DNA of 64,000 nucleotides from an uncultured Sulfurovum sp. (GTDB lineage: Bacteria; Campylobacterota; Campylobacteria; Campylobacterales; Sulfurovaceae): contig CACVAP010000061.1 in NCBI GenBank assembly GCA_902727895.1, forward strand, positions 1 through 64,000, written 5' to 3'. The notes below the pieces were generated by a model, which was not told where the DNA came from, did no database searches, and worked only from the letters and a program-made list of their open reading frames with translations. Positions 1-64,000 of this stretch are shown here, one piece after another (position 1 is the stretch's first letter; every line of letters starts with the position of its first letter). The translations under genes and the position numbers were made by a program.

Positions 1-30
1 ATAAAATACAATTGTTTATCGATACAAAAA

Positions 31-64
31 TAAAAGAAGTAACTGTTTAAATCGACTTCTTTTA
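31..64. terminator. possible terminator hairpin upstream of the phospholipase gene
   Basis: A perfect 10-bp inverted repeat (TAAAAGAAGT at 31-40, ACTTCTTTTA at 55-64) encloses a 14-nt loop. The T-rich right arm could end transcription entering from the left. The stem is AT-rich and the gene it would serve lies outside the window, so this is tentative. Confidence 0.35.
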
Positions 65-187
65 TATGAAAAGTTAACCTAAGTTTCTATCTATTGAGTA
101 TCAGTAACGGGCTTTTAACTAGCAGTTCTTATACATAAATAGATTAAAATAGCAGAGATAAAAACTCTATTACAAAGTGAGTCTCGT

Positions 188-1438
188 ATGTTAAAAATAT
201 TATTATTTCTACTGTTTGTAAGTACTGTCTATGCTAGTAACGCAGACCGTTATGCTGAGGCATTAAAACTTTATAAAGAAGCTTCTTATGCTGAAGCGTA
301 TCCTGTTATTGAAACTCAGTCAAAAGAGGGAAACAAAGAGGCTCAGTTTCTTTTGGCACATATGTATGAAGATGGTTTAGGAGTTCAAAAAGACAGTAGA
401 AAAGCGATGTATTGGTATAAACAAAGTGCTTCTAAATACAACTATGTCATTGAAAGAAATGTAAAGACTTTAGATCAAAATGACTCGACTTTTTCGCAAC
501 GTATTAAAAATCAAATGCATTATACAAGTGAAGAAAAGGGGAGTCATTTTGCTTTTAGTAAAATAGACACAAAAGCTCCTGCTGTAAAGTCGCGTTTGTT
601 AAAGGTGATAGAGAATAACTTTGGGCTTTTACCTTATAAAACAAATTACATTGCTCCTTTTTCCTATGCTTCGACCACACATCAGCGACATTTTTCTGCT
701 TTCAATGAACAAAATACCCCTGAAGAATGGAAAAATTATGTTGATTATGACAGCCACATAGAAGCCGAATATCAATTTTCTTTTCAAAAACCATTAACCT
801 ATGACCTTTTTGGTTGGAATGAGTTTATTGGTGTTTCTTATACTCAGCATGTGTGGTGGAAAATCTATGATGACTCAGCTCCTTTTCGTGAAACGAACTA
901 TACGCCCGAAGTATTTATGATAGTTCCTACTTCTGATAGCATTGATGACAAGTACAATCTTAAAGGCGTGAAGTTTGGTTATAGACACCAATCTAATGGT
1001 CAAGAGGGTTATCAGTCGCGTTCATGGGACAGATTTTTTATGGCAGGACTTTGGCAACATGAAAATTTGTTTTTAAAAGCTGAGGCATGGTATCGTATTC
1101 CTGAAAATGATAAAAGTGCTGCTTATTATGCAGGTGAAGACCCAAAAAGTAAGGGAGATGACAATCCTGATATTTCTGACTATATGGGTTATGGAGAGTT
1201 AACAGGAGATTACCTTTGGGGTGACCGACAAGTTTCTGTTATGTTACGTAACAATTTTAGTTTTGATGACAACAAAGGGGCTGTTTCAGTGAGTTATACT
1301 GAGCCATTTTTTAACTCGGACAATACTTACTGGTACTTTAATCTTTTTAGTGGTTATGGAGAGAGTTTGATTGACTACAATCGTAATGTGAATAAAGTTA
1401 GTATGGGCTTTGCTTTTTCACGTGGTTTGTTTGAATAG
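188..1438 (+). CDS. pldA: outer-membrane phospholipase A (OMPLA) with N-terminal Sel1 repeat
   Basis: Predicted outer-membrane phospholipase A1, a calcium-dependent beta-barrel enzyme that hydrolyses phospholipids in the outer leaflet. Residues 1-16 look like a signal peptide (ends VYAS). A single Sel1-type helical repeat lies at about 47-82 (GNKEAQFLLAHMYEDGLGV), an addition absent from E. coli PldA. The barrel follows from about 135. The active-site segment YRHQSNGQ gives His267 and Ser269, matching E. coli His142 and Ser144. The third triad position, E. coli Asn156 in SRSWN, is SRSWD here (Asp281). NPDISDYMGYGEL and YSGYGESLIDYN-like segments near the C-terminus also match the family. The gene stands alone ahead of the purA operon. 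Family assignment is strong; activity with the Asp is inference. Confidence 0.9.
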   Translation: MLKILLFLLFVSTVYASNADRYAEALKLYKEASYAEAYPVIETQSKEGNKEAQFLLAHMYEDGLGVQKDSRKAMYWYKQSASKYNYVIERNVKTLDQNDSTFSQRIKNQMHYTSEEKGSHFAFSKIDTKAPAVKSRLLKVIENNFGLLPYKTNYIAPFSYASTTHQRHFSAFNEQNTPEEWKNYVDYDSHIEAEYQFSFQKPLTYDLFGWNEFIGVSYTQHVWWKIYDDSAPFRETNYTPEVFMIVPTSDSIDDKYNLKGVKFGYRHQSNGQEGYQSRSWDRFFMAGLWQHENLFLKAEAWYRIPENDKSAAYYAGEDPKSKGDDNPDISDYMGYGELTGDYLWGDRQVSVMLRNNFSFDDNKGAVSVSYTEPFFNSDNTYWYFNLFSGYGESLIDYNRNVNKVSMGFAFSRGLFE

Positions 1439-1498
1439 TGAATGCAGATAATGAACCTATTATCTCTGGAACATTAGTTGGGTTAATTACAATTTCGT

Positions 1499-1504
1499 TA
1501 TAAT
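1499..1504 (+). promoter_or_regulatory. -10 box for the aminotransferase-to-carA operon
   Basis: TATAAT sits 61 nt upstream of the aminotransferase ATG, with AT-rich sequence before it and no convincing -35. This is usual for Campylobacterota sigma-70 promoters, which rely on the -10. The ribosome-binding site GAGGA lies just before the start. Confidence 0.5.
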
Positions 1505-1564
1505 TTCAAGAATTTTGTCGTAATCTAAGCTGCAAACTTCGTAATACTATTATCGAGGATTTAA

Positions 1565-2671
1565 ATGTTACTCTTTACCCCTGGTCCAACTCCTGTACCT
1601 GAATCTGTTAGACAAGCGATGGCTACACCTACTTTACATCATAGAACCCCCGAATTTGAAGCAATTTTTAAAGAAGCACGTGAGCGTCTCTTAAAACTGT
1701 TTGGTATGGATGAATGTGTAATGTTGGCGAGTTCTGGAACAGGTGCCATGCAAGCCTGTGTGTTAAACCTTTGTAAGACAAAAGCTTTAACCATTAACGC
1801 TGGTAAATTTGGTGAACGTTTCGGAAAAATAGTAACAGCGATGGATAAAGAGCTTGTAGAGTTAAAATATGAGTGGAACACCCCAGCTTCTTTGGAAGAT
1901 GTTAAAAAAGCATTGGCAGAAAATACTGATATTGATGCACTGTTTATCCAAGTATCTGAGAGTGCAGGGGGTCTTAGACATCCTGTTGAAGAGATAGCTG
2001 CTTATGTTAAGTCGGTAAATGCTGACATTATGGTGGTAGCCGATGGTATTACAGCTGTGGGTGTTGAGAAGATTGACATTACAAACATAGATGCATTGGT
2101 AGCAGGTAGTCAAAAAGCATTAATGTTACCACCTGGTTTAGCCATGATTGGTTTAAGTAATGCAGCTGTAGAAAAAATTGGTTCTGGTGTGGATTATTAC
2201 TTCAATTTAGGAATTGAAATTAAAAAACAGCAACAAAACACGACAGCATGGACTGCACCTACGACATTGATTATTGGATTAAATGCAATATTTGATGAGA
2301 TAGACAAAGAAGGTTTGGATGCGCTTTATAAAAAAACAATAGCCAGAGGAAAAGCAACACAAGCTGCTTTAGAATCTATAGGGCTTAGTATCTATCCTAG
2401 TACTCCTGCAAAGTCAATGTCTACGGTTATTGATGAGGATTCAGAGGCAATTAGAAAGTTGTTGAAGACAAAGTATGAAGTTAACATGGCAGGTGGTCAA
2501 GACCATTTAAAAGGAAAGATTTTCCGTATCAATCAGATGGGGCTTATTCCTGTGAATGAATCTGTATGGGTTGTAAATGCAATTGAAATGGCGTTGGCTG
2601 ATTTAGGACGACGTCCTTTTGATGGAACAGCAAGTAAGACTTTTAACGAAGTTTATTTTAAAGAGAACTAA
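1565..2671 (+). CDS. class V PLP-dependent aminotransferase (serine/alanine-glyoxylate type)
   Basis: Cytoplasmic PLP enzyme of the class V (SPT/AGAT) aminotransferase family, 368 aa, full length. The N-terminal FTPGPTPVPESV and LASSGTGAMQA segments are family hallmarks. Asp160 (VVADGITAVG) should contact the PLP ring nitrogen, and Lys184 (VAGSQKALMLPPG) is the expected Schiff-base lysine. The substrate cannot be fixed from sequence; members act on serine, alanine, glyoxylate or phosphonates. It is the first gene of a five-gene run and its stop codon shares one base with the next start (TAATG). Whether its role links to purine or histidine metabolism, as its neighbours do, is unknown. Confidence 0.85.
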   Translation: MLLFTPGPTPVPESVRQAMATPTLHHRTPEFEAIFKEARERLLKLFGMDECVMLASSGTGAMQACVLNLCKTKALTINAGKFGERFGKIVTAMDKELVELKYEWNTPASLEDVKKALAENTDIDALFIQVSESAGGLRHPVEEIAAYVKSVNADIMVVADGITAVGVEKIDITNIDALVAGSQKALMLPPGLAMIGLSNAAVEKIGSGVDYYFNLGIEIKKQQQNTTAWTAPTTLIIGLNAIFDEIDKEGLDALYKKTIARGKATQAALESIGLSIYPSTPAKSMSTVIDEDSEAIRKLLKTKYEVNMAGGQDHLKGKIFRINQMGLIPVNESVWVVNAIEMALADLGRRPFDGTASKTFNEVYFKEN

Positions 2672-3522
2672 TGATATTTGAACACGAAATACCGACTAAA
2701 AGCAAACTCTATTTTGGAGATTGTGCAAAGCTGAAAAGAGAAATAGAAACTGCGTCTGCAACATTGTTAGATGAAAAAGGTTTTGAAGAGATTGTAACAC
2801 CTCTTTTCTCCTACCATCAACATGCTTCTTTTGAAGATGCAAAGTCACTTTTACAATTGCATGATGAACACAATGATATGGTAACGCTTAGAGCTGACTC
2901 TACAGCAGATGTTGTTAGAATTGTAACTAAGAGAATTGGACGTGCTACTGACTCTAAAAAGTGGTTTTACATTCAACCAGCTGTTTCATTTCCAACTGAA
3001 GAGCAGTATCAAGTTGGTGCAGAGATTTTTGACGGAACATTTGATGAGGTTGTGAATGATGCAACAGCATTGGTAGAAAAGTTAGAACTTGATGCTTTGT
3101 TACAAATTTCAAACATGAGAATTCCCTTACTTTTAAATGAAAATTATGGGGTTGACTTAGCTTATTTACATGATACAAAAATCGAAAAGATTTTGGATTT
3201 AGATTTACCGTGGATTTCTAAATTAGTAAGAATGCATACACTAGAAGACTTGAATGATTTAGAAGGAATTCCTGCTGACATTCAAGCTGAGTTATTACTT
3301 ATGAAAGAAATGGCTGAAAAGATAGACTGTACTAACTTGGTTATTGCCCCTCTTTACTATGCAAAAATGAGATATTATGGTTCACTGACGTTTAGAATGT
3401 TCCATGAAAATGAGTTGTTAGTTCGTGGTGGAGTGTATCAGATAGATGATGTTAATGCAGCAGGTTTTGCACTGTATACGGATGCATGTATTAACCAAAA
3501 AATGAAAAATATAAAGGCGTAA
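2671..3522 (+). CDS. hisZ: HisZ-like ATP phosphoribosyltransferase regulatory subunit
   Basis: Class II aminoacyl-tRNA-synthetase-like protein of 283 aa, resembling HisZ, the histidyl-tRNA-synthetase paralogue that activates short-form HisG in the first step of histidine biosynthesis. The motif-2-like region reads TLRADSTADVVRI (about 71-83), followed by FYIQPAVSF and QYQVGAEIFDG. It is shorter than full HisRS and has no C-terminal anticodon-binding domain, which fits HisZ rather than HisS. hisG is not in the window. The start overlaps the preceding stop by one base and purA begins 6 bp downstream, so it is surely co-transcribed with both. Confidence 0.75.
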   Translation: MIFEHEIPTKSKLYFGDCAKLKREIETASATLLDEKGFEEIVTPLFSYHQHASFEDAKSLLQLHDEHNDMVTLRADSTADVVRIVTKRIGRATDSKKWFYIQPAVSFPTEEQYQVGAEIFDGTFDEVVNDATALVEKLELDALLQISNMRIPLLLNENYGVDLAYLHDTKIEKILDLDLPWISKLVRMHTLEDLNDLEGIPADIQAELLLMKEMAEKIDCTNLVIAPLYYAKMRYYGSLTFRMFHENELLVRGGVYQIDDVNAAGFALYTDACINQKMKNIKA

Positions 3523-3528
3523 AATAAT

Positions 3529-4782
3529 ATGAGTTCTAAAGCAGATTTAATTGTAGGATTACAATGGGGTGACGAGGGTAAAGGTAAAATAGTAGATCAC
3601 ATGGCACAGACACATGATTATGTATGTCGTTTTGCTGGTGGACACAATGCTGGACACACCATTGTAATTGGTGATAAAAAGTATGCATTACATCTTATTC
3701 CTTCAGGTGTTTTAAACCCAAGTGCTAAAAACATTGTGGGTAACGGGGTTGTTTTATCGCCTGTAGATTTCATTAAAGAGATGGTTCAGTTTGACAATTT
3801 AGAAGGTAGACTGTTTATTTCAGATAAAGCACACATGTTGTTGCCTTATCATGCATTGATTGACCAAGCACGTGAGAGACTTAAAGGTGACAAAGCCATT
3901 GGTACTACAGGTAAGGGAATTGGACCTGCTTATGGTGATAAGATTGCACGTGTTGGACATAGAATGGGTGAGTTACTTGATACTGAGAAACTTTCCACAA
4001 AAATTGTTGACTTCTTTACACAGAACAAAGCGCTTTTTGATGTTATGGAAATAGCACAGCCTGTTAAAGCAGAATTAAAAGCAGAGCTTGATGTTTATGC
4101 TAAAACTTTAGCCCCTCATATTGTGGATACAACGCAAATGATGTGGAAGATTTTAGATGAAGGTAAAAAAGTACTTTTAGAAGGTGCGCAAGGGACAATG
4201 CTAGACATTGATCATGGTTCTTACCCTTATGTAACTTCTTCTACAACGGTAAGTGCTGGTGCGTGTTCTGGTCTTGGGATTAATCCTAAAGATTTAGGAA
4301 CCGTAACTGGAATTGCTAAAGCATATTGTACCCGTGTTGGAAATGGTCCTTTCCCATCTGAAGACTTTGGTGACGAGGGTGATTTACTGCGTAAAAATGG
4401 TCATGAGTTTGGAACAACAACAGGTCGTCCAAGAAGATGTGGTTGGTTTGATGCTGTAGCAATGAGACATGCTGTAAGAGTAAATGGTGTTGACCAAATT
4501 TCTCTTATGAAATTGGATGTTCTTGATGGTTTTAAAGAGGTTAAAGTATGTGTTGCTTATGAGATAGATGGTAAAGAGATTGACTATGTACCTTATGATT
4601 TAGCAGATGCAACTCCTGTTTATAAATCATTCCCAGGTTGGGACAAAACAGAAGGTTGTCAAGTATTTGATGAGCTTCCAGATACAGCAAAATCTTACAT
4701 AGCAGCACTTGAAGAGATGGTTGGAACTAAGATGGGAATCATCTCTACCAGTCCTCAAAGAGATGACACAATAATTCGTTAA
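3529..4782 (+). CDS. purA: adenylosuccinate synthetase
   Basis: Cytoplasmic GTP-dependent enzyme joining IMP and aspartate to form adenylosuccinate, the first committed step to AMP. The P-loop-like [11 protein letters not shown] near residues 14-24, [11 protein letters not shown] with the catalytic His, [14 protein letters not shown], and [13 protein letters not shown] are all intact. The length of 417 aa is normal for bacterial PurA. It sits centrally in the operon, 6 bp after hisZ and 9 bp before the DUF507 gene. Its pairing with carA downstream places purine and pyrimidine/arginine precursor synthesis under one transcript. Confidence 0.98.
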
Positions 4783-4791
4783 GGAGTTAAG

Positions 4792-5343
4792 ATGAGACTA
4801 AAAGCAAAACAGACAGGTTACGTGGCAACAAAAATTGGAATAGATTTAGCCAATGCAGACTTTGCAACCATGCCAAAGGGTAAAGAAGTAGTTGTTGAAG
4901 CGTGTAAAGCAATTATAGATGCGAACCTTGAACAAGAAAAAAAGCTTGATGCTAAAGTCGAAGAGATGCTTGACGAAAACTATGATGAGATTGAGATTCA
5001 ACAAGTAAAAGAGCGTGAACTTTTCTTTATGATTAAGAAACGTTTGGCTCCTGAATTTGGTGTTATTATGAATTATGACGACCGTTATAATGAAGTTTCT
5101 CACCTTATTTTAGATGAATTGTATGAAAATTATTTACTTGAATATGAAGTAAATGACAACCAAATCCGTAATGTAATCTTTAAAGCTTTTAAAGCCTTTG
5201 CAGATGCTTACGATAAAATGGATGATACGGTTTATGAGAAGATTCAAAAAATGGAAAAAGAATACGTTCCTGGATCTGTTGAATATGAATTGGTATATGA
5301 ACGTCTTTATGAAGATGAATTAAGAAAAAGGGGAATGCTATAA
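4792..5343 (+). CDS. DUF507 family protein
   Basis: A 183-aa, highly charged, mostly helical cytoplasmic protein with no signal peptide or membrane span. It resembles DUF507 proteins of Campylobacterota and Aquificota, which have no established function. Features seen are a Glu-rich helix at about 45-75 and the repeated segments VYEKIQKMEKEY and VYERLYEDELRKRG at the C-terminus. The ATG follows an AAGGAG ribosome-binding site. Its stop codon overlaps the carA ATG by one base (TAATG), so translation of carA may be coupled to it. Confidence 0.75.
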   Translation: MRLKAKQTGYVATKIGIDLANADFATMPKGKEVVVEACKAIIDANLEQEKKLDAKVEEMLDENYDEIEIQQVKERELFFMIKKRLAPEFGVIMNYDDRYNEVSHLILDELYENYLLEYEVNDNQIRNVIFKAFKAFADAYDKMDDTVYEKIQKMEKEYVPGSVEYELVYERLYEDELRKRGML

Positions 5344-6461
5344 TGGCTAAAGTGTCACTCTATTTTGAGAATGGAACAGTGCTTGAAGCAAATAGTTTTG
5401 GAGCAGAAGGAACGTCAGTAGGTGAGGTTGTTTTTAACACTTCTTTAACAGGTTATCAAGAGATTGTAACTGATCCATCTTATGCTGGACAGTTTGTAAC
5501 TTTTACCACACCAGAGATTGGTAATGTTGGATGTAATGCAGAAGACATGGAGAGTAAAGGAGCGTACTGTAAAGGGATTATTGTACGTTCTTACCAGGAC
5601 AGACCTTCTAACTTTAGATCTGAAGAAACATTGGGTTCTTTACTTAAAAAGAACAATGTTTTAGGTATTACAGATGTTGATACACGTTTCATAACTAAGA
5701 TGTTAAGAAGCGAAGGTTCAATGGAAATGATTGCTTCTACAGAGGTACATGATATCGCTGAATTGAAGAAGTTATTAGATGCTGCACCAAGAATCGAAGA
5801 CATTAACTATATTGAGCAAGTAAGTACTAAAGAGGCTTACGTTCATAATCAAGCTCGTTATTCTGAAACTAAGTTTGAGTATGAAAAACCAAATACTTCT
5901 AAAAAAATTATTGCTTTAGACTTTGGGGTTAAAAGAAATATTTTAAATGAGTTAACCCATGCTGGTATGGAAGTAGAAGTAGTTCCAAATAGCATTGAAG
6001 CTTCTGTGATTATAGAAAAATACAAAGCTAAAGAGATAGATGGTGTGTTCTTATCCAATGGACCGGGTGATCCTCTTATTTTAAAAGATGAACAAGAGAA
6101 AATTAAAGCTTTGATTGAACAAAAGATTCCACTCTTTGGAATTTGTCTTGGTCATCAACTGCTTTCTATTGCCCATGGTTATGATACGTATAAACTCAAA
6201 TTTGGTCACCACGGTGGAAACCACCCTGTAATGAACCAAGAAGGCAATACGGTAGAAGTTACAGCACAAAACCATAACTACAATGTGCCAGACAACATTA
6301 TAGAAGTAGCTTCTGTAACCCACATGAACTTGTTTGACAATACAATTGAGGGGTTAAAGTACAATGACTCTCCAAGTATGTCAGTACAACACCACCCAGA
6401 AGCAAGCCCTGGACCTCATGAGTCTGCTTATATCTTTACTGAGTTTAGAGGGATGTTATAG
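5343..6461 (+). CDS. carA: carbamoyl-phosphate synthase small (glutaminase) subunit
   Basis: Hydrolyses glutamine and channels ammonia to the large subunit CarB for carbamoyl phosphate, feeding arginine and pyrimidine synthesis. The N-terminal half is the CPSase small-chain domain (FNTSLTGYQEIVTDPSYAGQ). The C-terminal half is a class I glutamine amidotransferase with nucleophile Cys268 (GICLGHQL), and His351 and Glu353 (HHPEASPGP). The length of 372 aa is normal. carB is not adjacent. This is the last gene of the operon, and a strong terminator lies 60 bp downstream. Confidence 0.98.
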   Translation: MAKVSLYFENGTVLEANSFGAEGTSVGEVVFNTSLTGYQEIVTDPSYAGQFVTFTTPEIGNVGCNAEDMESKGAYCKGIIVRSYQDRPSNFRSEETLGSLLKKNNVLGITDVDTRFITKMLRSEGSMEMIASTEVHDIAELKKLLDAAPRIEDINYIEQVSTKEAYVHNQARYSETKFEYEKPNTSKKIIALDFGVKRNILNELTHAGMEVEVVPNSIEASVIIEKYKAKEIDGVFLSNGPGDPLILKDEQEKIKALIEQKIPLFGICLGHQLLSIAHGYDTYKLKFGHHGGNHPVMNQEGNTVEVTAQNHNYNVPDNIIEVASVTHMNLFDNTIEGLKYNDSPSMSVQHHPEASPGPHESAYIFTEFRGML

Positions 6462-6481
6462 TCTTTTTATGGGCTAAAACA

Positions 6482-6828
6482 ACTTACAAACTTTTTCGCT
6501 AAGTTTAGATTAAGTGAAAACAGAGGGAAAGCCCATAATTTAGGCTTTCCCTTTTTTTTGGCTACTTTTTAAAAAGTTCGTAAGTCTCACTTTTTTTCAA
6601 AAACTTTGGAGACTTACGAACTTTTATTTTTACTTAAGTTTCAAATGCCTATTTTTCGGGGGTTCCGAAACTTAGATTTGGCTAAAAGTTTGAAAGTCTC
6701 TGATTTTACATGCGACCCAAAAAGACTTACAAACTTTTTTTGACCTCTAAACCCCTAAATATAGGCACTTTAAGAAAAAAACAAGCCAAGTTGGTATATA
6801 GTTTTTCATAGACTTACAAACTTTTTTG
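6482..6828. repeat. cluster of six alternating copies of a 17-nt motif
   Basis: The motif GAGACTTACAAACTTTT (allowing one or two changes) occurs forward at 6482-6496 (partial), inverted at 6572-6588, forward at 6609-6625, inverted at 6684-6700, and forward at 6722-6738 and 6809-6827. The 6572/6609 pair is a perfect 17-bp inverted repeat around a 20-nt loop, and the 6684/6722 pair forms a near-perfect one with a similar loop. Between them lies a GC-containing hairpin (TTTCGG 6654-6659, CCGAAA 6665-6670) nested in TAAGTTTC/GAAACTTA (6635-6642, 6667-6674). The stretch has no open reading frame of note. It could be a degenerate mobile palindromic element, a structured RNA, or part of the CRISPR leader region. 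Confidence 0.75.
6524..6559 (+). terminator. intrinsic terminator of the purA-carA operon
   Basis: Perfect 10-bp stem (AGGGAAAGCC 6524-6533, GGCTTTCCCT 6543-6552) with a 9-nt loop, ending in eight consecutive T at 6552-6559. It lies 63 bp beyond the carA stop codon and is the clearest rho-independent terminator in the window. Confidence 0.92.
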
Positions 6829-6903
6829 TAAAGTTCCATAAAGTAGCGTTGTTAAGTGGTTTGAAACTTTGAGAAAAAGTAACTGTTTCCCAGCCTATAG
6901 GCT

Positions 6904-7156
6904 ATGACCCGACTGTAGTAATACGAAAGGGGATTGAAACTTAGTGATGGTATCACCAATCTCCAATTCATCTCCTATGACCCGACTGTAGTAATACGAA
7001 AGGGGATTGAAACTTGAGAATCTCCAATAGCTTTGGAGATTTTAACTCCTTATGACCCGACTGTAGAAATACGAAAGGGGATTGAAACGTCATGCTCACT
7101 TTTACTAGGACACTTTATAAAAAAATGACCCGACTGTAGAAATACGAAAGGGGATT
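6904..7156 (+). CRISPR. four-repeat CRISPR array, no adjacent cas genes
   Basis: Four copies of a 37-nt repeat start at 6904, 6977, 7052 and 7125, beginning ATGACCCGACTGTAG and ending GGGGATTGAAAC. Spacers are 36 nt (6941-6976), 38 nt (7014-7051) and 36 nt (7089-7124). Repeats 1-2 read TAGTAATAC in the middle and repeats 3-4 read TAGAAATAC. The last copy loses its GAAAC end after 7156, so the degenerate end is at the right and the leader is expected at the left, with transcription on the plus strand. The GATTGAAAC ending is typical of type I-B/III repeats. No cas gene lies anywhere in the window, so interference would need Cas proteins encoded elsewhere. Confidence 0.93.
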
Positions 7157-7255
7157 TTTATGGTAGATAGGGGCTTGTTTTACTAAGAAGGTGATTTATA
7201 TCTTTGGGTATAGTTTTTATTTTATGCTAATATTTAAAGAAAAATGCTTTAACAC

Positions 7256-7657
7256 TCAAAAAGAAGGAGAGAGAAATAACTCTTTAAACTCTTCTTCACT
7301 TATACTTCCTGCTATGTATTGATGTTGTAGTTCTTCCATGTAGTCTAGGAAGTTACTTTTAAATAAACCATTGTCTTCTACTCTATTGTTGTAAACTTCT
7401 TGCATTAGTTGCATATTTGGAAAATAGCTCAATACTTCTGTTTCTATAGGAGAGGCTTTCCAAATGTCCAGTTTTAGATTTTCGGGGAGATTGTCGAGGA
7501 TTAGAATAGTATTATTTGTAATGTCTTCGGAGTAGTAGGCTGTGTATTCTGTATTTGTAGAGTCGAGCTTCATCACACTTGAGTTGGACGTACCATAGCT
7601 GACATCCACATAAAAGACAATAACAATGAGTTCCAATATAAATATTAAGTATTTCAT
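7256..7657 (-). CDS. small exported protein of unknown function
   Basis: I do not recognise this 133-aa protein. Residues 1-22 form a hydrophobic signal peptide or anchor (LIFILELIVIVFYVDV, then YGTSNSS). The mature part is acidic, with a C-terminal helical segment resembling short SHOCT-like ends (YIAGSISEEEFKELFL), a pattern often seen at the ends of bacterial envelope proteins. The ribosome-binding site is weak. It sits between the CRISPR array and the transglycosylase gene, on the same strand as the latter but 96 bp downstream of it. Confidence 0.55.
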   Translation of the reverse strand: MKYLIFILELIVIVFYVDVSYGTSNSSVMKLDSTNTEYTAYYSEDITNNTILILDNLPENLKLDIWKASPIETEVLSYFPNMQLMQEVYNNRVEDNGLFKSNFLDYMEELQHQYIAGSISEEEFKELFLSPSF

Positions 7658-7753
7658 GTAATTATCTTTATTAAGTTATATTTTATATTATTGTAGCATT
7701 TTTTTAATTAATTTTTGTAGTTTGATAAATCAAGCATGGTATATACATTGTTT

Positions 7754-8764
7754 TTAGGTTTGTCTTTTATTATATTTTACTTGATACTCTTTCTTTATTT
7801 GCTGTGCTAGTTGATGAATTGCCATGGCATAGTAGGAACTGTGATTATAACGGGTGATGACATAAAAGTTATTGGCTCCATACCAAAGCTCATCATATTT
7901 TTCTTTTTCTAGTTTAATAAGCATTACTTTCTTTGTGTAGTTGAAGTGTTCTCTAGGGCGAATGTTAAGAAGGTTTTTACGATGATACTTATGTTTATAA
8001 CCAGTTTTTAATCCATAAAATCTATTGCCTTCATAAGAAACACGTGTACCCACAGGTTCATCTTTTTTCCAGCCACTTTCTTTAAAATAGTTTGCAATAC
8101 TTCCTATGGCATCTGTTGGTTTAGAAATACGTATTTTCCCATCATTGTCAAAGTCTACAGCCAATGGTTTATAGTTTGAGGGCATAAATTGTGCTAAGCC
8201 AATGGCACCAGATTTTGAGCCTTTTATGGCACGTGGTTCAACCTGCTCTCGGTAACACATGCGTAAGAACTCTTGAAGTTGATACTTATAGAATTTTTTA
8301 CGTTTACCAGAATTAAATGCTAAGTGGCTCAATGAGTCAAAAACATAATACCGTCCACGATTTTTACCATAATAACTTTCAATACCGATAATAGCTGTAA
8401 TGTATTCAGGGGGAACACCATACTCTTCATAAGCTCTTTCAAATGTTTTACGGTGTTTATGCATAAATTGAACACCCAGTTTACTTTGGTTGTTTTCTAA
8501 ATGCACACGGGAGTAAATGTCCCATTCACCTTGGGGTCGATACTCTTCTGAAAGTGGTTTAACAATTTTAGGTTTAGATTTTTTATGGGGAGCAATAGGA
8601 TCTTTTCGAACTTGTTTGAAGATTTTATTGAGATAAGAACGGTTGTAGTTGTACTTCTTATTCATCATGTCAATAAACTGCCTCACTTCTGCTTTTTTCG
8701 TGTAGTCAAGAGCAAAAAGTGACAGAGGAGATAAGAACACTAACAATAAAAATAGCCTTAGCAT
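7754..8764 (-). CDS. mltB: MltB-like lytic murein transglycosylase
   Basis: Periplasmic lytic transglycosylase (SLT_2/MltB family) that cleaves the MurNAc-GlcNAc bond in peptidoglycan. From the chosen start (MLRLFLLL) a signal peptide covers about residues 1-18, ending LFALD. The catalytic Glu is about residue 129 in IIGIESYYGKNRGRY, and the downstream GSKSGAIGLAQFMPSNY and DGKIRISKPTDAIGSIANYF segments are family hallmarks. An upstream in-frame ATG at 8800 has no ribosome-binding site, whereas the 8764 ATG has AGGAG 11 nt before it, so the shorter protein of 336 aa is preferred. No lipobox is visible, unlike E. coli MltB. Confidence 0.9.
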   Translation of the reverse strand: MLRLFLLLVFLSPLSLFALDYTKKAEVRQFIDMMNKKYNYNRSYLNKIFKQVRKDPIAPHKKSKPKIVKPLSEEYRPQGEWDIYSRVHLENNQSKLGVQFMHKHRKTFERAYEEYGVPPEYITAIIGIESYYGKNRGRYYVFDSLSHLAFNSGKRKKFYKYQLQEFLRMCYREQVEPRAIKGSKSGAIGLAQFMPSNYKPLAVDFDNDGKIRISKPTDAIGSIANYFKESGWKKDEPVGTRVSYEGNRFYGLKTGYKHKYHRKNLLNIRPREHFNYTKKVMLIKLEKEKYDELWYGANNFYVITRYNHSSYYAMAIHQLAQQIKKEYQVKYNKRQT

Positions 8765-8860
8765 ACGCAAAATTACTCCTTTAAGAGGTATTTTACACAT
8801 AGTATAGCTAATTAATATTGTTTTAAAATATTATTATTTATTAGTTTGTATTTTTAAGAC

Positions 8861-10027
8861 TTAACTGTCTGAAATACTGTTTGCCATTTTTAATGCTTTT
8901 TCTTTAGCTATTTCAACGTTATCATCTAAAACTAAAGAAACAGCCATACGACGACCTACATGGGTTTCAGGCTTTCCAAATACACGTACAAATGATTTGT
9001 CGGTAAAGACTGAGTCTGGAACTTCAAGTGTTGGGGTTTTACTTTCATTTGTAGCTTTGTAAGCTCCACAAGCACCTGAACCATAGGTTGTGTAGTCAAG
9101 AGGTAAACCAAGCACGGCTCTTATGTGTAATGCAAATTGACTTTGACTTTGGGTAATGAGTGTTACCATGCCTGTGTCATGTGGACGTGGGCTTAGTTCT
9201 GAGAAGTAAACTTCTTCCCCTTTAACAAAGAACTCAACACCAAAAATACCACGACCACCAAGACCATCAGTAACTGTTTTAGCAATATATTTTGCTTTTT
9301 CTAGGGCTGCTTCACTCATGTTCATTGGTTGCCATGAGAGAACGAAGTCACCATCTTCTTGAACATGTCCCACAGCATCACAGAACGTTGTTCCTGTTTC
9401 ATTACGAACAGTTAGTAAAGTAATTTCATAGTCAAAAGGCACAAACTCTTCTACAATTAGTTCAGACGCATCACCTCTGGCTTCTTTGGCAATTTCCCAA
9501 GAATTTTCAATGTCCTCAGCTGTTCTAGCAATGCTTTGTCCATGTCCAGATGAACTCATAACAGGTTTAATAACACAAGGGAAACCTATCTCTGCTCCTG
9601 CTTCTTTTAATTCATTCAGTGTTTTGACAAATTTGTAGCCAGATGTTTTAAGCCCTAACTCTTCAGCAGCAAAAACACGAATGTTTTTACGGTTCATGGT
9701 TTTGTTAACAGCTTCTGCATTAGGGATAACATGAAAACCTTTTTTTTCAGCTTCAAAGAGTGCTGAGATAGAAATGGCTTCTACTTCTGGCAAGATGTAA
9801 GTAGGTTGTTCTTTCTCAATAACTTCTAATACAGCAGCTTCATCTAACATGTCGATGGCATAAGAACGGTTGGCAACTAAATGTGCTGGTGCATTTTCGT
9901 ATTTGTCTACAGCAATTACTTCAATACCGAGTCTTTGTGCTTCAATAGCAACTTCTTTTCCAAGCTCTCCTGAGCCTAGAAGCATGATTTTAATAGCGTT
10001 TTGTTGTAATGGAGAAGTGAATGTCAT
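8861..10027 (-). CDS. purT: formate-dependent GAR transformylase
   Basis: PurT converts glycinamide ribonucleotide plus formate and ATP to formyl-GAR in purine synthesis, replacing the folate-dependent PurN step. ATP-grasp protein of 388 aa, the normal length. The N-terminal [19 protein letters not shown] is the preATP-grasp nucleotide fold, [11 protein letters not shown] is the ATP-binding loop, and [27 protein letters not shown] carries the metal-binding Glu. The gene is monocistronic on the minus strand, divergent from the permease gene. PurN is also encoded in this window (32827), so both transformylases appear to coexist. Confidence 0.96.
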
Positions 10028-10057
10028 GAGTAAAAACCTTGAATTAAATATGAACTA

Positions 10058-10063
10058 ATTGTA
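10058..10063 (-). promoter_or_regulatory. possible -10 box for purT
   Basis: ATTGTA on the plus strand reads TACAAT on the minus strand, 31 nt before the purT ATG. No -35 is evident. Confidence 0.3.
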
Positions 10064-10098
10064 CCAAATTAACGTTTTTTTATACTTGAAGCTTAGTT

Positions 10099-10104
10099 TA
10101 TAAT
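10099..10104 (+). promoter_or_regulatory. possible -10 box for the amino-acid permease
   Basis: TATAAT lies 54 nt before the permease ATG, in the short divergent region shared with purT. An AAAGGA ribosome-binding site precedes the start. Confidence 0.4.
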
Positions 10105-10157
10105 CCATACGATATTTTTCTATAGGGAGGAGTATACTTAAGAAAAGGAACTCAGTC

Positions 10158-11372
10158 ATGGAAAATGAAACAGAATTCAAACGGGTTATTTCTTTACCTT
10201 TTCTCATCTTTTATGGTGTTGGTACCATTGTGGGTGGAGGTTTTTATGCATTGCTTGGAAAGGTAGTGGGGAGTGCAGGGTATTTTACACCCATAGCCTT
10301 TTTTTTGGCAACCCTTATTGCACTCTTTTCTGCTTTGTCTTATGCTGAACTCTCATCACGTTATCCTGTGAGTGCTGGTGAAGCTTACTATGTTAAAAAA
10401 GCTTTTTCTAATGAGGGCTTGTCTTATATTGTAGGTTGGTTGGTCATATTTACAGGGGTGGTTTCGACAGCAACACTTACAGTAGCCATGGCAGGTTTTT
10501 TAGAAGAGTTGATTCCTCTAACTACTTTTATCTACATCTTTTTTATCATCGTGTTTATGGCACTTATTGCCATGTGGGGTATTAAGGAGTCTGTTTGGTT
10601 TTCAACCATTATTACCATTATAGAAGTTGGTGGATTACTCTTTATTGTTTATATTGCCAGTGATAGTTTTGAGATGATGAAAGAGAATGCACATCTTTTG
10701 CTTCCAAGTTTTTCTTTGGAACTATGGCAAGGCATCTTTGTAGGGATGTTCTTAGTATTTTACGCCTTTATTGGCTTTGAAGACATGGTAAACATCGCAC
10801 AAGAGGTTAAAGATGTTAAAAGGGCATTACCAATTGCGATTATTACGAGTATTGCTATGACTTTTGTTATTTATCTGTTGGTGAGTATGGTTGCCATTTT
10901 TTCTATGGATTTAGATGTCTTGGCTGCGAGTGCTTCACCGTTGGCTGAGATTGCAAAAAGAGAGGGTGAATTTAGTTATATGGCACTGTGGTCAATAGGT
11001 ATTTTGGCTGGATTAAATGGGGCATTGGTTCAGATTATTATGGCTTCACGTGTTTTGTATGGTATCTCTAAGAACTCTGAAAGAACTGGGGTGTTTGCTA
11101 GAATCAATGCGCGAACAGGTACGCCTATCTATGCTACTTTATTGGTAGTGTTTATTGTATTGCTTTTAGCACTTTCTTTTGACTTGGTACTTTTAGCGAA
11201 GATAACAAGTACGATTATTTTGGTTTTATTTGCAGTGGTGAATGCTTCATTAATTGTGATTAAAAAACGCGAAGGAAGACATAAAGAGTTTAACCTTCCT
11301 TCTTTTTTGCCTTATATTGGGCTGTTTTCTTCTTTGGCTATTCTTGTGGTGCATCTTTTGATGCTTTTTTAA
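10158..11372 (+). CDS. APC-family amino-acid permease
   Basis: Inner-membrane transporter of the amino acid-polyamine-organocation superfamily, 404 aa with about 12 hydrophobic segments. The first helix carries the family's glycine-rich unwound region (GVGTIVGGGFYALLG, about 21-35), which binds the amino acid's backbone in characterised members. GFEDMVNIAQEVKDVKRALP is the typical loop after the sixth span. The substrate and the coupling ion cannot be read from sequence. The 3' end overlaps the minus-strand RND gene tail-to-tail by 35 bp. Confidence 0.85.
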   Translation: MENETEFKRVISLPFLIFYGVGTIVGGGFYALLGKVVGSAGYFTPIAFFLATLIALFSALSYAELSSRYPVSAGEAYYVKKAFSNEGLSYIVGWLVIFTGVVSTATLTVAMAGFLEELIPLTTFIYIFFIIVFMALIAMWGIKESVWFSTIITIIEVGGLLFIVYIASDSFEMMKENAHLLLPSFSLELWQGIFVGMFLVFYAFIGFEDMVNIAQEVKDVKRALPIAIITSIAMTFVIYLLVSMVAIFSMDLDVLAASASPLAEIAKREGEFSYMALWSIGILAGLNGALVQIIMASRVLYGISKNSERTGVFARINARTGTPIYATLLVVFIVLLLALSFDLVLLAKITSTIILVLFAVVNASLIVIKKREGRHKEFNLPSFLPYIGLFSSLAILVVHLLMLF

Positions 11373-13815
11373 AAGGTTTAAAAATTACCAAAAGTTTTGG
11401 TAAAAGAATTAAGTCAGCAATGAGTGCTGCAAACATAACTAGCATGGTCAGTAGACCAAAATAAATGGTCGGAATAAGGTTAGATAAAACCAAGATGGAG
11501 AAACCAAGCATAATGGTAACCGAGGTGTACTGCATGGCATTACCAATGGAATTACTACTCCGTTCAACGGCTTTCATGTAGTTACCTGTTTTAGCAAATT
11601 CATCTTTAAATCGGTGAAGATAGTGAATGGTATCATCCACGCCAATTCCCACAGCAATGGCTGCAATGGTAATGGTCATGATGTCTAGGGGAATGCCAAA
11701 CCAGCCCATGAATCCAAAAATAATACCAATGGGAATGATGTTTACAGCAATGGCAATGAGTGCCACCTTTAAAGATCTAAATAGCACTAAAAACATAAAT
11801 GCAATAATAAGAAGCACAAAACCAAGTGTTGCAATTTGTGAATCAAAGAGTGACTGTAGCATGTTGTTGTAAAGTACCATAAGGTTTGAAAGTTTAAATT
11901 CTGCTGTCTTTGGATGGACGATATTACTCAAGTCTCTTTCAATTTTTTGTAGTAATTGTTTACGTCTAAGTTCATCATTGGAGTCAACAATTCTAGTTGC
12001 AAAACGTACTTGATTATGTGGAATACTAATGTAAGGAGAGAGAATCAGTTTTTTGTATTTTTCAGGAAGATGTGTATAGAGTAATCCTAAACTTAGACCA
12101 TCCAGCTCTTTGTTGTTATTGAGTTGTTTCCCTATTTTTAAAATACTTGCCAATGACTGGACATCTCCAATCTCGTGAAGTGTTTCAAGGTAGTTGTGAA
12201 CCTCTAATATCTTGTCCATTTTCTCTTTGGTAAACCAGTATTGTTCACTGTTGGCATCTTCGTTAAATTCATCTTCAAACTCATCTACTTCTTCATTGTC
12301 AGTAGCTATGCTATCAATATCTTTAAAGGTCAAAATGACATCAAGAGGGGTTGTTCCTCCTAAGTCTTCGTCTATGACTTTCATACCTTTGTAGATTTCT
12401 GTGCTTTGTTTAAAGTAGTTAATAAATGAGTTTTCTACGATGAGCATGGAAGCACCTGTCAGACTAAAAACTAAGGTGGCTGCTGTGACTAGAAATATAG
12501 ACCTTTTGTCTTTTTTAACAATGTCGGAACAAGCTTGTGTAAACGAAAAGTGCTCTTTTTTACTTTGTTTTTTAGGTTTTATTTTTAATTTTGGCAACAT
12601 GACCATAACCGTTGGAAAGACAATAAATGCAATGAGTAAAGAGAGTGCAATACCTGTACTCATCATCCAACCTAGGTTAATTATGGGCTTGATATGTGAA
12701 ATCATTAAAGAAGAAAAACCTGCGATGGTTGTAATAATGGCAAAGAAAGTAGGTGTTCCTTTGGCAAGAATAGTCGCTAAGATAATTCTATGGTTAGAAG
12801 CTTTTGGGTACTTAGAGAGTAGTTCATTATAGTGAACAATCAAATGAAGCACAATCGAAATGGTAATAATGAGTTGCAAGGCAATAAAGTTTGAAGAGAT
12901 AACGGTAATCTCCCAAGCAAAAAAGCCTAAGGCAGAACTGACAGAAATAACGGAGAGAATTGAAATAAAGATAGGTAGTAGTACCCAACGTAGGGTTCTA
13001 AATACTGTCCATAAAACAACAATCAAAATAAGTACAAGGGTTGAACCGTAAATAAGTAAATCATTTTTGACAAAGACAACAAGGTCATTGGCAATCATGT
13101 TGACACCCCCTAGGAAGAGGGTGCTGTTTTGTTGATATTGGGCAATGATTGCACGAATATTTTCAATATTTTCTTGTTCTATAAGGCGTTGTTCGTCACG
13201 ATGGGTTTTAAATTCTTTGCTAACATTTTGAAGTTCTTGCTTTTGGACATCTGTTTTGGCAGTGCTTAAGGCATTTCTTTTTTCCAGTAGTACGCTGTAT
13301 TTTTGGTCTTTATGAAGGTTGACAATAATGGCAGAGGTTTTAAAGTCTTCACTAACGATGTTTCCTTTATAAAGAGGATTGATAGAGAATTCATTTTTAA
13401 CCAATTCACTGTCTACGTCAGAATTTCCAAAGGTCTTAACATCATCTACCAAGTCTTTAATGGCTTTGGGAGGTGAGAGTAAAAGGGGCACCGTTAAAAT
13501 GGAGTCAACAGACTTTACCAAAGGCAATTTTTCTAGGGCTTCATTTAGGTGCTGAATCTCTTCTTTACTCTCGTTTGAAAACATGTCACCATTAGGACTG
13601 TAAGTAATAATTAAAAAGTTTTCACCTTGAAAGCGTTTACTCATTTCTCGTGAAAATTTTAAATCTACATCATCCTCTAAAAGTAAGGTCTCTGATGAAG
13701 CATCAATTTCAAGTTTTGTCGCATAGTATCCAAAAGAAAGTATGGCAATAAGAAGCAGTGAAAGTACCCTAATAGGGTACTTTAGTATGAAATTCTGGTA
13801 AAGGTTTTTAAGCAT
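11338..13815 (-). CDS. RND/MMPL-family exporter (HpnN-like), Mla-associated
   Basis: Inner-membrane RND-superfamily protein of 825 aa in two homologous halves. Each half has one helix, a large periplasmic loop and a five-helix bundle. The second bundle holds GVGVDDTIHYLHRFKDE (about 725-741), the conserved MMPL motif. It is 16 bp downstream of mlaC and 28 bp or less separates it from the mlaA-mlaC pair, an arrangement also seen for hopanoid/lipid RND transporters of the HpnN type. It probably moves a lipid between the inner membrane and periplasmic carriers. The substrate is unknown and hopanoids are not implied, since no squalene-hopene genes are visible. The 3' end overlaps the permease gene. 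Confidence 0.82.
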   Translation of the reverse strand: MLKNLYQNFILKYPIRVLSLLLIAILSFGYYATKLEIDASSETLLLEDDVDLKFSREMSKRFQGENFLIITYSPNGDMFSNESKEEIQHLNEALEKLPLVKSVDSILTVPLLLSPPKAIKDLVDDVKTFGNSDVDSELVKNEFSINPLYKGNIVSEDFKTSAIIVNLHKDQKYSVLLEKRNALSTAKTDVQKQELQNVSKEFKTHRDEQRLIEQENIENIRAIIAQYQQNSTLFLGGVNMIANDLVVFVKNDLLIYGSTLVLILIVVLWTVFRTLRWVLLPIFISILSVISVSSALGFFAWEITVISSNFIALQLIITISIVLHLIVHYNELLSKYPKASNHRIILATILAKGTPTFFAIITTIAGFSSLMISHIKPIINLGWMMSTGIALSLLIAFIVFPTVMVMLPKLKIKPKKQSKKEHFSFTQACSDIVKKDKRSIFLVTAATLVFSLTGASMLIVENSFINYFKQSTEIYKGMKVIDEDLGGTTPLDVILTFKDIDSIATDNEEVDEFEDEFNEDANSEQYWFTKEKMDKILEVHNYLETLHEIGDVQSLASILKIGKQLNNNKELDGLSLGLLYTHLPEKYKKLILSPYISIPHNQVRFATRIVDSNDELRRKQLLQKIERDLSNIVHPKTAEFKLSNLMVLYNNMLQSLFDSQIATLGFVLLIIAFMFLVLFRSLKVALIAIAVNIIPIGIIFGFMGWFGIPLDIMTITIAAIAVGIGVDDTIHYLHRFKDEFAKTGNYMKAVERSSNSIGNAMQYTSVTIMLGFSILVLSNLIPTIYFGLLTMLVMFAALIADLILLPKLLVIFKPFKKASKDAPQE

Positions 13816-13831
13816 GAAATCTCTAGTTAAA

Positions 13832-14395
13832 TTACAGAGACTCTAGAAGTTCATTAAATGATTTAGTTGCTAAGAACTCAGAGAATTGCTTTCTGTATGT
13901 TTGAATGATACTTACCCCAGTAATGTCAATATCGTAAATGAGCCAATCACTAGAGTTTTTAACTTTATAGAATTTATAAATAATTTCATAAGTTTCTTCA
14001 AGACCTATGATGTCAGTATGAAGATGGATTCTTGTTGATTTTACTTTTGTTTGTTCTTTAACCAAAACTTTTTCATTGGTGTAGAGTTCGAGTTTTTCAA
14101 AATAAGAGTTTTTTAGTTTTGCTTCAAACTTTTGACTAAAGTTGTCTTGTTGTGACGTTGTTAATGTTTTCCATTTCTTTCCTAAAGAGATTTTTGACAT
14201 GGTTTTATAGTCAAAAATAGTATCAACCGTTGGTGAAATACTCTCTTGCTTTTGTGCACTTGAAATCGTATTGTCTTGTAGTATGCTGGTGATGGTTTGA
14301 ATTTTACTGTCCATTTCACTTTTGATATTCGCTTCTTCTATGGCGAATAAGGGTGTGAAAATGAGTAGTCCTGTAATAATGATTTGTTTAAGCAT
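13832..14395 (-). CDS. mlaC: MlaC-like periplasmic phospholipid-binding protein
   Basis: Toluene-tolerance Ttg2D/MlaC family protein of 187 aa. A signal peptide covers about 1-18 (GLLIFTPLFA). The mature part has the family pattern FDYKTMSKISLGKKWKTLT, then FSQKFEAKLKNSY, and a C-terminal strand pair WLIYDIDITGVSIIQTYRKQF. In the characterised Mla system MlaC ferries phospholipid between the MlaA-porin complex and the inner-membrane MlaFEDB transporter. Here the partner next door is an RND protein instead of the ABC transporter, so this may be an Mla-like route powered by RND. It lies 12 bp after mlaA. Confidence 0.85.
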   Translation of the reverse strand: MLKQIIITGLLIFTPLFAIEEANIKSEMDSKIQTITSILQDNTISSAQKQESISPTVDTIFDYKTMSKISLGKKWKTLTTSQQDNFSQKFEAKLKNSYFEKLELYTNEKVLVKEQTKVKSTRIHLHTDIIGLEETYEIIYKFYKVKNSSDWLIYDIDITGVSIIQTYRKQFSEFLATKSFNELLESL

Positions 14396-14407
14396 AATGG
14401 TTCCTTT

Positions 14408-15202
14408 TTATTTTTCTATTTCTTTAGCTCTTTGTTGTTCATAACTGTCTCGAAAGAAAGTATAAACATCAAGTGCATCTTTTTTTAAGCTTTCGTACTC
14501 TCCAGGATGAAGAGAATTTTTGTTAATGTAGTAGGCTGTAGATAAGCCTAAAGCTTTCTCTGCGTTGTCAGGTATTTGGTACTTTAAGGAAGCATCTGTT
14601 GTTGGTGCAATGGCTGAGTCTACAGCAAACCCTATGGTATCACGTAAGTTTGAAGGCCCTAAGAAAGGTAAGACCACATGAAAGCCTGTTCCTACACCAT
14701 AGTGTCCCAGTGTCTGTCCAAAGTCTTCTTCTTGAGGTTCTACTCCTCCAGCTTTGGCGACATCAAACAGACCTAAAACACCAATGGTTGAATTTATCAT
14801 AAAACGTCCAAGCTCTTTCATGCTAGCGTCAAATTTAAACTGTAACAGGTTGTTGGTGAATCGTATGGGAAATTTTAAATTATGAAATGCATTTGAAACA
14901 CCAACTCTAGCAGGTTTTGGAACGACAACAGCGTAACCTTTTGAGACAGGATCAAATACATGGATATAAAATTTGTCATTAACTGAAGTCATCCAACGAT
15001 TGTAGTCTTCCAATGGATCAAAAACTACCTTATCGGCTTCTTCAAATTCACTGTCAAACTCATCATCTTCTGACTCAGAAACAGCTGCATTAAGTGTACT
15101 ATTTTGGCTTGTTAGCGCAGGTGATTCTTTGGATGAACAAGCTACCATAAACAGTGAAATGAAAAGTAGTAGAACTGTATTTTTTAGAATTTTTAATTTC
15201 AT
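14408..15202 (-). CDS. mlaA: MlaA/VacJ outer-membrane lipoprotein
   Basis: VacJ-family lipoprotein that in the Mla pathway removes phospholipids from the outer leaflet of the outer membrane. A lipoprotein signal peptide ends at LFMVACSS with the acylated Cys at residue 22. An acidic linker follows (SESEDDEFDSEFEEADK). The core has DPLEDYNRWM, INSTIGVLGLFDVAKAGG, EDFGQTLGHYGVGTGFHVVLP and FLGPSNLRDTIG, all hallmarks. Its length of 264 aa is typical. It lies 12 bp before mlaC and 90 bp after the patatin gene, so all are probably in one transcript. Confidence 0.92.
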   Translation of the reverse strand: MKLKILKNTVLLLFISLFMVACSSKESPALTSQNSTLNAAVSESEDDEFDSEFEEADKVVFDPLEDYNRWMTSVNDKFYIHVFDPVSKGYAVVVPKPARVGVSNAFHNLKFPIRFTNNLLQFKFDASMKELGRFMINSTIGVLGLFDVAKAGGVEPQEEDFGQTLGHYGVGTGFHVVLPFLGPSNLRDTIGFAVDSAIAPTTDASLKYQIPDNAEKALGLSTAYYINKNSLHPGEYESLKKDALDVYTFFRDSYEQQRAKEIEK

Positions 15203-15291
15203 GGTTTATCCCTTTCTTTTGTTATTTTATCAATCTTTTGTTTAGAGAAAGTTATTTTGTACCTATTATTACAAAAATATAAATATCTTTT

Positions 15292-17388
15292 TTATCGTTG
15301 TAACCAATAAAGAAGACTTGGTAAGTTCTCTATTCCAAAATAGATAAAACTTTTCTCAGGTGTGTCACCAAAACGACGAACATAGGATATTCTAAATATA
15401 TCTAAAATATCTACATAGGTGTTGGCACCATATACACTATTTTTGTTGTAAAATGAACCAGATAAGTTTCCAAAAATACTGCCTCCAAGACCAAACTTTA
15501 CATATTTTCTTTGCTCTTTAAATAAGTTTATATCTAGTCTTGCAAAGTTGGTGACATCATCATTCTGATGAAAAGAAACACGACTTTCATAACCGTAACT
15601 TTTATGTTCCTCTTGATAAGAATAGATGTCATAAGCTATACCAAGACCACCATTTTTTACATCGGTACTAATTTCATTGGGTAAGAGTCTAAGTGTATTG
15701 GCTAAAATAGGGTTACTTGTTTCTTTTGGTATGTTCATGGGTAAAAAGTCAAAACCGTTTTTTTTCTTTACCATTTTGTTTCCAAGCCATGCAATCATGT
15801 TTGTAGTGTTCGCTATGGCTTTTGTGTTTCCTTTTATACTCGCATAATTGTTTTCAAGGACAGTAATACGGTCAATAATAAGTTGCAGAGGTTTTTGATG
15901 CCAATTGGAAATAGAGATGTCATCTTTAGGAATAAAGGAATTTTCATCATGAAAATATTTTGGATTTAAGTTCTTTAAAAAAGTCTCAAAGTGACTTAGT
16001 TCATAACGTGCCTCATCTCTTTCTTGTTTATTAAAGGCAGCGTAGATACTGGAAAACTTGTCTTTAATAATCACCAATTTATCAGAGAACTCAGTGTCAT
16101 AAAAAAGCTTAAATGCCATGAGTGCTTCAGGATTATTGTTAATGCCCAAAGCTACTTTTTGTTTTTCCATAAGTTCTCTTTGTGTGAGTCCATTGGCATA
16201 ACCTCTTTCTCTCATGGTTTTAGAAAGGTGATAGATAGCATCATAAATACCGACATGGTAGTCATACTCACGAAAGTCTTTGTCTAAGAATGCCCCAAAA
16301 TGTCCAAGAAACTTTCCTGTAATAGGATGATAACGTGAAGATAAAATTAGCTTTTTACCAGACTGCTCATCAAAGTATTGGCTAATGGCATTATAAAGTC
16401 GCATGGACTGGAAAATTTCAAGACTGTTAAGAAGGGGAATGGCATTGGAGGTTAAAAAACCTACGGGTTCACTTTCGTTTTCATCTTGGGGAAGTATCTC
16501 TTTTTCTTTACGCATGTTGGAGGGGTCAATGAAAATGAACTCTTTTGCTTTTGGGTCAAGTTCCGTGGCTAATTGCAGTGGAAGGTTCTCGTAAGCACCA
16601 CCGTCAATAAAGTAGCTGGAGTAGTTCTTTTTGTCATAAACATAGTCAAGTTTAATCTGTCTAAACGCACCAGGAAAAGCAGATGAGGCAAAGAGCACAT
16701 CAATGATTCTAGAAGTGTTATTCTCAATGTTTGGAATGGAGATGTAGTAGTCAGTACTTGGAGGCATCTCTTTGTTCATGAGTATTAATTTATTGTTTTT
16801 CTCTTTCAATACAAAGGGAACAGAAAAGTGTTGGTTTTTAATTTTGATACCAGAGTTTTGAAACTCACTGACAATGGGTTTGGCTTTGGTAACTGAGAAA
16901 CCTAAAGGAACTTCACAACCTTTTTTATAGATGGGTTTTTCTAGCTCTGCTAAGATGGCTTTGGACTTTTCTCTAAGTTTTTCGCGTTTAAAAAGGGTAC
17001 TTTGGTTTTTGCTGTTGTGGTCGGTAATGATGAGATCACTTAGTCCAAGGTCAACCCAAGTGTTGTGGAAGTGGTTGTCTAAAATACTGTTTTGAATGTG
17101 TTCATTTTTTACTAAATTTGGGTCTTGACACCAGTACATGGCAGTTAGAAGCGCATTAATAGAACCAGCAGAAGCACCTGTTACGGAACGCAGTTTAGGT
17201 TCTACTTTGTCACTATGCTCACGAACAGAAGAGAGCATCTTAACCATTGCCCAGTTGTACCCAGCTTCGTAAGCACCAAGGCTTACGCCACCCGAAATGA
17301 CCATGGAGAGGTCAATGGGTTCTTTTGTTTGTCCAGATGAGCTAAGAAAAGAAAGTATAAGTAATAATTTAAAAAGTATTTTCATCAT
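15292..17388 (-). CDS. exported patatin-like phospholipase with C-terminal beta-rich domain
   Basis: Patatin-family Ser-Asp dyad lipase of 698 aa. A signal peptide covers about 1-20. The oxyanion loop SGGVSLGAYEAG lies at about 32-43, the nucleophile is Ser73 in GASAG, and the Asp is in DGGAYENLPL (about 262-271). The middle is helical, with an NTTNMIAWLGNKM segment. The last 110 residues are strand-rich with alternating aromatic residues (YGYESRVSFHQNDD, YVKFGLGGSIFGNLSG) and could be membrane-associated or a small barrel. That last point is inference. Lying directly upstream of mlaA, mlaC and an RND exporter, it probably acts on envelope phospholipids or lysophospholipids. Confidence 0.83.
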   Translation of the reverse strand: MMKILFKLLLILSFLSSSGQTKEPIDLSMVISGGVSLGAYEAGYNWAMVKMLSSVREHSDKVEPKLRSVTGASAGSINALLTAMYWCQDPNLVKNEHIQNSILDNHFHNTWVDLGLSDLIITDHNSKNQSTLFKREKLREKSKAILAELEKPIYKKGCEVPLGFSVTKAKPIVSEFQNSGIKIKNQHFSVPFVLKEKNNKLILMNKEMPPSTDYYISIPNIENNTSRIIDVLFASSAFPGAFRQIKLDYVYDKKNYSSYFIDGGAYENLPLQLATELDPKAKEFIFIDPSNMRKEKEILPQDENESEPVGFLTSNAIPLLNSLEIFQSMRLYNAISQYFDEQSGKKLILSSRYHPITGKFLGHFGAFLDKDFREYDYHVGIYDAIYHLSKTMRERGYANGLTQRELMEKQKVALGINNNPEALMAFKLFYDTEFSDKLVIIKDKFSSIYAAFNKQERDEARYELSHFETFLKNLNPKYFHDENSFIPKDDISISNWHQKPLQLIIDRITVLENNYASIKGNTKAIANTTNMIAWLGNKMVKKKNGFDFLPMNIPKETSNPILANTLRLLPNEISTDVKNGGLGIAYDIYSYQEEHKSYGYESRVSFHQNDDVTNFARLDINLFKEQRKYVKFGLGGSIFGNLSGSFYNKNSVYGANTYVDILDIFRISYVRRFGDTPEKSFIYFGIENLPSLLYWLQR

Positions 17389-17462
17389 AAACCTTTGGCT
17401 TCTAAAGTTTATAAGAATTTTATCAAATTATCAACTTTCTTTGTTTAAAGATATTATTAATT

Positions 17463-20400
17463 TTATTTAACATGAATGCGTATGCCTTCAGAATGACTCT
17501 TAAATTCAGGAGCATACATACTTTCCATAGTAGTAATTCCATTTGAAAAGTCACCTTTATGTGTGAGTACTAATGGGTATTCAAACACATAGGTTCCTTT
17601 GGCTAGATAGTCTATGAAAAAGTAAGTGGCATTGTCTTTGGTACTTTCGTAGTAACCTAAGCCATCTTGATATTTGTAACGGCTAAGTACATTTATGGGT
17701 TCAAATGCAGAAGCTCGACTGTCTTTTAACATTACAAATTCCATGTCACGGTCAACGCGTATTTCTATGCGAACTTTTACTTTGTCACCGACTTTTAAGC
17801 TGTGGTTTTCTATGGAACTTAACTGTTCACCATGCTCAGCACTTGTCTCGATTAGAAAGAGTTTTTTGTCAATGGTTAATGGGGTTTCTTTAAAGGTTTT
17901 AACTTTGTCCATCTCTTCAAAATATTGCCAATATAAAGCACCCCATGCAATGTTGTCATTTGGATTTTTAACTTTGACCGTTGCCATGCTTTGGTCAAAG
18001 TTGTCAAAAGCCACTTTGAAGTAGCCTGTTCCAGCTTGTTTAGAAGCCATTTTGATTTTTTCTTTGTAAGGTAGGGTTGTGTCAAAGTCTACTTGAACAG
18101 CTTCATTGTTTTCTACCCATTTTCCGTCCGAGAGTAGGGCATAGATGGCAGAAGCTGTGGCTTTAGTTGTTTTCCAATGGGTCGTTTGTTTATTTTTTAA
18201 TAACCATGTTTTTAGTAAAGTTACCGATGCCTTGTCTTTGGCAACAGTATTGAAGACATCTATCATAAGAGCATGGGTCTCAAGTGGCATTTGGTTCCAG
18301 TAGTACCCGTGGGTGTATTTAAAGTACATGCCCAACTCATTGTTTACTAAGGCTCTTTCTTTAAGTGACTTAACAATGTTCATGGCAGTTGAATGGTCGT
18401 TTTTACTTTCTAAAGTAAGGGCTATCATCCCTTGTTCATAAAGCCCTTTGTTGACCCAATACCTTTTTGCTTGTTCTAGATAATAGTCATGAGCTTCTTG
18501 AATCTCTGAACTCATTTTAAAGTTGTAAAAACTTCTTGCGTAAAGGTAATGAGTAAGTATGGAACTTAAGTGGTCATTTTCTAAGTTGGCATTATTATCT
18601 TCTACATTTTTGAGTAGCTTTTTATATTGTTCTAACATCTGCATATCAATGTAGTGTGTGGCTACACCCATGGCTTCAGTATTTGTTTTGTCAATGCCCA
18701 GTTTTTTGAGTTTTCCAAAGCCTTCTACAATGTATTGAGTAATGTACCAGTTCGAGTGTGGTGACTCAAACCATGCCCAACCACCATCTTTGTGTTCAAA
18801 CTGTCGTTTGATTAGTTTGTTGTAGGTGGATTTTTCTTCTTTGGCTAAACGTACTAAGTCAAAGAGTATGCCAAGATTGGCTTGTTGTTCTTCTTGACTT
18901 TTGGCATTGAACACCCAAGGAGTTTCTTCTAAAAGTACTGACTTTAATTCTTGGTTGGTTTCCAGTGCTGAAATGAGTTCTTTTTTACTTTTCCAGCTTT
19001 CAAAAACCTCTTTAATTTTTGGTGAGGAGTTGGCAATCTTAGCTGCTAAGGCATTGGCAAAGTATCGGTTGAAGAGTTGCTCATTACATTCATGTGGGTA
19101 CTCCATGAGGTAAGGTAGTGACTTAATGGCGTACCATGCTGGGTTGGAAGTAAATTCAAGTGTTAACTTATGGTTACTGAGCGTAGGGGAAGTAGTGTTT
19201 TTTAATGAGGCGAGGGTAAAGCTTTTTTCTTCATTAGCAGAGACAAACATGTTTTTACTTTCGGTGACAAAGACACGGTTGGAGAGAATGGATTTGATTA
19301 TTTGTTCGGCATCTGAATGGCTTGCTGTTTTAGCGATGATGGTATGTTGTATGGCAGAAACCTCATCCACATTTGGCACAGTAAATTTAAATTCAACCAC
19401 CGAAGAAGCACCTTTTTTAATGCTTACATTTTTTATGAACTCTCGCTCAAAAATAGGTTTTTGAGTGCTGGGGTCAACAAGTTGTAGCTCACAGGTTCCA
19501 TTTAAATCTTTTTGACTCATGTTGACCACTTTTGCAGAAAGGGTAATCTGGTCTTTTTCTCTAAAGAAACGTGGTAAGTTGGTAACCACCATTAGTTCTT
19601 TGGAGGTGGTGAGTGTTTTTTGGGTAACAGCTGTTTTTAAATCTTTAGTATGGACAAATGCCATAAAGTTCCAACGGGTTAATGCTTCATTGGTTTTAAA
19701 GTCGATAAGGATGTTTCCCTCTTCATCTGTCTGTAAGTTTGGTAGGAAGAACATGGTCTCTTTTAGATTTTTTCTAATCTTTGGTTGTGGAACTGAGTCA
19801 GGTGGTATTTGCATGTTTTTTGGCATCATAGCATTACCTGTAGGGGCTGACATATCTTCCACTGCCATTTCCATTGCCATAGGAGCCATGGCTGGCATTG
19901 CACCACCAAAACCTCCACCCCTATTCATTCTCTGATTACTATTGTAATCATTTATCCATTTAATTTCTTGAAAAGTTCGTCGAGTATGCTCTAGTTTTTG
20001 AAGTTTCCAGTTTTTATGTAGCCAGAGGGGAGAAAAGGTTTTTCCTTGCCATTGTAGACGATAGTCACTATATAAACCTGGGTATAGTCTCACAGGATTA
20101 AAATGATGTGGATTCAAGGCATCCAGTGAGGCATCGTACATGGTGGCTACCATGTTTGCCATGACTTTTTCTTTGTTCTGCCCTGAAATTTTAATTTTCC
20201 ACTGTTCTTCTTCATTGGGTTTGAGTTTGTCTCTAAAACTTAGGTACTCAACGTTTAGTTCAGTATCCCATGGGACAGCAACGGTTCCCATATGATGGTA
20301 AAAACGGTTTTCATGGACATAGGTCATTTGGTAGGCAATCCCACCTCGATCAGCATCTTTAAGTTTAACAATTGCCTGAGTCAGCTCATTAATATGTATC

Positions 20401-23300
20401 CATTTCTCTTCTATGGCTTGATTGGGTCGTTCAATACTGAGTAGAATGGGTAGGTTTTTGATAGAACTTTTCATGTCTAAAACAATGTTTTCGCCTGCTT
20501 TATACTCATTATGAAAGTTTTTATACCAAAGGGTAGTTTTCTGGTGAGGGTCTTTTGCCTTTAAATCATAAATATTAACTGTTTCACTGGTACTGACTTT
20601 TTTACCCGAGCTGTCCGTAGTATGCAGGGTTAAAAGGTATTCACCTTGTTCAAGTGTGCCGAGTGAAACTTTTTTACTCTGTTGGGTATCAAATGGAATG
20701 GATTTAATAAAGTGTTTCTCTGCTTTGCTTTCTTCTTCTAAGAATTTATAGTTTGGAAAAAGTTTTTCAAATGCTTCCTTGGTATAAAGAGGTCGGTCTA
20801 TATTTTGTTCATCATCCCAATAACGTCGTTTGTATAGCCGTTCTTCTTTTGCCAACTTCTCTATAACAATCTCACCTTGAAGGGCTTGAAATTCTCCATC
20901 AAGGTTTTTTGTTTCTACGGTTATTGTTTTATTCTCCTCGGTGGAATAAGCAGTATTTACTAGCATGTCTGCTCTAATACCCACCATACCAAGTACAATG
21001 GTTTTGTAAGTACGTTGTGTTTCGCCTGTTGTGTCCGTTACCGAGGCTGTTACCGTATAGTAGTAGTTTGGCGAATGACTGTCCAAACTGTCAACTTTCA
21101 GTGCATCAAAATCAATGTGGAAAAGACCTTGTTCATCGGTTTGAACGTCACCTTCTTTAATGACCTTCTCATTATGAGGAGGATAAGGTTCCCAGTAGTT
21201 TCTCCATGGAAATCTGGCTATTCTTTTTATGTCATAGCTTACTTTTGCATTGCTAATGCCATTACCTGCGTAGGCTTTTGCTTCACCTAGCAGTTGAATG
21301 TTATCACCTAGAACATAAGAGTTTTGTAGTTTTTTAAAAGTCACTTCAAACTTTGGACGTTTGTATTCTTCTACACGAATGCCCGTTGAGCCACCTATGG
21401 AAGCGTTGAGTTGCATGTAGCCTAAGAGTCCAGAAGAGGGACTTGTAAACTCTCCATGAAAAGTACCATATTCATCCGTTGTGAACTCTTTGCTCTCTAT
21501 CTTTTGATTGTTAGTATTTAAGAAGCTTACGGTTACGCTGGTGTTCGTAAGAATCTTGGGTTTTTTAATGCTTGAATGCTCTACAGCCAAACCTTTAAAG
21601 TAAATAGGCTGATTTGGTCGGTAAATGCTTCGGTCTGTAAAAAAGATAACTTGCTGATGACTACTTTTGTCTCTTTCATAGTCATTTTGAGAATAGCTTT
21701 TACTGTTTAGTCTGTCACTATTGTATTCAAAAACAATTTTGTATTCTCCGTATACTTTTGGTAAGTTTACAAAACCATTTTTATCACTGTGTGCTTCTTC
21801 TAAAAAACTTTCTTGATTTCGTTGGTTTTTGTAAAATGTTGCTTTGACATTCTCTAGAGGTTCTCCAGTTTTTCTATGAAGTACGAGCAGTTTATTTTTT
21901 TGTTGTAAGTAAGCAATGTTTGAGATGTTGACGCTTTGGTGACTTACATTAGATGTAAAGTTCGCCTCTTCTGAAAATAAAAATAGATAGGAACCTAAGT
22001 CATAATTACCCAATGAGAGTTCTGTAGCGTGTTGCTTATAATCATGATCTTTTACTAGGTCAACATGAAATGTTTTAAAGCTGTTAAGACTTTTTAAATA
22101 GGTTTGTTTTTCTGCTGTCTTGTAAAGGCTATTAAATTTTTTGAATTCCTCTTTAGTAGGTTTTAGAACCCGTACAAAAAGTGTCTCTATATTACGGTAT
22201 TGTAATGAGGCTAAAATGTTTTCATGAGGTAAGTTTACTTCTTCTACTTGTAGTTGTATTTTACGTGCTTGAATGTCGTTTTTAATTGCATTGAGACGCT
22301 TTTGAATGTAAGTATCTCTAGAAGTGAGTCCTTGTTCTACATAATGCATTGCTTTTACATATTCTTTTTTTTCTACATAGAACTGTGCTAAGTTGGTAAG
22401 TACCTCAGAGTCAAGATGTTGTTCAGCAATGCTTTTTAAAGCTTCTTCATACTTCTGTGATGCATTTTCAGTGTTGTGTGTAATATTCTGTCGTACAAAG
22501 AAAAGTCGTTCAAGATTAATGTGCATGTGCGCTTTAGGATACTTGTTATTTTTATGAAAATGTAAAAGTTTTTGGTAGACAAGTAGGGCATTGTATTTTA
22601 ATGAGTTATTGACGATAAAAGGATAATTTCTAAAGGTTTGAGCAGAAGTGAATGCTTCTTTACTTGTTAGTTGAAAATCTTGATTAAATGTTTGTAGGGT
22701 GTGTCTGGTGTTTTTAAAATATTTTAAAGCCCTAAATGCTAAAAAGTCGTACAGGGTAGGGTAAAGTCCTTCAACATGTTCACCTTTTGTTAAGATGCTT
22801 TGGTACTTTTCCATAAAGATATTTTGACCTTCTGGCTTTAAGGTACTTAGGTAGAGTTGTGTGGCTTTATTTGTTAGCTCTTCTATGCTCCATGTACTTA
22901 TGTCAGTACTTGCATTATCTTTAACGGTTGTTCTATTTTTAATTTGATAATACTGCTTCTCTAAATAGTTGGTATAGAACTCTGCAAGAAGTGAGGTTAA
23001 AATGAGTTTTTCTTCACTTTTCGTACTTTCACTTATGGCTTTTTTGAGTACATTTATAGCAGATACATCAGATTTTTCTTCTAATATAGTTGCATAATTT
23101 TTTTTATAAATTGTTGCACGAATGAACTGAACAGTATTTTGTTCTTCTTTTGCTTTGTCATAAATAAGGTTTACTTTTTCTAAGGCACTTTTAGGAAGTT
23201 GTTGTTGATCAAAGGTTTCTACTTGTTTCCATTGGGCAGTGTAGTTAAATGAAAAGAGAAATAGAGGAAAGAGAAACATAAAAGTGAGTAGTTTTTTCAC
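17463..23300 (-). CDS. bacterial alpha-2-macroglobulin with intact thioester motif
   Basis: Very large (1945 aa) exported protease-trap-type protein. It starts with GTG after an AAAGGA site. A Sec signal peptide (FMFLFPLFLFSFN) has no lipobox. The N-terminal 450 residues are helical and TPR-like. The MG2 domain (FTDRSIYRPNQPIYFKG) lies near residue 553, macroglobulin domains follow, then a Met/Ala/Gly-rich linker near 1125-1160. The A2M domain begins near 1180, and the alpha-alpha toroid contains the thioester motif CNEQ with Cys1405 and Gln1408. In studied bacterial homologues the thioester form is usually paired with penicillin-binding protein PbpC, which is absent here. Its downstream neighbours are lipid genes, suggesting general envelope protection. 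The polymer of macroglobulin domains is clear; the target proteases are unknown. Confidence 0.9.
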   Translation of the reverse strand: MKKLLTFMFLFPLFLFSFNYTAQWKQVETFDQQQLPKSALEKVNLIYDKAKEEQNTVQFIRATIYKKNYATILEEKSDVSAINVLKKAISESTKSEEKLILTSLLAEFYTNYLEKQYYQIKNRTTVKDNASTDISTWSIEELTNKATQLYLSTLKPEGQNIFMEKYQSILTKGEHVEGLYPTLYDFLAFRALKYFKNTRHTLQTFNQDFQLTSKEAFTSAQTFRNYPFIVNNSLKYNALLVYQKLLHFHKNNKYPKAHMHINLERLFFVRQNITHNTENASQKYEEALKSIAEQHLDSEVLTNLAQFYVEKKEYVKAMHYVEQGLTSRDTYIQKRLNAIKNDIQARKIQLQVEEVNLPHENILASLQYRNIETLFVRVLKPTKEEFKKFNSLYKTAEKQTYLKSLNSFKTFHVDLVKDHDYKQHATELSLGNYDLGSYLFLFSEEANFTSNVSHQSVNISNIAYLQQKNKLLVLHRKTGEPLENVKATFYKNQRNQESFLEEAHSDKNGFVNLPKVYGEYKIVFEYNSDRLNSKSYSQNDYERDKSSHQQVIFFTDRSIYRPNQPIYFKGLAVEHSSIKKPKILTNTSVTVSFLNTNNQKIESKEFTTDEYGTFHGEFTSPSSGLLGYMQLNASIGGSTGIRVEEYKRPKFEVTFKKLQNSYVLGDNIQLLGEAKAYAGNGISNAKVSYDIKRIARFPWRNYWEPYPPHNEKVIKEGDVQTDEQGLFHIDFDALKVDSLDSHSPNYYYTVTASVTDTTGETQRTYKTIVLGMVGIRADMLVNTAYSTEENKTITVETKNLDGEFQALQGEIVIEKLAKEERLYKRRYWDDEQNIDRPLYTKEAFEKLFPNYKFLEEESKAEKHFIKSIPFDTQQSKKVSLGTLEQGEYLLTLHTTDSSGKKVSTSETVNIYDLKAKDPHQKTTLWYKNFHNEYKAGENIVLDMKSSIKNLPILLSIERPNQAIEEKWIHINELTQAIVKLKDADRGGIAYQMTYVHENRFYHHMGTVAVPWDTELNVEYLSFRDKLKPNEEEQWKIKISGQNKEKVMANMVATMYDASLDALNPHHFNPVRLYPGLYSDYRLQWQGKTFSPLWLHKNWKLQKLEHTRRTFQEIKWINDYNSNQRMNRGGGFGGAMPAMAPMAMEMAVEDMSAPTGNAMMPKNMQIPPDSVPQPKIRKNLKETMFFLPNLQTDEEGNILIDFKTNEALTRWNFMAFVHTKDLKTAVTQKTLTTSKELMVVTNLPRFFREKDQITLSAKVVNMSQKDLNGTCELQLVDPSTQKPIFEREFIKNVSIKKGASSVVEFKFTVPNVDEVSAIQHTIIAKTASHSDAEQIIKSILSNRVFVTESKNMFVSANEEKSFTLASLKNTTSPTLSNHKLTLEFTSNPAWYAIKSLPYLMEYPHECNEQLFNRYFANALAAKIANSSPKIKEVFESWKSKKELISALETNQELKSVLLEETPWVFNAKSQEEQQANLGILFDLVRLAKEEKSTYNKLIKRQFEHKDGGWAWFESPHSNWYITQYIVEGFGKLKKLGIDKTNTEAMGVATHYIDMQMLEQYKKLLKNVEDNNANLENDHLSSILTHYLYARSFYNFKMSSEIQEAHDYYLEQAKRYWVNKGLYEQGMIALTLESKNDHSTAMNIVKSLKERALVNNELGMYFKYTHGYYWNQMPLETHALMIDVFNTVAKDKASVTLLKTWLLKNKQTTHWKTTKATASAIYALLSDGKWVENNEAVQVDFDTTLPYKEKIKMASKQAGTGYFKVAFDNFDQSMATVKVKNPNDNIAWGALYWQYFEEMDKVKTFKETPLTIDKKLFLIETSAEHGEQLSSIENHSLKVGDKVKVRIEIRVDRDMEFVMLKDSRASAFEPINVLSRYKYQDGLGYYESTKDNATYFFIDYLAKGTYVFEYPLVLTHKGDFSNGITTMESMYAPEFKSHSEGIRIHVK

Positions 23301-23330
23301 AGTTAATCCTTTTTTATAGATAATTTTTTG

Positions 23331-23339
23331 AGTATAACA
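23331..23339 (-). promoter_or_regulatory. extended -10 for the alpha-2-macroglobulin gene
   Basis: On the minus strand this reads TGTTATACT, an extended TGn plus TATACT -10 element, ending 30 nt before the GTG start. It probably serves the macroglobulin-patatin-mla group. Confidence 0.45.
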
Positions 23340-23436
23340 GAAATAGGTAAATGAATGGTAATCCTAAGATTTAGAGGATTTAGATAGTATTATTTATAAT
23401 TATTAATTATTTTAAAAAAGTTATATTTCAGTAAAT

Positions 23437-23442
23437 TATAAT
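23437..23442 (+). promoter_or_regulatory. -10 box for the 108-aa unknown gene
   Basis: TATAAT in AT-rich sequence lies 54 nt before the ATG at 23496. An AAGGAG site and then AAAGG precede the start. Confidence 0.4.
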
Positions 23443-23495
23443 TTATTTTAATGTACGCTTGAAGTAGGGAAAAGATTGTAAGGAGCGTAAAGGCG

Positions 23496-23822
23496 ATGGA
23501 AGCAAAGAATCTTAAAAATTTAATGGTAAAACATTTTGATTTTTTACAAAGAGATTATGGGTTTAAATATAATGCCTCCTCCAATCGTTATGTGAAGAAG
23601 GAACTAGAGGTAGAAGTTCAGCATAAGGGTGGGGCGTTAGATGTTTTGTTGATTTCACAAAAACAGATTAACCTTCTGCCTAATGTAATAAGTAAACTTT
23701 TGAAGAAAGAGTTTACTTATCCTGAGCATTTTTCATCTTGGATATTCAGTATGGGAGATGTTGATAGCCGTTTAGCCTATGATGCTAAACTGATGAAAGA
23801 GTATGCTAAAGATATTTTATAG
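23496..23822 (+). CDS. small protein of unknown function
   Basis: I do not recognise this 108-aa protein. It is soluble, basic and has no signal peptide. The pattern is an N-terminal helix (NLKNLMVKHFDFLQRDYGFKY), two or three strands (YVKKELEVEVQHKGGALDVLLI), then a helix and a final acidic/aromatic part (SSWIFSMGDVDSRLAYDAKLM). This alpha-beta outline resembles small immunity or DUF-type single-domain proteins, but no specific family is claimed. It has its own -10 and good ribosome-binding site and converges on the NlpC/P60 gene. Confidence 0.6.
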   Translation: MEAKNLKNLMVKHFDFLQRDYGFKYNASSNRYVKKELEVEVQHKGGALDVLLISQKQINLLPNVISKLLKKEFTYPEHFSSWIFSMGDVDSRLAYDAKLMKEYAKDIL

Positions 23823-23849
23823 ATGGATTATAGTACCCTCTTACTTATT

Positions 23850-24563
23850 TTACGAGAGAACTTGTGCTACGTGTTTTGTTCTGTGTCCCTTAATAATACG
23901 TCTTCCTAATACAAACTTATTTTTGTAGTATTTACTTTTAACTAAAGAGCTAATAATAACCCGTTTCCCACCAGAACTTGCATGGATAAACCTTCCGTTA
24001 GACAAATAAATACCAACATGGGTAACACGTTTAGGTGCTTTTTTATTGGTTGCAAAAAATACCATGTCTCCACGTTTTAAATTTTCATAGTCAATGTATT
24101 CTCCAACTTTAGCTTGTGCTCTAGAGTTTCTAGGAATTTTTATACCTGCTTGACAAAATACTTCTTGTGTAAATCCAGAACAGTCAAACTTATTAGGTCC
24201 TGTTGCTCCCCAAACATAAGGTGTACCTAGTAAATCTTTTGCAGTTGATTCAACATCATCTTTAATGGCTTTACGAATATACCCTTGACCAAGAGTAAAT
24301 ACTTTATTTTGTAATAAGCTATTGTCGTGTTTTAACAGTTCCATCTCAGGTGAAGTACTTAAAGTAGCAAAAAACTTGTATTCTTCAGGAGTAAGAGTCG
24401 GATTAGCGTTGGGGAGTTGAAATGCGAGGGTATCAATTAGTTTATTATAGCTGGGGGTTAAGTTCCAATTCTTTATACTAAAGAGTTGTATCATAACTAG
24501 TACCTGTATGGCAATAATAAACAGTAGGGTGTTTCGAAATAACATCATTTTTTTATCTTTCAC
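23850..24563 (-). CDS. NlpC/P60 peptidoglycan endopeptidase, membrane-anchored
   Basis: Cell-wall peptidase of 237 aa that should cleave gamma-D-Glu-diaminopimelate-type links in peptidoglycan stems. A single N-terminal helix (LLFIIAIQVLVMIQLF, about 13-28) anchors or exports it. The NlpC/P60 domain occupies about 105-225, with catalytic Cys128 (NKFDCSGFTQEVF), His182 (RVTHVGIYL) and the third polar residue His194 (RFIHASSGG). The spacer at 35-100 is unassigned. It is monocistronic, converging on the small gene to the left. Confidence 0.9.
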   Translation of the reverse strand: MKDKKMMLFRNTLLFIIAIQVLVMIQLFSIKNWNLTPSYNKLIDTLAFQLPNANPTLTPEEYKFFATLSTSPEMELLKHDNSLLQNKVFTLGQGYIRKAIKDDVESTAKDLLGTPYVWGATGPNKFDCSGFTQEVFCQAGIKIPRNSRAQAKVGEYIDYENLKRGDMVFFATNKKAPKRVTHVGIYLSNGRFIHASSGGKRVIISSLVKSKYYKNKFVLGRRIIKGHRTKHVAQVLS

Positions 24564-24675
24564 AGTATAGAATAAAATTTAATTTGGAATAATATATAAA
24601 TAATACTGAGTTTGTGATTAAAATGTGAAAAAAATATTATTATTTAATAGTTTAACATTATTTGAAACAACATAA

Positions 24676-25275
24676 TTACTTACAGTTCTCTACACAAAAC
24701 TTCTCGTAGCGTAAACTTCCTCCTGCTGAAATAAAACAATTATCATATGATTTTATACAGTCACAGTTGTTTGAACAGTTACTTTGTGCATGTTTTATTT
24801 CAGAAGCTAAACTGGGTTTAGTTGGTCGTTCTGGAGCCATGGGTTCGTGGTTCTCTAGCTTATGAAGTTGGTTTTTTAGTTCACTTGAACGTCGGCATTC
24901 ATAAGATTTTTTGTCTTTTTTATTACAAGCATTTCGGTAGTGTTTAAAGTCTTGGTGGACTCTACGTTCTTCTCTTGACCATGAACTCATCTCAAGGTCA
25001 TATCTGTCCATTGCGTATTGATACTCATTGAATACACCTTGGTACTCATGCATTAAAGCTGGAAAGGCATCTGAAGCATCTTGTTTTGCTGTGGCTAAAC
25101 ATTGGTCTTGCTTTCGGTTACAGTTGGCTTGACAAATCTTTCTTTCATTGGAACAAGCTTGGACATTAGCTTTACCTTGCGCATCCAAAGGAAGGGTGTA
25201 ATGTGTTTTGATCTCGTATTTTGGAGAACATGCAGTTAGTAAAAATAGGGTGATAGTGAGTAGAAAAAATCTCAT
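24676..25275 (-). CDS. cysteine-rich lipoprotein of unknown function
   Basis: A 199-aa protein with a lipoprotein signal peptide (LFLLTACSPKY, acylated Cys16). The mature chain has about a dozen further cysteines, in two clusters near residues 37-54 (CSNERKICQANCNRKQDQC) and 168-198 (CSNNCDCIKSYDNC and the C-terminal CVENC), flanking a long charged helical segment. The even clustering suggests disulfides in the periplasm. No domain family is recognised. It lies between the NlpC/P60 gene and rpsU with its own start. Confidence 0.65.
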   Translation of the reverse strand: MRFFLLTITLFLLTACSPKYEIKTHYTLPLDAQGKANVQACSNERKICQANCNRKQDQCLATAKQDASDAFPALMHEYQGVFNEYQYAMDRYDLEMSSWSREERRVHQDFKHYRNACNKKDKKSYECRRSSELKNQLHKLENHEPMAPERPTKPSLASEIKHAQSNCSNNCDCIKSYDNCFISAGGSLRYEKFCVENCK

Positions 25276-25350
25276 GGGTATGCCTTAAAATAATTTAAGT
25301 AATTATATCAAGATTTTTAAATGGGGTTAGATGTAAGTGTTTAAAAGAAG

Positions 25351-25377
25351 TAAAACCAAGTAGACGAATCTACTTGG
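25351..25377 (-). terminator. intrinsic terminator of rpsU
   Basis: On the minus strand a perfect 9-bp stem (CCAAGTAGA / TCTACTTGG) with a TTCG tetraloop is followed by TTTTA. It starts 22 bp beyond the rpsU stop codon. Confidence 0.8.
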
Positions 25378-25398
25378 CGAAATAAAAAGTTTGACTGG

Positions 25399-25611
25399 TT
25401 ACAGTCTAGCTTCATACTTTCTAAGCATGTAAAGTTTTTTAAGAATTTTCTTGCGTGTTGCAATTTTTTCTTTTTTCTTTGCTTCAGTTGGAGTTTCGTA
25501 ATGTTGTCTAGCTCTAGCTTCAGTAACGATTAGGTTTCTGTCACATTGTCTTTTAAATTTTCTGTAAGAGTCATCAAATGTGTCTCTTTGTGATAGTTTA
25601 ATTCCTGGCAT
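25399..25611 (-). CDS. rpsU: 30S ribosomal protein S21
   Basis: Small basic ribosomal protein, 70 aa from the chosen ATG ([19 protein letters not shown]). FKRQCDRN and a Lys/Arg-rich C-terminus match S21. An in-frame GTG at 25620 would add MLD, but the GGAAGGGGG ribosome-binding site is spaced 8 nt from the ATG at 25611 and family members start MPGI, so the ATG is preferred. It is monocistronic, with a -10 at 25674-25679 and a terminator downstream. Confidence 0.95.
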
Positions 25612-25673
25612 GTCAAGCACCCCCTTCCTTATCAGATTTTCTATGATTAAATAGAAGCGATAAAATCGAGCGA

Positions 25674-25679
25674 ATTATA
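25674..25679 (-). promoter_or_regulatory. -10 box for rpsU
   Basis: ATTATA on the plus strand reads TATAAT on the minus strand, 63 nt upstream of the rpsU ATG. No -35 is convincing. Confidence 0.5.
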
Positions 25680-25746
25680 GCTGTATGTTGATTATGTTTA
25701 GATGATTTTAGGTACTATCATAATTATAAATAACAAAGGCATCATC

Positions 25747-26760
25747 ATGAAACTGCGAAATTTACATATAGAAAATTATAAAATGTTTAAAGATTTTGAT
25801 ATTGATTTTTTGGATGAGAATGATAAGCCTTTAGATATTGTTGTTTTGGCTGGGGTTAATGGGAGTGGGAAGACAAGTTTATTGGAGTATCTAATTGATA
25901 ATCCAAATGATATTGAAACTACAGAAATTAAAGAAAATATTTTAGATGATGGTCTATTTAGGCATATTGCTATAAGACATAATGAAAATCAAATGAAAAG
26001 TAATTTTGTTTATTTCTTTTCAGGCATAGATGATACAAAAAAAGTAGCTGATGAATTTGTAAAAACATTTTATTTTTTTCTAAAAGAAAAAGACTATCGA
26101 CCAAGTGAAGTAAAAGAACATTTTGATAACTATATGCAAGAGATTTTTAATGGTTTGGATTTGACTTTCAAATATAGCCATTTAGATAGAGACGATAATG
26201 TTTGGTTTAGCAATGAGAATGGCGAACAGTTTGAGATTAAAGATTTATCAACAGGAGAAAAAACACTTCTTTCTAAAGTTATGTATCTTTACTTTTTAGA
26301 TTATAAAGACAAAGTTATATTAATTGATGAGCCAGAATTATCCCTACACCCCTCATGGCAAAATAAAGTTCTGAAAATCTATGAAAATTTTGCAAAACAA
26401 AATAACTGTCAAATCATTATTGCTACGCATTCACCACATATTATAGGTTCTGCAAAGCCTGAATATTTAAGAGTATTAAAGAAAGTAAATAAGAAAATAG
26501 AGGTTGTTAAATATACTCAGAGTTATGGCTTAGAATTTAATAAAATTTTAACAGATATTATGGGAGCAGAAACAAGAGTTTCTAGTGTTAGTAAGAGGTT
26601 GTTAGCCATTAAAAAACTTATTATAAATAATGAATTTGAATCTGAAGGTTTTAAAACTCTATGGCAGGAGTTAGAAGATTTAATTGGGGCTGACAATATT
26701 GATTTACGACTGCTTAAGCTTGAAATAGCATCACGGAAAAAAAATGTTTCAAATAAGTAA
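25747..26760 (+). CDS. ptuA: Septu PtuA-like ABC/AAA ATPase
   Basis: RecF/SMC-like ABC ATPase of 337 aa from the chosen start, which has AAAGG nine nt upstream; an earlier ATG at 25702 lacks a good site. Walker A is GVNGSGKTS (about 36-44), the signature is LSTGEKTLL, Walker B is ILIDEPELSLHPSWQ, and the switch His is in IATHSPHII. There is no long coiled coil. The overlapping downstream HNH gene makes the pair match Septu, an anti-phage system of ATPase PtuA and nuclease PtuB. The assignment rests on the pairing and architecture; generic AAA_21 ATPases look similar. Codons are visibly more AT-rich than in nnr downstream. Confidence 0.72.
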   Translation: MKLRNLHIENYKMFKDFDIDFLDENDKPLDIVVLAGVNGSGKTSLLEYLIDNPNDIETTEIKENILDDGLFRHIAIRHNENQMKSNFVYFFSGIDDTKKVADEFVKTFYFFLKEKDYRPSEVKEHFDNYMQEIFNGLDLTFKYSHLDRDDNVWFSNENGEQFEIKDLSTGEKTLLSKVMYLYFLDYKDKVILIDEPELSLHPSWQNKVLKIYENFAKQNNCQIIIATHSPHIIGSAKPEYLRVLKKVNKKIEVVKYTQSYGLEFNKILTDIMGAETRVSSVSKRLLAIKKLIINNEFESEGFKTLWQELEDLIGADNIDLRLLKLEIASRKKNVSNK

Positions 26761-27355
26761 AGATGAACCAAAATATTTTACTTCTGCTAAATCTAAAGTA
26801 AAACATCCAAAGATTAAAGAAGCATGGAATGACAATACTATAAGTGAAATAAGGGCAAACCTTAGAGAATATATTTTAATGAAAGAACAAAAGTCTCTAT
26901 GTGTTTATTGTGAGAAAAAGATTAAGAGTCATTCTGCTAATGCAAATATTGACCATTTTAAAACTAGAAATCTATTTGCTGAGGAGACTTTAAATTATCA
27001 TAATTTATTGGTCTCTTGTAATATTAAAGGTAGATGTTCTTCTTTAAAAGATAGTAAAAAAAGTATTTTAAAGAATCGTAATGATTATGATAATATCATA
27101 AATCCTATAGTAGAAAATCCAAATGATTTTTTTGATTATCTTTTTTCAGGTGAGATTGTTCCTCTAAGTGACAAAGCAAAATTTACAATGGAGATATTTA
27201 ATTTAAATCAACAATCTTTATCTGATGAACGAAAACTTTTAGCTGATACTTTAATGTATTGTAAAGATTTATCTATTGATGAAATCTTTGAGAATTTTGG
27301 TGAAGAGTTTCATAGTTTTATAGAAAATATCTATCCCAAATTAAAAGAGCTATAA
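26744..27355 (+). CDS. ptuB: Septu PtuB-like HNH endonuclease
   Basis: HNH-fold nuclease of 203 aa, resembling the retron/Septu-associated HNH family (TIGR02646-like). The zinc/HNH core reads CVYCEKKI (Cys53, Cys56), NIDHFKTRN (Asp70, His71), then YHNLLVSCN (about 85-93). Asp70-His71 is the expected general-base pair. The gene overlaps the ATPase by 17 bp, so translation is coupled. Its stop codon is immediately followed by the ATG of nnr (TAAATG). Likely role: DNA or tRNA cleavage upon phage infection under control of the ATPase, by analogy with Septu. Confidence 0.72.
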   Translation: MFQISKDEPKYFTSAKSKVKHPKIKEAWNDNTISEIRANLREYILMKEQKSLCVYCEKKIKSHSANANIDHFKTRNLFAEETLNYHNLLVSCNIKGRCSSLKDSKKSILKNRNDYDNIINPIVENPNDFFDYLFSGEIVPLSDKAKFTMEIFNLNQQSLSDERKLLADTLMYCKDLSIDEIFENFGEEFHSFIENIYPKLKEL

Positions 27356-28771
27356 ATGCAACCCCTATACAAATCATGCTACCCCCTAGACAACCGATGT
27401 TATGAAGAATATAACCTAACAGAAGAGATTCTTATGGAACATGCTTCAATGGGTATGGCAAACTACATAAAACAAAATTTTAAAGAGCAAAGTTCTGTAC
27501 TTATTGTCTGTGGTGTGGGTAATAATGGAGCTGATGGTTTAGTGCTGGCACGACACCTTCAAAACAGTTATGAGGTAAAAGTGTATTTACCTTTTGGGGT
27601 ACGTTCGGTGATGGCAGAAGTACAATTGGAACGGGTGCAAACTTTAGACATGGAGTTTGTAGATGAGGTTGAAGAAGCAGATGTAATAGTTGATGCACTT
27701 TTTGGAGCAGGACTTTCACGTGAGCTTGATGAAAAAACTAGAAAGCTAATTATTAAACTTGAAAAACTTAATGGGTTTAAAATAGCTTGTGATGTTCCAA
27801 CGGGTATTGATGTTGATGGTAATCCTTTGCCCATGGCATTGTTTTGTGATATGACCATAACCATGGGTGTTTTAAAAGAGTGTCTGTACACGGACATGGC
27901 AAAAGAATATGTGGGTGAAGTGATTTGTGTAGACTTGGGGCTTTCTCATGCTAAATATACACAAGGTTTTAAAAGCGATATTTTTCTTTTAGAAGAGCAT
28001 GACATGCGACTTCCAACTAGAAGACGTGCCAATACGCATAAAGGTAGTTTTGGACATTTAGCCGTCATAGCAGGAGAAAAAGAGGGTGCTGGAATTATGT
28101 CTGGAATGGCTGCTTTACGGTTTGGGGCTGGATTAGTTTCTTTGGTTGGAGAAGTTGAGACCGTTTTACCTCTAGAAATTATGGCAAGTCATGAACTACC
28201 TCACAATACAACAGCCATTGCTTTTGGTATGGGGTTTGATGCATTTGAAGATGAAATAGTAGATGATGTTTTAGAGAGTGATATTCCATTGATTTTAGAT
28301 GCAGGGGTATTTTCTAATGAGATTATTTTAGAATTTTTAGAACAGAAAGATAGGGAAATAGTCCTAACACCTCATCCAAAAGAGTTTGTAGCCTTATGGA
28401 ACATGACCATTGACAGCCCACTTAACATTGCCATACTTCAAGCCAATCGTTTTGAGAAAGTACGTGAGTTTTGTGAGCTCTTTCCTCAGGTGACATTGTT
28501 GTTAAAAGGGGCTAATCTTATTGTAGCCAAAGACAAAGAACTGTTTATCAATCCTTATGGGAGTTCTAAGCTTTCTAAAGGAGGGTCTGGCGATGTTTTA
28601 GCTGGATTAATTGGTTCACTCTTAGCACAAGGTTATGATGGCTTAGAAGCTACTATTCAAGCTTCTCTAGCTTTTACCTCTGCTGCGAAAGCTTATGCTG
28701 GAAGTTCTTATGCAATGTTGCCTACTGATGTTATTGATGAGGTTGGAAAGTTAGAGTCAAAAATAAAATAA
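27356..28771 (+). CDS. nnr: bifunctional NAD(P)HX epimerase / dehydratase
   Basis: Metabolite-repair enzyme of 471 aa that restores hydrated NAD(P)H. The N-terminal YjeF domain (about 1-210) has VCGVGNNGADGLVLARHL and DALFGAGLSRE, and acts as epimerase. The C-terminal ribokinase-like domain (about 215-471) has GSFGHLAVIAGEKEGAGI and the anion-hole segment SKGGSGDVLAGLIG, and acts as ADP-dependent dehydratase. It begins directly at the stop of the putative ptuB with no clear ribosome-binding site of its own, so it may depend on translation of the cassette upstream. Confidence 0.95.
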   Translation: MQPLYKSCYPLDNRCYEEYNLTEEILMEHASMGMANYIKQNFKEQSSVLIVCGVGNNGADGLVLARHLQNSYEVKVYLPFGVRSVMAEVQLERVQTLDMEFVDEVEEADVIVDALFGAGLSRELDEKTRKLIIKLEKLNGFKIACDVPTGIDVDGNPLPMALFCDMTITMGVLKECLYTDMAKEYVGEVICVDLGLSHAKYTQGFKSDIFLLEEHDMRLPTRRRANTHKGSFGHLAVIAGEKEGAGIMSGMAALRFGAGLVSLVGEVETVLPLEIMASHELPHNTTAIAFGMGFDAFEDEIVDDVLESDIPLILDAGVFSNEIILEFLEQKDREIVLTPHPKEFVALWNMTIDSPLNIAILQANRFEKVREFCELFPQVTLLLKGANLIVAKDKELFINPYGSSKLSKGGSGDVLAGLIGSLLAQGYDGLEATIQASLAFTSAAKAYAGSSYAMLPTDVIDEVGKLESKIK

Positions 28772-28792
28772 ATTTAAAAGGCATTACAAACA

Positions 28793-29290
28793 ATGAAATA
28801 CGTATTAGACGTACAATATAATGGAAATGAAGATGCTTTAGTAGCGTGTATTGGGTTTAACAATTGGGATGATGCTGAACCTTCATACATTAAAACACAT
28901 TTTATAGAAAAGATAGAACCCTATGTTGCTGGATCTTTTTATAAAAGAGAGTTACCTTGTTTGCTAGAAGCATTAAAAGAGTTAGATGACATAGAGTGTG
29001 TGGTAGTAGATGGATATGTCTGGTTAGGTGAAGTCGGGCATGATGGTTTAGGAATGCATCTTTTTAATGCGTTAAACAAAAAAGTACCTATTATCGGTGT
29101 GGCAAAAACAGTTTTTGCTGGAACACCTAGAAGTTGTGAAGTTTTACGTGGAGAGAGTGTAAAACCTCTTTATGTAACTTCTGTGAATATTGAATTAGAA
29201 GAAGCTAAAAGGTTGGTTCTTTTTATGCATGGAAAATATAGGTTTCCTACACTTTTAAAAGAAGTTGATACTTTGTGTCGAGGGAAATGA
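28793..29290 (+). CDS. short endonuclease V-family protein
   Basis: 165-aa protein resembling endonuclease V (deaminated-base repair) but shorter than the roughly 220 aa norm. Matching segments are VLDVQYNG (Asp for metal, equivalent to E. coli Asp35), YVAGSFYKRELPCLLEAL (Glu equivalent to Glu89), VVVDGYVWLG (Asp equivalent to Asp110) and KVPIIGVAKTVF. The wedge and the C-terminal His region are divergent or lost. It lies 21 bp after nnr. It is either a minimal EndoV or a related family with another nucleic-acid target. The metal-ligand core looks intact. Confidence 0.7.
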   Translation: MKYVLDVQYNGNEDALVACIGFNNWDDAEPSYIKTHFIEKIEPYVAGSFYKRELPCLLEALKELDDIECVVVDGYVWLGEVGHDGLGMHLFNALNKKVPIIGVAKTVFAGTPRSCEVLRGESVKPLYVTSVNIELEEAKRLVLFMHGKYRFPTLLKEVDTLCRGK

Positions 29291-29391
29291 GAAGGAACAT
29301 AAACTTTTAAAATGACTAAGTTTTCTAAATTTACCAATTATTTACTAACTGTTTTCTACTTTTCCTATATACTCAATTTAAAAGGATTTAA

Positions 29392-29664
29392 ATGTTTTTA
29401 TCAATGATTTTAACTTTGAGTATAGTGGGGGTTTATATGAAGACAGAGCATGTTGTAGCTACAGCTTCAGTTTGGGCAATACTGATGGGCATTATAGCTC
29501 TTATGGCTAAAGGTATTAGTTTATACTTATTTGTTGTACCAGTTGTATTTGTAATTGGTTGGGGTATTTTTAGTTTAGCAACTTATTTTGAAGAAAGCAT
29601 TTTTCTTAGAGTAATGGTTTTGGTTTTTGCTATGTTCATGGTCTTTAAGTCTTTTGGTGGCTGA
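29392..29664 (+). CDS. small three-helix membrane protein
   Basis: 90-aa hydrophobic protein with about three transmembrane segments (roughly 1-16, 23-58 as two spans, 68-88) and very short loops. No family is recognised. A good AAAGGA ribosome-binding site precedes the ATG. It begins a run of unrecognised genes on the same strand, separated from the next by 42 bp. Confidence 0.6.
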   Translation: MFLSMILTLSIVGVYMKTEHVVATASVWAILMGIIALMAKGISLYLFVVPVVFVIGWGIFSLATYFEESIFLRVMVLVFAMFMVFKSFGG

Positions 29665-29706
29665 AAATATATCGTATAACTTCAAATACTAAAAAAGGTA
29701 GAAATA

Positions 29707-30240
29707 ATGAATAGTTTTATAACAAGTATAGAACAATATGATGCTCAAACGAATTTGTATTTTAAATCAATTACAAATGAAAACACAAAAAATGAAGATA
29801 CAAAAAATAAGGATAGAAAAAGTTCACTCTTTTCAAAAATAACAGCAGAAAGTGTTAATGTGGTTAACATTGCTATTGTTGATACACTTTTGGATAGCTA
29901 TAGTCTTTTATTTGATGAAAAAAGTAGTGTAAATATTGCTTTTTTACTCTTTGAACTGGATTATGATGAAGAAGAGAAAAACATGAAGTTCTATAATCAA
30001 TGTCAAGCTATTATGAACAATAAAAATATTGATAAAAGAGGAATAAAAGATAAACTTTTAATAGGTTTACACGTAGACAAAAAGATAGAACTATGGATGT
30101 CTAATAAACGAGGTAATTCATTGAAAAAGTTAGTAACTATTGAAAAAGATGACAAGTGGCATTTAGATGTTAAGAATTGTAAAATACGAGTATTGTCTTC
30201 TGTAAATAGTGAGTTTTTTATTAAAAATTTTTCTTGGTAG
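29707..30240 (+). CDS. unrecognised soluble protein
   Basis: 177-aa protein without signal peptide. A low-complexity repeat ENTKNEDTKNKD at about 25-36 separates a short N-terminal segment from a mixed alpha/beta body (NIAFLLFELDYDEEEKNMKF, KLLIGLHVDKKIELWM). The aromatic C-terminus reads KNFSW. No family is claimed. It is AT-rich and lies 11 bp before a membrane-protein gene, so they are probably co-expressed. Confidence 0.55.
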   Translation: MNSFITSIEQYDAQTNLYFKSITNENTKNEDTKNKDRKSSLFSKITAESVNVVNIAIVDTLLDSYSLLFDEKSSVNIAFLLFELDYDEEEKNMKFYNQCQAIMNNKNIDKRGIKDKLLIGLHVDKKIELWMSNKRGNSLKKLVTIEKDDKWHLDVKNCKIRVLSSVNSEFFIKNFSW

Positions 30241-30251
30241 GAAATTTTATA

Positions 30252-30926
30252 ATGAAACAAAGTACAAAAGTGATTTTTCTATTTATTCTCGCAGGGGTAT
30301 GGATAGAATTTAATGAAACTCCCATAATCCCTATAGGGTTTATATTGATACTTCTATGGATTCGACCTATCAGTTTTAAAAGATATAAATTTTTGATATT
30401 AGCTATGATATTAGGTTTTATAGGAACAGGTTTATCTTTTAAAATTTTTCAAGAGACTACTTTTCAGTCCGAAACGGGAAGGGCGCATCACTTTTCTAAA
30501 TATCTTTTGAATGTAAGTATTGGAACAAATAATATAAGCCAATTTTTAAAAAGAGATAGGATAGTTTTATATAAAGATAATTTCTATAAAAAGGAACAGG
30601 AGCTTTTAGATAAATATCTAAGAAGCTTTGTTGAATCTTATAATAATAAAAATAACTCTCCATTTTTAGGAATGAGCGAGACCAGAGAGATAGCAGATAT
30701 GTATTACTTTGGATACTTGAAAGAAATGAAACCCAATATGAAGCTTTCTGATCTTGTATTTGTATATAAAGTAAAGTTTGCTGAAAATTTTTCATGGAAA
30801 ACTATCCATTTTCGTATTACTTTTGTTCAAGGCGAGCTTAAGGTATTAAACATAGAGTTACAAGATGAAGAGGTTGAATACGAGATAAAAATTAGCAAGA
30901 TTAATACCCATAAGGAAAGTATATGA
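30252..30926 (+). CDS. unrecognised membrane-anchored protein
   Basis: 224-aa protein from the ATG at 30252, preferred over 30234 because TAGGA is well spaced before it. The first 70 residues hold two or three membrane spans (VIFLFILAGVWIEF, IIPIGFILILLWI, LILAMILGFIGTGLSF). The rest is a soluble domain, predicted outside the cytoplasm or at the membrane face. No family is recognised. The next gene starts within its last codons (ATGA overlap), indicating coupling with the TPR protein. Confidence 0.58.
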   Translation: MKQSTKVIFLFILAGVWIEFNETPIIPIGFILILLWIRPISFKRYKFLILAMILGFIGTGLSFKIFQETTFQSETGRAHHFSKYLLNVSIGTNNISQFLKRDRIVLYKDNFYKKEQELLDKYLRSFVESYNNKNNSPFLGMSETREIADMYYFGYLKEMKPNMKLSDLVFVYKVKFAENFSWKTIHFRITFVQGELKVLNIELQDEEVEYEIKISKINTHKESI

Positions 30927-32068
30927 TGAGAAGAGTTTTATTAGTAATACTATTTTTAATAAGCCTAGACGCACAGGAGGTATCACAATATTTGGATACC
31001 TGTAACCCTAAAGAGGATACTTGTAAAATATTAGGACAAAGTCTCCAAGAAGCAATGTCAGCCTACCGACAACATAATTTTCCAAAGGCTATTGAAAGAT
31101 TTGAGAAGCTATTAGCAGTCTCACGAAAAAATAACTTAGAACCTGCCCATTTTTATAATAACTTAGGGTTAACATACCATTACAATAAGCAATATAATAA
31201 AGCATTAGAATATTTTAATAAAAACTTAGTTTATGAAGAGCAAAAAAAAGAGAAAAAAAATCGAAAAAGCCTTATTAGTGTTTATAATAATATGGGTTTA
31301 GCTTACCGAGCAAAGAAAGAGATAAAAAGAGCTGTTGAGTCAGTTAAAAAAGGACTCTCACTTGCACTAGAAGTGGGTGAAAAGTTTCAAATTTCAGATG
31401 AGTATAATCGTGTTGGGATTATGCTTAGAGCTAATAAAGAATATACTAAAGCCATAGAGTATTATCAAAAGTCTATAGATATAAAAATCAAAGAGATACC
31501 TAAAGATTATCCTATGATTTTGGGAGTTTATAGTGATATAGTAGGCTCTTATCAAGATATGAAAGAGTATGATAAAGCTTTAAGTGTTAACAAGAAAATT
31601 TTAAAGATAGAGCAAAAAATATACCCTAGAGAGCACCCAAAAATCTTAGACAGGTATCTTATAATAGGATATTTAAATGTTCAAAAAAAAGATTATGATA
31701 GTGCAATGAAAGCTTATAATAAAACTTTAAAATTAGCTATTAGTCGAGTAGGAGAAGATACTCCAATTATTGCAAATAAAATCTATATTCCTATGGCTCA
31801 AGTATGGAGAGAGAAGGAGGAGTTTGATAAATCTATAGAGTTCTATAACAAAGCATTAATTATCTATAAAAAATCATTTTCAAAAGAACATCCTACTATA
31901 GCAACTACCTATAACAGTTTAGGAGTTTTATATAAAATAAAAGGAAATGATAAAAGAGCAATGGAATATTATAGTAAGGCTCTTCCTATTGCTAAAAAAA
32001 GTTTTGATAATAATCATAAAATTATACAAATGATCTTGGATAATATAGAATTGGTTAAAACTCAATAG
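30923..32068 (+). CDS. exported tetratricopeptide-repeat protein
   Basis: 381 aa with a short signal peptide (VLLVILFLISLDAQ) and at least six TPR-like helix pairs from about residue 45 to the end. Clear examples are YNNLGLTYHYNKQYNKALEY, YNNMGLAYRAKKEIKRAVES and YNSLGVLYKIKGNDKRAMEY. The series resembles kinesin-light-chain-type TPRs and would be a periplasmic protein-binding scaffold. It starts four bases inside the preceding gene. The partner is unknown. Confidence 0.75.
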   Translation: MMRRVLLVILFLISLDAQEVSQYLDTCNPKEDTCKILGQSLQEAMSAYRQHNFPKAIERFEKLLAVSRKNNLEPAHFYNNLGLTYHYNKQYNKALEYFNKNLVYEEQKKEKKNRKSLISVYNNMGLAYRAKKEIKRAVESVKKGLSLALEVGEKFQISDEYNRVGIMLRANKEYTKAIEYYQKSIDIKIKEIPKDYPMILGVYSDIVGSYQDMKEYDKALSVNKKILKIEQKIYPREHPKILDRYLIIGYLNVQKKDYDSAMKAYNKTLKLAISRVGEDTPIIANKIYIPMAQVWREKEEFDKSIEFYNKALIIYKKSFSKEHPTIATTYNSLGVLYKIKGNDKRAMEYYSKALPIAKKSFDNNHKIIQMILDNIELVKTQ

Positions 32069-32123
32069 GTTATCATGATAACTGACAAGACTTTATGAAA
32101 TTAATGAGAAAAGAGGAAATAAG

Positions 32124-32750
32124 TTGACGTTTAAAATTAAACAGAATTTATTAAAAATATTTGGATTAATTGGTGTAAGTTTTTTCTTACCTATATTTAT
32201 AATGACTTTTTCAAACCCTAATACAATTAAAGAATCTCTTGAACCTTTGATTGAATGGAAGCTTAAAGCAGAGGCTCAAAGTAAAGTTAAAGAGACAAAG
32301 ATTTTATCAGAAGCATCTAAAGAAAAATGGAAAAAGAGGTTAGAAGGTTTTACGGTTAAAAGTATGCTTCGTTGGAATAAAGCAAAGTTAAAATTTGCTA
32401 AGTTTCTTTATGCTAAATATGTAAAAATTAGTACAAAGCTTATAAGAGATATTCGTCTTTTCTCAGGAGTTAATTCTCTCGTTTTTCTTTTATTACTTTT
32501 TGTCTCTTTTCTTAAAAAAGTAAGAATAGAACAAGTGTTCTTACCTGTTATATTACTCTTTATTTCTACGGCTCTATGTAGTTACTTTTATTTGTTTAAT
32601 CAAAACTGGTTATATACAATAGTTTTCAATGATTATACAGGGATTAGTTATTTGATTTATTTAATAGTTATTTTTCTTTTTGAGTGTGATATTGTTTTGA
32701 ATAAGGGAAGAGTGACTGATGCTTTAATTAGTGGCTTTAGTCGAAGCTAG
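32124..32750 (+). CDS. unrecognised membrane protein, TTG start
   Basis: 208 aa from a TTG codon preceded by GAGGA. Four hydrophobic segments (about 13-31, 113-131, 140-160, 170-190). Between the first two is a Lys-rich helical stretch (KAEAQSKVKETKILSEASKE and on to about 105) that should lie on one side of the membrane. No family is recognised. It ends the unrecognised gene run and is followed by purN on its own promoter. Confidence 0.55.
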   Translation: MTFKIKQNLLKIFGLIGVSFFLPIFIMTFSNPNTIKESLEPLIEWKLKAEAQSKVKETKILSEASKEKWKKRLEGFTVKSMLRWNKAKLKFAKFLYAKYVKISTKLIRDIRLFSGVNSLVFLLLLFVSFLKKVRIEQVFLPVILLFISTALCSYFYLFNQNWLYTIVFNDYTGISYLIYLIVIFLFECDIVLNKGRVTDALISGFSRS

Positions 32751-32811
32751 TATTTGGAAGTGAATAGTTATAAATATCTAAAGATAATCCTAAATATTTA
32801 ATATATATTTT

Positions 32812-32820
32812 TGCTACAAT
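32812..32820 (+). promoter_or_regulatory. extended -10 at purN, compatible with a leaderless transcript
   Basis: TGCTACAAT is an extended -10 element (TGn then TACAAT) ending 6 nt before the purN ATG at 32827. A start site 6-8 nt downstream would fall on or next to the ATG. No ribosome-binding site precedes the start. Confidence 0.4.
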
Positions 32821-32826
32821 ATCAGC

Positions 32827-33384
32827 ATGAAAAAAATAGCCATACTATTCAGTGGAACTGGAACAAATTTACAATATATTTTAGAGCATTTACATGCTAA
32901 AGAGGTCGAAGTTGTTGTTGCTTTAACAAACAAAGCTGATGCAGGGGGGATTCAATTTGCCAATGAGTATAATATTCCTCTTGAAGTTATTGAGTCGGCT
33001 TCTTTTGATACTAGAGAATCTTTCGATGCTGAATTGGTTCATGCTTTACATTACTACAAACCTGACCTTACTGTGTTGGCTGGTTTCATGAGAATTCTTA
33101 CGCCTACATTTACAGAACAAATAAAAGCAATAAATCTACACCCTTCCTTATTACCACTTCATAAAGGTCTTATGGCAATAGAGCGTTCTTATGATGATGA
33201 AAATGAAACAGGTGGGGTTACTGTTCACTGGGTGTCGTCAGAACTGGATGGTGGACAGGTTATTTTACAAAAAGAGATTCAAAAAGAGAATAAATCATTT
33301 GAAGAGTATGAATTAGAAGTTAAAGGTATTGAAAAAGTAGCATTGGCAGAAGGTGTTATGGTGGCATTGGACAATTTAGACTAA
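32827..33384 (+). CDS. purN: phosphoribosylglycinamide formyltransferase (folate-dependent)
   Basis: Transfers a formyl group from 10-formyl-THF to GAR in purine synthesis. 185 aa, near the normal length. FSGTGTNLQYILEHL is the phosphate-binding N-terminus. The catalytic Asn-His pair is in AINLHPSLLPLHKG, and the Asp in SSELDGGQVILQ. PurT at 8861-10027 does the same step with formate, so the organism seems to hold both enzymes. No ribosome-binding site precedes the ATG. Confidence 0.93.
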   Translation: MKKIAILFSGTGTNLQYILEHLHAKEVEVVVALTNKADAGGIQFANEYNIPLEVIESASFDTRESFDAELVHALHYYKPDLTVLAGFMRILTPTFTEQIKAINLHPSLLPLHKGLMAIERSYDDENETGGVTVHWVSSELDGGQVILQKEIQKENKSFEEYELEVKGIEKVALAEGVMVALDNLD

Positions 33385-33403
33385 TTTAGGAAAAGGAAAT
33401 AGA

Positions 33404-33832
33404 ATGAAAAATATATTAGGAATTATAGCAGTTGTGGGGCTAATGAGTGGTTGTGTTCCAACAGGAACACCGAAGCCAACGATTGGATTGGGAACAGGTA
33501 TTGGGATACCTCAGACTACAGCTTCGGCTTATGGGTTGAAGCCAAATCGTTATCAGTCAGCCATTAAAAATTATTTTTCAACAAAGCTAGCACGTGGAGA
33601 ATCAGGTCAATATAAATTTGGAGAACCTAAACGTGCTTACAAGCAAAAAGGTTTTGCTTATGGTGGTGAGCTTGATTGGAAAGGTTGGTTGGTAGAAACT
33701 TCTGTAGCAACAACCTCTAGAACAGGGCGTTACTTGACACCAAAACCTTATATGGTACTTTTTAAGGGTGAACAGATAGTTGAGCATATATTGGGAAACT
33801 CACATAAGCTTTTAACCAAAGTAGACAAGTAG
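33404..33832 (+). CDS. small lipoprotein
   Basis: 142-aa lipoprotein with signal GIIAVVGLMSGCVP and acylated Cys17. A Gly/Thr/Pro-rich linker follows (GTGIGIPQTT). The C-terminal 90 residues are basic and strand-rich (YGGELDWKGWLVETSVATTS, PKPYMVLFKGEQIVEHIL), and probably form a small periplasmic domain. No family is recognised. It is preceded by GGAAAAGGAA and is two bases from the next ATG, so it is co-transcribed with the DUF457 gene. Confidence 0.7.
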   Translation: MKNILGIIAVVGLMSGCVPTGTPKPTIGLGTGIGIPQTTASAYGLKPNRYQSAIKNYFSTKLARGESGQYKFGEPKRAYKQKGFAYGGELDWKGWLVETSVATTSRTGRYLTPKPYMVLFKGEQIVEHILGNSHKLLTKVDK

Positions 33833-33833
33833 A

Positions 33834-34559
33834 ATGGCAAATTTTAACACACATTTTACGGTAGCAGCAACAGCTTCGGCTGTGGTGTCTGCTACTTTAC
33901 TCTCTATGGAAGTGGTTACTCCTGAACAAGCTGTTATTGCTTTTGGAGTAGGAACTTTGGGTGGTCTTCTTCCTGATGTAGACTCAGCACACTCTACTTC
34001 CATAAAAGTTGGGTTTAATGTGCTTTCTTTGATGATGACAATTATGTTAATATTTGTCAAATCATCTACTTATTCTTTGATAGAAATGGCAATAGTCTCT
34101 GTACTTGTGTTTATGGGGATACGCTATGCATTTTTGGAGTTTTTTCGTAAAATATCAAAACACAGAGGGATGTTTCATACTGTTCCTGTGGCTGTGATTT
34201 GGGGAATTGTTATTGCGTCGATGTGTCAATGGTTCTTTGGTTTAAATTCACTTGTTTCTTGGGTCTATGGTTTTATGATTACATGGGGTTACCTAGTACA
34301 CCTTATTTTAGACGAAACTTATAGTGTTGATTTAGGAAATAGACGGATGAAAAGATCTTCGGGAACAGCTTTTAAATTTGGAATGTTTAAAACTACAAAC
34401 CAAAAGATTCAAACGGTTATAGTATATGTTTCCATTCCACTTCTTTTACTTATTGCACCCGAGACCGATTTAGTTCAAACAGCACTTTTTTCACAAGAAG
34501 CGTGGTTGAACTTTAAAGACATTATCATCCCTCATGATGGGCGTTGGTTTTTTCATTAA
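33834..34559 (+). CDS. membrane-bound metal-dependent hydrolase (YdjM/DUF457 family)
   Basis: 241-aa integral membrane protein with about five spans. It has the conserved His/Asp pattern of the YdjM/DUF457 family: [11 protein letters not shown] near the N-terminus, [12 protein letters not shown] (about 44-55), [10 protein letters not shown] (about 110-119) and HLILDETYS in the last third. These residues are thought to bind metal; the family's substrate is not established. The end converges on and overlaps the sodium-channel gene by four bases. Confidence 0.8.
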
Positions 34560-35371
34560 TCTTTCTGAATTAACTTAGAGTTGGAGGTTAATAATGCCTT
34601 TAATTCTTTGATGTCCTCTCTTAATTCTTTAATTTCATCTTTACTTATCTCCTCAACTGAATGAATTTCTTCTAGTATCTTATTGTCTTTTGTTTCATGC
34701 AGTTCATTCATAGCATCCACAACAATTGCAATAATGAGGTTAACAATAACAAAGGTGGCTATAAAAATAAACGGAACAAAGAACATCCATGCAAGAGGAT
34801 AAACTTCCATGATAGGACGAACAATGCCCATAGACCAAGACTCTAAAGTCATAATTTGGAAGAGGGTGTAAAAAGACTCTCCAAGTGTGCCAAACCACTC
34901 AGGAAATTTGTCACCAAAAAGTTGGGTTGCCATAATGGCAAAGATGTAAAAAAAGAGGGTTAATAACGCAGCAATGGAAGCGATACCAGGAATAACGCTG
35001 AACAGGGCAGCCATGATTTTTCTCATTTGAGGTACCACGGTAATGAGTCGAAAGAGTCTTAGTACTCTTAAGATTCTAAAGATTTCAAATCCTGCACTGG
35101 CTGGAACCAATGAGATGGCAACAATTATAAAATCAAATAGCGACCATGCGTCTTTAAAAAATTCCTTTTTATGGATGTAGACACGTAGCACAATTTCGAT
35201 AACAAAAATACTAATTACGAGAAAGTTAAACCATTCAAAAAAAGTATAGTATTCATTGGCAAAGACTTTTGAAGTTTCTAAACCCATGGTAATACCGTTG
35301 AGTATGATAAGTCCCATAATAAAGTTTTGAAACTTATGACCCTCGATAATAGTTTTGATGGTTTGGTACAT
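34556..35371 (-). CDS. NavAb-like voltage-gated sodium channel (BacNav)
   Basis: Single-domain six-helix channel of 271 aa that would assemble as a tetramer. The S4 voltage sensor [16 protein letters not shown] has arginines at every third position. The pore loop [12 protein letters not shown] matches the Glu-Ser selectivity filter of NavAb from Arcobacter butzleri. S6 is the long hydrophobic stretch [17 protein letters not shown]. The C-terminal 40 residues form an acidic then Lys-rich coiled coil ([21 protein letters not shown]), as in other BacNavs. It probably supports sodium-based motility or pH/ion homeostasis. It is monocistronic and divergent from the ArsC-family gene. Confidence 0.93.
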
Positions 35372-35483
35372 TTTTTTCCTTCTTAGTTGTTGATAATTTA
35401 ATGAAGAAGTTTATATAAATAAAGTTAATAAAAGGTAAATCATTTGCTAGAGTGCGTTAATAATATTTTTTTCATAAAAAGAG

Positions 35484-35489
35484 TATAAT
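35484..35489 (+). promoter_or_regulatory. -10 box for the ArsC-family gene
   Basis: TATAAT lies 28 nt before the ATG at 35517, with a short leader containing GAGG. Confidence 0.5.
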
Positions 35490-35516
35490 CCAAAAAATTA
35501 AATAGAGGCAAATAAA

Positions 35517-35858
35517 ATGACAATATACGGTATAAAAACCTGTTCAACAGTAGGTAAAGCTAGAAAGTTTATGAAAGATAATGGTATAGAGTTTGACTTT
35601 GTGGATTACAAAGTAGAGTCTGTAGGTGAAGAGAAGATTCGTGAATGGTTAAAGCAAGTAGACATGAAAGTACTTTTTAATACGCGTGGTACAAAGTATC
35701 GTGACTTAAAACTCAAAGAGCTTAACCTTGACGATGAGGGTAAAATAGAGTGGATGGCGAAAGAGAACTACTTATTAAAACGTCCTGTTATTGAGTATGG
35801 GGATGGCAAGGTACATGTGGCTTATGATGAAGAGGTTTATAGGGAGACATTTTTATAA
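35517..35858 (+). CDS. ArsC/Spx-family (YffB-like) thioredoxin-fold protein
   Basis: 113-aa thioredoxin-fold protein of the ArsC/Spx superfamily. The active-site region is IKTCSTVGKARKF with Cys9; only one cysteine is present, so it is not the CXXC Spx type. KRPVIEYGDG (about 88-97) is the conserved cis-Pro part. Arsenate reductase activity is uncertain; the YffB group has no proven reaction. A ten-codon relic matching its first 28 bases and upstream six lies at 40023-40056, after the defence-like cassette, so the two copies bracket that cassette. Confidence 0.85.
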   Translation: MTIYGIKTCSTVGKARKFMKDNGIEFDFVDYKVESVGEEKIREWLKQVDMKVLFNTRGTKYRDLKLKELNLDDEGKIEWMAKENYLLKRPVIEYGDGKVHVAYDEEVYRETFL

Positions 35859-35904
35859 GATCTTTAAGTTTGATAATCTTCTTAATTGAGAAATACTTTT
35901 TTGA

Positions 35905-35910
35905 TATAAT
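35905..35910 (+). promoter_or_regulatory. -10 box for the DUF262 cassette
   Basis: TATAAT lies 31 nt before the DUF262 ATG, and GGAG sits about 8 nt before the start. No -35 is properly spaced. Confidence 0.5.
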
Positions 35911-35941
35911 TAGAAAGCTTGGATAGTGAAGGAGTCTTTCA

Positions 35942-36976
35942 ATGAATAAAAATATTTCGGATAATGAAGATAATAATTATTTGAATACAATAGTAAAAAT
36001 TGATAAAGTTCAATATAGCTTATATGAATTAAAAAGAAAGTATGAAGAGCGACAAGATATTATTTTAAACCCTGATTTTCAAAGAGGAAAAGCATGGAAA
36101 ACAGATCGGCAAAAATCAGAATTGATTGAGTCTGTATTAATGGGTGTTCCTATACCTGTATTTTATTTTTTTGAGACTAAAAATGGTGCTATGGAAGTTG
36201 TGGATGGTAGACAAAGAATTACAACTTTTATAGATTTTTTTAATAATCAATTTCCTTTGACATATTTACCATATTTATCAGATTTAAATACAAAATATTT
36301 TAAAGATTTACCTCTACGTTTACAAGCTAAAATTGAAGATTATCAAATTACCATTAATATAATTCAGCCACCCACACCTGAAAGAATAAAGTTTGATATT
36401 TTTAATAGAATTAATCGTGGTGGTACAGAGTTAAATCATCAAGAGATGAGAAATGCACTTTATCATGGAAGTGCAACAGATTTATTAAAAGAATTAAGTC
36501 AAATAGATATTTTTAAAAAAGCTACGGATGATAAATTAAATAGTAATGTAATGGAAGATAGAGAATGGATACTTAGATTTTTTTATATATATCTATTAAA
36601 GATAAAAAATTGGAAATTTATTTATTTGTATGATATTAATGAATGTTTAGATGAAACGATGACCTATTTAAATGGTTTTGATGATTTAGATTCTTTTAAA
36701 TATGAATTTACAAAAGCCATGGAGATTTCATATGAATTATTTGATGCTGATGGGTTTAAATTTAATAAAAATGATAATTTAAATATGAACTTGTTTGAAA
36801 CATTGTCATATTTGTATATGATTTTAGATGAAGATAGAGATATGAAAGATTTAAAGATAAAAGTAGAAGATTTAAAAGAAGATTTTCAAGAAATGGATGA
36901 ATTTAATAGTGAAGATTTAAAAGAAAATCAATTTAGATTTGATATGGTATATGATTTAAAGGATGAAGATGATTGA
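35942..36976 (+). CDS. DUF262 protein (GmrS-type ParB-like N-domain), no nuclease domain
   Basis: 344-aa soluble protein with the DUF262 ParB/sulfiredoxin-like fold found in GmrSD type IV restriction enzymes and other defence proteins. The core motif is VVDGRQRITT (about 87-95). The upstream NPDFQRGKAW and downstream FNRINRGGTELNHQEMRNA are family hallmarks. In these folds the DGRQR-type motif is linked to NTP binding or hydrolysis. The C-terminal 150 residues are helical and acidic and lack the HNH (DUF1524) domain that gives GmrSD its nuclease, so another protein would need to supply the effector. The next gene starts 8 bp inside its end. Confidence 0.83.
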   Translation: MNKNISDNEDNNYLNTIVKIDKVQYSLYELKRKYEERQDIILNPDFQRGKAWKTDRQKSELIESVLMGVPIPVFYFFETKNGAMEVVDGRQRITTFIDFFNNQFPLTYLPYLSDLNTKYFKDLPLRLQAKIEDYQITINIIQPPTPERIKFDIFNRINRGGTELNHQEMRNALYHGSATDLLKELSQIDIFKKATDDKLNSNVMEDREWILRFFYIYLLKIKNWKFIYLYDINECLDETMTYLNGFDDLDSFKYEFTKAMEISYELFDADGFKFNKNDNLNMNLFETLSYLYMILDEDRDMKDLKIKVEDLKEDFQEMDEFNSEDLKENQFRFDMVYDLKDEDD

Positions 36977-38006
36977 AAAAGTAAAAATAGAAGGTTTTAA
37001 GAGTATAAAAAGTCAAGAGTTTGAGTTTAAAGGTTTAACTATTTTGACAGGGTTAAATTCTACAGGTAAATCAAGTGTTGTTCAATCAATTCTTTTATTA
37101 TCATCTTTTAATTCTATAGACAATCCTGTACTTAGAAAACATGTAAAAAAGTTTTCAACGTTTTCTGATGTACGAAATAAATATGAAAATGTTAATGAAA
37201 TTAACCTTGGTCTTCAAGGTCAAGGTATTTCAACCAGTATGTCTATAGAACGTTCTAATAGTTGGAAAGTTGGTTTAATGAATGAATCCAATAAAATAAC
37301 TTTTGAGGAAAATTTATTTTATATCTCTTCAAACCGTATAGGTCCAGAAGATATTGCAAATTATGATGAAGATATGAAATTCGGTATAGATGGAGAGTAT
37401 TTATTTGGTTATTTTGAACAGAATAAAAGAACGAGACTAGATAATTTATTAATTAAAGATGAGTCACATAATACATTAGATGCACAAGTAAGTTATTGGT
37501 TGAATTATATTTTAGATATTAGTTTACGCGTTGAAACGCAACAACAGACAGCTGATACTATAAAAGTAACGTTCGTTAGCGATGGTATAGAAGGGTTGTC
37601 TCCATTTAATGTTGGAGCAGGAAACAGTTATTTAGCAAAGATACTTATTATGGGACTCTCTTGTAGTATGGGGCATATATTAATTATTGAAAATCCAGAA
37701 ATTCATTTACATCCTAAAGCACAATCTAAATTAGCTGATTTTTTTGTTTTATTAGAGAAGGCTGGTATTCAAGTAATTGTTGAAACACATTCGGAACATC
37801 TAATTAATAAACTAAGATATAATGTTTATAAGAAGAAATTAGCAAGTGATAATATTGTTATTTATTATAAATCATCTATACAGAAAAATTTTGGGAAAAT
37901 ATCTATTAATAAAAATGGACACTTTATTGATGATAAAATGAATGAAATAGATTTTCCTAGTGGTTTTTTTGATTCTACATTATCTGAGTTATTGGAGATA
38001 ATGTAG
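36969..38006 (+). CDS. DUF3696-type ABC/AAA ATPase
   Basis: 345-aa ATPase from ATG 36969, chosen since AAAGG is 6 nt upstream; an ATG at 36963 touches the site. Walker A is GLNSTGKSS (about 28-36), Walker B ILIIENPEIHLHP, and the switch His is in VETHSEHLI. The C-terminal FPSGFFDSTLSELLEIM is characteristic of ATPases ending in DUF3696. The insert between Walker A and B is moderate and has no SMC-length coiled coil. Family members cluster with DUF262 genes and are suspected in phage defence. Translation is coupled to both neighbours. Confidence 0.83.
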   Translation: MIEKVKIEGFKSIKSQEFEFKGLTILTGLNSTGKSSVVQSILLLSSFNSIDNPVLRKHVKKFSTFSDVRNKYENVNEINLGLQGQGISTSMSIERSNSWKVGLMNESNKITFEENLFYISSNRIGPEDIANYDEDMKFGIDGEYLFGYFEQNKRTRLDNLLIKDESHNTLDAQVSYWLNYILDISLRVETQQQTADTIKVTFVSDGIEGLSPFNVGAGNSYLAKILIMGLSCSMGHILIIENPEIHLHPKAQSKLADFFVLLEKAGIQVIVETHSEHLINKLRYNVYKKKLASDNIVIYYKSSIQKNFGKISINKNGHFIDDKMNEIDFPSGFFDSTLSELLEIM

Positions 38007-38728
38007 TGGAGAAGGCAATAGTTTTAGATGATGAATTGTTAAAGGAGTTTTACGAATTTAAACATAATGGCTCTTATGATAATGAAACTATTCAAAATTT
38101 GTTACATTATTATAAGCCACATATTACAAACGTTGCTCAGCTTCAACGAGTAGGTATAAATAATGCTTCTTTATTTGCTCAGTTAGCTCAATCAAATTTA
38201 ACACATCAAACCCCTCGTGGATTGTGTGATAAAACTACTTATAAAATTATTTTACATAAGGATAAAACTTATTATCCTTATGTAAAAATCTCAGAAGATA
38301 TTTTAGAAAATAATTATACGTCAACATTTTATAAGAATGTACCAAGGGCTAAGGCACAGAATCATATTAAGGCTTTACTTAAAGATGCTAGTAGGATTTT
38401 TTTATATGATACATCTATAAAAAAACAATGGGATACTAGTAAAAAGTTTTTTCTTGAGTTAGTGCCTAGGAAGAATTTAAATATATTTTATGTGCAATTT
38501 CCAGAGTATAAAAGTCATCTTAATCATTTAGATAAGAACCATGTTAAGGAATTAAAAAATATATGTGTTGATTGGTCTATATCTAAAGACATGAGTAATA
38601 CAGAGTATGAAAACTTACATGATAGATATTTAATTATAGATAGTACAATAGAAGTAATTTTAACCAGTGGATTTGATTATCTTTTCGATGAAAATAAAGA
38701 CTTCACTTATATTGTTCGTAAGAAATAA
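38006..38728 (+). CDS. unrecognised protein with C-terminal PLD-like motif
   Basis: 240 aa from a GTG that shares one base with the preceding stop codon, with GGAG 10 nt upstream. The N-terminal half is unassigned. The C-terminal region holds an HxR(x4)D pattern, HDRYLIID (His205, Arg207, Asp212), then TSGFDYLF (about 220-227). That layout follows the phospholipase-D HxK(x4)D...GSxN motif with Lys replaced by Arg, as in PLD-like folds lacking full activity. The preceding IFLYDTSIKKQWDTSKKFF could be the matching strand-helix unit. It is the most likely effector or partner of the DUF262-ATPase pair, by inference from position only. Confidence 0.65.
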   Translation: MEKAIVLDDELLKEFYEFKHNGSYDNETIQNLLHYYKPHITNVAQLQRVGINNASLFAQLAQSNLTHQTPRGLCDKTTYKIILHKDKTYYPYVKISEDILENNYTSTFYKNVPRAKAQNHIKALLKDASRIFLYDTSIKKQWDTSKKFFLELVPRKNLNIFYVQFPEYKSHLNHLDKNHVKELKNICVDWSISKDMSNTEYENLHDRYLIIDSTIEVILTSGFDYLFDENKDFTYIVRKK

Positions 38729-38739
38729 GGAAAATAACC

Positions 38740-40020
38740 ATGTCAAAAACAACCATAAAATGCCCAAACTGTCAAACTGAAATAGATGTAAATAAAATTT
38801 TATATCATCAGCTTGAAGATGAATTAAAACAAAAAAATATTGCTGAACATAAGAAACTTCGTGATGAAGTGGAATCTAAGCGTAGAGAGTATAAAGATGC
38901 TTTTGAGGGTTTAAAAGCTAAAGAACTTGCCATAGAAGAAGCGAAAGAGAAGTTTAACGAAGAGCTTACAAAAGCGACAAAAGAGCAGGTTAAACTTGAA
39001 AAAAATAAGCTTTATGCTGAATTGAAAAAAGAGTTGGCAGAAGAGCAGAGTGAGTCGATTGCTTTACTTGAAAAAGAGTTAGATGAAAAATCAGAGCAAG
39101 TTAAAGAGCTAAATAAAAGTAAAGCAGAGATAGAACAGCTTAAACGGGAAAAATCTGAGATAGAATCAAAAGCCAAAGCAGATGCGCAAGTGGCTTTAAC
39201 AGAACAACTTCATGAAGAAAAAGAGAAAATTCAAAAAACTTTACAAGATCAAAATGAATTAAAGTTCAAACAGAAAGATGAACAGCTTGAACAGATAAAA
39301 AGAGAGCTTGAAAATGCACGACGCAAAGCAGAGCAGGGTTCTATGCAACTACAAGGTGAAGCGTTAGAACTTGCGATTGAGTCTTGGTTGGCTTCGCAAT
39401 TTCCTTTTGACAGTATTGAAGAGGTGAAAAAAGGAGCATTTGGGGCTGATTGTATTCAGAGAGTACACACCCGTGAAGTACAAAACTGTGGAACCATTTG
39501 TTATGAGAGCAAAAATACCAAAGCATGGTCGGATGGTTGGATAAGTAAACTCAAACAAGATATGCTTACTGTAAATGCAGACATTGGTGTGTTAGTAACT
39601 TCGGTTTATCCTAAAGATTTAAGTCGTATGGGTTTTGTGGATGGAATTTGGGTCTGTTCATTAGATGAGTTTAAGGGTTCAGTCTCTTTACTTCGTGAGA
39701 GTCTTATTCGTCTTCATCAAACAGCGCAAAGAGAAGAGAATAAATCTGACAAGATGAGTTTACTCTACAGTTACATGACAGGTAATGAATTTTCCATGCA
39801 AATGAGTGCCATTGTTGATGGATTTATGAAAATGCAAGAAGAACTTGATAAAGAACGTCGCTCACTTATGGCTTCTTGGAAGCGTAGACAAAAGACCATA
39901 GATGGTGTTTTAGTAAATACTACAGAGATGTATGGTTCATTACAAGGTATAGCTGGAAGTTCTGCTATTGTGCATATAGATGCTTTAGAGTTGCCTGACG
40001 AGTTTGATGAGGATGAATAG
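38740..40020 (+). CDS. DUF2130 coiled-coil protein with PD-(D/E)XK-like residues
   Basis: 426 aa. The N-terminal CPNCQTEID (about 8-16) is a half zinc ribbon. Residues about 25-210 are a long, highly charged coiled coil. The DUF2130 core follows (GADCIQRVHTRE, then ICYESKNTKAWSDGWI), where Asp and Glu-x-Lys sit like a PD-(D/E)XK nuclease centre. This residue reading is mine and untested. The C-terminus is helical. The gene starts 11 bp after the PLD-like gene. Base composition is closer to core genes than in the three genes before it, so it may be older than the cassette. Confidence 0.8.
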   Translation: MSKTTIKCPNCQTEIDVNKILYHQLEDELKQKNIAEHKKLRDEVESKRREYKDAFEGLKAKELAIEEAKEKFNEELTKATKEQVKLEKNKLYAELKKELAEEQSESIALLEKELDEKSEQVKELNKSKAEIEQLKREKSEIESKAKADAQVALTEQLHEEKEKIQKTLQDQNELKFKQKDEQLEQIKRELENARRKAEQGSMQLQGEALELAIESWLASQFPFDSIEEVKKGAFGADCIQRVHTREVQNCGTICYESKNTKAWSDGWISKLKQDMLTVNADIGVLVTSVYPKDLSRMGFVDGIWVCSLDEFKGSVSLLRESLIRLHQTAQREENKSDKMSLLYSYMTGNEFSMQMSAIVDGFMKMQEELDKERRSLMASWKRRQKTIDGVLVNTTEMYGSLQGIAGSSAIVHIDALELPDEFDEDE

Positions 40021-40022
40021 GT

Positions 40023-40060
40023 AATAAAATGACAATATACGGTTTAAAAACTTGTTTTTA
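40023..40060 (+). pseudogene. ten-codon relic of an ArsC-family gene upstream of ydcF
   Basis: Bases 40023-40056 match 35511-35544 (from 6 nt before the ATG to codon 10 of the ArsC-family gene) with only two mismatches, then diverge. The relic still encodes MTIYGLKTCF and stops at TAA, whose last A is the first base of the next ATG (TAATG). It is thus both a broken gene start and a potential tiny leader ORF coupled to ydcF. The relation to 35517 is seen directly; the mechanism of its formation is inference. Confidence 0.8.
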
Positions 40061-40711
40061 ATGTCTTATCTATGGATTTTATTGTTTCTTTGGCTTATCT
40101 CCATGCCTATTACTTATGCGTACCCTCTCTATTTATTGGAAAAAGATTATCTTCATAATGAGCCTTTAGCTACAGAAGGGGTTGATGCTATTGTTATTTT
40201 AGGTGGAGGGTTGACCGATAGAACCATGCACAAGCGACCAAATTTAACAGTAGGTTTACTTGAACGGGTACGGTTTGGAGCTTTTTTACAAAGAGAAAGC
40301 TCTTTGCCTATTTTAGTTTCGGGTGCTGGGTCACATCTTACCTGTACTGAAGCAGAAGTGATGAAAGAAGTTCTGGAAAACGAATTCCATGCCAAAGTAG
40401 AGTACGTTGAAGATAGAAGTAACACTACCCATGAAAATGCAAAATTTACAGTGGAAATGTTAAAGAAGAGTGAACTTAGGAAGGTTTACTTAGTTACAAG
40501 TTCTTGGCATTTAAAACGCGCCTTTTTTTTATTTGAAAAGTATGCTGATACGATAGAAATCATACCGATTGCTGATTTCTTTTATGTTGAGAAAAAGTTT
40601 GTGACGGGCTTGGACGACTTTTATCCAAGTATGTCAACTTTTTATTATCAGCACCGAATTTACTCTGAGTGGATTAAATTAATTATATATAAATTTAAGG
40701 GAATGTATTGA
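40061..40711 (+). CDS. YdcF/SanA-like DUF218 membrane protein
   Basis: 216 aa from the ATG at 40061, preferred over a TTG at 40052 that adds three residues. An N-terminal anchor (LWILLFLWLISMPIT) is followed by the DUF218 domain: DAIVILGGGLTDRT, RFGAFLQRESSLPILVSG, CTEAEVMKEVL, EDRSNTTHENAKFTVEML and YLVTSSWHLKRAFFLFEKY. Related proteins (YdcF, SanA, ElyC) act in cell-envelope maintenance, with ElyC affecting lipid-carrier use. There is no clear ribosome-binding site; translation may depend on the relic ORF upstream. The end overlaps the MATE start by four bases. Confidence 0.85.
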   Translation: MSYLWILLFLWLISMPITYAYPLYLLEKDYLHNEPLATEGVDAIVILGGGLTDRTMHKRPNLTVGLLERVRFGAFLQRESSLPILVSGAGSHLTCTEAEVMKEVLENEFHAKVEYVEDRSNTTHENAKFTVEMLKKSELRKVYLVTSSWHLKRAFFLFEKYADTIEIIPIADFFYVEKKFVTGLDDFYPSMSTFYYQHRIYSEWIKLIIYKFKGMY

Positions 40712-42033
40712 TAAGTATAAATAAAGCTAAACACAAGAAAATTCTTTCTATTTCACTTCCAGCAGCATTTAACTCTCTTCTTGACATGTTACAAGTTATT
40801 ACTGACCTTATAATGGTTGGAACCATTTCAGCTTTTGCTGTGGCTGCTGTGGGTTTAGGGTTACAGTCATTGATGTTTATCTTTGCTATTTTAACGGTGC
40901 TTCAAGTAGGAACAAGTGCTTTGATTTCGCGTTTTTATGGCGCAAAAAGAATGAAGCAGGGTTCTTTGGCTTTGTCGACACTTTTAGTCTTTGCATTTTG
41001 GCTTTCAATTCCCATGACAATCTTTTGGTATTTTGGATCTAATGCTTTTTATGGATGGATGGGCGTTGATGCACAAGTATGGGAGCTTGGTAGCACTTAT
41101 GTCTCTATTTTAACGATTATGTTGCCTTTTGTATTACTCAAGTATGTCTTTGTTACAGCACTCAATGCAACAGGAGATACAACTACTCCGATGTACATTA
41201 AAATAGTCTCTATTGTTGTTAATATCTTTTTAAATTATGTACTTATTTTTGGACATTTTGGTTTTGAGGCTATGGGCGTAGCTGGCGCTGCTTGGGCGAC
41301 GGTGATAGTTAATATTTTAGAAGCTTTGGTTTATCTATGGCTTTATGTCAATAATAAAACACCTTTTAAGCCTATAATTTATTTTTCAAAGAGTTTGTTA
41401 GACAGGGCTTTAAAAGTTGGGTTACCAGCAACGTATGAACGAACATTGACGGTGATTTCTTTTATGCTTTTTACCTCGATTATTGCTGGGTACAGTACAG
41501 AAGCTTTGGCTGGATATCAGATTGGATTGCGTATTGAGGGCTTGGCTTTTATGCCAGGTATTGGTTTTACCATTGCAGCCATGGCTTTGATGGGGCAAGG
41601 ACTTGGAGCTAAAAAACCTGAGCAGTCTTATGAAGATGTTCTTTTGGTTTTAAAGTATGCCATTGGATTAATGTTTTTTCTCTCATTTTTTATGATTTTT
41701 ACCCCAGAGTTAATTGTTCAGTATTTTACAAATGATGTAAAAACCATAGAAGAGGCAAGTTTATATCTTCAGATAGTTGGGCTTTCTCAGATTCCTTTGG
41801 CATTTAACTTTGTACTTTCAGGAGCATTACGTGGGGCTGGAGATTCTAAGCGTACTTTACGTATTAACCTTACTTCTTTGTGGTTGGTAAGGATTATTCC
41901 AGCATTTATTTTATCTTGGTATTTTAACGATATTATGTGGGTTTATATTGCGATGATTTCAGATACCTTTGTAAAAGCTTTCTTTTTATGGAGAGCTTTT
42001 GACAAAGGGGAGTGGAAGAAGATAAAGGTTTAA
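40708..42033 (+). CDS. MATE-family multidrug/cation efflux pump
   Basis: 441-aa inner-membrane antiporter with about 12 spans, the usual MATE size. It starts with TTG after AAGGGA, overlapping the previous stop by four bases. Conserved parts include ISLPAAFNSLLDMLQVITD, a GLGLQSLMF loop, and ATGDTTTPMYIKI and GALRGAGDSKRTL at equivalent places in the two halves. Likely proton- or sodium-coupled export of drugs or metabolites. The substrate is unknown. Confidence 0.9.
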   Translation: MISINKAKHKKILSISLPAAFNSLLDMLQVITDLIMVGTISAFAVAAVGLGLQSLMFIFAILTVLQVGTSALISRFYGAKRMKQGSLALSTLLVFAFWLSIPMTIFWYFGSNAFYGWMGVDAQVWELGSTYVSILTIMLPFVLLKYVFVTALNATGDTTTPMYIKIVSIVVNIFLNYVLIFGHFGFEAMGVAGAAWATVIVNILEALVYLWLYVNNKTPFKPIIYFSKSLLDRALKVGLPATYERTLTVISFMLFTSIIAGYSTEALAGYQIGLRIEGLAFMPGIGFTIAAMALMGQGLGAKKPEQSYEDVLLVLKYAIGLMFFLSFFMIFTPELIVQYFTNDVKTIEEASLYLQIVGLSQIPLAFNFVLSGALRGAGDSKRTLRINLTSLWLVRIIPAFILSWYFNDIMWVYIAMISDTFVKAFFLWRAFDKGEWKKIKV

Positions 42034-42039
42034 TAACTA

Positions 42040-42663
42040 CTAGTAATCAATAGTTTGTGTAATATTTTGTAAACTATAATTTGTACCATTATAATTCAAT
42101 AGACCATTAATCTTCAGTTGAATTTGTTGAACTTCTTTTTTACTATTGTAAATAATACTACTGTTTACAATTAAATCTTTTTTTAGATTCGTACTATTGT
42201 AAGTGTAGTCTTCCTCAATACTTAAGTCTAAGTTCATAGGGTACTTTCCTTCTGTATCCAGTTGACTATAGTCAATATTGATTTTACCATGCTGAAGGTT
42301 TTCGTCTTCTTGACAGTTTTCATAGTTTTGGTTACTACTTATTTTAGATACGTCCTCACTGTTATATGATTCTTTTAAGCCTGAAATATCACAATAATTA
42401 GTTTCTTTACTAAAATCTATGGCTTCATTTTTATTATAGTTAGTAACATTTGATTTCAGAATGGCACTTATTTCTTGAGAAATACTTTTTACCATATTCG
42501 TATTTGGTAGCGTTACAGGATTTTCATCTGTTGTACCAATGGCTACGCTTTCACCTAGTGTTGTGTTGTAGTTCTTTGAAGAGGAACTACTATTTCCACA
42601 TCCTTGCAATAGAAGGATTAAGATACTCGTAAATAAAATTGATACTTTTGTTAAAGTTTTCAT
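42040..42663 (-). CDS. lipoprotein of unknown function
   Basis: 207-aa lipoprotein. The signal peptide ends at LLLQGCGNSSSSS with the acylated Cys22 and a Ser run as linker. The mature part is acidic, rich in Asn and Tyr, and has two more Cys (near 93 and 117). Its C-terminus is strand-rich (YPMNLDLSIEEDYTYNST, IQLKINGLLNYNGTNYSL). No family is recognised. It has a -10 TATAAT at 42695-42700 and is monocistronic. Confidence 0.6.
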   Translation of the reverse strand: MKTLTKVSILFTSILILLLQGCGNSSSSSKNYNTTLGESVAIGTTDENPVTLPNTNMVKSISQEISAILKSNVTNYNKNEAIDFSKETNYCDISGLKESYNSEDVSKISSNQNYENCQEDENLQHGKINIDYSQLDTEGKYPMNLDLSIEEDYTYNSTNLKKDLIVNSSIIYNSKKEVQQIQLKINGLLNYNGTNYSLQNITQTIDY

Positions 42664-42694
42664 GGTTATATCCTATCAAACGATGATTTTTTGA

Positions 42695-42700
42695 ATTATA
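42695..42700 (-). promoter_or_regulatory. -10 box for the 42.0 kb lipoprotein
   Basis: ATTATA on the plus strand reads TATAAT on the minus strand, 32 nt before the ATG. Confidence 0.45.
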
Positions 42701-42856
42701 CTTAAATTATTATTAAAATATAAAGTAATTTTTTAATTTAAAATATTTATTATTCTTTTGTTATACAATAGTCTACACAAAAAATGTTGTTTATTGTATA
42801 TGAAAAAAATATTAGAGTAAAAGTAGAAAGATAGATTAAAAAATGTTAGATATTAT

Positions 42857-42882
42857 GAAATAGGGAAAAGTAGCCCTATTTC
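42857..42882 (-). terminator. possible aroC terminator hairpin
   Basis: A 9-bp inverted repeat (GAAATAGGG / CCCTATTTC) with an 8-nt loop spans the aroC stop codon on the minus strand. It lacks a clear T tract, so it may only stabilise the 3' end. Confidence 0.35.
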
Positions 42883-43955
42883 TTGTAGATGTCTTTGAGG
42901 TGTTGCATCTTTTTACCCATGTTAAGTAGGGTCATGTCAGCCAATACAAGTGCCATCATGGCTTCTGTTACAACAGAACCACGTATGGCAACACAAGGGT
43001 CATGACGACCTTTTAGCTCAAACTTCATTGCTTCATTAGAAGTGTTTACTGTATCTTGTGCTTGGAAAATAGAAGGAGTTGGTTTAAAATGTGTTTTAAC
43101 TACAATGTCATCACCATTTGAAATTCCACCAAGCATCCCACCTGAATGATTGGAAGTAAATCCATCTGGTGTGATTCCATCATTGTTTTGGCTACCTTTG
43201 AGTGAAGTAGAGGCAATTCCATCTCCAATTTCTATGGCTTTAGCTGCATTGATTCCCATCATGGCTTCAGCAAGAATAGCATCTAGTTTATAGTAAAGTG
43301 GTTCCCCTAAACCTTTAGGAACACCTGTTGCAACAGTTACAACGACACCACCTACCGAGTCATGTTTATTTTTGGCAGCTAAAATTGCATCTTTTTGTGC
43401 TTCTTCTACTTTAGGATCTAAGGCATAAAGAAGTGAAGTTTTTGCATGTTCAAAGTCATAGGCATCAGCTTTAATACCATCTACTTCACAAAGTCCAGAG
43501 ACAATTTCTACATCCAATGTTTTAAGCATTAGTTTTGCAATCGATCCAGCTGCTACTCTTGCTGCTGTTTCACGTGCTGAACTTCTTCCACCACCACGGT
43601 AGTCACGTATTCCATATTTATGAAAGTAAGTAAAGTCTGCATGACCTGGACGAAAAAGGTCTTTTACATTGTCATAGTCACGGCTTTTTTGGTTTCCATT
43701 AAAGATTATCATCATAATAGGTGTACCTGTACTAAAGCCCTCAAAAGTTCCTGAGAGTATTTCTACTTTGTCATCTTCTTTTCTAGCAGTTTCTAGTTTT
43801 GATTTTCCAGGCTTTCTTCTGTTGAGTTCAGATTGAATGTATGCTTCATCTATTTCAAGTCCAGCTGGAACACCATCTACAATACAACCTAAGGCTTTTC
43901 CATGTGACTCACCAAACGTGGTCATGGTAAATGCTTTTCCAAAAGTGTTTGACAT
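42876..43955 (-). CDS. aroC: chorismate synthase
   Basis: Last enzyme of the shikimate pathway, converting EPSP to chorismate with reduced FMN. 359 aa, normal length. FGESHGKALGCIVDGVPAG near the N-terminus, RPGHADFTYFHKYG, RDYRGGGRSSARETA, and GRHDPCVAIRGS match the family, with His residues expected in the active site. The ATG shares one base with the rnc stop codon, so aroC follows rnc on one transcript. Confidence 0.97.
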   Translation of the reverse strand: MSNTFGKAFTMTTFGESHGKALGCIVDGVPAGLEIDEAYIQSELNRRKPGKSKLETARKEDDKVEILSGTFEGFSTGTPIMMIIFNGNQKSRDYDNVKDLFRPGHADFTYFHKYGIRDYRGGGRSSARETAARVAAGSIAKLMLKTLDVEIVSGLCEVDGIKADAYDFEHAKTSLLYALDPKVEEAQKDAILAAKNKHDSVGGVVVTVATGVPKGLGEPLYYKLDAILAEAMMGINAAKAIEIGDGIASTSLKGSQNNDGITPDGFTSNHSGGMLGGISNGDDIVVKTHFKPTPSIFQAQDTVNTSNEAMKFELKGRHDPCVAIRGSVVTEAMMALVLADMTLLNMGKKMQHLKDIYKK

Positions 43956-44632
43956 TAGATTTCTCCCTTAAGTGTTTTTAGTGCTATTTCAGCTGCTCTT
44001 TGTTGGGCTTCTTTTTTTGACTTTCCTAATGCAGAGGCAATGATTCTGTTTTGTAATTCAACAGCAATTTCAAATTCTTTTTTATGGTCAGGACCAAATG
44101 CCCGTACTAATTTATAGTTTGGGGTTTCTCCAAAGTCAGCTTGGGTTAGTTCTTGAAGGGTTGTTTTAAAATCTTTTGACAAAGAGTTGAGGTCAATGGT
44201 TTCATAGGAAGCTTCAATAAGGTCAATGGCAATTTTTGCAGTGACTTCTAAACCGGATTCTAAATAGATAGCGCCAATTACAGCTTCAAAGGCATTAGAA
44301 AGTAAAGAAGGTTTTATTCGACCATCATTATTTTCTTCAGCTGAAGAGATGAGCAGTGCTCCTCCCAAATCAATTTCAAGTGCTAATCTTGTAAAACCTT
44401 TTTCATTTACCAGTGAAGCACGAATTTTTGAAAGTATTCCTTCATCTTCTTTTGAAAATTTACTAAAAAGATATTCTCCTACAATTAAGTCGAGTACAGC
44501 ATCACCTAAGAACTCTAATCGCTCATTATTATAAGGTTTCTTATAACTTTTATGCGTAAGTGCTTCGGTGATGAGGTCATCTCTTTTAAATTGGTAGTTT
44601 AAAGCTTTTTCGAGTGCTTTAAATTGTTTCAT
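43955..44632 (-). CDS. rnc: ribonuclease III
   Basis: Double-strand RNA endonuclease processing rRNA and other RNAs, 225 aa. The signature [21 protein letters not shown] (about 36-55) holds the metal-binding Glu and Asp residues, and [14 protein letters not shown] the second acidic set. The dsRNA-binding domain occupies about 155-225 ([36 protein letters not shown]). AAAGGA precedes the ATG. Linked to aroC as an operon. Confidence 0.97.
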
Positions 44633-44695
44633 TGTGTATTTCCTTTTATATTATAATAATGCTTTTTGTCGCTAGGATTACCAAGGTTTGATTCA

Positions 44696-45745
44696 TCAGA
44701 GTAGAGAGTAACTTGTTTGCGACTGTTTTTGGACAAGGGTTTCCTTAATTTGAATGGCATCTATGGCATAACATTTTGGACATCGTGTAAAGCCTATAGG
44801 GAAATGATTTTTACATTTTCCACAGCCATAACTAAAGAGTAAATCTACATTGGTTTTATTACCTATTTTACTAGCAATAATGGTGTCAATAGAAAAAATA
44901 TTACTTCTTTTATTTAACTCTTCTGTCTCTAATGAGCCTTTTGCGAGGTAGATAGCAGATAAGGTTTCATTGTTTGAAATTATATCAAAGTTGAGGTTTA
45001 ATGAGGGTAAGAACCACAGAATATCAAGAATAGAGCCAATTCTATCATTTTCAATGTTTTCCCATGCCACATTTAAATCTAAGGTGAAAAGGGCTTTCAT
45101 AATCCTACGGTAAGGATAATTTTTTTCTTGAAGTAGGGCTGTTAGTTGACTCACCTTTTCAGCTTTAGAGAGCTTTTTTTGTTCTAAAAGTTTAGAAAGT
45201 TCAATGTGTGCCTGAAGTTTTTCTGTTTTTTCACCGAGAATCTCTAAAGGGGTGAGGGTTTCTAATGCTTTGTCAAATTCATGCATGAGTTCATAGACAA
45301 TACCTAAGTAGTAAAGGGCTTTTTTGTTTCTAGGATGTTTGTTTAAAATTTCTAAATAGATTAGTTTTGAGCGTTTTAAAAAACCAGCTTTTAAATAAGT
45401 CTCTCCTAATTGCTCTAGTATTTTTTCTTTCTCAAAAAAGTTTGAAATATTATCAATAAGGTAGAGGTTTAGATTAATGGACTTTTGGTACTCACCTTGG
45501 GTTTTAAATGCTTGTGCTAAAAGGCTTAATGGTTTAATCAAAGCTTTTTCAAAAGGCATCTCTTCAATGTTCAAGACAGCATTGTCTTTTTTGAAACCAC
45601 AAAGAAATTTTTCCAGAGAGTTTTTTTTCTTTTTTTCTTTATAGTTTCCTACAATTAAAGAGGAAACAGCAACAATCAGAATTAAGATAATGATGATTAA
45701 AATAGAAAAAAGTGGGTCATCATATGCTGGTAAAATATTGTCCAA
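44696..45745 (-). CDS. LapB/YciM-like TPR protein with zinc ribbon
   Basis: 349 aa. An N-terminal membrane anchor (LFSILIIIILILIVAVSS) is followed by TPR helices from about 65 to 280 (LNLYLIDNIS, YLKAGFLKRSKLIYLEIL, YYLGIVYELMHEFDKAL). The C-terminal rubredoxin-type ribbon CGKCKNHFPIGFTRCPKC (about 308-325) should bind a metal. This architecture matches LapB, which in E. coli controls LpxC turnover and LPS assembly. Whether it has that role in Campylobacterota is inference. It lies divergently from the ATPase-nuclease pair. Confidence 0.78.
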   Translation of the reverse strand: MDNILPAYDDPLFSILIIIILILIVAVSSLIVGNYKEKKKKNSLEKFLCGFKKDNAVLNIEEMPFEKALIKPLSLLAQAFKTQGEYQKSINLNLYLIDNISNFFEKEKILEQLGETYLKAGFLKRSKLIYLEILNKHPRNKKALYYLGIVYELMHEFDKALETLTPLEILGEKTEKLQAHIELSKLLEQKKLSKAEKVSQLTALLQEKNYPYRRIMKALFTLDLNVAWENIENDRIGSILDILWFLPSLNLNFDIISNNETLSAIYLAKGSLETEELNKRSNIFSIDTIIASKIGNKTNVDLLFSYGCGKCKNHFPIGFTRCPKCYAIDAIQIKETLVQKQSQTSYSLL

Positions 45746-45812
45746 GAATTGCCTTTTTAAAGTTGTTATTGTTTGAGACTATTCTAGCATATTGGATATA
45801 ACATCGTTATGA

Positions 45813-45818
45813 TATAAT
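45813..45818 (+). promoter_or_regulatory. -10 box for the ATPase/PD-(D/E)XK pair
   Basis: TATAAT lies 36 nt before the ATPase ATG in a 109-bp divergent region. AGAGG is the likely ribosome-binding site. Confidence 0.5.
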
Positions 45819-45854
45819 CGTAACAATAATGAATAGAAGAGGTAGCATAAAGAT

Positions 45855-46988
45855 ATGGAAAGATTAATAGTAAAAAATTTTGGTCCACTGAAAGATGTAG
45901 ATATTGAACTGAATAAGATTAATCTTTTTATTGGTGAGAATGGTAGTGGGAAGAGTGTTTTGGCAAAGTTGATTACAATCTTTACAAGTTTAAATGAATT
46001 TAGTGAAGAAAAAATTTTAAAAAAAATCAATGAATATAAAATTAATTTTATTAGAGAGGAATCTATAATAGAGTTTTTTAGTAATGATACATTACTATTA
46101 AAACTTCAAAAAGGTAATATAGAATTAGATTTAGACTTGGAAGAAGCAGTTCTTGAAAATGAAAAAGTAAAAGAACCTTGGGAAGAATTATCTAAAAAAA
46201 TAGAGAAAATTGAGACTGAATCTAAAAATTTAAATCTTCTGTTTGAACTTTTTAAAGGTATGCAAAGCTATCAAGAAAGTTTACTTTCTCAATATATCCC
46301 AGCAGAAAGAAATTTGATATCCTTATTTAATAAGTCTCTTACTACATTATTGCTTGCAGAAGTACCATTGCCAAAATTTCTTTTAGCATTTTCTAGTGAA
46401 TTTGAAAAAGCAGGAAATGATTTAAAAGAGTTAAAATTTTTAAATGTAAAATATGTAAATGGAGATGGATTAGATAGACATAAAATTTATTTTAACGATG
46501 AAGATTATTTATCTTTGGAGCATAGTTCAAGTGGAATTCAATCTTCCTTACCTCTTTATCTAACAGTTACATATCTTACTCAAAAACATCGAAATATTAT
46601 TATCGAAGAGCCTGAACAAAACTTATTCCCCAGAGCACAAAAAGAGACTATACAATATATTATAGAGCAAGTATCAGATAGAAATAATTTATTTATGATG
46701 ACTCATAGCCCTTATGTATTAAGTACTTTAAATATTTTAATGATGGCATATAGAGCAGGAAGCTTAGGAGAAGAGGCTAAAAAAGAAGTGAGTGAACTCT
46801 TTACTGTAAAACAATGGATTAATCCTGATAATTTTTCTGCTTATTATTTAGAAAATGGTACGGCTAGAAATATAAAGGGTAGAACAGGACTTATTTCAGA
46901 TAATGAGATAGATGAAATAAGTGATGATATTCAATTTGAGTTTGAGGAGCTTTTAACTATTTATAGAGAACATAAAAATGATAAGTAG
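45855..46988 (+). CDS. AAA/ABC ATPase of a candidate two-gene defence pair
   Basis: 377-aa RecF/OLD-like ATPase. Walker A is GENGSGKSV (about 27-35), a short helical insert covers about 60-145, the sensor-like YIPAERNLISLF lies near 150, the ABC signature is EHSSSGIQSSL, Walker B is IIIEEPEQNLFP, and the switch His is in MMTHSPYVL. The C-terminus is acidic. No TOPRIM domain is present, so it is not an OLD nuclease by itself. The downstream nuclease-like gene starts 11 bp inside it, so they form a coupled pair. The AT-rich coding sequence differs from the rnc and dnaG neighbours. Confidence 0.8.
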   Translation: MERLIVKNFGPLKDVDIELNKINLFIGENGSGKSVLAKLITIFTSLNEFSEEKILKKINEYKINFIREESIIEFFSNDTLLLKLQKGNIELDLDLEEAVLENEKVKEPWEELSKKIEKIETESKNLNLLFELFKGMQSYQESLLSQYIPAERNLISLFNKSLTTLLLAEVPLPKFLLAFSSEFEKAGNDLKELKFLNVKYVNGDGLDRHKIYFNDEDYLSLEHSSSGIQSSLPLYLTVTYLTQKHRNIIIEEPEQNLFPRAQKETIQYIIEQVSDRNNLFMMTHSPYVLSTLNILMMAYRAGSLGEEAKKEVSELFTVKQWINPDNFSAYYLENGTARNIKGRTGLISDNEIDEISDDIQFEFEELLTIYREHKNDK

Positions 46989-47496
46989 TCTAAAAAAGGT
47001 TTTTCCTCATATAGACGAAAAAGAGTGTCTTCAATTTATTAGTGAAAAATCATTTGAGATATTTGACCATGAAGAAGATAAAAAATGTTATGTTTTAGAA
47101 GAAAATGGACAGTTTAAAGTTGTAAATGCTAATGAACAAGAGATAGGCTTTATAGCTGTCGATGAATGTTTATTTAATTCTTCTGATGGGTCAAGGGCTG
47201 ACTGTATTATTTTTGAGGATGAGGTCTTTTGTTTCATAGAGTTAAAGCATTGTAAAAATAAAAACATTCCTCGAAATAGACAAAAAGCAAAAAAACAATT
47301 AATAACTACCATTGAATTTTTTAAAGAGAAAATAAATATAGAACAAAAGTTAGAAGCATATATTTGTGTTACCTGTTCGTCAAATGAAGAAAGAATTACT
47401 ATGACCCCAAGAGCTAATAATGAAGAAGCACAACTTGAATTTGAAGAGTATTACGATACACAACTATTCTATAGTTGCCAGAAAGAATTTAAATGA
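46978..47496 (+). CDS. PD-(D/E)XK-like nuclease partner
   Basis: 172-aa soluble protein. The segment SRADCIIFEDEVFCFIELKHC (split here as SRADCIIF and CFIELKHC) has Asp75 and Glu88-x-Lys90 on two adjacent strands, the pattern of a PD-(D/E)XK nuclease core. A helix with RQKAKKQLITTIEFF follows, as expected after the core. No named family is recognised. It overlaps the ATPase by 11 bp and its last four bases (ATGA) contain the dnaG start, linking three genes translationally. Function as an ATPase-gated nuclease is inference. Confidence 0.68.
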   Translation: MISSLKKVFPHIDEKECLQFISEKSFEIFDHEEDKKCYVLEENGQFKVVNANEQEIGFIAVDECLFNSSDGSRADCIIFEDEVFCFIELKHCKNKNIPRNRQKAKKQLITTIEFFKEKINIEQKLEAYICVTCSSNEERITMTPRANNEEAQLEFEEYYDTQLFYSCQKEFK

Positions 47497-49142
47497 TAGA
47501 CAACGCATCGGTAGAACAACTTAAAAATAACATGGATATTGTTGAGATTATTTCAAATTATATTGAAGTAAAAAAAGCAGGAGCTAACTTTAAGGCAAAT
47601 TGTCCTTTTCATGGGGAGAAAACACCAAGTTTTGTTATAAGTCCTGCTAAGCAAATTTATCATTGTTTTGGCTGTGGAGTTGGTGGTGATGCCATAAAAT
47701 TTGTGCAAGAGTATGAGAAGTTAAATTATCCAGAAGCTTTAGAGAAAATTGCGTCTACGATGAATTTTTCTTTGGCGTACACACAAGGAAGTACTGATAA
47801 TAATGATGCGAGACGTGTTTTAGAGCAAGTTCAAACTTGGTATGCTAAAAATCTAGATTCTACACCTATTTCTTTGGAATACTTACGAAACAGAGGAATT
47901 ACGCAACAGTCTATTGAGACTTTTGGTATTGGTTATGTAGGGGCTTCGCAGGAGCTTATGAATTTTCTTTCAGCCAATATGTTAACCATTCCCAATGCCG
48001 AAGAAGCTGGAGTAGTAGCACAACGTGAAAGAGGTGGGTTTTATGCCCGTTTGACAGAGCGTATTACTTTTCCTATTTATTCTACTTCGGGGGCTATTGT
48101 TGGTTTTGGTGGTCGTACGATTACTAATCATCCTGCTAAATATATTAACTCACCTCAGACTAAAATGTTTAATAAATCACGTTTACTTTATGGTTATGCG
48201 AAAGCTAAAGAGTCGATTTACAAAAATAAAAAGTTAATTGTTTGTGAGGGTTACTTAGATGTAATTATGTTTCATCAAGCTGGTTTTCATGAGGCTGTGG
48301 CTACTTTGGGAACGGCGTTAACAGAAGAGCATTTACCTATTTTACGTAAAGGTGAACCTCATATTATTTTGGCGTATGATGGAGATAAAGCAGGAGTAGC
48401 TGCTGCTTTAAAAGCTGCAACTATGTTGACAGGCTCTGGATTTGATGGTTCGGTGGTACTTTTTCCAGATGGGCAAGATCCAGCAGATATGATAGCTGTA
48501 GGGCAAGTACAAGAAGTGGCTAATTTATTACGTCATGGTCAGGCACTTATTCCATTTGTTATAGAGATGATGGCTAAGTCTTATGATTTAAAGAATCCTA
48601 GAGAGAAAGAAGTGGCTTTTGGTTCTGTAAAAGTTTATTTAGACTCTTTAACCCCTATCATTAGAGAAGCGTATATTGCGCATGCTTCAACCGTTTTAGG
48701 GGTGAATGTTGCTCTCTTTGGTGGAAATGCAAAACTTGAAAATACCAAAGCACGTTTTGAAGAAGGGGCGCGTGATGATGTGGGGCAACTCAGCATTATT
48801 AAGACGCTTATGGAAAATGACAAATTGGTCAACAAAGTAGTGAATGTTATTGATCCAGCTATGTTTGGGAACTATGCTTCATTACTTCAATCAGCTATTA
48901 ATGGTGAAACAAATACAAGTTTGACAGGCTTGAGTTTAGATGAAAATATTAAAGTTATGGATGAAGAAGAATTATCTCGTTCTTTAGCTTCATATTTATT
49001 TCGCTACTATTCTGCAAGGTTAAAAAGTATTACAACCGATGGGCAAATGCCTTTGAAACAAAAAAGCTTTTTAATACGAAAAATAAAAATGGATATTTTA
49101 CCAAGGCTCAAACGTGGTGAATTGGTAACTTACAAATTTTAA
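47493..49142 (+). CDS. dnaG: DNA primase
   Basis: Synthesises RNA primers at the replication fork. 549 aa. The CHC2 zinc-binding domain at about 35-65 contains CPFHGEKTPSF and HCFGCGVGGD. The TOPRIM fold includes VCEGYLDVIMFHQAG with the catalytic Glu and LAYDGDKAG with metal-binding Asp residues. The C-terminal helicase-interacting part is short, as in other Campylobacterota. The start overlaps the preceding nuclease-like gene (ATGA), an unusual arrangement for an essential gene. The parvulin gene follows 16 bp later. Confidence 0.97.
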   Translation: MIDNASVEQLKNNMDIVEIISNYIEVKKAGANFKANCPFHGEKTPSFVISPAKQIYHCFGCGVGGDAIKFVQEYEKLNYPEALEKIASTMNFSLAYTQGSTDNNDARRVLEQVQTWYAKNLDSTPISLEYLRNRGITQQSIETFGIGYVGASQELMNFLSANMLTIPNAEEAGVVAQRERGGFYARLTERITFPIYSTSGAIVGFGGRTITNHPAKYINSPQTKMFNKSRLLYGYAKAKESIYKNKKLIVCEGYLDVIMFHQAGFHEAVATLGTALTEEHLPILRKGEPHIILAYDGDKAGVAAALKAATMLTGSGFDGSVVLFPDGQDPADMIAVGQVQEVANLLRHGQALIPFVIEMMAKSYDLKNPREKEVAFGSVKVYLDSLTPIIREAYIAHASTVLGVNVALFGGNAKLENTKARFEEGARDDVGQLSIIKTLMENDKLVNKVVNVIDPAMFGNYASLLQSAINGETNTSLTGLSLDENIKVMDEEELSRSLASYLFRYYSARLKSITTDGQMPLKQKSFLIRKIKMDILPRLKRGELVTYKF

Positions 49143-49158
49143 ACATTAAAGGATAAAC

Positions 49159-49440
49159 ATGTCAGCATCAGCAAAACATATTTTAGTAGAAACAGAAGAA
49201 GAGTGCCAAGCACTTAAAGAACAAATTGCTTCAGGTGAAACAACATTTGAAGACGCAGCAAAAGCAAAGTCTCAGTGTCCATCAGGCGCACAAGGTGGAG
49301 ATTTAGGAATTTTTGATCAAGGTCAGATGGTTCCAGAATTTGATAAAGTAGTTTTTAACGATGAATTACATGTGGTTCATGGACCAGTTCAAACTCAGTT
49401 TGGTTACCATTTACTACTTATTACAAACCGTGACGGATAG
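49159..49440 (+). CDS. parvulin-type peptidyl-prolyl isomerase
   Basis: 93-aa single-domain cytoplasmic PpiC/parvulin. It has no signal peptide. AKHILVETEEECQALKEQI is the first strand-helix, FEDAAKAKSQCPSGAQGGDLG the conserved loop, and GPVQTQFGYHLLLI the C-terminal strand with the conserved His. It catalyses proline cis-trans isomerisation and assists folding. It follows dnaG by 16 bp. Confidence 0.9.
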   Translation: MSASAKHILVETEEECQALKEQIASGETTFEDAAKAKSQCPSGAQGGDLGIFDQGQMVPEFDKVVFNDELHVVHGPVQTQFGYHLLLITNRDG

Positions 49441-49457
49441 ATTTATAGTGAAACTTC

Positions 49458-49850
49458 ATGAATGATAAATTCATAAATTCTCTAATGTGGCTGTTTATGG
49501 CAGTCATGTTAGCTTATTTCGCTTATTTTAAAGGTTGGATTTTTAATGACTTTGAAAATATTTCTCCTAAAATAGCACATCATCTTCTTAAAAAATCATC
49601 TGATATTACCATTGTTGACGTACGTTCTAAAAAAGAATTTGAGAAAGACCATTTAAAAGGTGCCTTGTCTCTCCCTTTAGATACTTTAGAAGAAGTAAAC
49701 ATCAATGCTAAAAAAGTTTTAGTCTACTCAGAGAGAGGAGAACGCTCAGTTGAGGCTTCAAGAATATTAGCCAAAAAAGGTTTTGAGGTTTTAAATCTTG
49801 AAGGTGGCGTGGTATTTTGGATTCGTGCTGGTTATGAGGTTGTGAAATAG
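49458..49850 (+). CDS. membrane-anchored rhodanese-like protein lacking the catalytic Cys
   Basis: 130 aa. An N-terminal membrane span (LMWLFMAVMLAYFAYF) is followed by a rhodanese homology domain: DITIVDVRSKKEFEKDHLKGAL, then the active-site loop VLVYSERGERS and GFEVLNLEGGVVFWIRAGYE. The position normally held by the catalytic Cys (YCxxGxRS) is Ser91, so sulfur transfer by a persulfide is not expected. It may be a regulatory or binding domain. It converges without gap on pgeF. Confidence 0.85.
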   Translation: MNDKFINSLMWLFMAVMLAYFAYFKGWIFNDFENISPKIAHHLLKKSSDITIVDVRSKKEFEKDHLKGALSLPLDTLEEVNINAKKVLVYSERGERSVEASRILAKKGFEVLNLEGGVVFWIRAGYEVVK

Positions 49851-50603
49851 TTAGGTTAACCCAATCATTGACATAAATCGTCCAGAACAACCACTTTCTT
49901 TTCTATAGGAGAAATAATGTTCCACTTCACAAGCTGTACAAACATTAGACATCTCAATATTTTCTTTGTTTAGTCCAGCTTTTAATAGTTGAAGTTTGTT
50001 AATGTGGGGTAAGTCTAACATGTACTTCTCTGTTTGTTGTGTATAAGCTTCTTCAATTTCTTTAAAGTGCTGTGCTACATTCCAGTCAACTTCATAACAA
50101 CATTTCCCAATACTTGGAGCAATACCAGCTAAAATATTTTTAGGATCAGTGTTAAAAACTTCTTGCATTTTTTGGACAGTTTTTAAGAGAATCTCTTGCT
50201 GTGTCCCTTTCCATCCTGCATGAACAGCAGCAACTACATTTTGAATAGGATCAAAAAGTAAAATAGGCACACAGTCTGCTGTTAAAATAGTCAGCATCAT
50301 ATCTTTTTGATTTGTAATAAGTGCATCACAATCTTGAATGGCATTCTCTAAAGATTCCCAGCCTAACTCTTCATTCTTATTGACTATGTGGATGTTGGCA
50401 CCATGTGTTTGGTTAGCAACAATGAACTTTGTATTTGGGAAATTTTTAGAAAGATGTTTTCTATTATTTATAATGTCTTCTTCTTTCTCATTGGTATGTA
50501 GTGCCAAGGAGAAAGAGTAGGGTACTGCTTTATTTTTCTGTGTCACCAAATGGTGACAGCTATTTTTTTGAGATAAGTTATGGAAAGTATAAATATCTTT
50601 CAT
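49851..50603 (-). CDS. pgeF: PgeF/YfiH multicopper polyphenol oxidase-family protein
   Basis: Laccase-domain protein. Members have been reported as polyphenol oxidases, purine nucleoside-processing enzymes, and as PgeF editing peptidoglycan precursors. 250 aa from ATG 50603; a further ATG at 50645 would run into the malic-enzyme gene. Metal-site motifs are seen at NQTHGANIHIV, TADCVPILLFD, HAGWKGTQQEIL and GKCCYEVD. It begins 4 bp past the malic-enzyme stop, so the two are probably co-transcribed. Confidence 0.88.
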   Translation of the reverse strand: MKDIYTFHNLSQKNSCHHLVTQKNKAVPYSFSLALHTNEKEEDIINNRKHLSKNFPNTKFIVANQTHGANIHIVNKNEELGWESLENAIQDCDALITNQKDMMLTILTADCVPILLFDPIQNVVAAVHAGWKGTQQEILLKTVQKMQEVFNTDPKNILAGIAPSIGKCCYEVDWNVAQHFKEIEEAYTQQTEKYMLDLPHINKLQLLKAGLNKENIEMSNVCTACEVEHYFSYRKESGCSGRFMSMIGLT

Positions 50604-50607
50604 ATTT

Positions 50608-51897
50608 TTATAGATCTTTAACAGAAGGGTTTTCTTGAGGGTCAATATAAATCATTGTACGAAGTTTTTCACGATAACCTTCTACATCACATACCTTCAT
50701 GTCAGTTACCCCATCTTCAAATGCTGCATGTGCAACAGCTGAAGAAACCCAAATAAGTGCTTCTCTTGAGAATGGCGTTGGGATAATATGCTTTCTTCCA
50801 TAAGTTAAATCGGGGTCATTATAAGCAGCTTTAACATAATAAGGAACAGGTTCTTTTGCAAGTGCTGCTAGGGCTTTAGCTGCTGCCATTTTCATGTTTT
50901 CAGTAATTTTTTTGGCACCTGAATCTAAAGCACCTCTAAAGATGAAAGGAAAACCTAAAACATTGTTTACTTGGTTAGGGTAGTCAGAACGCCCTGTTCC
51001 TACAATGATATCAGGTCTTACTTCTTCAACTTTGTTAGGATTGATTTCTGGTACTGGGTTAGCACAAGCAAAAATAATAGCATTTGGAGCCATGTTTTTA
51101 ATCATGTCTTGGCTTACCGTATCTCCTTGAGAAAGACCTAACATCATGTCTGCATTTTTTAGTGCGTCTGTTATGCTTCTGTCTTCAGTTTCTATGGCAA
51201 ATTCTTGTTTGTATTTGTTTAGGTCAGTACGTTTGTTATGGATAACCCCTTTAGAATCTAGCATAACAATATTTTTAGCACCAAGATTTTGATACATTTT
51301 AGCAGAAGCAATACCTGCTGCACCAGCACCAATAACAACAATTTTAATATCTTCGATTTTTTTATCTGCCAATTCTAAGGCATTGAGTAGTCCAGCAGAA
51401 GTAATAATGGCTGTTCCATGTTGGTCATCATGCATGACAGGTATGTTTATACGTTCTTGTAATTTTCGTTCAATTTCAAAACATTCTGGTGCTTTAATAT
51501 CTTCTAAATTAATTCCACCATAAGTATCTGAAATAGCGACACAAGTGTCCACAATAGCATCAATATCTGTAATGTTAAGAATAACATCTACAGCATCTAC
51601 GTTAGCAAAAGACTTAAAGAGTACAGCTTTTCCTTCCATAACTGGTTTTCCTGCTAGTCCACCAATATCACCAAGTCCAAGAACAGCTGTTCCATTGGAG
51701 ATAACAGCAACAGTATTTCCTTTATTGGTATATTTGTATGCAAGTGCAGGATTTTCGGCAATTTCTAAACAAGGATAAGCAACGCCAGGAGAGTAAGCCA
51801 TTGATAATTCTTCTTGAGTTTTACAGGGTTTAGTAATTTGGGTAGCAGTTTTACCATTGATATGGTATTGAAGGGAGTCGTTTTTAAACTTATCCAT
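50608..51897 (-). CDS. malic enzyme (NAD(P)-dependent)
   Basis: 429 aa, the short single-domain bacterial form without a phosphotransacetylase extension. It oxidatively decarboxylates malate to pyruvate. [15 protein letters not shown] holds the catalytic Tyr region, [21 protein letters not shown] the catalytic Lys, and [15 protein letters not shown] the nucleotide-binding Rossmann fold. NAD versus NADP preference is not decided here. pgeF follows 4 bp downstream. Confidence 0.95.
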
Positions 51898-51947
51898 AGA
51901 TATTGTCCTTATATTTTTTCAAATAAAATTCTAACATATATTAGATA

Positions 51948-51986
51948 GTAAAAGGTACTTATATCAATAATATAAGTACCTTTTAC
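51948..51986. terminator. 17-bp perfect hairpin between DUF3817 and malic-enzyme genes
   Basis: GTAAAAGGTACTTATAT at 51948-51964 and its exact complement at 51970-51986 flank a 5-nt loop. It lies downstream of the minus-strand DUF3817 gene and upstream of malic enzyme, so it could end the former transcript. No long T tract follows on the minus strand, so a leader or regulatory role is possible. Confidence 0.5.
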
Positions 51987-52020
51987 ATTTTTAGGCTATA
52001 TACTTAATAATGTAAGTAAA

Positions 52021-52308
52021 TTATTTTTCTTTTGCAGCACAAAGCTTGTCATTGTAAAAACTTCCAAATGGAATAAGTGACAGAAGGGTTAAAATTCCCA
52101 TTTCTTTTGCTGAGAATGGTGCTTCATCAGAAGCTTTAAACAATTGATACAAAAATGCAAATACAAAAAGACCATGGAGCATACCTACTATTTTAGTTGC
52201 CATTGGGATTCCAGCAAAATACTTAAGTGGCATTGCGATGAAAAGTAAAATAAGGAAAGAGATACCCTCTACTTTGTTAATAATACGAAATTTCTTTAGT
52301 TCAGTCAT
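52021..52308 (-). CDS. DUF3817 family membrane protein
   Basis: 95-aa inner-membrane protein with about three spans, of the DUF3817 (YdzA-like) family. FRIINKVEGISFLILLFIAMPLKYFAG and GMLHGLFVFAFLYQLF are the conserved parts; function unknown. AAAGGA precedes the ATG. It stands alone upstream of the 17-bp hairpin and divergent from the Rieske gene. Confidence 0.8.
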   Translation of the reverse strand: MTELKKFRIINKVEGISFLILLFIAMPLKYFAGIPMATKIVGMLHGLFVFAFLYQLFKASDEAPFSAKEMGILTLLSLIPFGSFYNDKLCAAKEK

Positions 52309-52452
52309 GATTTTGTTTCCTTTAAGGAGTGATTTTTCGGGATTATAGCAAAAGATTTAACATAAAATAGTAAAATGAGCTGATAATACACGATTAGTGA
52401 CAATTTTTATCATAAAATAAATATATCAGAGTTTACTTTAATTATAAAATAA

Positions 52453-52458
52453 TATAAT
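52453..52458 (+). promoter_or_regulatory. -10 box for the Rieske gene
   Basis: TATAAT lies 38 nt before the ATG at 52497, with AAAGGA as the ribosome-binding site. Confidence 0.5.
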
Positions 52459-52496
52459 TAATTTGAATGAAAAATAAATATTAAAAGGACAATATT

Positions 52497-53231
52497 ATGG
52501 AAAGAAGAGGTTTTTTAAAACTATCGGGAACAACAGCAGCAGCAATAGTAGTAGCACCATCATTAATTACAGAAACATTAAGAGCAGAGGATGGTTCACT
52601 TTACGAAACTTATGACAAAGTTATGCTAAAAGATGCAGATGGGAAACCACTTAAGTCTGCAAATTTAGTAAAAGAAGAAAATTATGTATTCAACTTTCCT
52701 CATGTAGCAACACCTTGTATTCTTGTTCAACTCGATGGACCAGCTGATAAAACAGCAACACTTAAAGCAGATGATGGAACAGAATATATCTTTAAAGGTG
52801 GTTCAGGTAAAGATGGTTCTATTGTAGCTTACTCTGCAATTTGTCCTCACCAATTGACACACCCACAACCAGATACAACTTTCTTCCAATACGTGCCAAC
52901 TGGTACTAAAACATTGGCTTATGATAAAGCTGTAGGTGGTGTATTTGTATGTTCATCTCACCTTTCTGCATTTACACCAAAAGATGGTGGTAGAAGAGTA
53001 ACTGGACCAGCAACAGAAGCTTTAACTCAAATTGTTCTTGAGATTGATGAAAACGATGTAATCTGGGCTGTAGGTGCACTTGGACCAAATAAGTTTCATG
53101 AATACTTAAAAGCATTTAAAGGTGAGTTTAAAAAGTATTATGGAAACAAACGTAAAGCTAAAAAACTTGTTAAAACAGAAGCAAAAGTTACAACACTTAA
53201 GAATTTCTCTAAAGATATTCAACAGTTCTAA
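52497..53231 (+). CDS. TAT-exported Rieske-type [2Fe-2S] protein
   Basis: 244 aa. The N-terminus MERRGFLKLSGTTAAA is a twin-arginine signal. The cluster ligands are Cys116 and His118 (ICPHQLTH) and Cys152 and His155 (VCSSHLSAF), with the usual GGRRVTGPATEAL after the second box. Neither box has the extra Cys that forms the disulfide in bc1/b6f Rieske proteins (CTHLGC, CPCHG), pointing to a different redox tuning. About 33 residues lie between the boxes. The C-terminus is Lys-rich. It neighbours a sulfide dehydrogenase flavoprotein with a similar TAT signal, so it may be an electron carrier in sulfur oxidation (inference). Confidence 0.85.
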   Translation: MERRGFLKLSGTTAAAIVVAPSLITETLRAEDGSLYETYDKVMLKDADGKPLKSANLVKEENYVFNFPHVATPCILVQLDGPADKTATLKADDGTEYIFKGGSGKDGSIVAYSAICPHQLTHPQPDTTFFQYVPTGTKTLAYDKAVGGVFVCSSHLSAFTPKDGGRRVTGPATEALTQIVLEIDENDVIWAVGALGPNKFHEYLKAFKGEFKKYYGNKRKAKKLVKTEAKVTTLKNFSKDIQQF

Positions 53232-53552
53232 TAAGTCATTATGGGTAGTAGATAATTTATCTACTACACTTTTGAATCTCCAATAATTATTTCTGTTACA
53301 AATTGTAATTATTTATTTTATATTCTTTTTTCTCTTTCTTCTTCTTAACTATTTTTATATTTTCTATTGTATGAAAGCACTATATTGTAGTATTTGCTAG
53401 TACTTTAGATCTGATTAAACTTATAATATATATAAGTATAAATTATTGTTACTATTTGTAATAAATTATTTAACTAATCAGGCAATTTTTATCTTCTGTT
53501 AAAGTTTTCTGCGTTATCATCAATATATCAAAACATTTAAAAGGATACACAT
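53232..53552 (+). other. AT-rich intergenic stretch between Rieske and sulfide dehydrogenase genes
   Basis: No gene is seen. It holds the hairpin at 53245-53267 and a TATAAT at 53422-53427, 126 nt before the sulfide dehydrogenase start. If that box is used, the transcript has a long leader. Otherwise the region is featureless. Confidence 0.5.
53245..53273 (+). terminator. hairpin after the Rieske gene
   Basis: A perfect 10-bp stem (GTAGTAGATA, TATCTACTAC) with a 3-nt loop spans 53245-53267, followed by the short T run in ACTTTTG. It starts 14 bp beyond the stop codon and may separate this gene from the sulfide dehydrogenase transcript. Confidence 0.6.
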
Positions 53553-54899
53553 ATGAGTATGGAAAGAAGAGACTTATTCAAATTAGCAGGTGTTGCAGCA
53601 GCAGTAGCTGTAGTTCCTGCAGTAGTTACAACTGAAGCTAAAGCAGACAAAGCAGCGAAAACATCTGGTAAATCAGTTGTTATCATTGGTGGTGGTTGGG
53701 GTGGACTTACCATGGCTAAAGAAATTAAGAAACAAGACAAAACAGTTGAAGTAACAGTTGTTGAGAAAAAAGATATTTTTATGTCTTGTCCTGTATCTAA
53801 CCTTTACCTTGGTGGTTTAGAGAGCATGAGTCTTGCTCAACTTACACATGACTACTATGCACCTGCTCAAGAACATGGTTATAACTTTCACCAAGGTGAA
53901 GTAACAGCTATTGACAGAAAAGCTAAGACAATTACTACTACAAGTGGTGATATTTCGTATGATATCCTTGTACTTTCTCCAGGTATTGCTTATGATTACG
54001 AAAAACAATTCCCAACATGGGATGCAGCTAAAATTAATGCAGTAGCACATGCTTGTCCAGCAGCATTAATGCCAGGTTCAGAACACCTTGCACTTAAAAG
54101 ACAACTTGACAACATGGATGATGGTAATGTTATTATTGTTCCACCAGAGTCAGGTAAATTTAGATGTCCACCAGCTCCATATGAGAGAACTGCGATGGTA
54201 GCTAACTACATGAAAAAAGAAGGAATCAAAGGTAAAGTTATCGTTCTTGATAAAAGACCTGGTAAATTTGCTAAAGCAGCAGCATTTAAAGAGTCTTGGA
54301 AAGATGCATTTGCAGACATTATTGACTACAGAGGTTCTACTACTGTTACTGATGTTGATACAGCTAAAAACACTATTACATATACTGATGGTGAAGGTAA
54401 ATCTCATACAGAAGAGTACCAAGTATGTTCACTAATGCCAATTAACAAATGTTCTCCAATCACAACTATGGCTGGAATTAAAACTAATGGTGCTGGTTAT
54501 GCAGCAATGGAAGGTTATACATTCCGTTCAGCATCTGATAAAAATGTTTATGTTATTGGTGATGCAGTTGGACATAAAATTCCACCATCAGGTCAAACAG
54601 CTATCTGGGGTGCTAAAAGAGCAGCAGGTCAAGTAGTTGATCAAATTAATGGTAAGAAAAATGATCCAGTTGCTGGTTTACCAGAAAAAGCAGCTAACGT
54701 ATGTTACTCAATGGTAAATGGTGCTCCTGAAGAAGCGATTATGGTAACTCATACATTCTCTGCTGACGAATCTGGTGTACTTAAAGGTAAGGGTGCTGTT
54801 CCAAAGCCTAAAGATGGAAACGGTAAATTTAGATCAGAAGGTGTTGGTAAAGCACTTCACGAATGGTATAACGGTTCAATCAGAGAGATGTTCTCTTAG
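53553..54899 (+). CDS. fccB: FccB-like sulfide dehydrogenase flavoprotein
   Basis: FAD-dependent sulfide-oxidising subunit of the flavocytochrome c sulfide dehydrogenase family, 448 aa. A TAT-type signal (MERRDLFKLAGVAAAVAVV) implies periplasmic location. VVIIGGGWGGLTMAKEI binds FAD. FMSCPVSNLYLGG contains Cys79, equivalent to the cysteine covalently tethering FAD in Allochromatium FccB. FRCPPAPYERT (Cys205) and the later CSLMPINKC supply candidate redox cysteines. VYVIGDAVG is the second FAD-contact motif. No cytochrome subunit gene (fccA) is adjacent, so the electron acceptor is elsewhere, perhaps including the Rieske protein. Confidence 0.88.
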   Translation: MSMERRDLFKLAGVAAAVAVVPAVVTTEAKADKAAKTSGKSVVIIGGGWGGLTMAKEIKKQDKTVEVTVVEKKDIFMSCPVSNLYLGGLESMSLAQLTHDYYAPAQEHGYNFHQGEVTAIDRKAKTITTTSGDISYDILVLSPGIAYDYEKQFPTWDAAKINAVAHACPAALMPGSEHLALKRQLDNMDDGNVIIVPPESGKFRCPPAPYERTAMVANYMKKEGIKGKVIVLDKRPGKFAKAAAFKESWKDAFADIIDYRGSTTVTDVDTAKNTITYTDGEGKSHTEEYQVCSLMPINKCSPITTMAGIKTNGAGYAAMEGYTFRSASDKNVYVIGDAVGHKIPPSGQTAIWGAKRAAGQVVDQINGKKNDPVAGLPEKAANVCYSMVNGAPEEAIMVTHTFSADESGVLKGKGAVPKPKDGNGKFRSEGVGKALHEWYNGSIREMFS

Positions 54900-55251
54900 T
54901 AGAAGCTTTTTGATTCTTTACACTTATCTCTTTGAGGTAAGTGTAGCCATGCATTTATATATACTTCGTTATTCCCTCAAAAAATCAATTATCACAATTT
55001 AAAAACATATCTATTTTTCTTATTTTTCATCGTTCTAGAATATGATGAACTCTCATGATTCTGAATAGGTTTGAATATTATGTTATTGCTGAGAGTGTAT
55101 TGTCTTGGTTACTGTTGTCTTTAATTTAAGTAGAGTTTTCTATAGATAAATAGGGGATATGGGCTATCCTGATTTTTATTTTGGGAATAGTATATAGTTT
55201 TGCTAAAAGAGATTAATTATTTGACTGATATAGAGGGAGAATATAATTTAG
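54900..55251. other. gene-free stretch before tandem tRNA genes
   Basis: No gene is supported. A hairpin of 11 bp with one G-U pair (54919-54945, TACACTTATCT / AGGTAAGTGTA) follows the sulfide dehydrogenase gene and may act as its 3' end; no T tract follows it. The rest is AT-rich without evident structure. Confidence 0.5.
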
Positions 55252-55326
55252 TGGTGACCCCTAGGAGATTTGAACTCCTGTAACATGGATGAAAACCATG
55301 GATCCTAACCGTTAGACGAAGGGGCC
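55252..55326 (-). tRNA. tRNA-Glu (anticodon TTC)
   Basis: 75 bp on the minus strand. The acceptor stem pairs GGCCCCT with AGGGGTC (one G-U pair). The anticodon stem CATGG/CCATG holds the loop TTTTCAT with TTC at positions 34-36. The T-arm carries GTTCAAATC. The discriminator is A and CCA is encoded. It is identical to the copy 104 bp away. Confidence 0.95.
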
Positions 55327-55355
55327 ACTAAAATAAAAAAGTTACAAGCTATAGA

Positions 55356-55430
55356 TGGTGACCCCTAGGAGATTTGAACTCCTGTAACATGGATGAAAAC
55401 CATGGATCCTAACCGTTAGACGAAGGGGCC
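55356..55430 (-). tRNA. tRNA-Glu (anticodon TTC), second copy
   Basis: Identical in sequence and orientation to the copy at 55252-55326, with a 29-bp spacer between them. It lies first in the direction of transcription. The CCA is encoded. Confidence 0.95.
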
Positions 55431-55505
55431 ATTAACAGCTTGTGGACGAAATTATAACTAAAAATACTTAAAGTAATCTTAAATATTAATGAAAATAAAA
55501 TTTGA

Positions 55506-55511
55506 TATAAT
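55506..55511 (+). promoter_or_regulatory. -10 box for the lipoprotein-nfo operon
   Basis: TATAAT lies 33 nt before the ATG at 55544. AGAAGG is the likely ribosome-binding site. Confidence 0.5.
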
Positions 55512-55543
55512 ATCCACATTAATCAAACAGAAGGTTCAAAAAG

Positions 55544-56026
55544 ATGTTGAAAAAATTATTACTTATTATTACGCTTGCTTTTGCTTTAACGGCATGTACA
55601 GGAAAAGATGCGAAGAAGCAAGAAAGTGCTTTTATTGTTATGAAGACTGAGAAGATAAAATTTGCCGATATGGGTTTTATTTACAATAGTCCTTCTTTAT
55701 TAAAAGTCGAAGTTTATGCTGCTGGACAACCTTTGGTTGATTTACAAATTCATGATGAAAATATTTGTTTATCATTACTGAAATGTATGGATAAGAAAGA
55801 TTTTAATAAAGATGTTTTAGTGGCTGAATACCCAGTGACTTTATTAGAAAATATATTTAGAGCTAAACCAATTTTTTCTGAAAAAAATTTAGAGAAAGTA
55901 GAAGGTGGATTCCAGCAGAAGATAAGCAAAGAAGGTGTTTATGATATATCGTATTCAGTGGTAAGTGGTAATAGAGTTTTTCGTGATACAATAAGTAAAA
56001 TTTTAATCAAAGTGAGAGAGCAATAA
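55544..56026 (+). CDS. small lipoprotein upstream of nfo
   Basis: 160-aa lipoprotein; the signal ends [12 protein letters not shown] with the acylated Cys18. The mature part is mixed alpha/beta with two further cysteines close together ([13 protein letters not shown], about 77-89). It ends with strand-like [18 protein letters not shown]. This organisation resembles small Campylobacterota lipoproteins encoded before nfo; function unknown. Its stop shares one base with the nfo start. Confidence 0.7.
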
Positions 56027-56916
56027 TGAAATTTGTAGGTGCACATGTAAGCGCAAGTGGTGGAGTAGATAATGCTCCTTTAAATGCTATGAAAATAGGG
56101 GCAAAAGCATTTGCTCTTTTTACTAAAAATCAAAGACAATGGGTTGCTAAGCCTTTAGAAGAGAAGATGATTGAGAGTTTTAAAGCCAATCTTGAAAAGT
56201 CAGGTGTGTCTCCTAAACATGTACTTCCTCATGATAGTTATTTAATTAATCTTGGGCATCCTGAAATAGAGAAGCTAGAGAAGTCTAGAGAGGCTTTTAT
56301 TGATGAATTAGAACGTTGTGAACTCTTAGGCTTAGAATTGCTAAATTTTCACCCTGGAAGCCATTTAGTGAAAGTTGGGAAAAAAGATCCAGAATATGCT
56401 GACAAAATTATGGAAGCAGAGTTAAATTGTTTAGATGTTATTGCTGAGTCGTTAAATATAGCCATTGAAAAAACAAAAGGTATGAATGTTAAGTTGGTTA
56501 TTGAAAATACAGCTGGACAGGGAAGTAACTTAGGTTATAAGTTTGAGCATCTAGCACATATTATTAATAAAGTAGAAGATAAGAGTAGAGTAGGGGTTTG
56601 TTTGGACACTTGTCATACTTTTACAGGTGGTTATGACTTACGTACACGTGAAGCTTATGATACGACTATGAATGAGTTTGAACGTTTGGTTGGGTTTGAG
56701 TATTTGTCTGCCATGCATATTAATGATTCAAAACCAAAACTTGGATCTCGTGTTGATAGACATCATTCTTTAGGTGAAGGTGAAATTGGTTGGGATACAT
56801 TTAGGTTTATTATGAATGACGAACGCATGAATGACATTCCTTTAGTTTTAGAAACAATAGATGAAAGCATTTGGGATAGAGAGATAGAAGCTTTGTATGA
56901 CATGGTTGAAAAGTAG
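56026..56916 (+). CDS. nfo: endonuclease IV (AP endonuclease)
   Basis: Zinc-dependent AP endonuclease of base-excision repair, 296 aa, TIM barrel. Metal-ligand segments are all present: [58 protein letters not shown] and LVLETID. It starts on the last base of the lipoprotein stop codon (TAATG) and is the second gene of that operon. Confidence 0.97.
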
Positions 56917-57029
56917 AATTTATAGGCTATTTTATCTTTTCTGTACCACTTGGTTCATAATTTAAATTAACGTTCAGTTCATCTTGATACCATATAGTGA
57001 ATGAATTTAAATTAGTATGGAGTACAAGA

Positions 57030-59429
57030 ATGCATAAAAAGTTAGAAAACATAATGAGTCGCTTTGGCTCATTTATTCATGATAATCCTTTTAAGGTCTT
57101 GTTAATACTGGTAGTTTTACTTGCCTTTCCAATCTCTCATGTACCACAAATAAAGATGGATACCTCAACAGAAGGTTTTATGCACCCAGATGATCCAGTT
57201 TTATTAACATACAATGACTTTCGGGCACAGTTTGGACGTGATGAACGTATTATCTTAGCGATGGAGAGTGATAACGTCTTTAGCATTGACTTTTTATCTA
57301 AGTTAAAAAGAATGCACAAAGAGATTGAGTCAAGTGTTCCTTACATTGACGATGTTACTTCTCTCTATAATGTGAGAAATACACGTGGTGAAGGCGATAA
57401 GCTTATTACCGATGACCTTCTCGAAAAATTTCCGACAACCCAAGCAGAAGTAGCTGAGATTAAAAAACATGCCATGGCATCTCATTTTTACAAAGATTTA
57501 TTGATAAGTCAAAATGGGAAGATGACTACGATGGTTATTGAAACTGATGCTTACACCCATATTGGTGAAACAGAAGTTTCAGTAGAAGATGAGTTTTCAG
57601 AAGGTTTTGAGGATGAAGCCACACAAAATAGCGTTGAAGAGAAAGTATTTTTAACAGATCAAGAGAATTCTGAGTTACTCGCTAAAATTACTGAGATTGC
57701 AGACAAGTATAGGGCTGAGGGTTTAAAAATCTATATGGCAGGTTCTCCAGCTGTAAACAATGCACTTAAAGCACAAATGAAAGCAGATATGCAGAAGTTT
57801 ATGCGTATTACCTTCTTAATAATTTTGGTTTTCTTATTTATTGTTTTCAAACGTTTCTCGGCTGTTTTCTATCCTTTAATGGTTATTCTCTTCTCACTTC
57901 TTGCAACAGTTGGAACCATGGCTTGGGCAGGGGTTGCATTTAAGCTTCCAACTCAGATTGTGCCTTCATTACTCCTAGCTGTTTCTGTTGGGGCAACGGT
58001 GCATATTTTGTCGGTCTTCTTTGACAGGTTTAATGAGAGTGGTGACAAAAAAGGAGCTTTGTCTTATACCCTAGGACATTCAGGTCTTGCTATTGCTATG
58101 ACATCCATTACAACAGCTATTGGGGTCGGTACTTTTGCAGGTTCACAAGTTGCGCCTATTTCTGATCTTGGTATATTTGCTTCTTTGGGGGTGATGATTT
58201 CATTGCTATTGACGTTAACATTATTACCAGCACTTTTAAGTATTACTAAACTGAAACCAAAAACGAAAAGAGAAGCTGGGAGAATAGATCAACTGATGAA
58301 AAGGTTAGCAAGAATTCCAGTGTATCATACAAAAGCTGTACTGATTACCAGTACTGTTCTTGTGCTGCTTTCCCTCGTAGCAGCGACACAGGTAAAACTT
58401 TCGCATAATCCCTTGAATTGGTTTCAACCAGACAACATAAATCGTGTTTCTACGGAAGTGATTGATGCGAAGATGAATGGTACTGTTACCATTGAAGTAG
58501 TGGTGGACACAGGAAAAGTAAATGGTTGGTACAGTCCAGAAAAACTAGCGATATTAAATACTTTCTCTGAACAGATGGAGGCGTACCAAGATACGTTTAC
58601 GCATATAGGAAAAGTTGTATCATTAGCAACGATTGTGAAAGAAACAAACAGAGCATTACATGAGAACAAAGAAGAGTTTTATACCATTCCGAGTGATGCT
58701 AATTTAATTTCTCAAGAATTGTTGTTGTTTGAAAACTCAGGTTCAGATGACTTAGAAGATGTTGTTGACTCACAGTTCCAAAAAGCAAGAATTACATTGA
58801 AGTTGCCTTGGCAAGATAGTATTGAATCAGAAGATGTTTTAGCTTATGTTAAGAGTGAGTCGGCAAAAGCATTTAAAGATGATAAAGTTGAGATTACAGG
58901 AATGGTTCCTTTACTGAGTAATACTTTTTCTCAGTCAGTTCGTTCGTCTGTTGTAACCTATGCTTTGGCAGGTGTTGCCATTTCATTTATGATGATGTTG
59001 ATTTTAGGTTCAGTTAGATTAGGGCTTTTAAGTATGATTCCAAACTTAGTACCAATTATCATGGGTTTAGGTGTTATGTACATTGGAAGTATGTCTTTAG
59101 ATATGTTTACACTCCTGATTGGGTCGATTGCGATTGGATTGGCTGTAGATGACACCATACATTTTATGCACAATTTTAGAAGATACTACTTAGAGAGTAA
59201 AGACAGTGCAAAAGCAATGGAGCAAACGTTTTTTACTACGGGTAAAGCAATGGTTATTACAACCATCGTCTTGTCCTTAGGTTTCTTTGCCTACATAGCT
59301 GCCTATATGATTTCGGTACAAAATTTTGGAATCATTACAGGTTCAGTTATTATTTTTGCACTGTTAGCTGACTTGTTTTTAGCCCCAGCACTGATGGTGC
59401 TGGCTGCTAAACGTGGTTGGATTAAATAA
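57030..59429 (+). CDS. RND/MMPL-family exporter
   Basis: 799 aa from the ATG at 57030, which has GGAG 8 nt upstream (a start at 56997 would add 11 residues). Two RND halves are seen, each with a large periplasmic loop and a helical bundle, and IGLAVDDTIHFMHNFRRYY near the C-terminus is the conserved MMPL motif. It resembles the RND gene at 11338 but with different neighbours: a LolA-like protein 27 bp downstream and then a DUF1302 barrel. This gene trio is common in proteobacteria and is suspected of exporting lipid or hydrophobic material to the outer membrane. Confidence 0.85.
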   Translation: MHKKLENIMSRFGSFIHDNPFKVLLILVVLLAFPISHVPQIKMDTSTEGFMHPDDPVLLTYNDFRAQFGRDERIILAMESDNVFSIDFLSKLKRMHKEIESSVPYIDDVTSLYNVRNTRGEGDKLITDDLLEKFPTTQAEVAEIKKHAMASHFYKDLLISQNGKMTTMVIETDAYTHIGETEVSVEDEFSEGFEDEATQNSVEEKVFLTDQENSELLAKITEIADKYRAEGLKIYMAGSPAVNNALKAQMKADMQKFMRITFLIILVFLFIVFKRFSAVFYPLMVILFSLLATVGTMAWAGVAFKLPTQIVPSLLLAVSVGATVHILSVFFDRFNESGDKKGALSYTLGHSGLAIAMTSITTAIGVGTFAGSQVAPISDLGIFASLGVMISLLLTLTLLPALLSITKLKPKTKREAGRIDQLMKRLARIPVYHTKAVLITSTVLVLLSLVAATQVKLSHNPLNWFQPDNINRVSTEVIDAKMNGTVTIEVVVDTGKVNGWYSPEKLAILNTFSEQMEAYQDTFTHIGKVVSLATIVKETNRALHENKEEFYTIPSDANLISQELLLFENSGSDDLEDVVDSQFQKARITLKLPWQDSIESEDVLAYVKSESAKAFKDDKVEITGMVPLLSNTFSQSVRSSVVTYALAGVAISFMMMLILGSVRLGLLSMIPNLVPIIMGLGVMYIGSMSLDMFTLLIGSIAIGLAVDDTIHFMHNFRRYYLESKDSAKAMEQTFFTTGKAMVITTIVLSLGFFAYIAAYMISVQNFGIITGSVIIFALLADLFLAPALMVLAAKRGWIK

Positions 59430-59456
59430 ATTAAATTACAAATAAAGGATTATAAA

Positions 59457-60257
59457 ATGAAAGCAAAAAAAATATTATTTTTATTAGGAGTAGGAGCAAC
59501 GCTTCTTACGACAAGTGCCATCGCAGATAATGTAGATGCAAGAGCGATTATGGAGAAAGTTGATGCCCGTGATGATGGAAAAACATTAGAGCAGGATATG
59601 TTGATGATACTTATTGACAAAAATGGGAATGAGCGTACACGTGACTTAAAGTCTTATGGAAAAGATTTTGGAGAAGATGAGCATAGAACACTTTTTTTCA
59701 AAAGCCCAGCCGATGTTAAAAATACAGCTTTTTTAACCTATGATTATGATGATGGTGCGAAAGATGATGACCAATGGTTATACCTACCAGCACTTAAAAA
59801 AGTAAAAAGAATTCCTTCTACGGATAAGAGTTCAAGTTTTATGGGTTCAGACTTTTCATACTTTGACATGACGGATCGTGACTTAGAGAATTATGACTTT
59901 AAGATTTTAAAAGAGACAAAAGTTCGTGGACATGATGCATGGATGATAGAGTCAACACCAAATAACCAAGATGTGATTGATGAGTCAGGGTATGAAAAGA
60001 CCATTGCCATTGTAAGAAAAGACAATTATATGGTTGTTCGTGCCATTAACTTTATGACCAATGGTAAGAAAAAGTATCTTGACCTTACAAAAATACATGA
60101 AGAGAATGGCATTTGGTTGGTAGATGAAATGACCATGACGACTAAAAAAGGTAAGAGTACTGTACATAAAACGACTTTGTCTTTTGATAACATCAAGTTA
60201 AATGGAGGCATAGAAGATGGTGTATTTACAACTAGAAGACTTGAAAAAGGTTTATAA
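59457..60257 (+). CDS. LolA-like outer-membrane lipoprotein-sorting protein
   Basis: 266-aa periplasmic protein of the LolA-like PF17131 type, with a signal peptide of about 23 residues (LLTTSAIADN). MLMILIDKNGNERTRDLKSY starts the sheet that in LolA cups a lipid; SSFMGSDFSYFDMTDRDLENYDF and YLPALKKVKRIPS are family segments. It probably carries a hydrophobic ligand between the RND protein and the outer membrane. Its stop overlaps the next start by one base. Confidence 0.85.
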   Translation: MKAKKILFLLGVGATLLTTSAIADNVDARAIMEKVDARDDGKTLEQDMLMILIDKNGNERTRDLKSYGKDFGEDEHRTLFFKSPADVKNTAFLTYDYDDGAKDDDQWLYLPALKKVKRIPSTDKSSSFMGSDFSYFDMTDRDLENYDFKILKETKVRGHDAWMIESTPNNQDVIDESGYEKTIAIVRKDNYMVVRAINFMTNGKKKYLDLTKIHEENGIWLVDEMTMTTKKGKSTVHKTTLSFDNIKLNGGIEDGVFTTRRLEKGL

Positions 60258-61684
60258 TGTTTAGAACTTCTAGGGTCGGCTTTCGCCGACAGTTAATAAG
60301 TTCATGTCTTTTAATCTCTACGCTAAATGCAGAAAACTTAGATGACCTTTTAGAGGGTTTTGATGATGCACCTAAACAAGTTGAAACTCTTAAAGCAGTA
60401 GCCAAAGAGACTAAGGTTGAAGATGACTTGATGGATGGATTTGATGATGCGACAAGTTCAGAAAGTACCCTAAAGAAAACACCCGAACTTGTTAAAGCGA
60501 AGGATGAAAAGTCACTAGGATTTTTATCTGGCGTAACAGGTAAGCTAACAGAACAAATGGCTTTTGCTTATGGTGATGATGCTCCTCATGACAATATCTC
60601 TTCTTTAAAATCTTCATTACTTTTAGACTACGAACATAAGTTTGACAATGGTTTTAGAGTAAAGACCAATGCGAAAGCATATTATGATGCCATTTACGGC
60701 ATACGAGGACGTGATAAATACTCGAAAGATGAGTTAGATGAGCTAGAGAGTGAAGTAGAGCTTTTTGATGCGTATGTTGAGGGTTCTTTAACTGATAACC
60801 TAGATATGAAACTCGGTCGGCAAGTAGTGGTTTGGGGTCGTTCTGATACCATTCGTATTACTGATGTACTAAACCCTTTAGATAATCGTCGTCCAGGTAT
60901 GGTTGATATTGAAGACTTGCGTTTGCCAGTGGCGATGGCAAAGTTTGATTATTTTGTAGGTGATTGGCGTGTCACGCCTATGGCTGTGTTGGAACAACGT
61001 TTTTCTAAAAATCCAGCAGCAGGTTCAGCTTTTAATCCAAGTCCAAATGCTATAGACCATAATGACTATTCAGACGTAACGCCTGCTTTAAGTATTGGGG
61101 CTGAGTTCTCTGGTTGGGATGTGAACTTTTATGCTGCGAATACACGTGATGATGCTGGTTATTTTTCTAATGGAAAATTACAACATGACAAAACAAAAAT
61201 GTTCGGTGCAGCTGTCAATGTTCTCAGTGGCTCATGGTTACTCAAAGGGGAACTGGCACACTTTGATGGCTTGAAATATACTAATATAAAAGATAAAGAG
61301 TTTAAAAGAATAGATGGTCTTGTTGGTGTTGAATATAATGGAATATCAGATACTTTAATTTCTTATGATGCTTCTGTACGAAAGTTGAATGATTATGATA
61401 CACGTTTAAAAAACTTAGCCGTAGAAGTAAAAGAAGAGACGTATCAACATGCCTTTCGTGTGAGTTCTGACTTTATGAATGCAACGTTAAAAGGAAATTA
61501 TCTACTTTCTTTGTTTGGCTCTAAGTTTGATGAGGGTGGTTTTCAACGGGCATGGGTGAAGTATGATATTTCGGATGGTATCTTTGCAAATGTTGGTGTG
61601 GTAGATTACATTGGTGGTTCGGAACGTTTTGATGCTGTGTCAAATAATGATATGGTATTTTTGGATGTTTCTTATAGTTTTTAA
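60257..61684 (+). CDS. DUF1302-family outer-membrane barrel protein
   Basis: 475 aa. The signal peptide has an unusual Arg-rich start (RTSRVGFRRQ) encoded by a GTCGGC/GCCGAC palindrome, then SSCLLISTLNAEN. A linker with two similar acidic motifs (LLEGFDDAP, LMDGFDDAT) precedes the barrel. DUF1302 hallmarks include LGRQVVVWGRSDTIRITDVLNPLDNRRPG. The C-terminus ends MVFLDVSYSF with a terminal Phe, the usual barrel-assembly signal. It is the outer-membrane partner of the RND and LolA-like proteins. Confidence 0.85.
   Translation: MFRTSRVGFRRQLISSCLLISTLNAENLDDLLEGFDDAPKQVETLKAVAKETKVEDDLMDGFDDATSSESTLKKTPELVKAKDEKSLGFLSGVTGKLTEQMAFAYGDDAPHDNISSLKSSLLLDYEHKFDNGFRVKTNAKAYYDAIYGIRGRDKYSKDELDELESEVELFDAYVEGSLTDNLDMKLGRQVVVWGRSDTIRITDVLNPLDNRRPGMVDIEDLRLPVAMAKFDYFVGDWRVTPMAVLEQRFSKNPAAGSAFNPSPNAIDHNDYSDVTPALSIGAEFSGWDVNFYAANTRDDAGYFSNGKLQHDKTKMFGAAVNVLSGSWLLKGELAHFDGLKYTNIKDKEFKRIDGLVGVEYNGISDTLISYDASVRKLNDYDTRLKNLAVEVKEETYQHAFRVSSDFMNATLKGNYLLSLFGSKFDEGGFQRAWVKYDISDGIFANVGVVDYIGGSERFDAVSNNDMVFLDVSYSF
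60276..60291. repeat. short GC-rich palindrome inside the signal-peptide coding region
   Basis: GTCGGC and GCCGAC form a perfect 6-bp stem with a TTTC loop. It is much richer in GC than its surroundings and encodes V-G-F-R-R of the n-region. It looks like a REP-type palindrome unit. Confidence 0.6.
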
Positions 61685-61770
61685 GAGTAAAAATAGAAAA
61701 GATATTTTTCTAAAGTTTTAACAAGTTCTCATAAGTTATCATACATTAAAATGAAAAATTGGGAGAATAG

Positions 61771-62211
61771 ATGAAGAAAGTGTTATTATTTACAAGTATG
61801 GTAGTATTATTTGTTGGGTGTGAGACGGGTGTTAAAAATAAAGAAGTTAGTAATGAACCCGTATTATCTGGGATTGTTGATCGAACGGATCTTGGCACAC
61901 AACGTTTGCCCAGTGTGATTAATAAGTCAGAACAAAAAGCTAATGGCACTAGTTCCAATAAAATATTTTCAAAATCTGCACAGCCAGGGTTTTATTTACA
62001 AATGGCTGTATTTGCAAAAAACAAACCAACTAAAGCTTTTTTAAAACCTTTAGATAGCTCAATATTTCCTTATATAGTTTTAAATAAATATAATAAAGAC
62101 TATGTGTTAATTGGTGCATATAAGTCTTATAATGAAGCTAAAAGTAAAGCGCCTTCAGTGAAAGCTAGATTAGGTAAACAGACATTTGTGGTGCAAGTTC
62201 TTAGACCATAA
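61771..62211 (+). CDS. lipoprotein with SPOR-like domain
   Basis: 146-aa lipoprotein; the signal ends VVLFVGCETG with the acylated Cys17. A polar linker of about 55 residues leads to a C-terminal SPOR-like domain (FYLQMAVFAKNKPTKAFL, VLIGAYKSYNEAKSK, LGKQTFVVQVL). SPOR domains bind denuded glycan strands at division septa, so it may act in cell division or wall remodelling. It has its own GGGAG ribosome-binding site and lies 45 bp before rimO. Confidence 0.75.
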   Translation: MKKVLLFTSMVVLFVGCETGVKNKEVSNEPVLSGIVDRTDLGTQRLPSVINKSEQKANGTSSNKIFSKSAQPGFYLQMAVFAKNKPTKAFLKPLDSSIFPYIVLNKYNKDYVLIGAYKSYNEAKSKAPSVKARLGKQTFVVQVLRP

Positions 62212-62219
62212 AAGTTAGC

Positions 62220-62225
62220 TATAAT
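62220..62225 (+). promoter_or_regulatory. -10 box for rimO-tilS
   Basis: TATAAT lies 32 nt before the rimO GTG start. TTGGAG is the likely ribosome-binding site. Confidence 0.5.
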
Positions 62226-62256
62226 TCGAAAAAATTCGATAATTTGGAGAACAAAC

Positions 62257-63573
62257 GTGTCACAAAAAAAATTACATCTAGTAAGCTTAGGCTGTACTAA
62301 AAACCTTGTTGATTCTGAGGTAATGCTAGGTCGGCTTAGAGACTATGAAATTTCTGATGATTCAGAAGCTGCTGATGTAATTATTGTGAATACTTGTGGT
62401 TTCATAGATGCTGCTAAAGAAGAGAGTATTAATACCATTCTAAATCTTCATGATGTTAGAAAAGAGAACTCTTTGTTGGTCGTTTCTGGTTGTTTAACAG
62501 AACGTTACCAAGAAGAGCTACAGAGAGATTTACCTGAAGTAGACATCTTTACAGGTGTTGGTGATTATGAAAAAATTGACAAAATGATTGCTGAAAAGAG
62601 AGGGGTTTTCTCTCCTTCTGTTTATTTAGCCAATGAAAATTCTGATCGTGTTATTACTGGGTCAAATACACATGCTTACATTAAAATTGCTGAAGGCTGT
62701 AATCAAACTTGTTCATTTTGTGCTATTCCTTCTTTTAAAGGTAAGTTGCTTTCTAGAACACTCGAATCAATTGAGAAAGAGATTAAAGCTTTAGTGGCTA
62801 AAGGTTTTTATGAATTCTCTTTTATTTCACAAGACTCTTCTAGTTTTGGACGTGACTTAAAACTTAAAGATGGACTCATTCATTTGGTGAAAACCGTTGA
62901 GGGTATAGAAGGGGTTAAAGTAGCAAGAATACTTTACTTATACCCAAGTACAACCAGCTTTGAACTTATTGATACCATTGCAGACTCTCAAGTGTTTGAG
63001 ACTTATTATGACATGCCAATCCAACAGATAGATGATGGTGTTTTAAAAGCGATGCGTCGTGGTTTTGGTGAACAAAAAACCATCGCACTTTTAGAACATA
63101 TGAAGTCTAAAAAAGATGCTTTCATTAGAACGTCTATTATTGCTGGTCACCCTGGTGAAAGTGATGAAGCTTTTGAACGTGTTTGTGACTTTCTAAAAGC
63201 ATTTAAATTTGACCGATTTAATGTGTTCTTTTACTCTAATGAAGAAACAACTCCAGCTTTTACCATGAAACCTGTTGAAGAAGAAGTGATAGAAGACCGT
63301 GTTGAAGTGCTTGAAGAGATTGCTAATGAAACTACAGAGTATTCTTTAAAAAGTATGCTTGGAAAAACCATTCAAGTTATTTTAGAGGGTGAGAGTGATG
63401 AACATGAGTACATTTTATCAGCTCGTCCAACCCTTTGGGCAAAAGACATTGATGGTGATATTTTAATTAATGACACTTCTGACCTAGAGATTTTGTATGG
63501 GGCTATGTATGAAGTGAAGATAACCGACTTTACTGGAGAGAGATTGCTTGGAACACTCATTAAAGCTCTCTAG
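62257..63573 (+). CDS. rimO: ribosomal protein S12 methylthiotransferase
   Basis: Radical-SAM enzyme that methylthiolates S12 at Asp88 in E. coli. 438 aa with a GTG start. The N-terminal UPF0004 domain has LGCTKNLVDSEVMLGRL, NTCGFIDAAKEES and SGCLTERY, whose three cysteines hold one 4Fe-4S cluster. The radical-SAM motif is EGCNQTCSFCAIPSFKG (CxxxCxxC). The C-terminal TRAM domain covers about 370-438. A tilS start overlaps the end. The CxxxCxxC and RimO-like FKGKLLSR fit RimO better than MiaB. Confidence 0.93.
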   Translation: MSQKKLHLVSLGCTKNLVDSEVMLGRLRDYEISDDSEAADVIIVNTCGFIDAAKEESINTILNLHDVRKENSLLVVSGCLTERYQEELQRDLPEVDIFTGVGDYEKIDKMIAEKRGVFSPSVYLANENSDRVITGSNTHAYIKIAEGCNQTCSFCAIPSFKGKLLSRTLESIEKEIKALVAKGFYEFSFISQDSSSFGRDLKLKDGLIHLVKTVEGIEGVKVARILYLYPSTTSFELIDTIADSQVFETYYDMPIQQIDDGVLKAMRRGFGEQKTIALLEHMKSKKDAFIRTSIIAGHPGESDEAFERVCDFLKAFKFDRFNVFFYSNEETTPAFTMKPVEEEVIEDRVEVLEEIANETTEYSLKSMLGKTIQVILEGESDEHEYILSARPTLWAKDIDGDILINDTSDLEILYGAMYEVKITDFTGERLLGTLIKAL

Positions 63574-64000
63574 TGAATTACTTTCTTACCTTGAAGGTAA
63601 GAAAAACTTACTTGCCTTCTCAGCAGGAGTTGACTCTTCTGCTCTTTTCTTTCTTTTAATTGAACATCATATTATTTTTGACATTGCTTTGGTAAATTAT
63701 GGATTACGTGAACAGAGTAAAGAAGAAGAAGCTTATGCACTATTTTTAGCCAAAGAGTATAATCTTCAAGTTTATACCATTCAAGCACCTTCTTTCCAGC
63801 AAAATTTTGAAAAAAATGCCCGTGACTTTCGTTATGGTTTTTTTGATGAACTTATGTCTAAATACAACTATAATAACTTATTAACAGCTCATCAGTTAAA
63901 TGATCAGTTAGAATGGCTCTTAATGCGTCTTACTAAGGGTGCTGGGACATCTGAGCTACTTGGGTTGGAAACCTATTCAGCACGAAAAGAATATGTGCTT
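63548..64000 (+). CDS. tilS: tRNA(Ile)-lysidine synthase, truncated by the window end
   Basis: Partial gene of 151 codons seen. The PP-loop motif FSAGVDSSALFF (about 24-35) uses SAGVDS where most TilS have SGGVDS. Further family segments are NYGLREQSKEEEAYAL, FEKNARDFRYGFFDEL and TAHQLNDQLEWLLMRL. TilS adds lysine to C34 of tRNA-Ile so that it reads AUA. The chosen TTG at 63548 is preceded by GGAGAG and lies inside the end of rimO, so translation may be coupled. The exact start is uncertain. Confidence 0.88.
   Translation, partial: MEHSLKLSSELLSYLEGKKNLLAFSAGVDSSALFFLLIEHHIIFDIALVNYGLREQSKEEEAYALFLAKEYNLQVYTIQAPSFQQNFEKNARDFRYGFFDELMSKYNYNNLLTAHQLNDQLEWLLMRLTKGAGTSELLGLETYSARKEYVL

Follow-up and report, generated by a model that had tools for sequence, protein, structure and literature searches.

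A PDC-M29-type cassette of ATPase and putative nuclease genes inserted at the start of dnaG in an uncultured Sulfurovum sp.: a probable mobile anti-phage system with a hypervariable ATPase block

The window analyzed here is a stretch of 64,000 nucleotides on contig C61 of an uncultured Sulfurovum sp., whose genome (G000) is a 2.96-Mb draft. It carries two overlapping genes, jointly referred to as the pair. The first (45855-46988, +) encodes an SMC/Rad50/OLD-like ABC ATPase of 377 aa (AAA_15, PDC-M29A-like), and the second (46978-47496, +) encodes a putative PD-(D/E)XK-type nuclease of 172 aa (PDC-M29B-like). Both reading frames share 11 bp, stop codon included. Directly downstream lies the host gene for the primase DnaG (47493-49142, +), which starts 4 bp inside the 3' end of the nuclease gene; the resulting ATGA, in which nuclease stop and dnaG start overlap (47493-47496, +), is also the right-hand junction of an insertion, as seen by comparing an empty site in the relative G019 with a filled one in G009. 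The other flank is formed by a divergently read host gene encoding a TPR protein (44696-45745, -), which in most relatives is the direct neighbor of dnaG, with no pair in between. Because the TPR Pfam matches are accompanied by a C-terminal CxxC...CxxC, the term LapB-like used for this gene in the earlier note is reasonable, and the position between it and dnaG, the overlapping 172-aa frame, and the AT-richness described there all hold as well. The GC content of the pair is 0.272 versus 0.337 for the window, a value that is equally low in about 4.5% of windows of the same size. Relatives of 48-82% identity keep both reading frames, the gene overlap, and the motifs, and the pair is thus more than a chance arrangement.

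The ATPase is of the AAA_15/OLD/SMC-like ABC class (Pfam AAA_15, 3e-23), with a Walker A motif (GENGSGKS), a signature (SSSGIQS), a Walker B motif (IIIEEPE), and a THSP loop; the stretches by which it had originally been recognized (GENGSGKSV, IIIEEPEQNLFP, and MMTHSPYVL) are all present in the 377-aa frame. In Pfam, it matches AAA domains alone, without Toprim or UvrD. Structural matching finds its model about equally similar to the heads of SMC, Rad50, and PtuA (Z 13-14.5), with the PtuA proteins of Septu and of retrons among the matches.

For the small protein, the earlier note had pointed to Asp75 (codon 47200-47202), Glu88 (47239-47241), and Lys90 (47245-47247), placing them on neighboring strands. 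These residues, together with N50, D62, A104, and Q107, are invariant across 15 relatives that are 18-81% identical to the protein of the window, and the resulting D...ExK...Q arrangement is the pattern of the PD-(D/E)XK superfamily. In a confident AlphaFold2 model made from eight sequences (pLDDT 82), D75 lies on a strand (75-79) and E88/K90 on the adjacent one (83-92), followed by a helix (97-118) and a further strand (124-135). Profile searches in Pfam, NCBIfam, and PHROGs gave weak matches only (HSDR_N_2, YraN, and a Holliday-junction resolvase profile), which fall on or beside the D..ExK segment and belong to PD-(D/E)XK families; the catalytic segment thus matches such families, each of them weakly. 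As to a possible other fold, the predicted topology and the motif fit PD-(D/E)XK, whereas the direct structural matches are weak (best Z 5.5): Can2 (Z 5.4), McrC (5.1), an XisH-like protein (4.9), and EndoMS (4.9) appear among unrelated entries with similar Z. The spacing of 13 between D75 and E88 is also that between D244 and D257 of McrC. Foldseek returned no match for the model at E <= 0.001, and a PDB sequence search with the protein gave no matches. Since the structural list is noisy, the fold call relies on the conserved motif and the topology instead of Z, and on those grounds the prediction of a PD-(D/E)XK-type nuclease is well supported.

Both genes find their best PADLOC-DB match in the same system. 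The top match of the ATPase is PDC-M29A (1.1e-40, best of 91 families). The nuclease matches three families, limited to PDC-M29B and HEC-02B, and the two best of these are PDC-M29B models (3.3e-16 and 4e-7). By these profiles, the pair is of the PDC-M29 type, a catalogued candidate for phage defense, and the idea of a possibly unnamed system has to be given up. Its gene order and adjacency are those of PDC-M29, and it has the D/ExK/Q residues in common with an archetype-like copy in genome G426 (M29A 1.7e-108, M29B 7e-39). On the other hand, the window ATPase scores 138 bits against M29A, compared with 361 bits for the G426 copy, and the two nucleases are only 23% identical; the window pair is therefore a diverged branch within PDC-M29. 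The PDC set stems from the 'guilt-by-embedding' screen of the Payne et al. 2024 preprint, as cited in PMC12988326. In the literature searched, PDC-M29 was not named and no phage assay of it was found.

Among better-known systems, three deserve comparison. Septu also consists of two genes, for an SMC-like ATPase (PtuA) and a small nuclease (PtuB), and the ATPase folds match as described above; PtuB, however, is an HNH nuclease, whereas the 172-aa protein has neither an HNH Pfam match nor a match to the PtuB model, and Septu ATPases taken as controls lack the hypervariable block discussed below. PARIS, composed of the ATPase AriA and the Toprim protein AriB, likewise relies on a published two-gene, trigger-gated logic, and the window ATPase matches the AriA model (9e-25), but its partner is not of the Toprim/AriB (DUF4435) kind: it has no Toprim in Pfam and matches PDC-M29B and HEC-02B alone. 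Finally, Gabija couples GajA (an OLD ATPase with a Toprim domain) to the UvrD-like GajB. The ATPase domain is of the same OLD class (GajA match 6e-12), yet a C-terminal Toprim is missing, and the genes that follow the ATPase are those of the 172-aa protein and dnaG, with no UvrD-like GajB. The pair is thus neither HNH- nor UvrD-linked and stands apart from Septu and Gabija, as had been claimed.

The cassette brings its own promoter element. The TATAAT mentioned in the earlier note (45813-45818) is part of an extended -10, TGATATAAT (45810-45818, +), located 36 bp before the ATPase ATG. A generic sigma-70 promoter scan did not flag it, and the element was revealed by conservation: of 11 copies at different loci, 6 have TGNTATAAT in the 70 bp that precede the ATPase ATG, whereas its frequency in the window predicts about 0.004 occurrences per 70 nt. 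The window shares the leader TATG(A/C)TATAATnrTAACAA with G009, where the locus is the same, and with G019 and G021, whose copies lie at other loci.

The insertion site can be read precisely by comparison with G019, the closest relative (same genus, DnaG 94% identical), where no pair stands in front of dnaG. Its empty site reads ...TATTAGATATAATACCAGTATGATAGATAACGC, in which ATGATAGAT is the dnaG start, whereas the junctions in the window read ...TATTGGATATAACATCGTTATGATATAATCGTAACAA... on the left and ...GAATTTAAATGATAGACAACGC on the right. From these junctions, the dnaG start codon is the exact site of the insert, which is why dnaG overlaps the cassette. As a consequence of this layout, dnaG is probably translationally coupled to the cassette, and its expression would depend on transcription through it. 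The stretch TATGATA is found both in the host site and in the cassette's own promoter, which may reflect either a target duplication or a homology-assisted joining. The insertion in G009 has both junctions in common with that of the window. Between these two genomes, the nucleases are only 47% identical at a DnaG identity of 82%, and the G019 copy, located elsewhere in that genome, resembles the window pair more than the G009 copy does. These sequences may reflect two insertions at one site or a replacement of the pair at a later time.

The pair is mobile and stands alone; it is not a housekeeping unit of the dnaG locus, a possibility that the earlier note had left to be checked. Whereas dnaG is universal in complete relatives, the pair adjoins it only in the window's genome and in G009, and 'wedged before dnaG' is a true description of these two genomes but an accident of location, with the other copies lying elsewhere. 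The gap between the TPR gene and dnaG is 48-224 bp without the pair in 13 relatives, G019 among them, and about 600 bp, again without the pair, in four. Overall, 2-11% of the relatives sampled have the pair. At a loose threshold of E <= 0.001, it was found in 11 of 100 near relatives (the window itself, seven solid copies, and three marginal ones), and it is present in 8 of 175 genomes of the family and in 7 of 397 of the phylum. The other copies adjoin argS, tex, ddl/moeA, PALP enzymes, and further unrelated genes. The copy in G070, a member of another family, is 76% (nuclease) and 67% (ATPase) identical to that of the window at a DnaG identity of 47%, which requires horizontal transfer.

This distribution weighs heavily on the idea of a DNA-repair or replication accessory pair, in which a Rad50/Mre11- or RecF-like ATPase and a structure-specific nuclease would work with the primase. 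Such a role would suit the Rad50/RecF/SMC class of the ATPase, the weak nuclease matches that include EndoMS and Holliday-junction-resolvase-like profiles, and the overlap with dnaG in the window. However, it fits poorly with a pair that is missing in most relatives (its site being empty in the nearest one), has unrelated neighbors elsewhere, moves horizontally, and contains an ATPase block that changes faster than silent sites, and we consider it very improbable.

Relatives of the ATPase extend beyond these genomes. Distant ones occur in two unannotated fecal phage-like contigs (L078:2-1577, +; L079:4200-5956, +), in both of which the ATPase is followed by a protein of 139-140 aa with the same D...ExK...Q residues, a compact version of the pair on what may be mobile elements. 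Protein searches of IMG/VR, plasmid, and phage records gave no relatives of the nuclease. In genome G044, we observed a pair cut by a contig end, together with a nuclease copy that lies broken at the edge of another contig (L067 end, L068 start), as well as a more diverged ATPase with a 139-aa D/ExK partner (L074:987-2575, +). An apparent nuclease-MoeA fusion in G441 was discarded as an artifact of an N-run in the contig.

What, then, might the cassette do? Two genomes place it near genes of a known (Septu) or a candidate (PDC-S27) defense system. In G070, it directly follows Septu PtuAB (L062:8795-11349, +; a PtuA of 589 aa and an HNH-type PtuB, in head-to-tail overlap), and in G021 it lies one unassigned gene, of 366 aa, from a homolog of PDC-S27 (L063:11245-12702, +; E 2e-155). 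These neighbors speak for defense, whereas the location of most copies between housekeeping genes, outside defense islands, and the weak direct fold matches of the nuclease count against it. The selfish alternative is a toxin-antitoxin-like addiction cassette, with a toxic nuclease restrained by the ATPase for the sake of its own persistence and with phage defense secondary or absent. In keeping with addiction, the genes overlap in a bicistron that moves on its own and brings a promoter, no integrase was seen, and the insertion is directly at an essential gene. Against this stand the very low frequency of copies, the defense genes next to them in two genomes, and the full conservation of the catalytic ABC ATPase motifs, for which a passive antitoxin would have no need; we hold addiction to be unlikely, if somewhat less so than a repair role.

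The reading we prefer, and regard as probable, is that the two genes form a mobile PDC-M29-type cassette against phages and, by analogy with known systems, most likely encode an ATPase-gated abortive-infection nuclease. The SMC/OLD-like ABC ATPase would form ATP-bound dimers or higher complexes that hold the small PD-(D/E)XK nuclease. A signal of infection, which is probably a protein or nucleic acid of the phage, would be read partly by a helical arm at residues ~45-145 and change the state of the ATPase, by which the nuclease would be freed or activated. It could then cut phage or host nucleic acid, either DNA or, as in Septu and PARIS, tRNA, and the cleavage would stop phage production. In Septu PtuAB, the motifs of ATPase and nuclease are both needed, and tRNA-Tyr is cleaved (PMC13096335); PARIS, according to PMC12409363, combines a separate ATPase with a tRNA-cutting nuclease. 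PDC-M29 has so far been a name without a mechanism, to which the present data add a precise predicted active site, a predicted effector fold, and evidence of stand-alone mobility.

Residues ~45-145 of the ATPase (45987-46289, +) form a hypervariable block with a predicted helical, Lys/Glu-rich composition, flanked by the Walker A lobe with its helix on one side and by the YIPAERN motif on the other. We think that this block, overlooked in the earlier note and new here, is the most interesting part of the pair; no report of it for PDC-M29 was found in the literature searched. Its amino acid identity between copies collapses to 14-26%, whereas other regions are mostly 70-98% identical (about 50% only in more diverged copies). 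In the strict core (93-145; 46131-46289, +), the observed identity (25-31%) is that of shuffled sequence (26-29%), and the core length across copies ranges from 12 to 73 aa. Searched alone, the block has no relatives in phages and gives only weak matches within the family (E >= 2e-4), a part of which fall on the same ATPases. DGRs substitute bases and leave the length unchanged, and a DGR-like origin was set aside because the core length differs.

Two explanations compete for this block. It may be a helical spacer, free of constraint and open to drift, that senses nothing, a reading that we find quite plausible, although a little short of evenly balanced. Its composition and variable length agree with a spacer, and the core of 12 aa in the G021 copy indicates that the arm is dispensable in some copies. 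Moreover, the silent sites of the window and G019 copies are already so diverged (50-79% identical) that drift could account for the block between these two. The pair of copies in G026 and G022 tells against a spacer: nucleotide identity falls from about 90% to 37-57% in the block and returns to about 90%, with nucleases that are 94% identical. Codon positions 1 and 2 of the block are just 53% identical, versus 71-77% for four-fold sites in the flanks and 91% in the nuclease, which is below neutral drift at the silent rate (P 2e-4 to 5e-6 in a simple binomial that ignores alignment error). Nor do Septu controls of similar overall identity collapse in this way. Four Septu-like PtuA proteins of Rhizobium with partners 87-92% identical have no hypervariable window (lowest 75%), when the first 160 residues of R. 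indicum PtuA are ignored, where the apparent divergence lies in a stretch whose frame is interrupted by a stop codon ahead of the annotated start.

The other explanation, which we put forward tentatively and with less confidence than the spacer, is that of a polymorphic recognition arm, which cassettes that are otherwise nearly identical would exchange or diversify, much as in a variable receptor. The phage factor that triggers the system would then differ from copy to copy, with the nuclease and the ATPase engine kept constant, and residues 45-145 would be the specific place where trigger recognition may be encoded. Should swaps of the block change the phage range, the cassette would offer a simple model for infection recognition by ATPase-gated nucleases.

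The dnaG region of the relatives also holds some minor observations. The gaps of about 600 bp between the TPR gene and dnaG in G011 and G022 contain a conserved acidic frame of 73-79 aa (L076:8645-8884, -; L077:2488-2709, -), which is either a different gene occupying this site or an ancestral one that the other genomes have lost, and gaps of similar size occur in G007 and G012. The DnaG proteins of the Sulfurovum relatives G021, G003, and G017 carry an intein of about 370 aa (CLAPTEEIRT...SFLVGN) with a LAGLIDADG-like motif, located inside the zinc-ribbon motif (HCFG|CGVGG; L028:184-2976, +; L030, -; L036:184-2964, +). DnaG of the window is without an intein, and that of G075 gives the same split match as the intein-bearing relatives.
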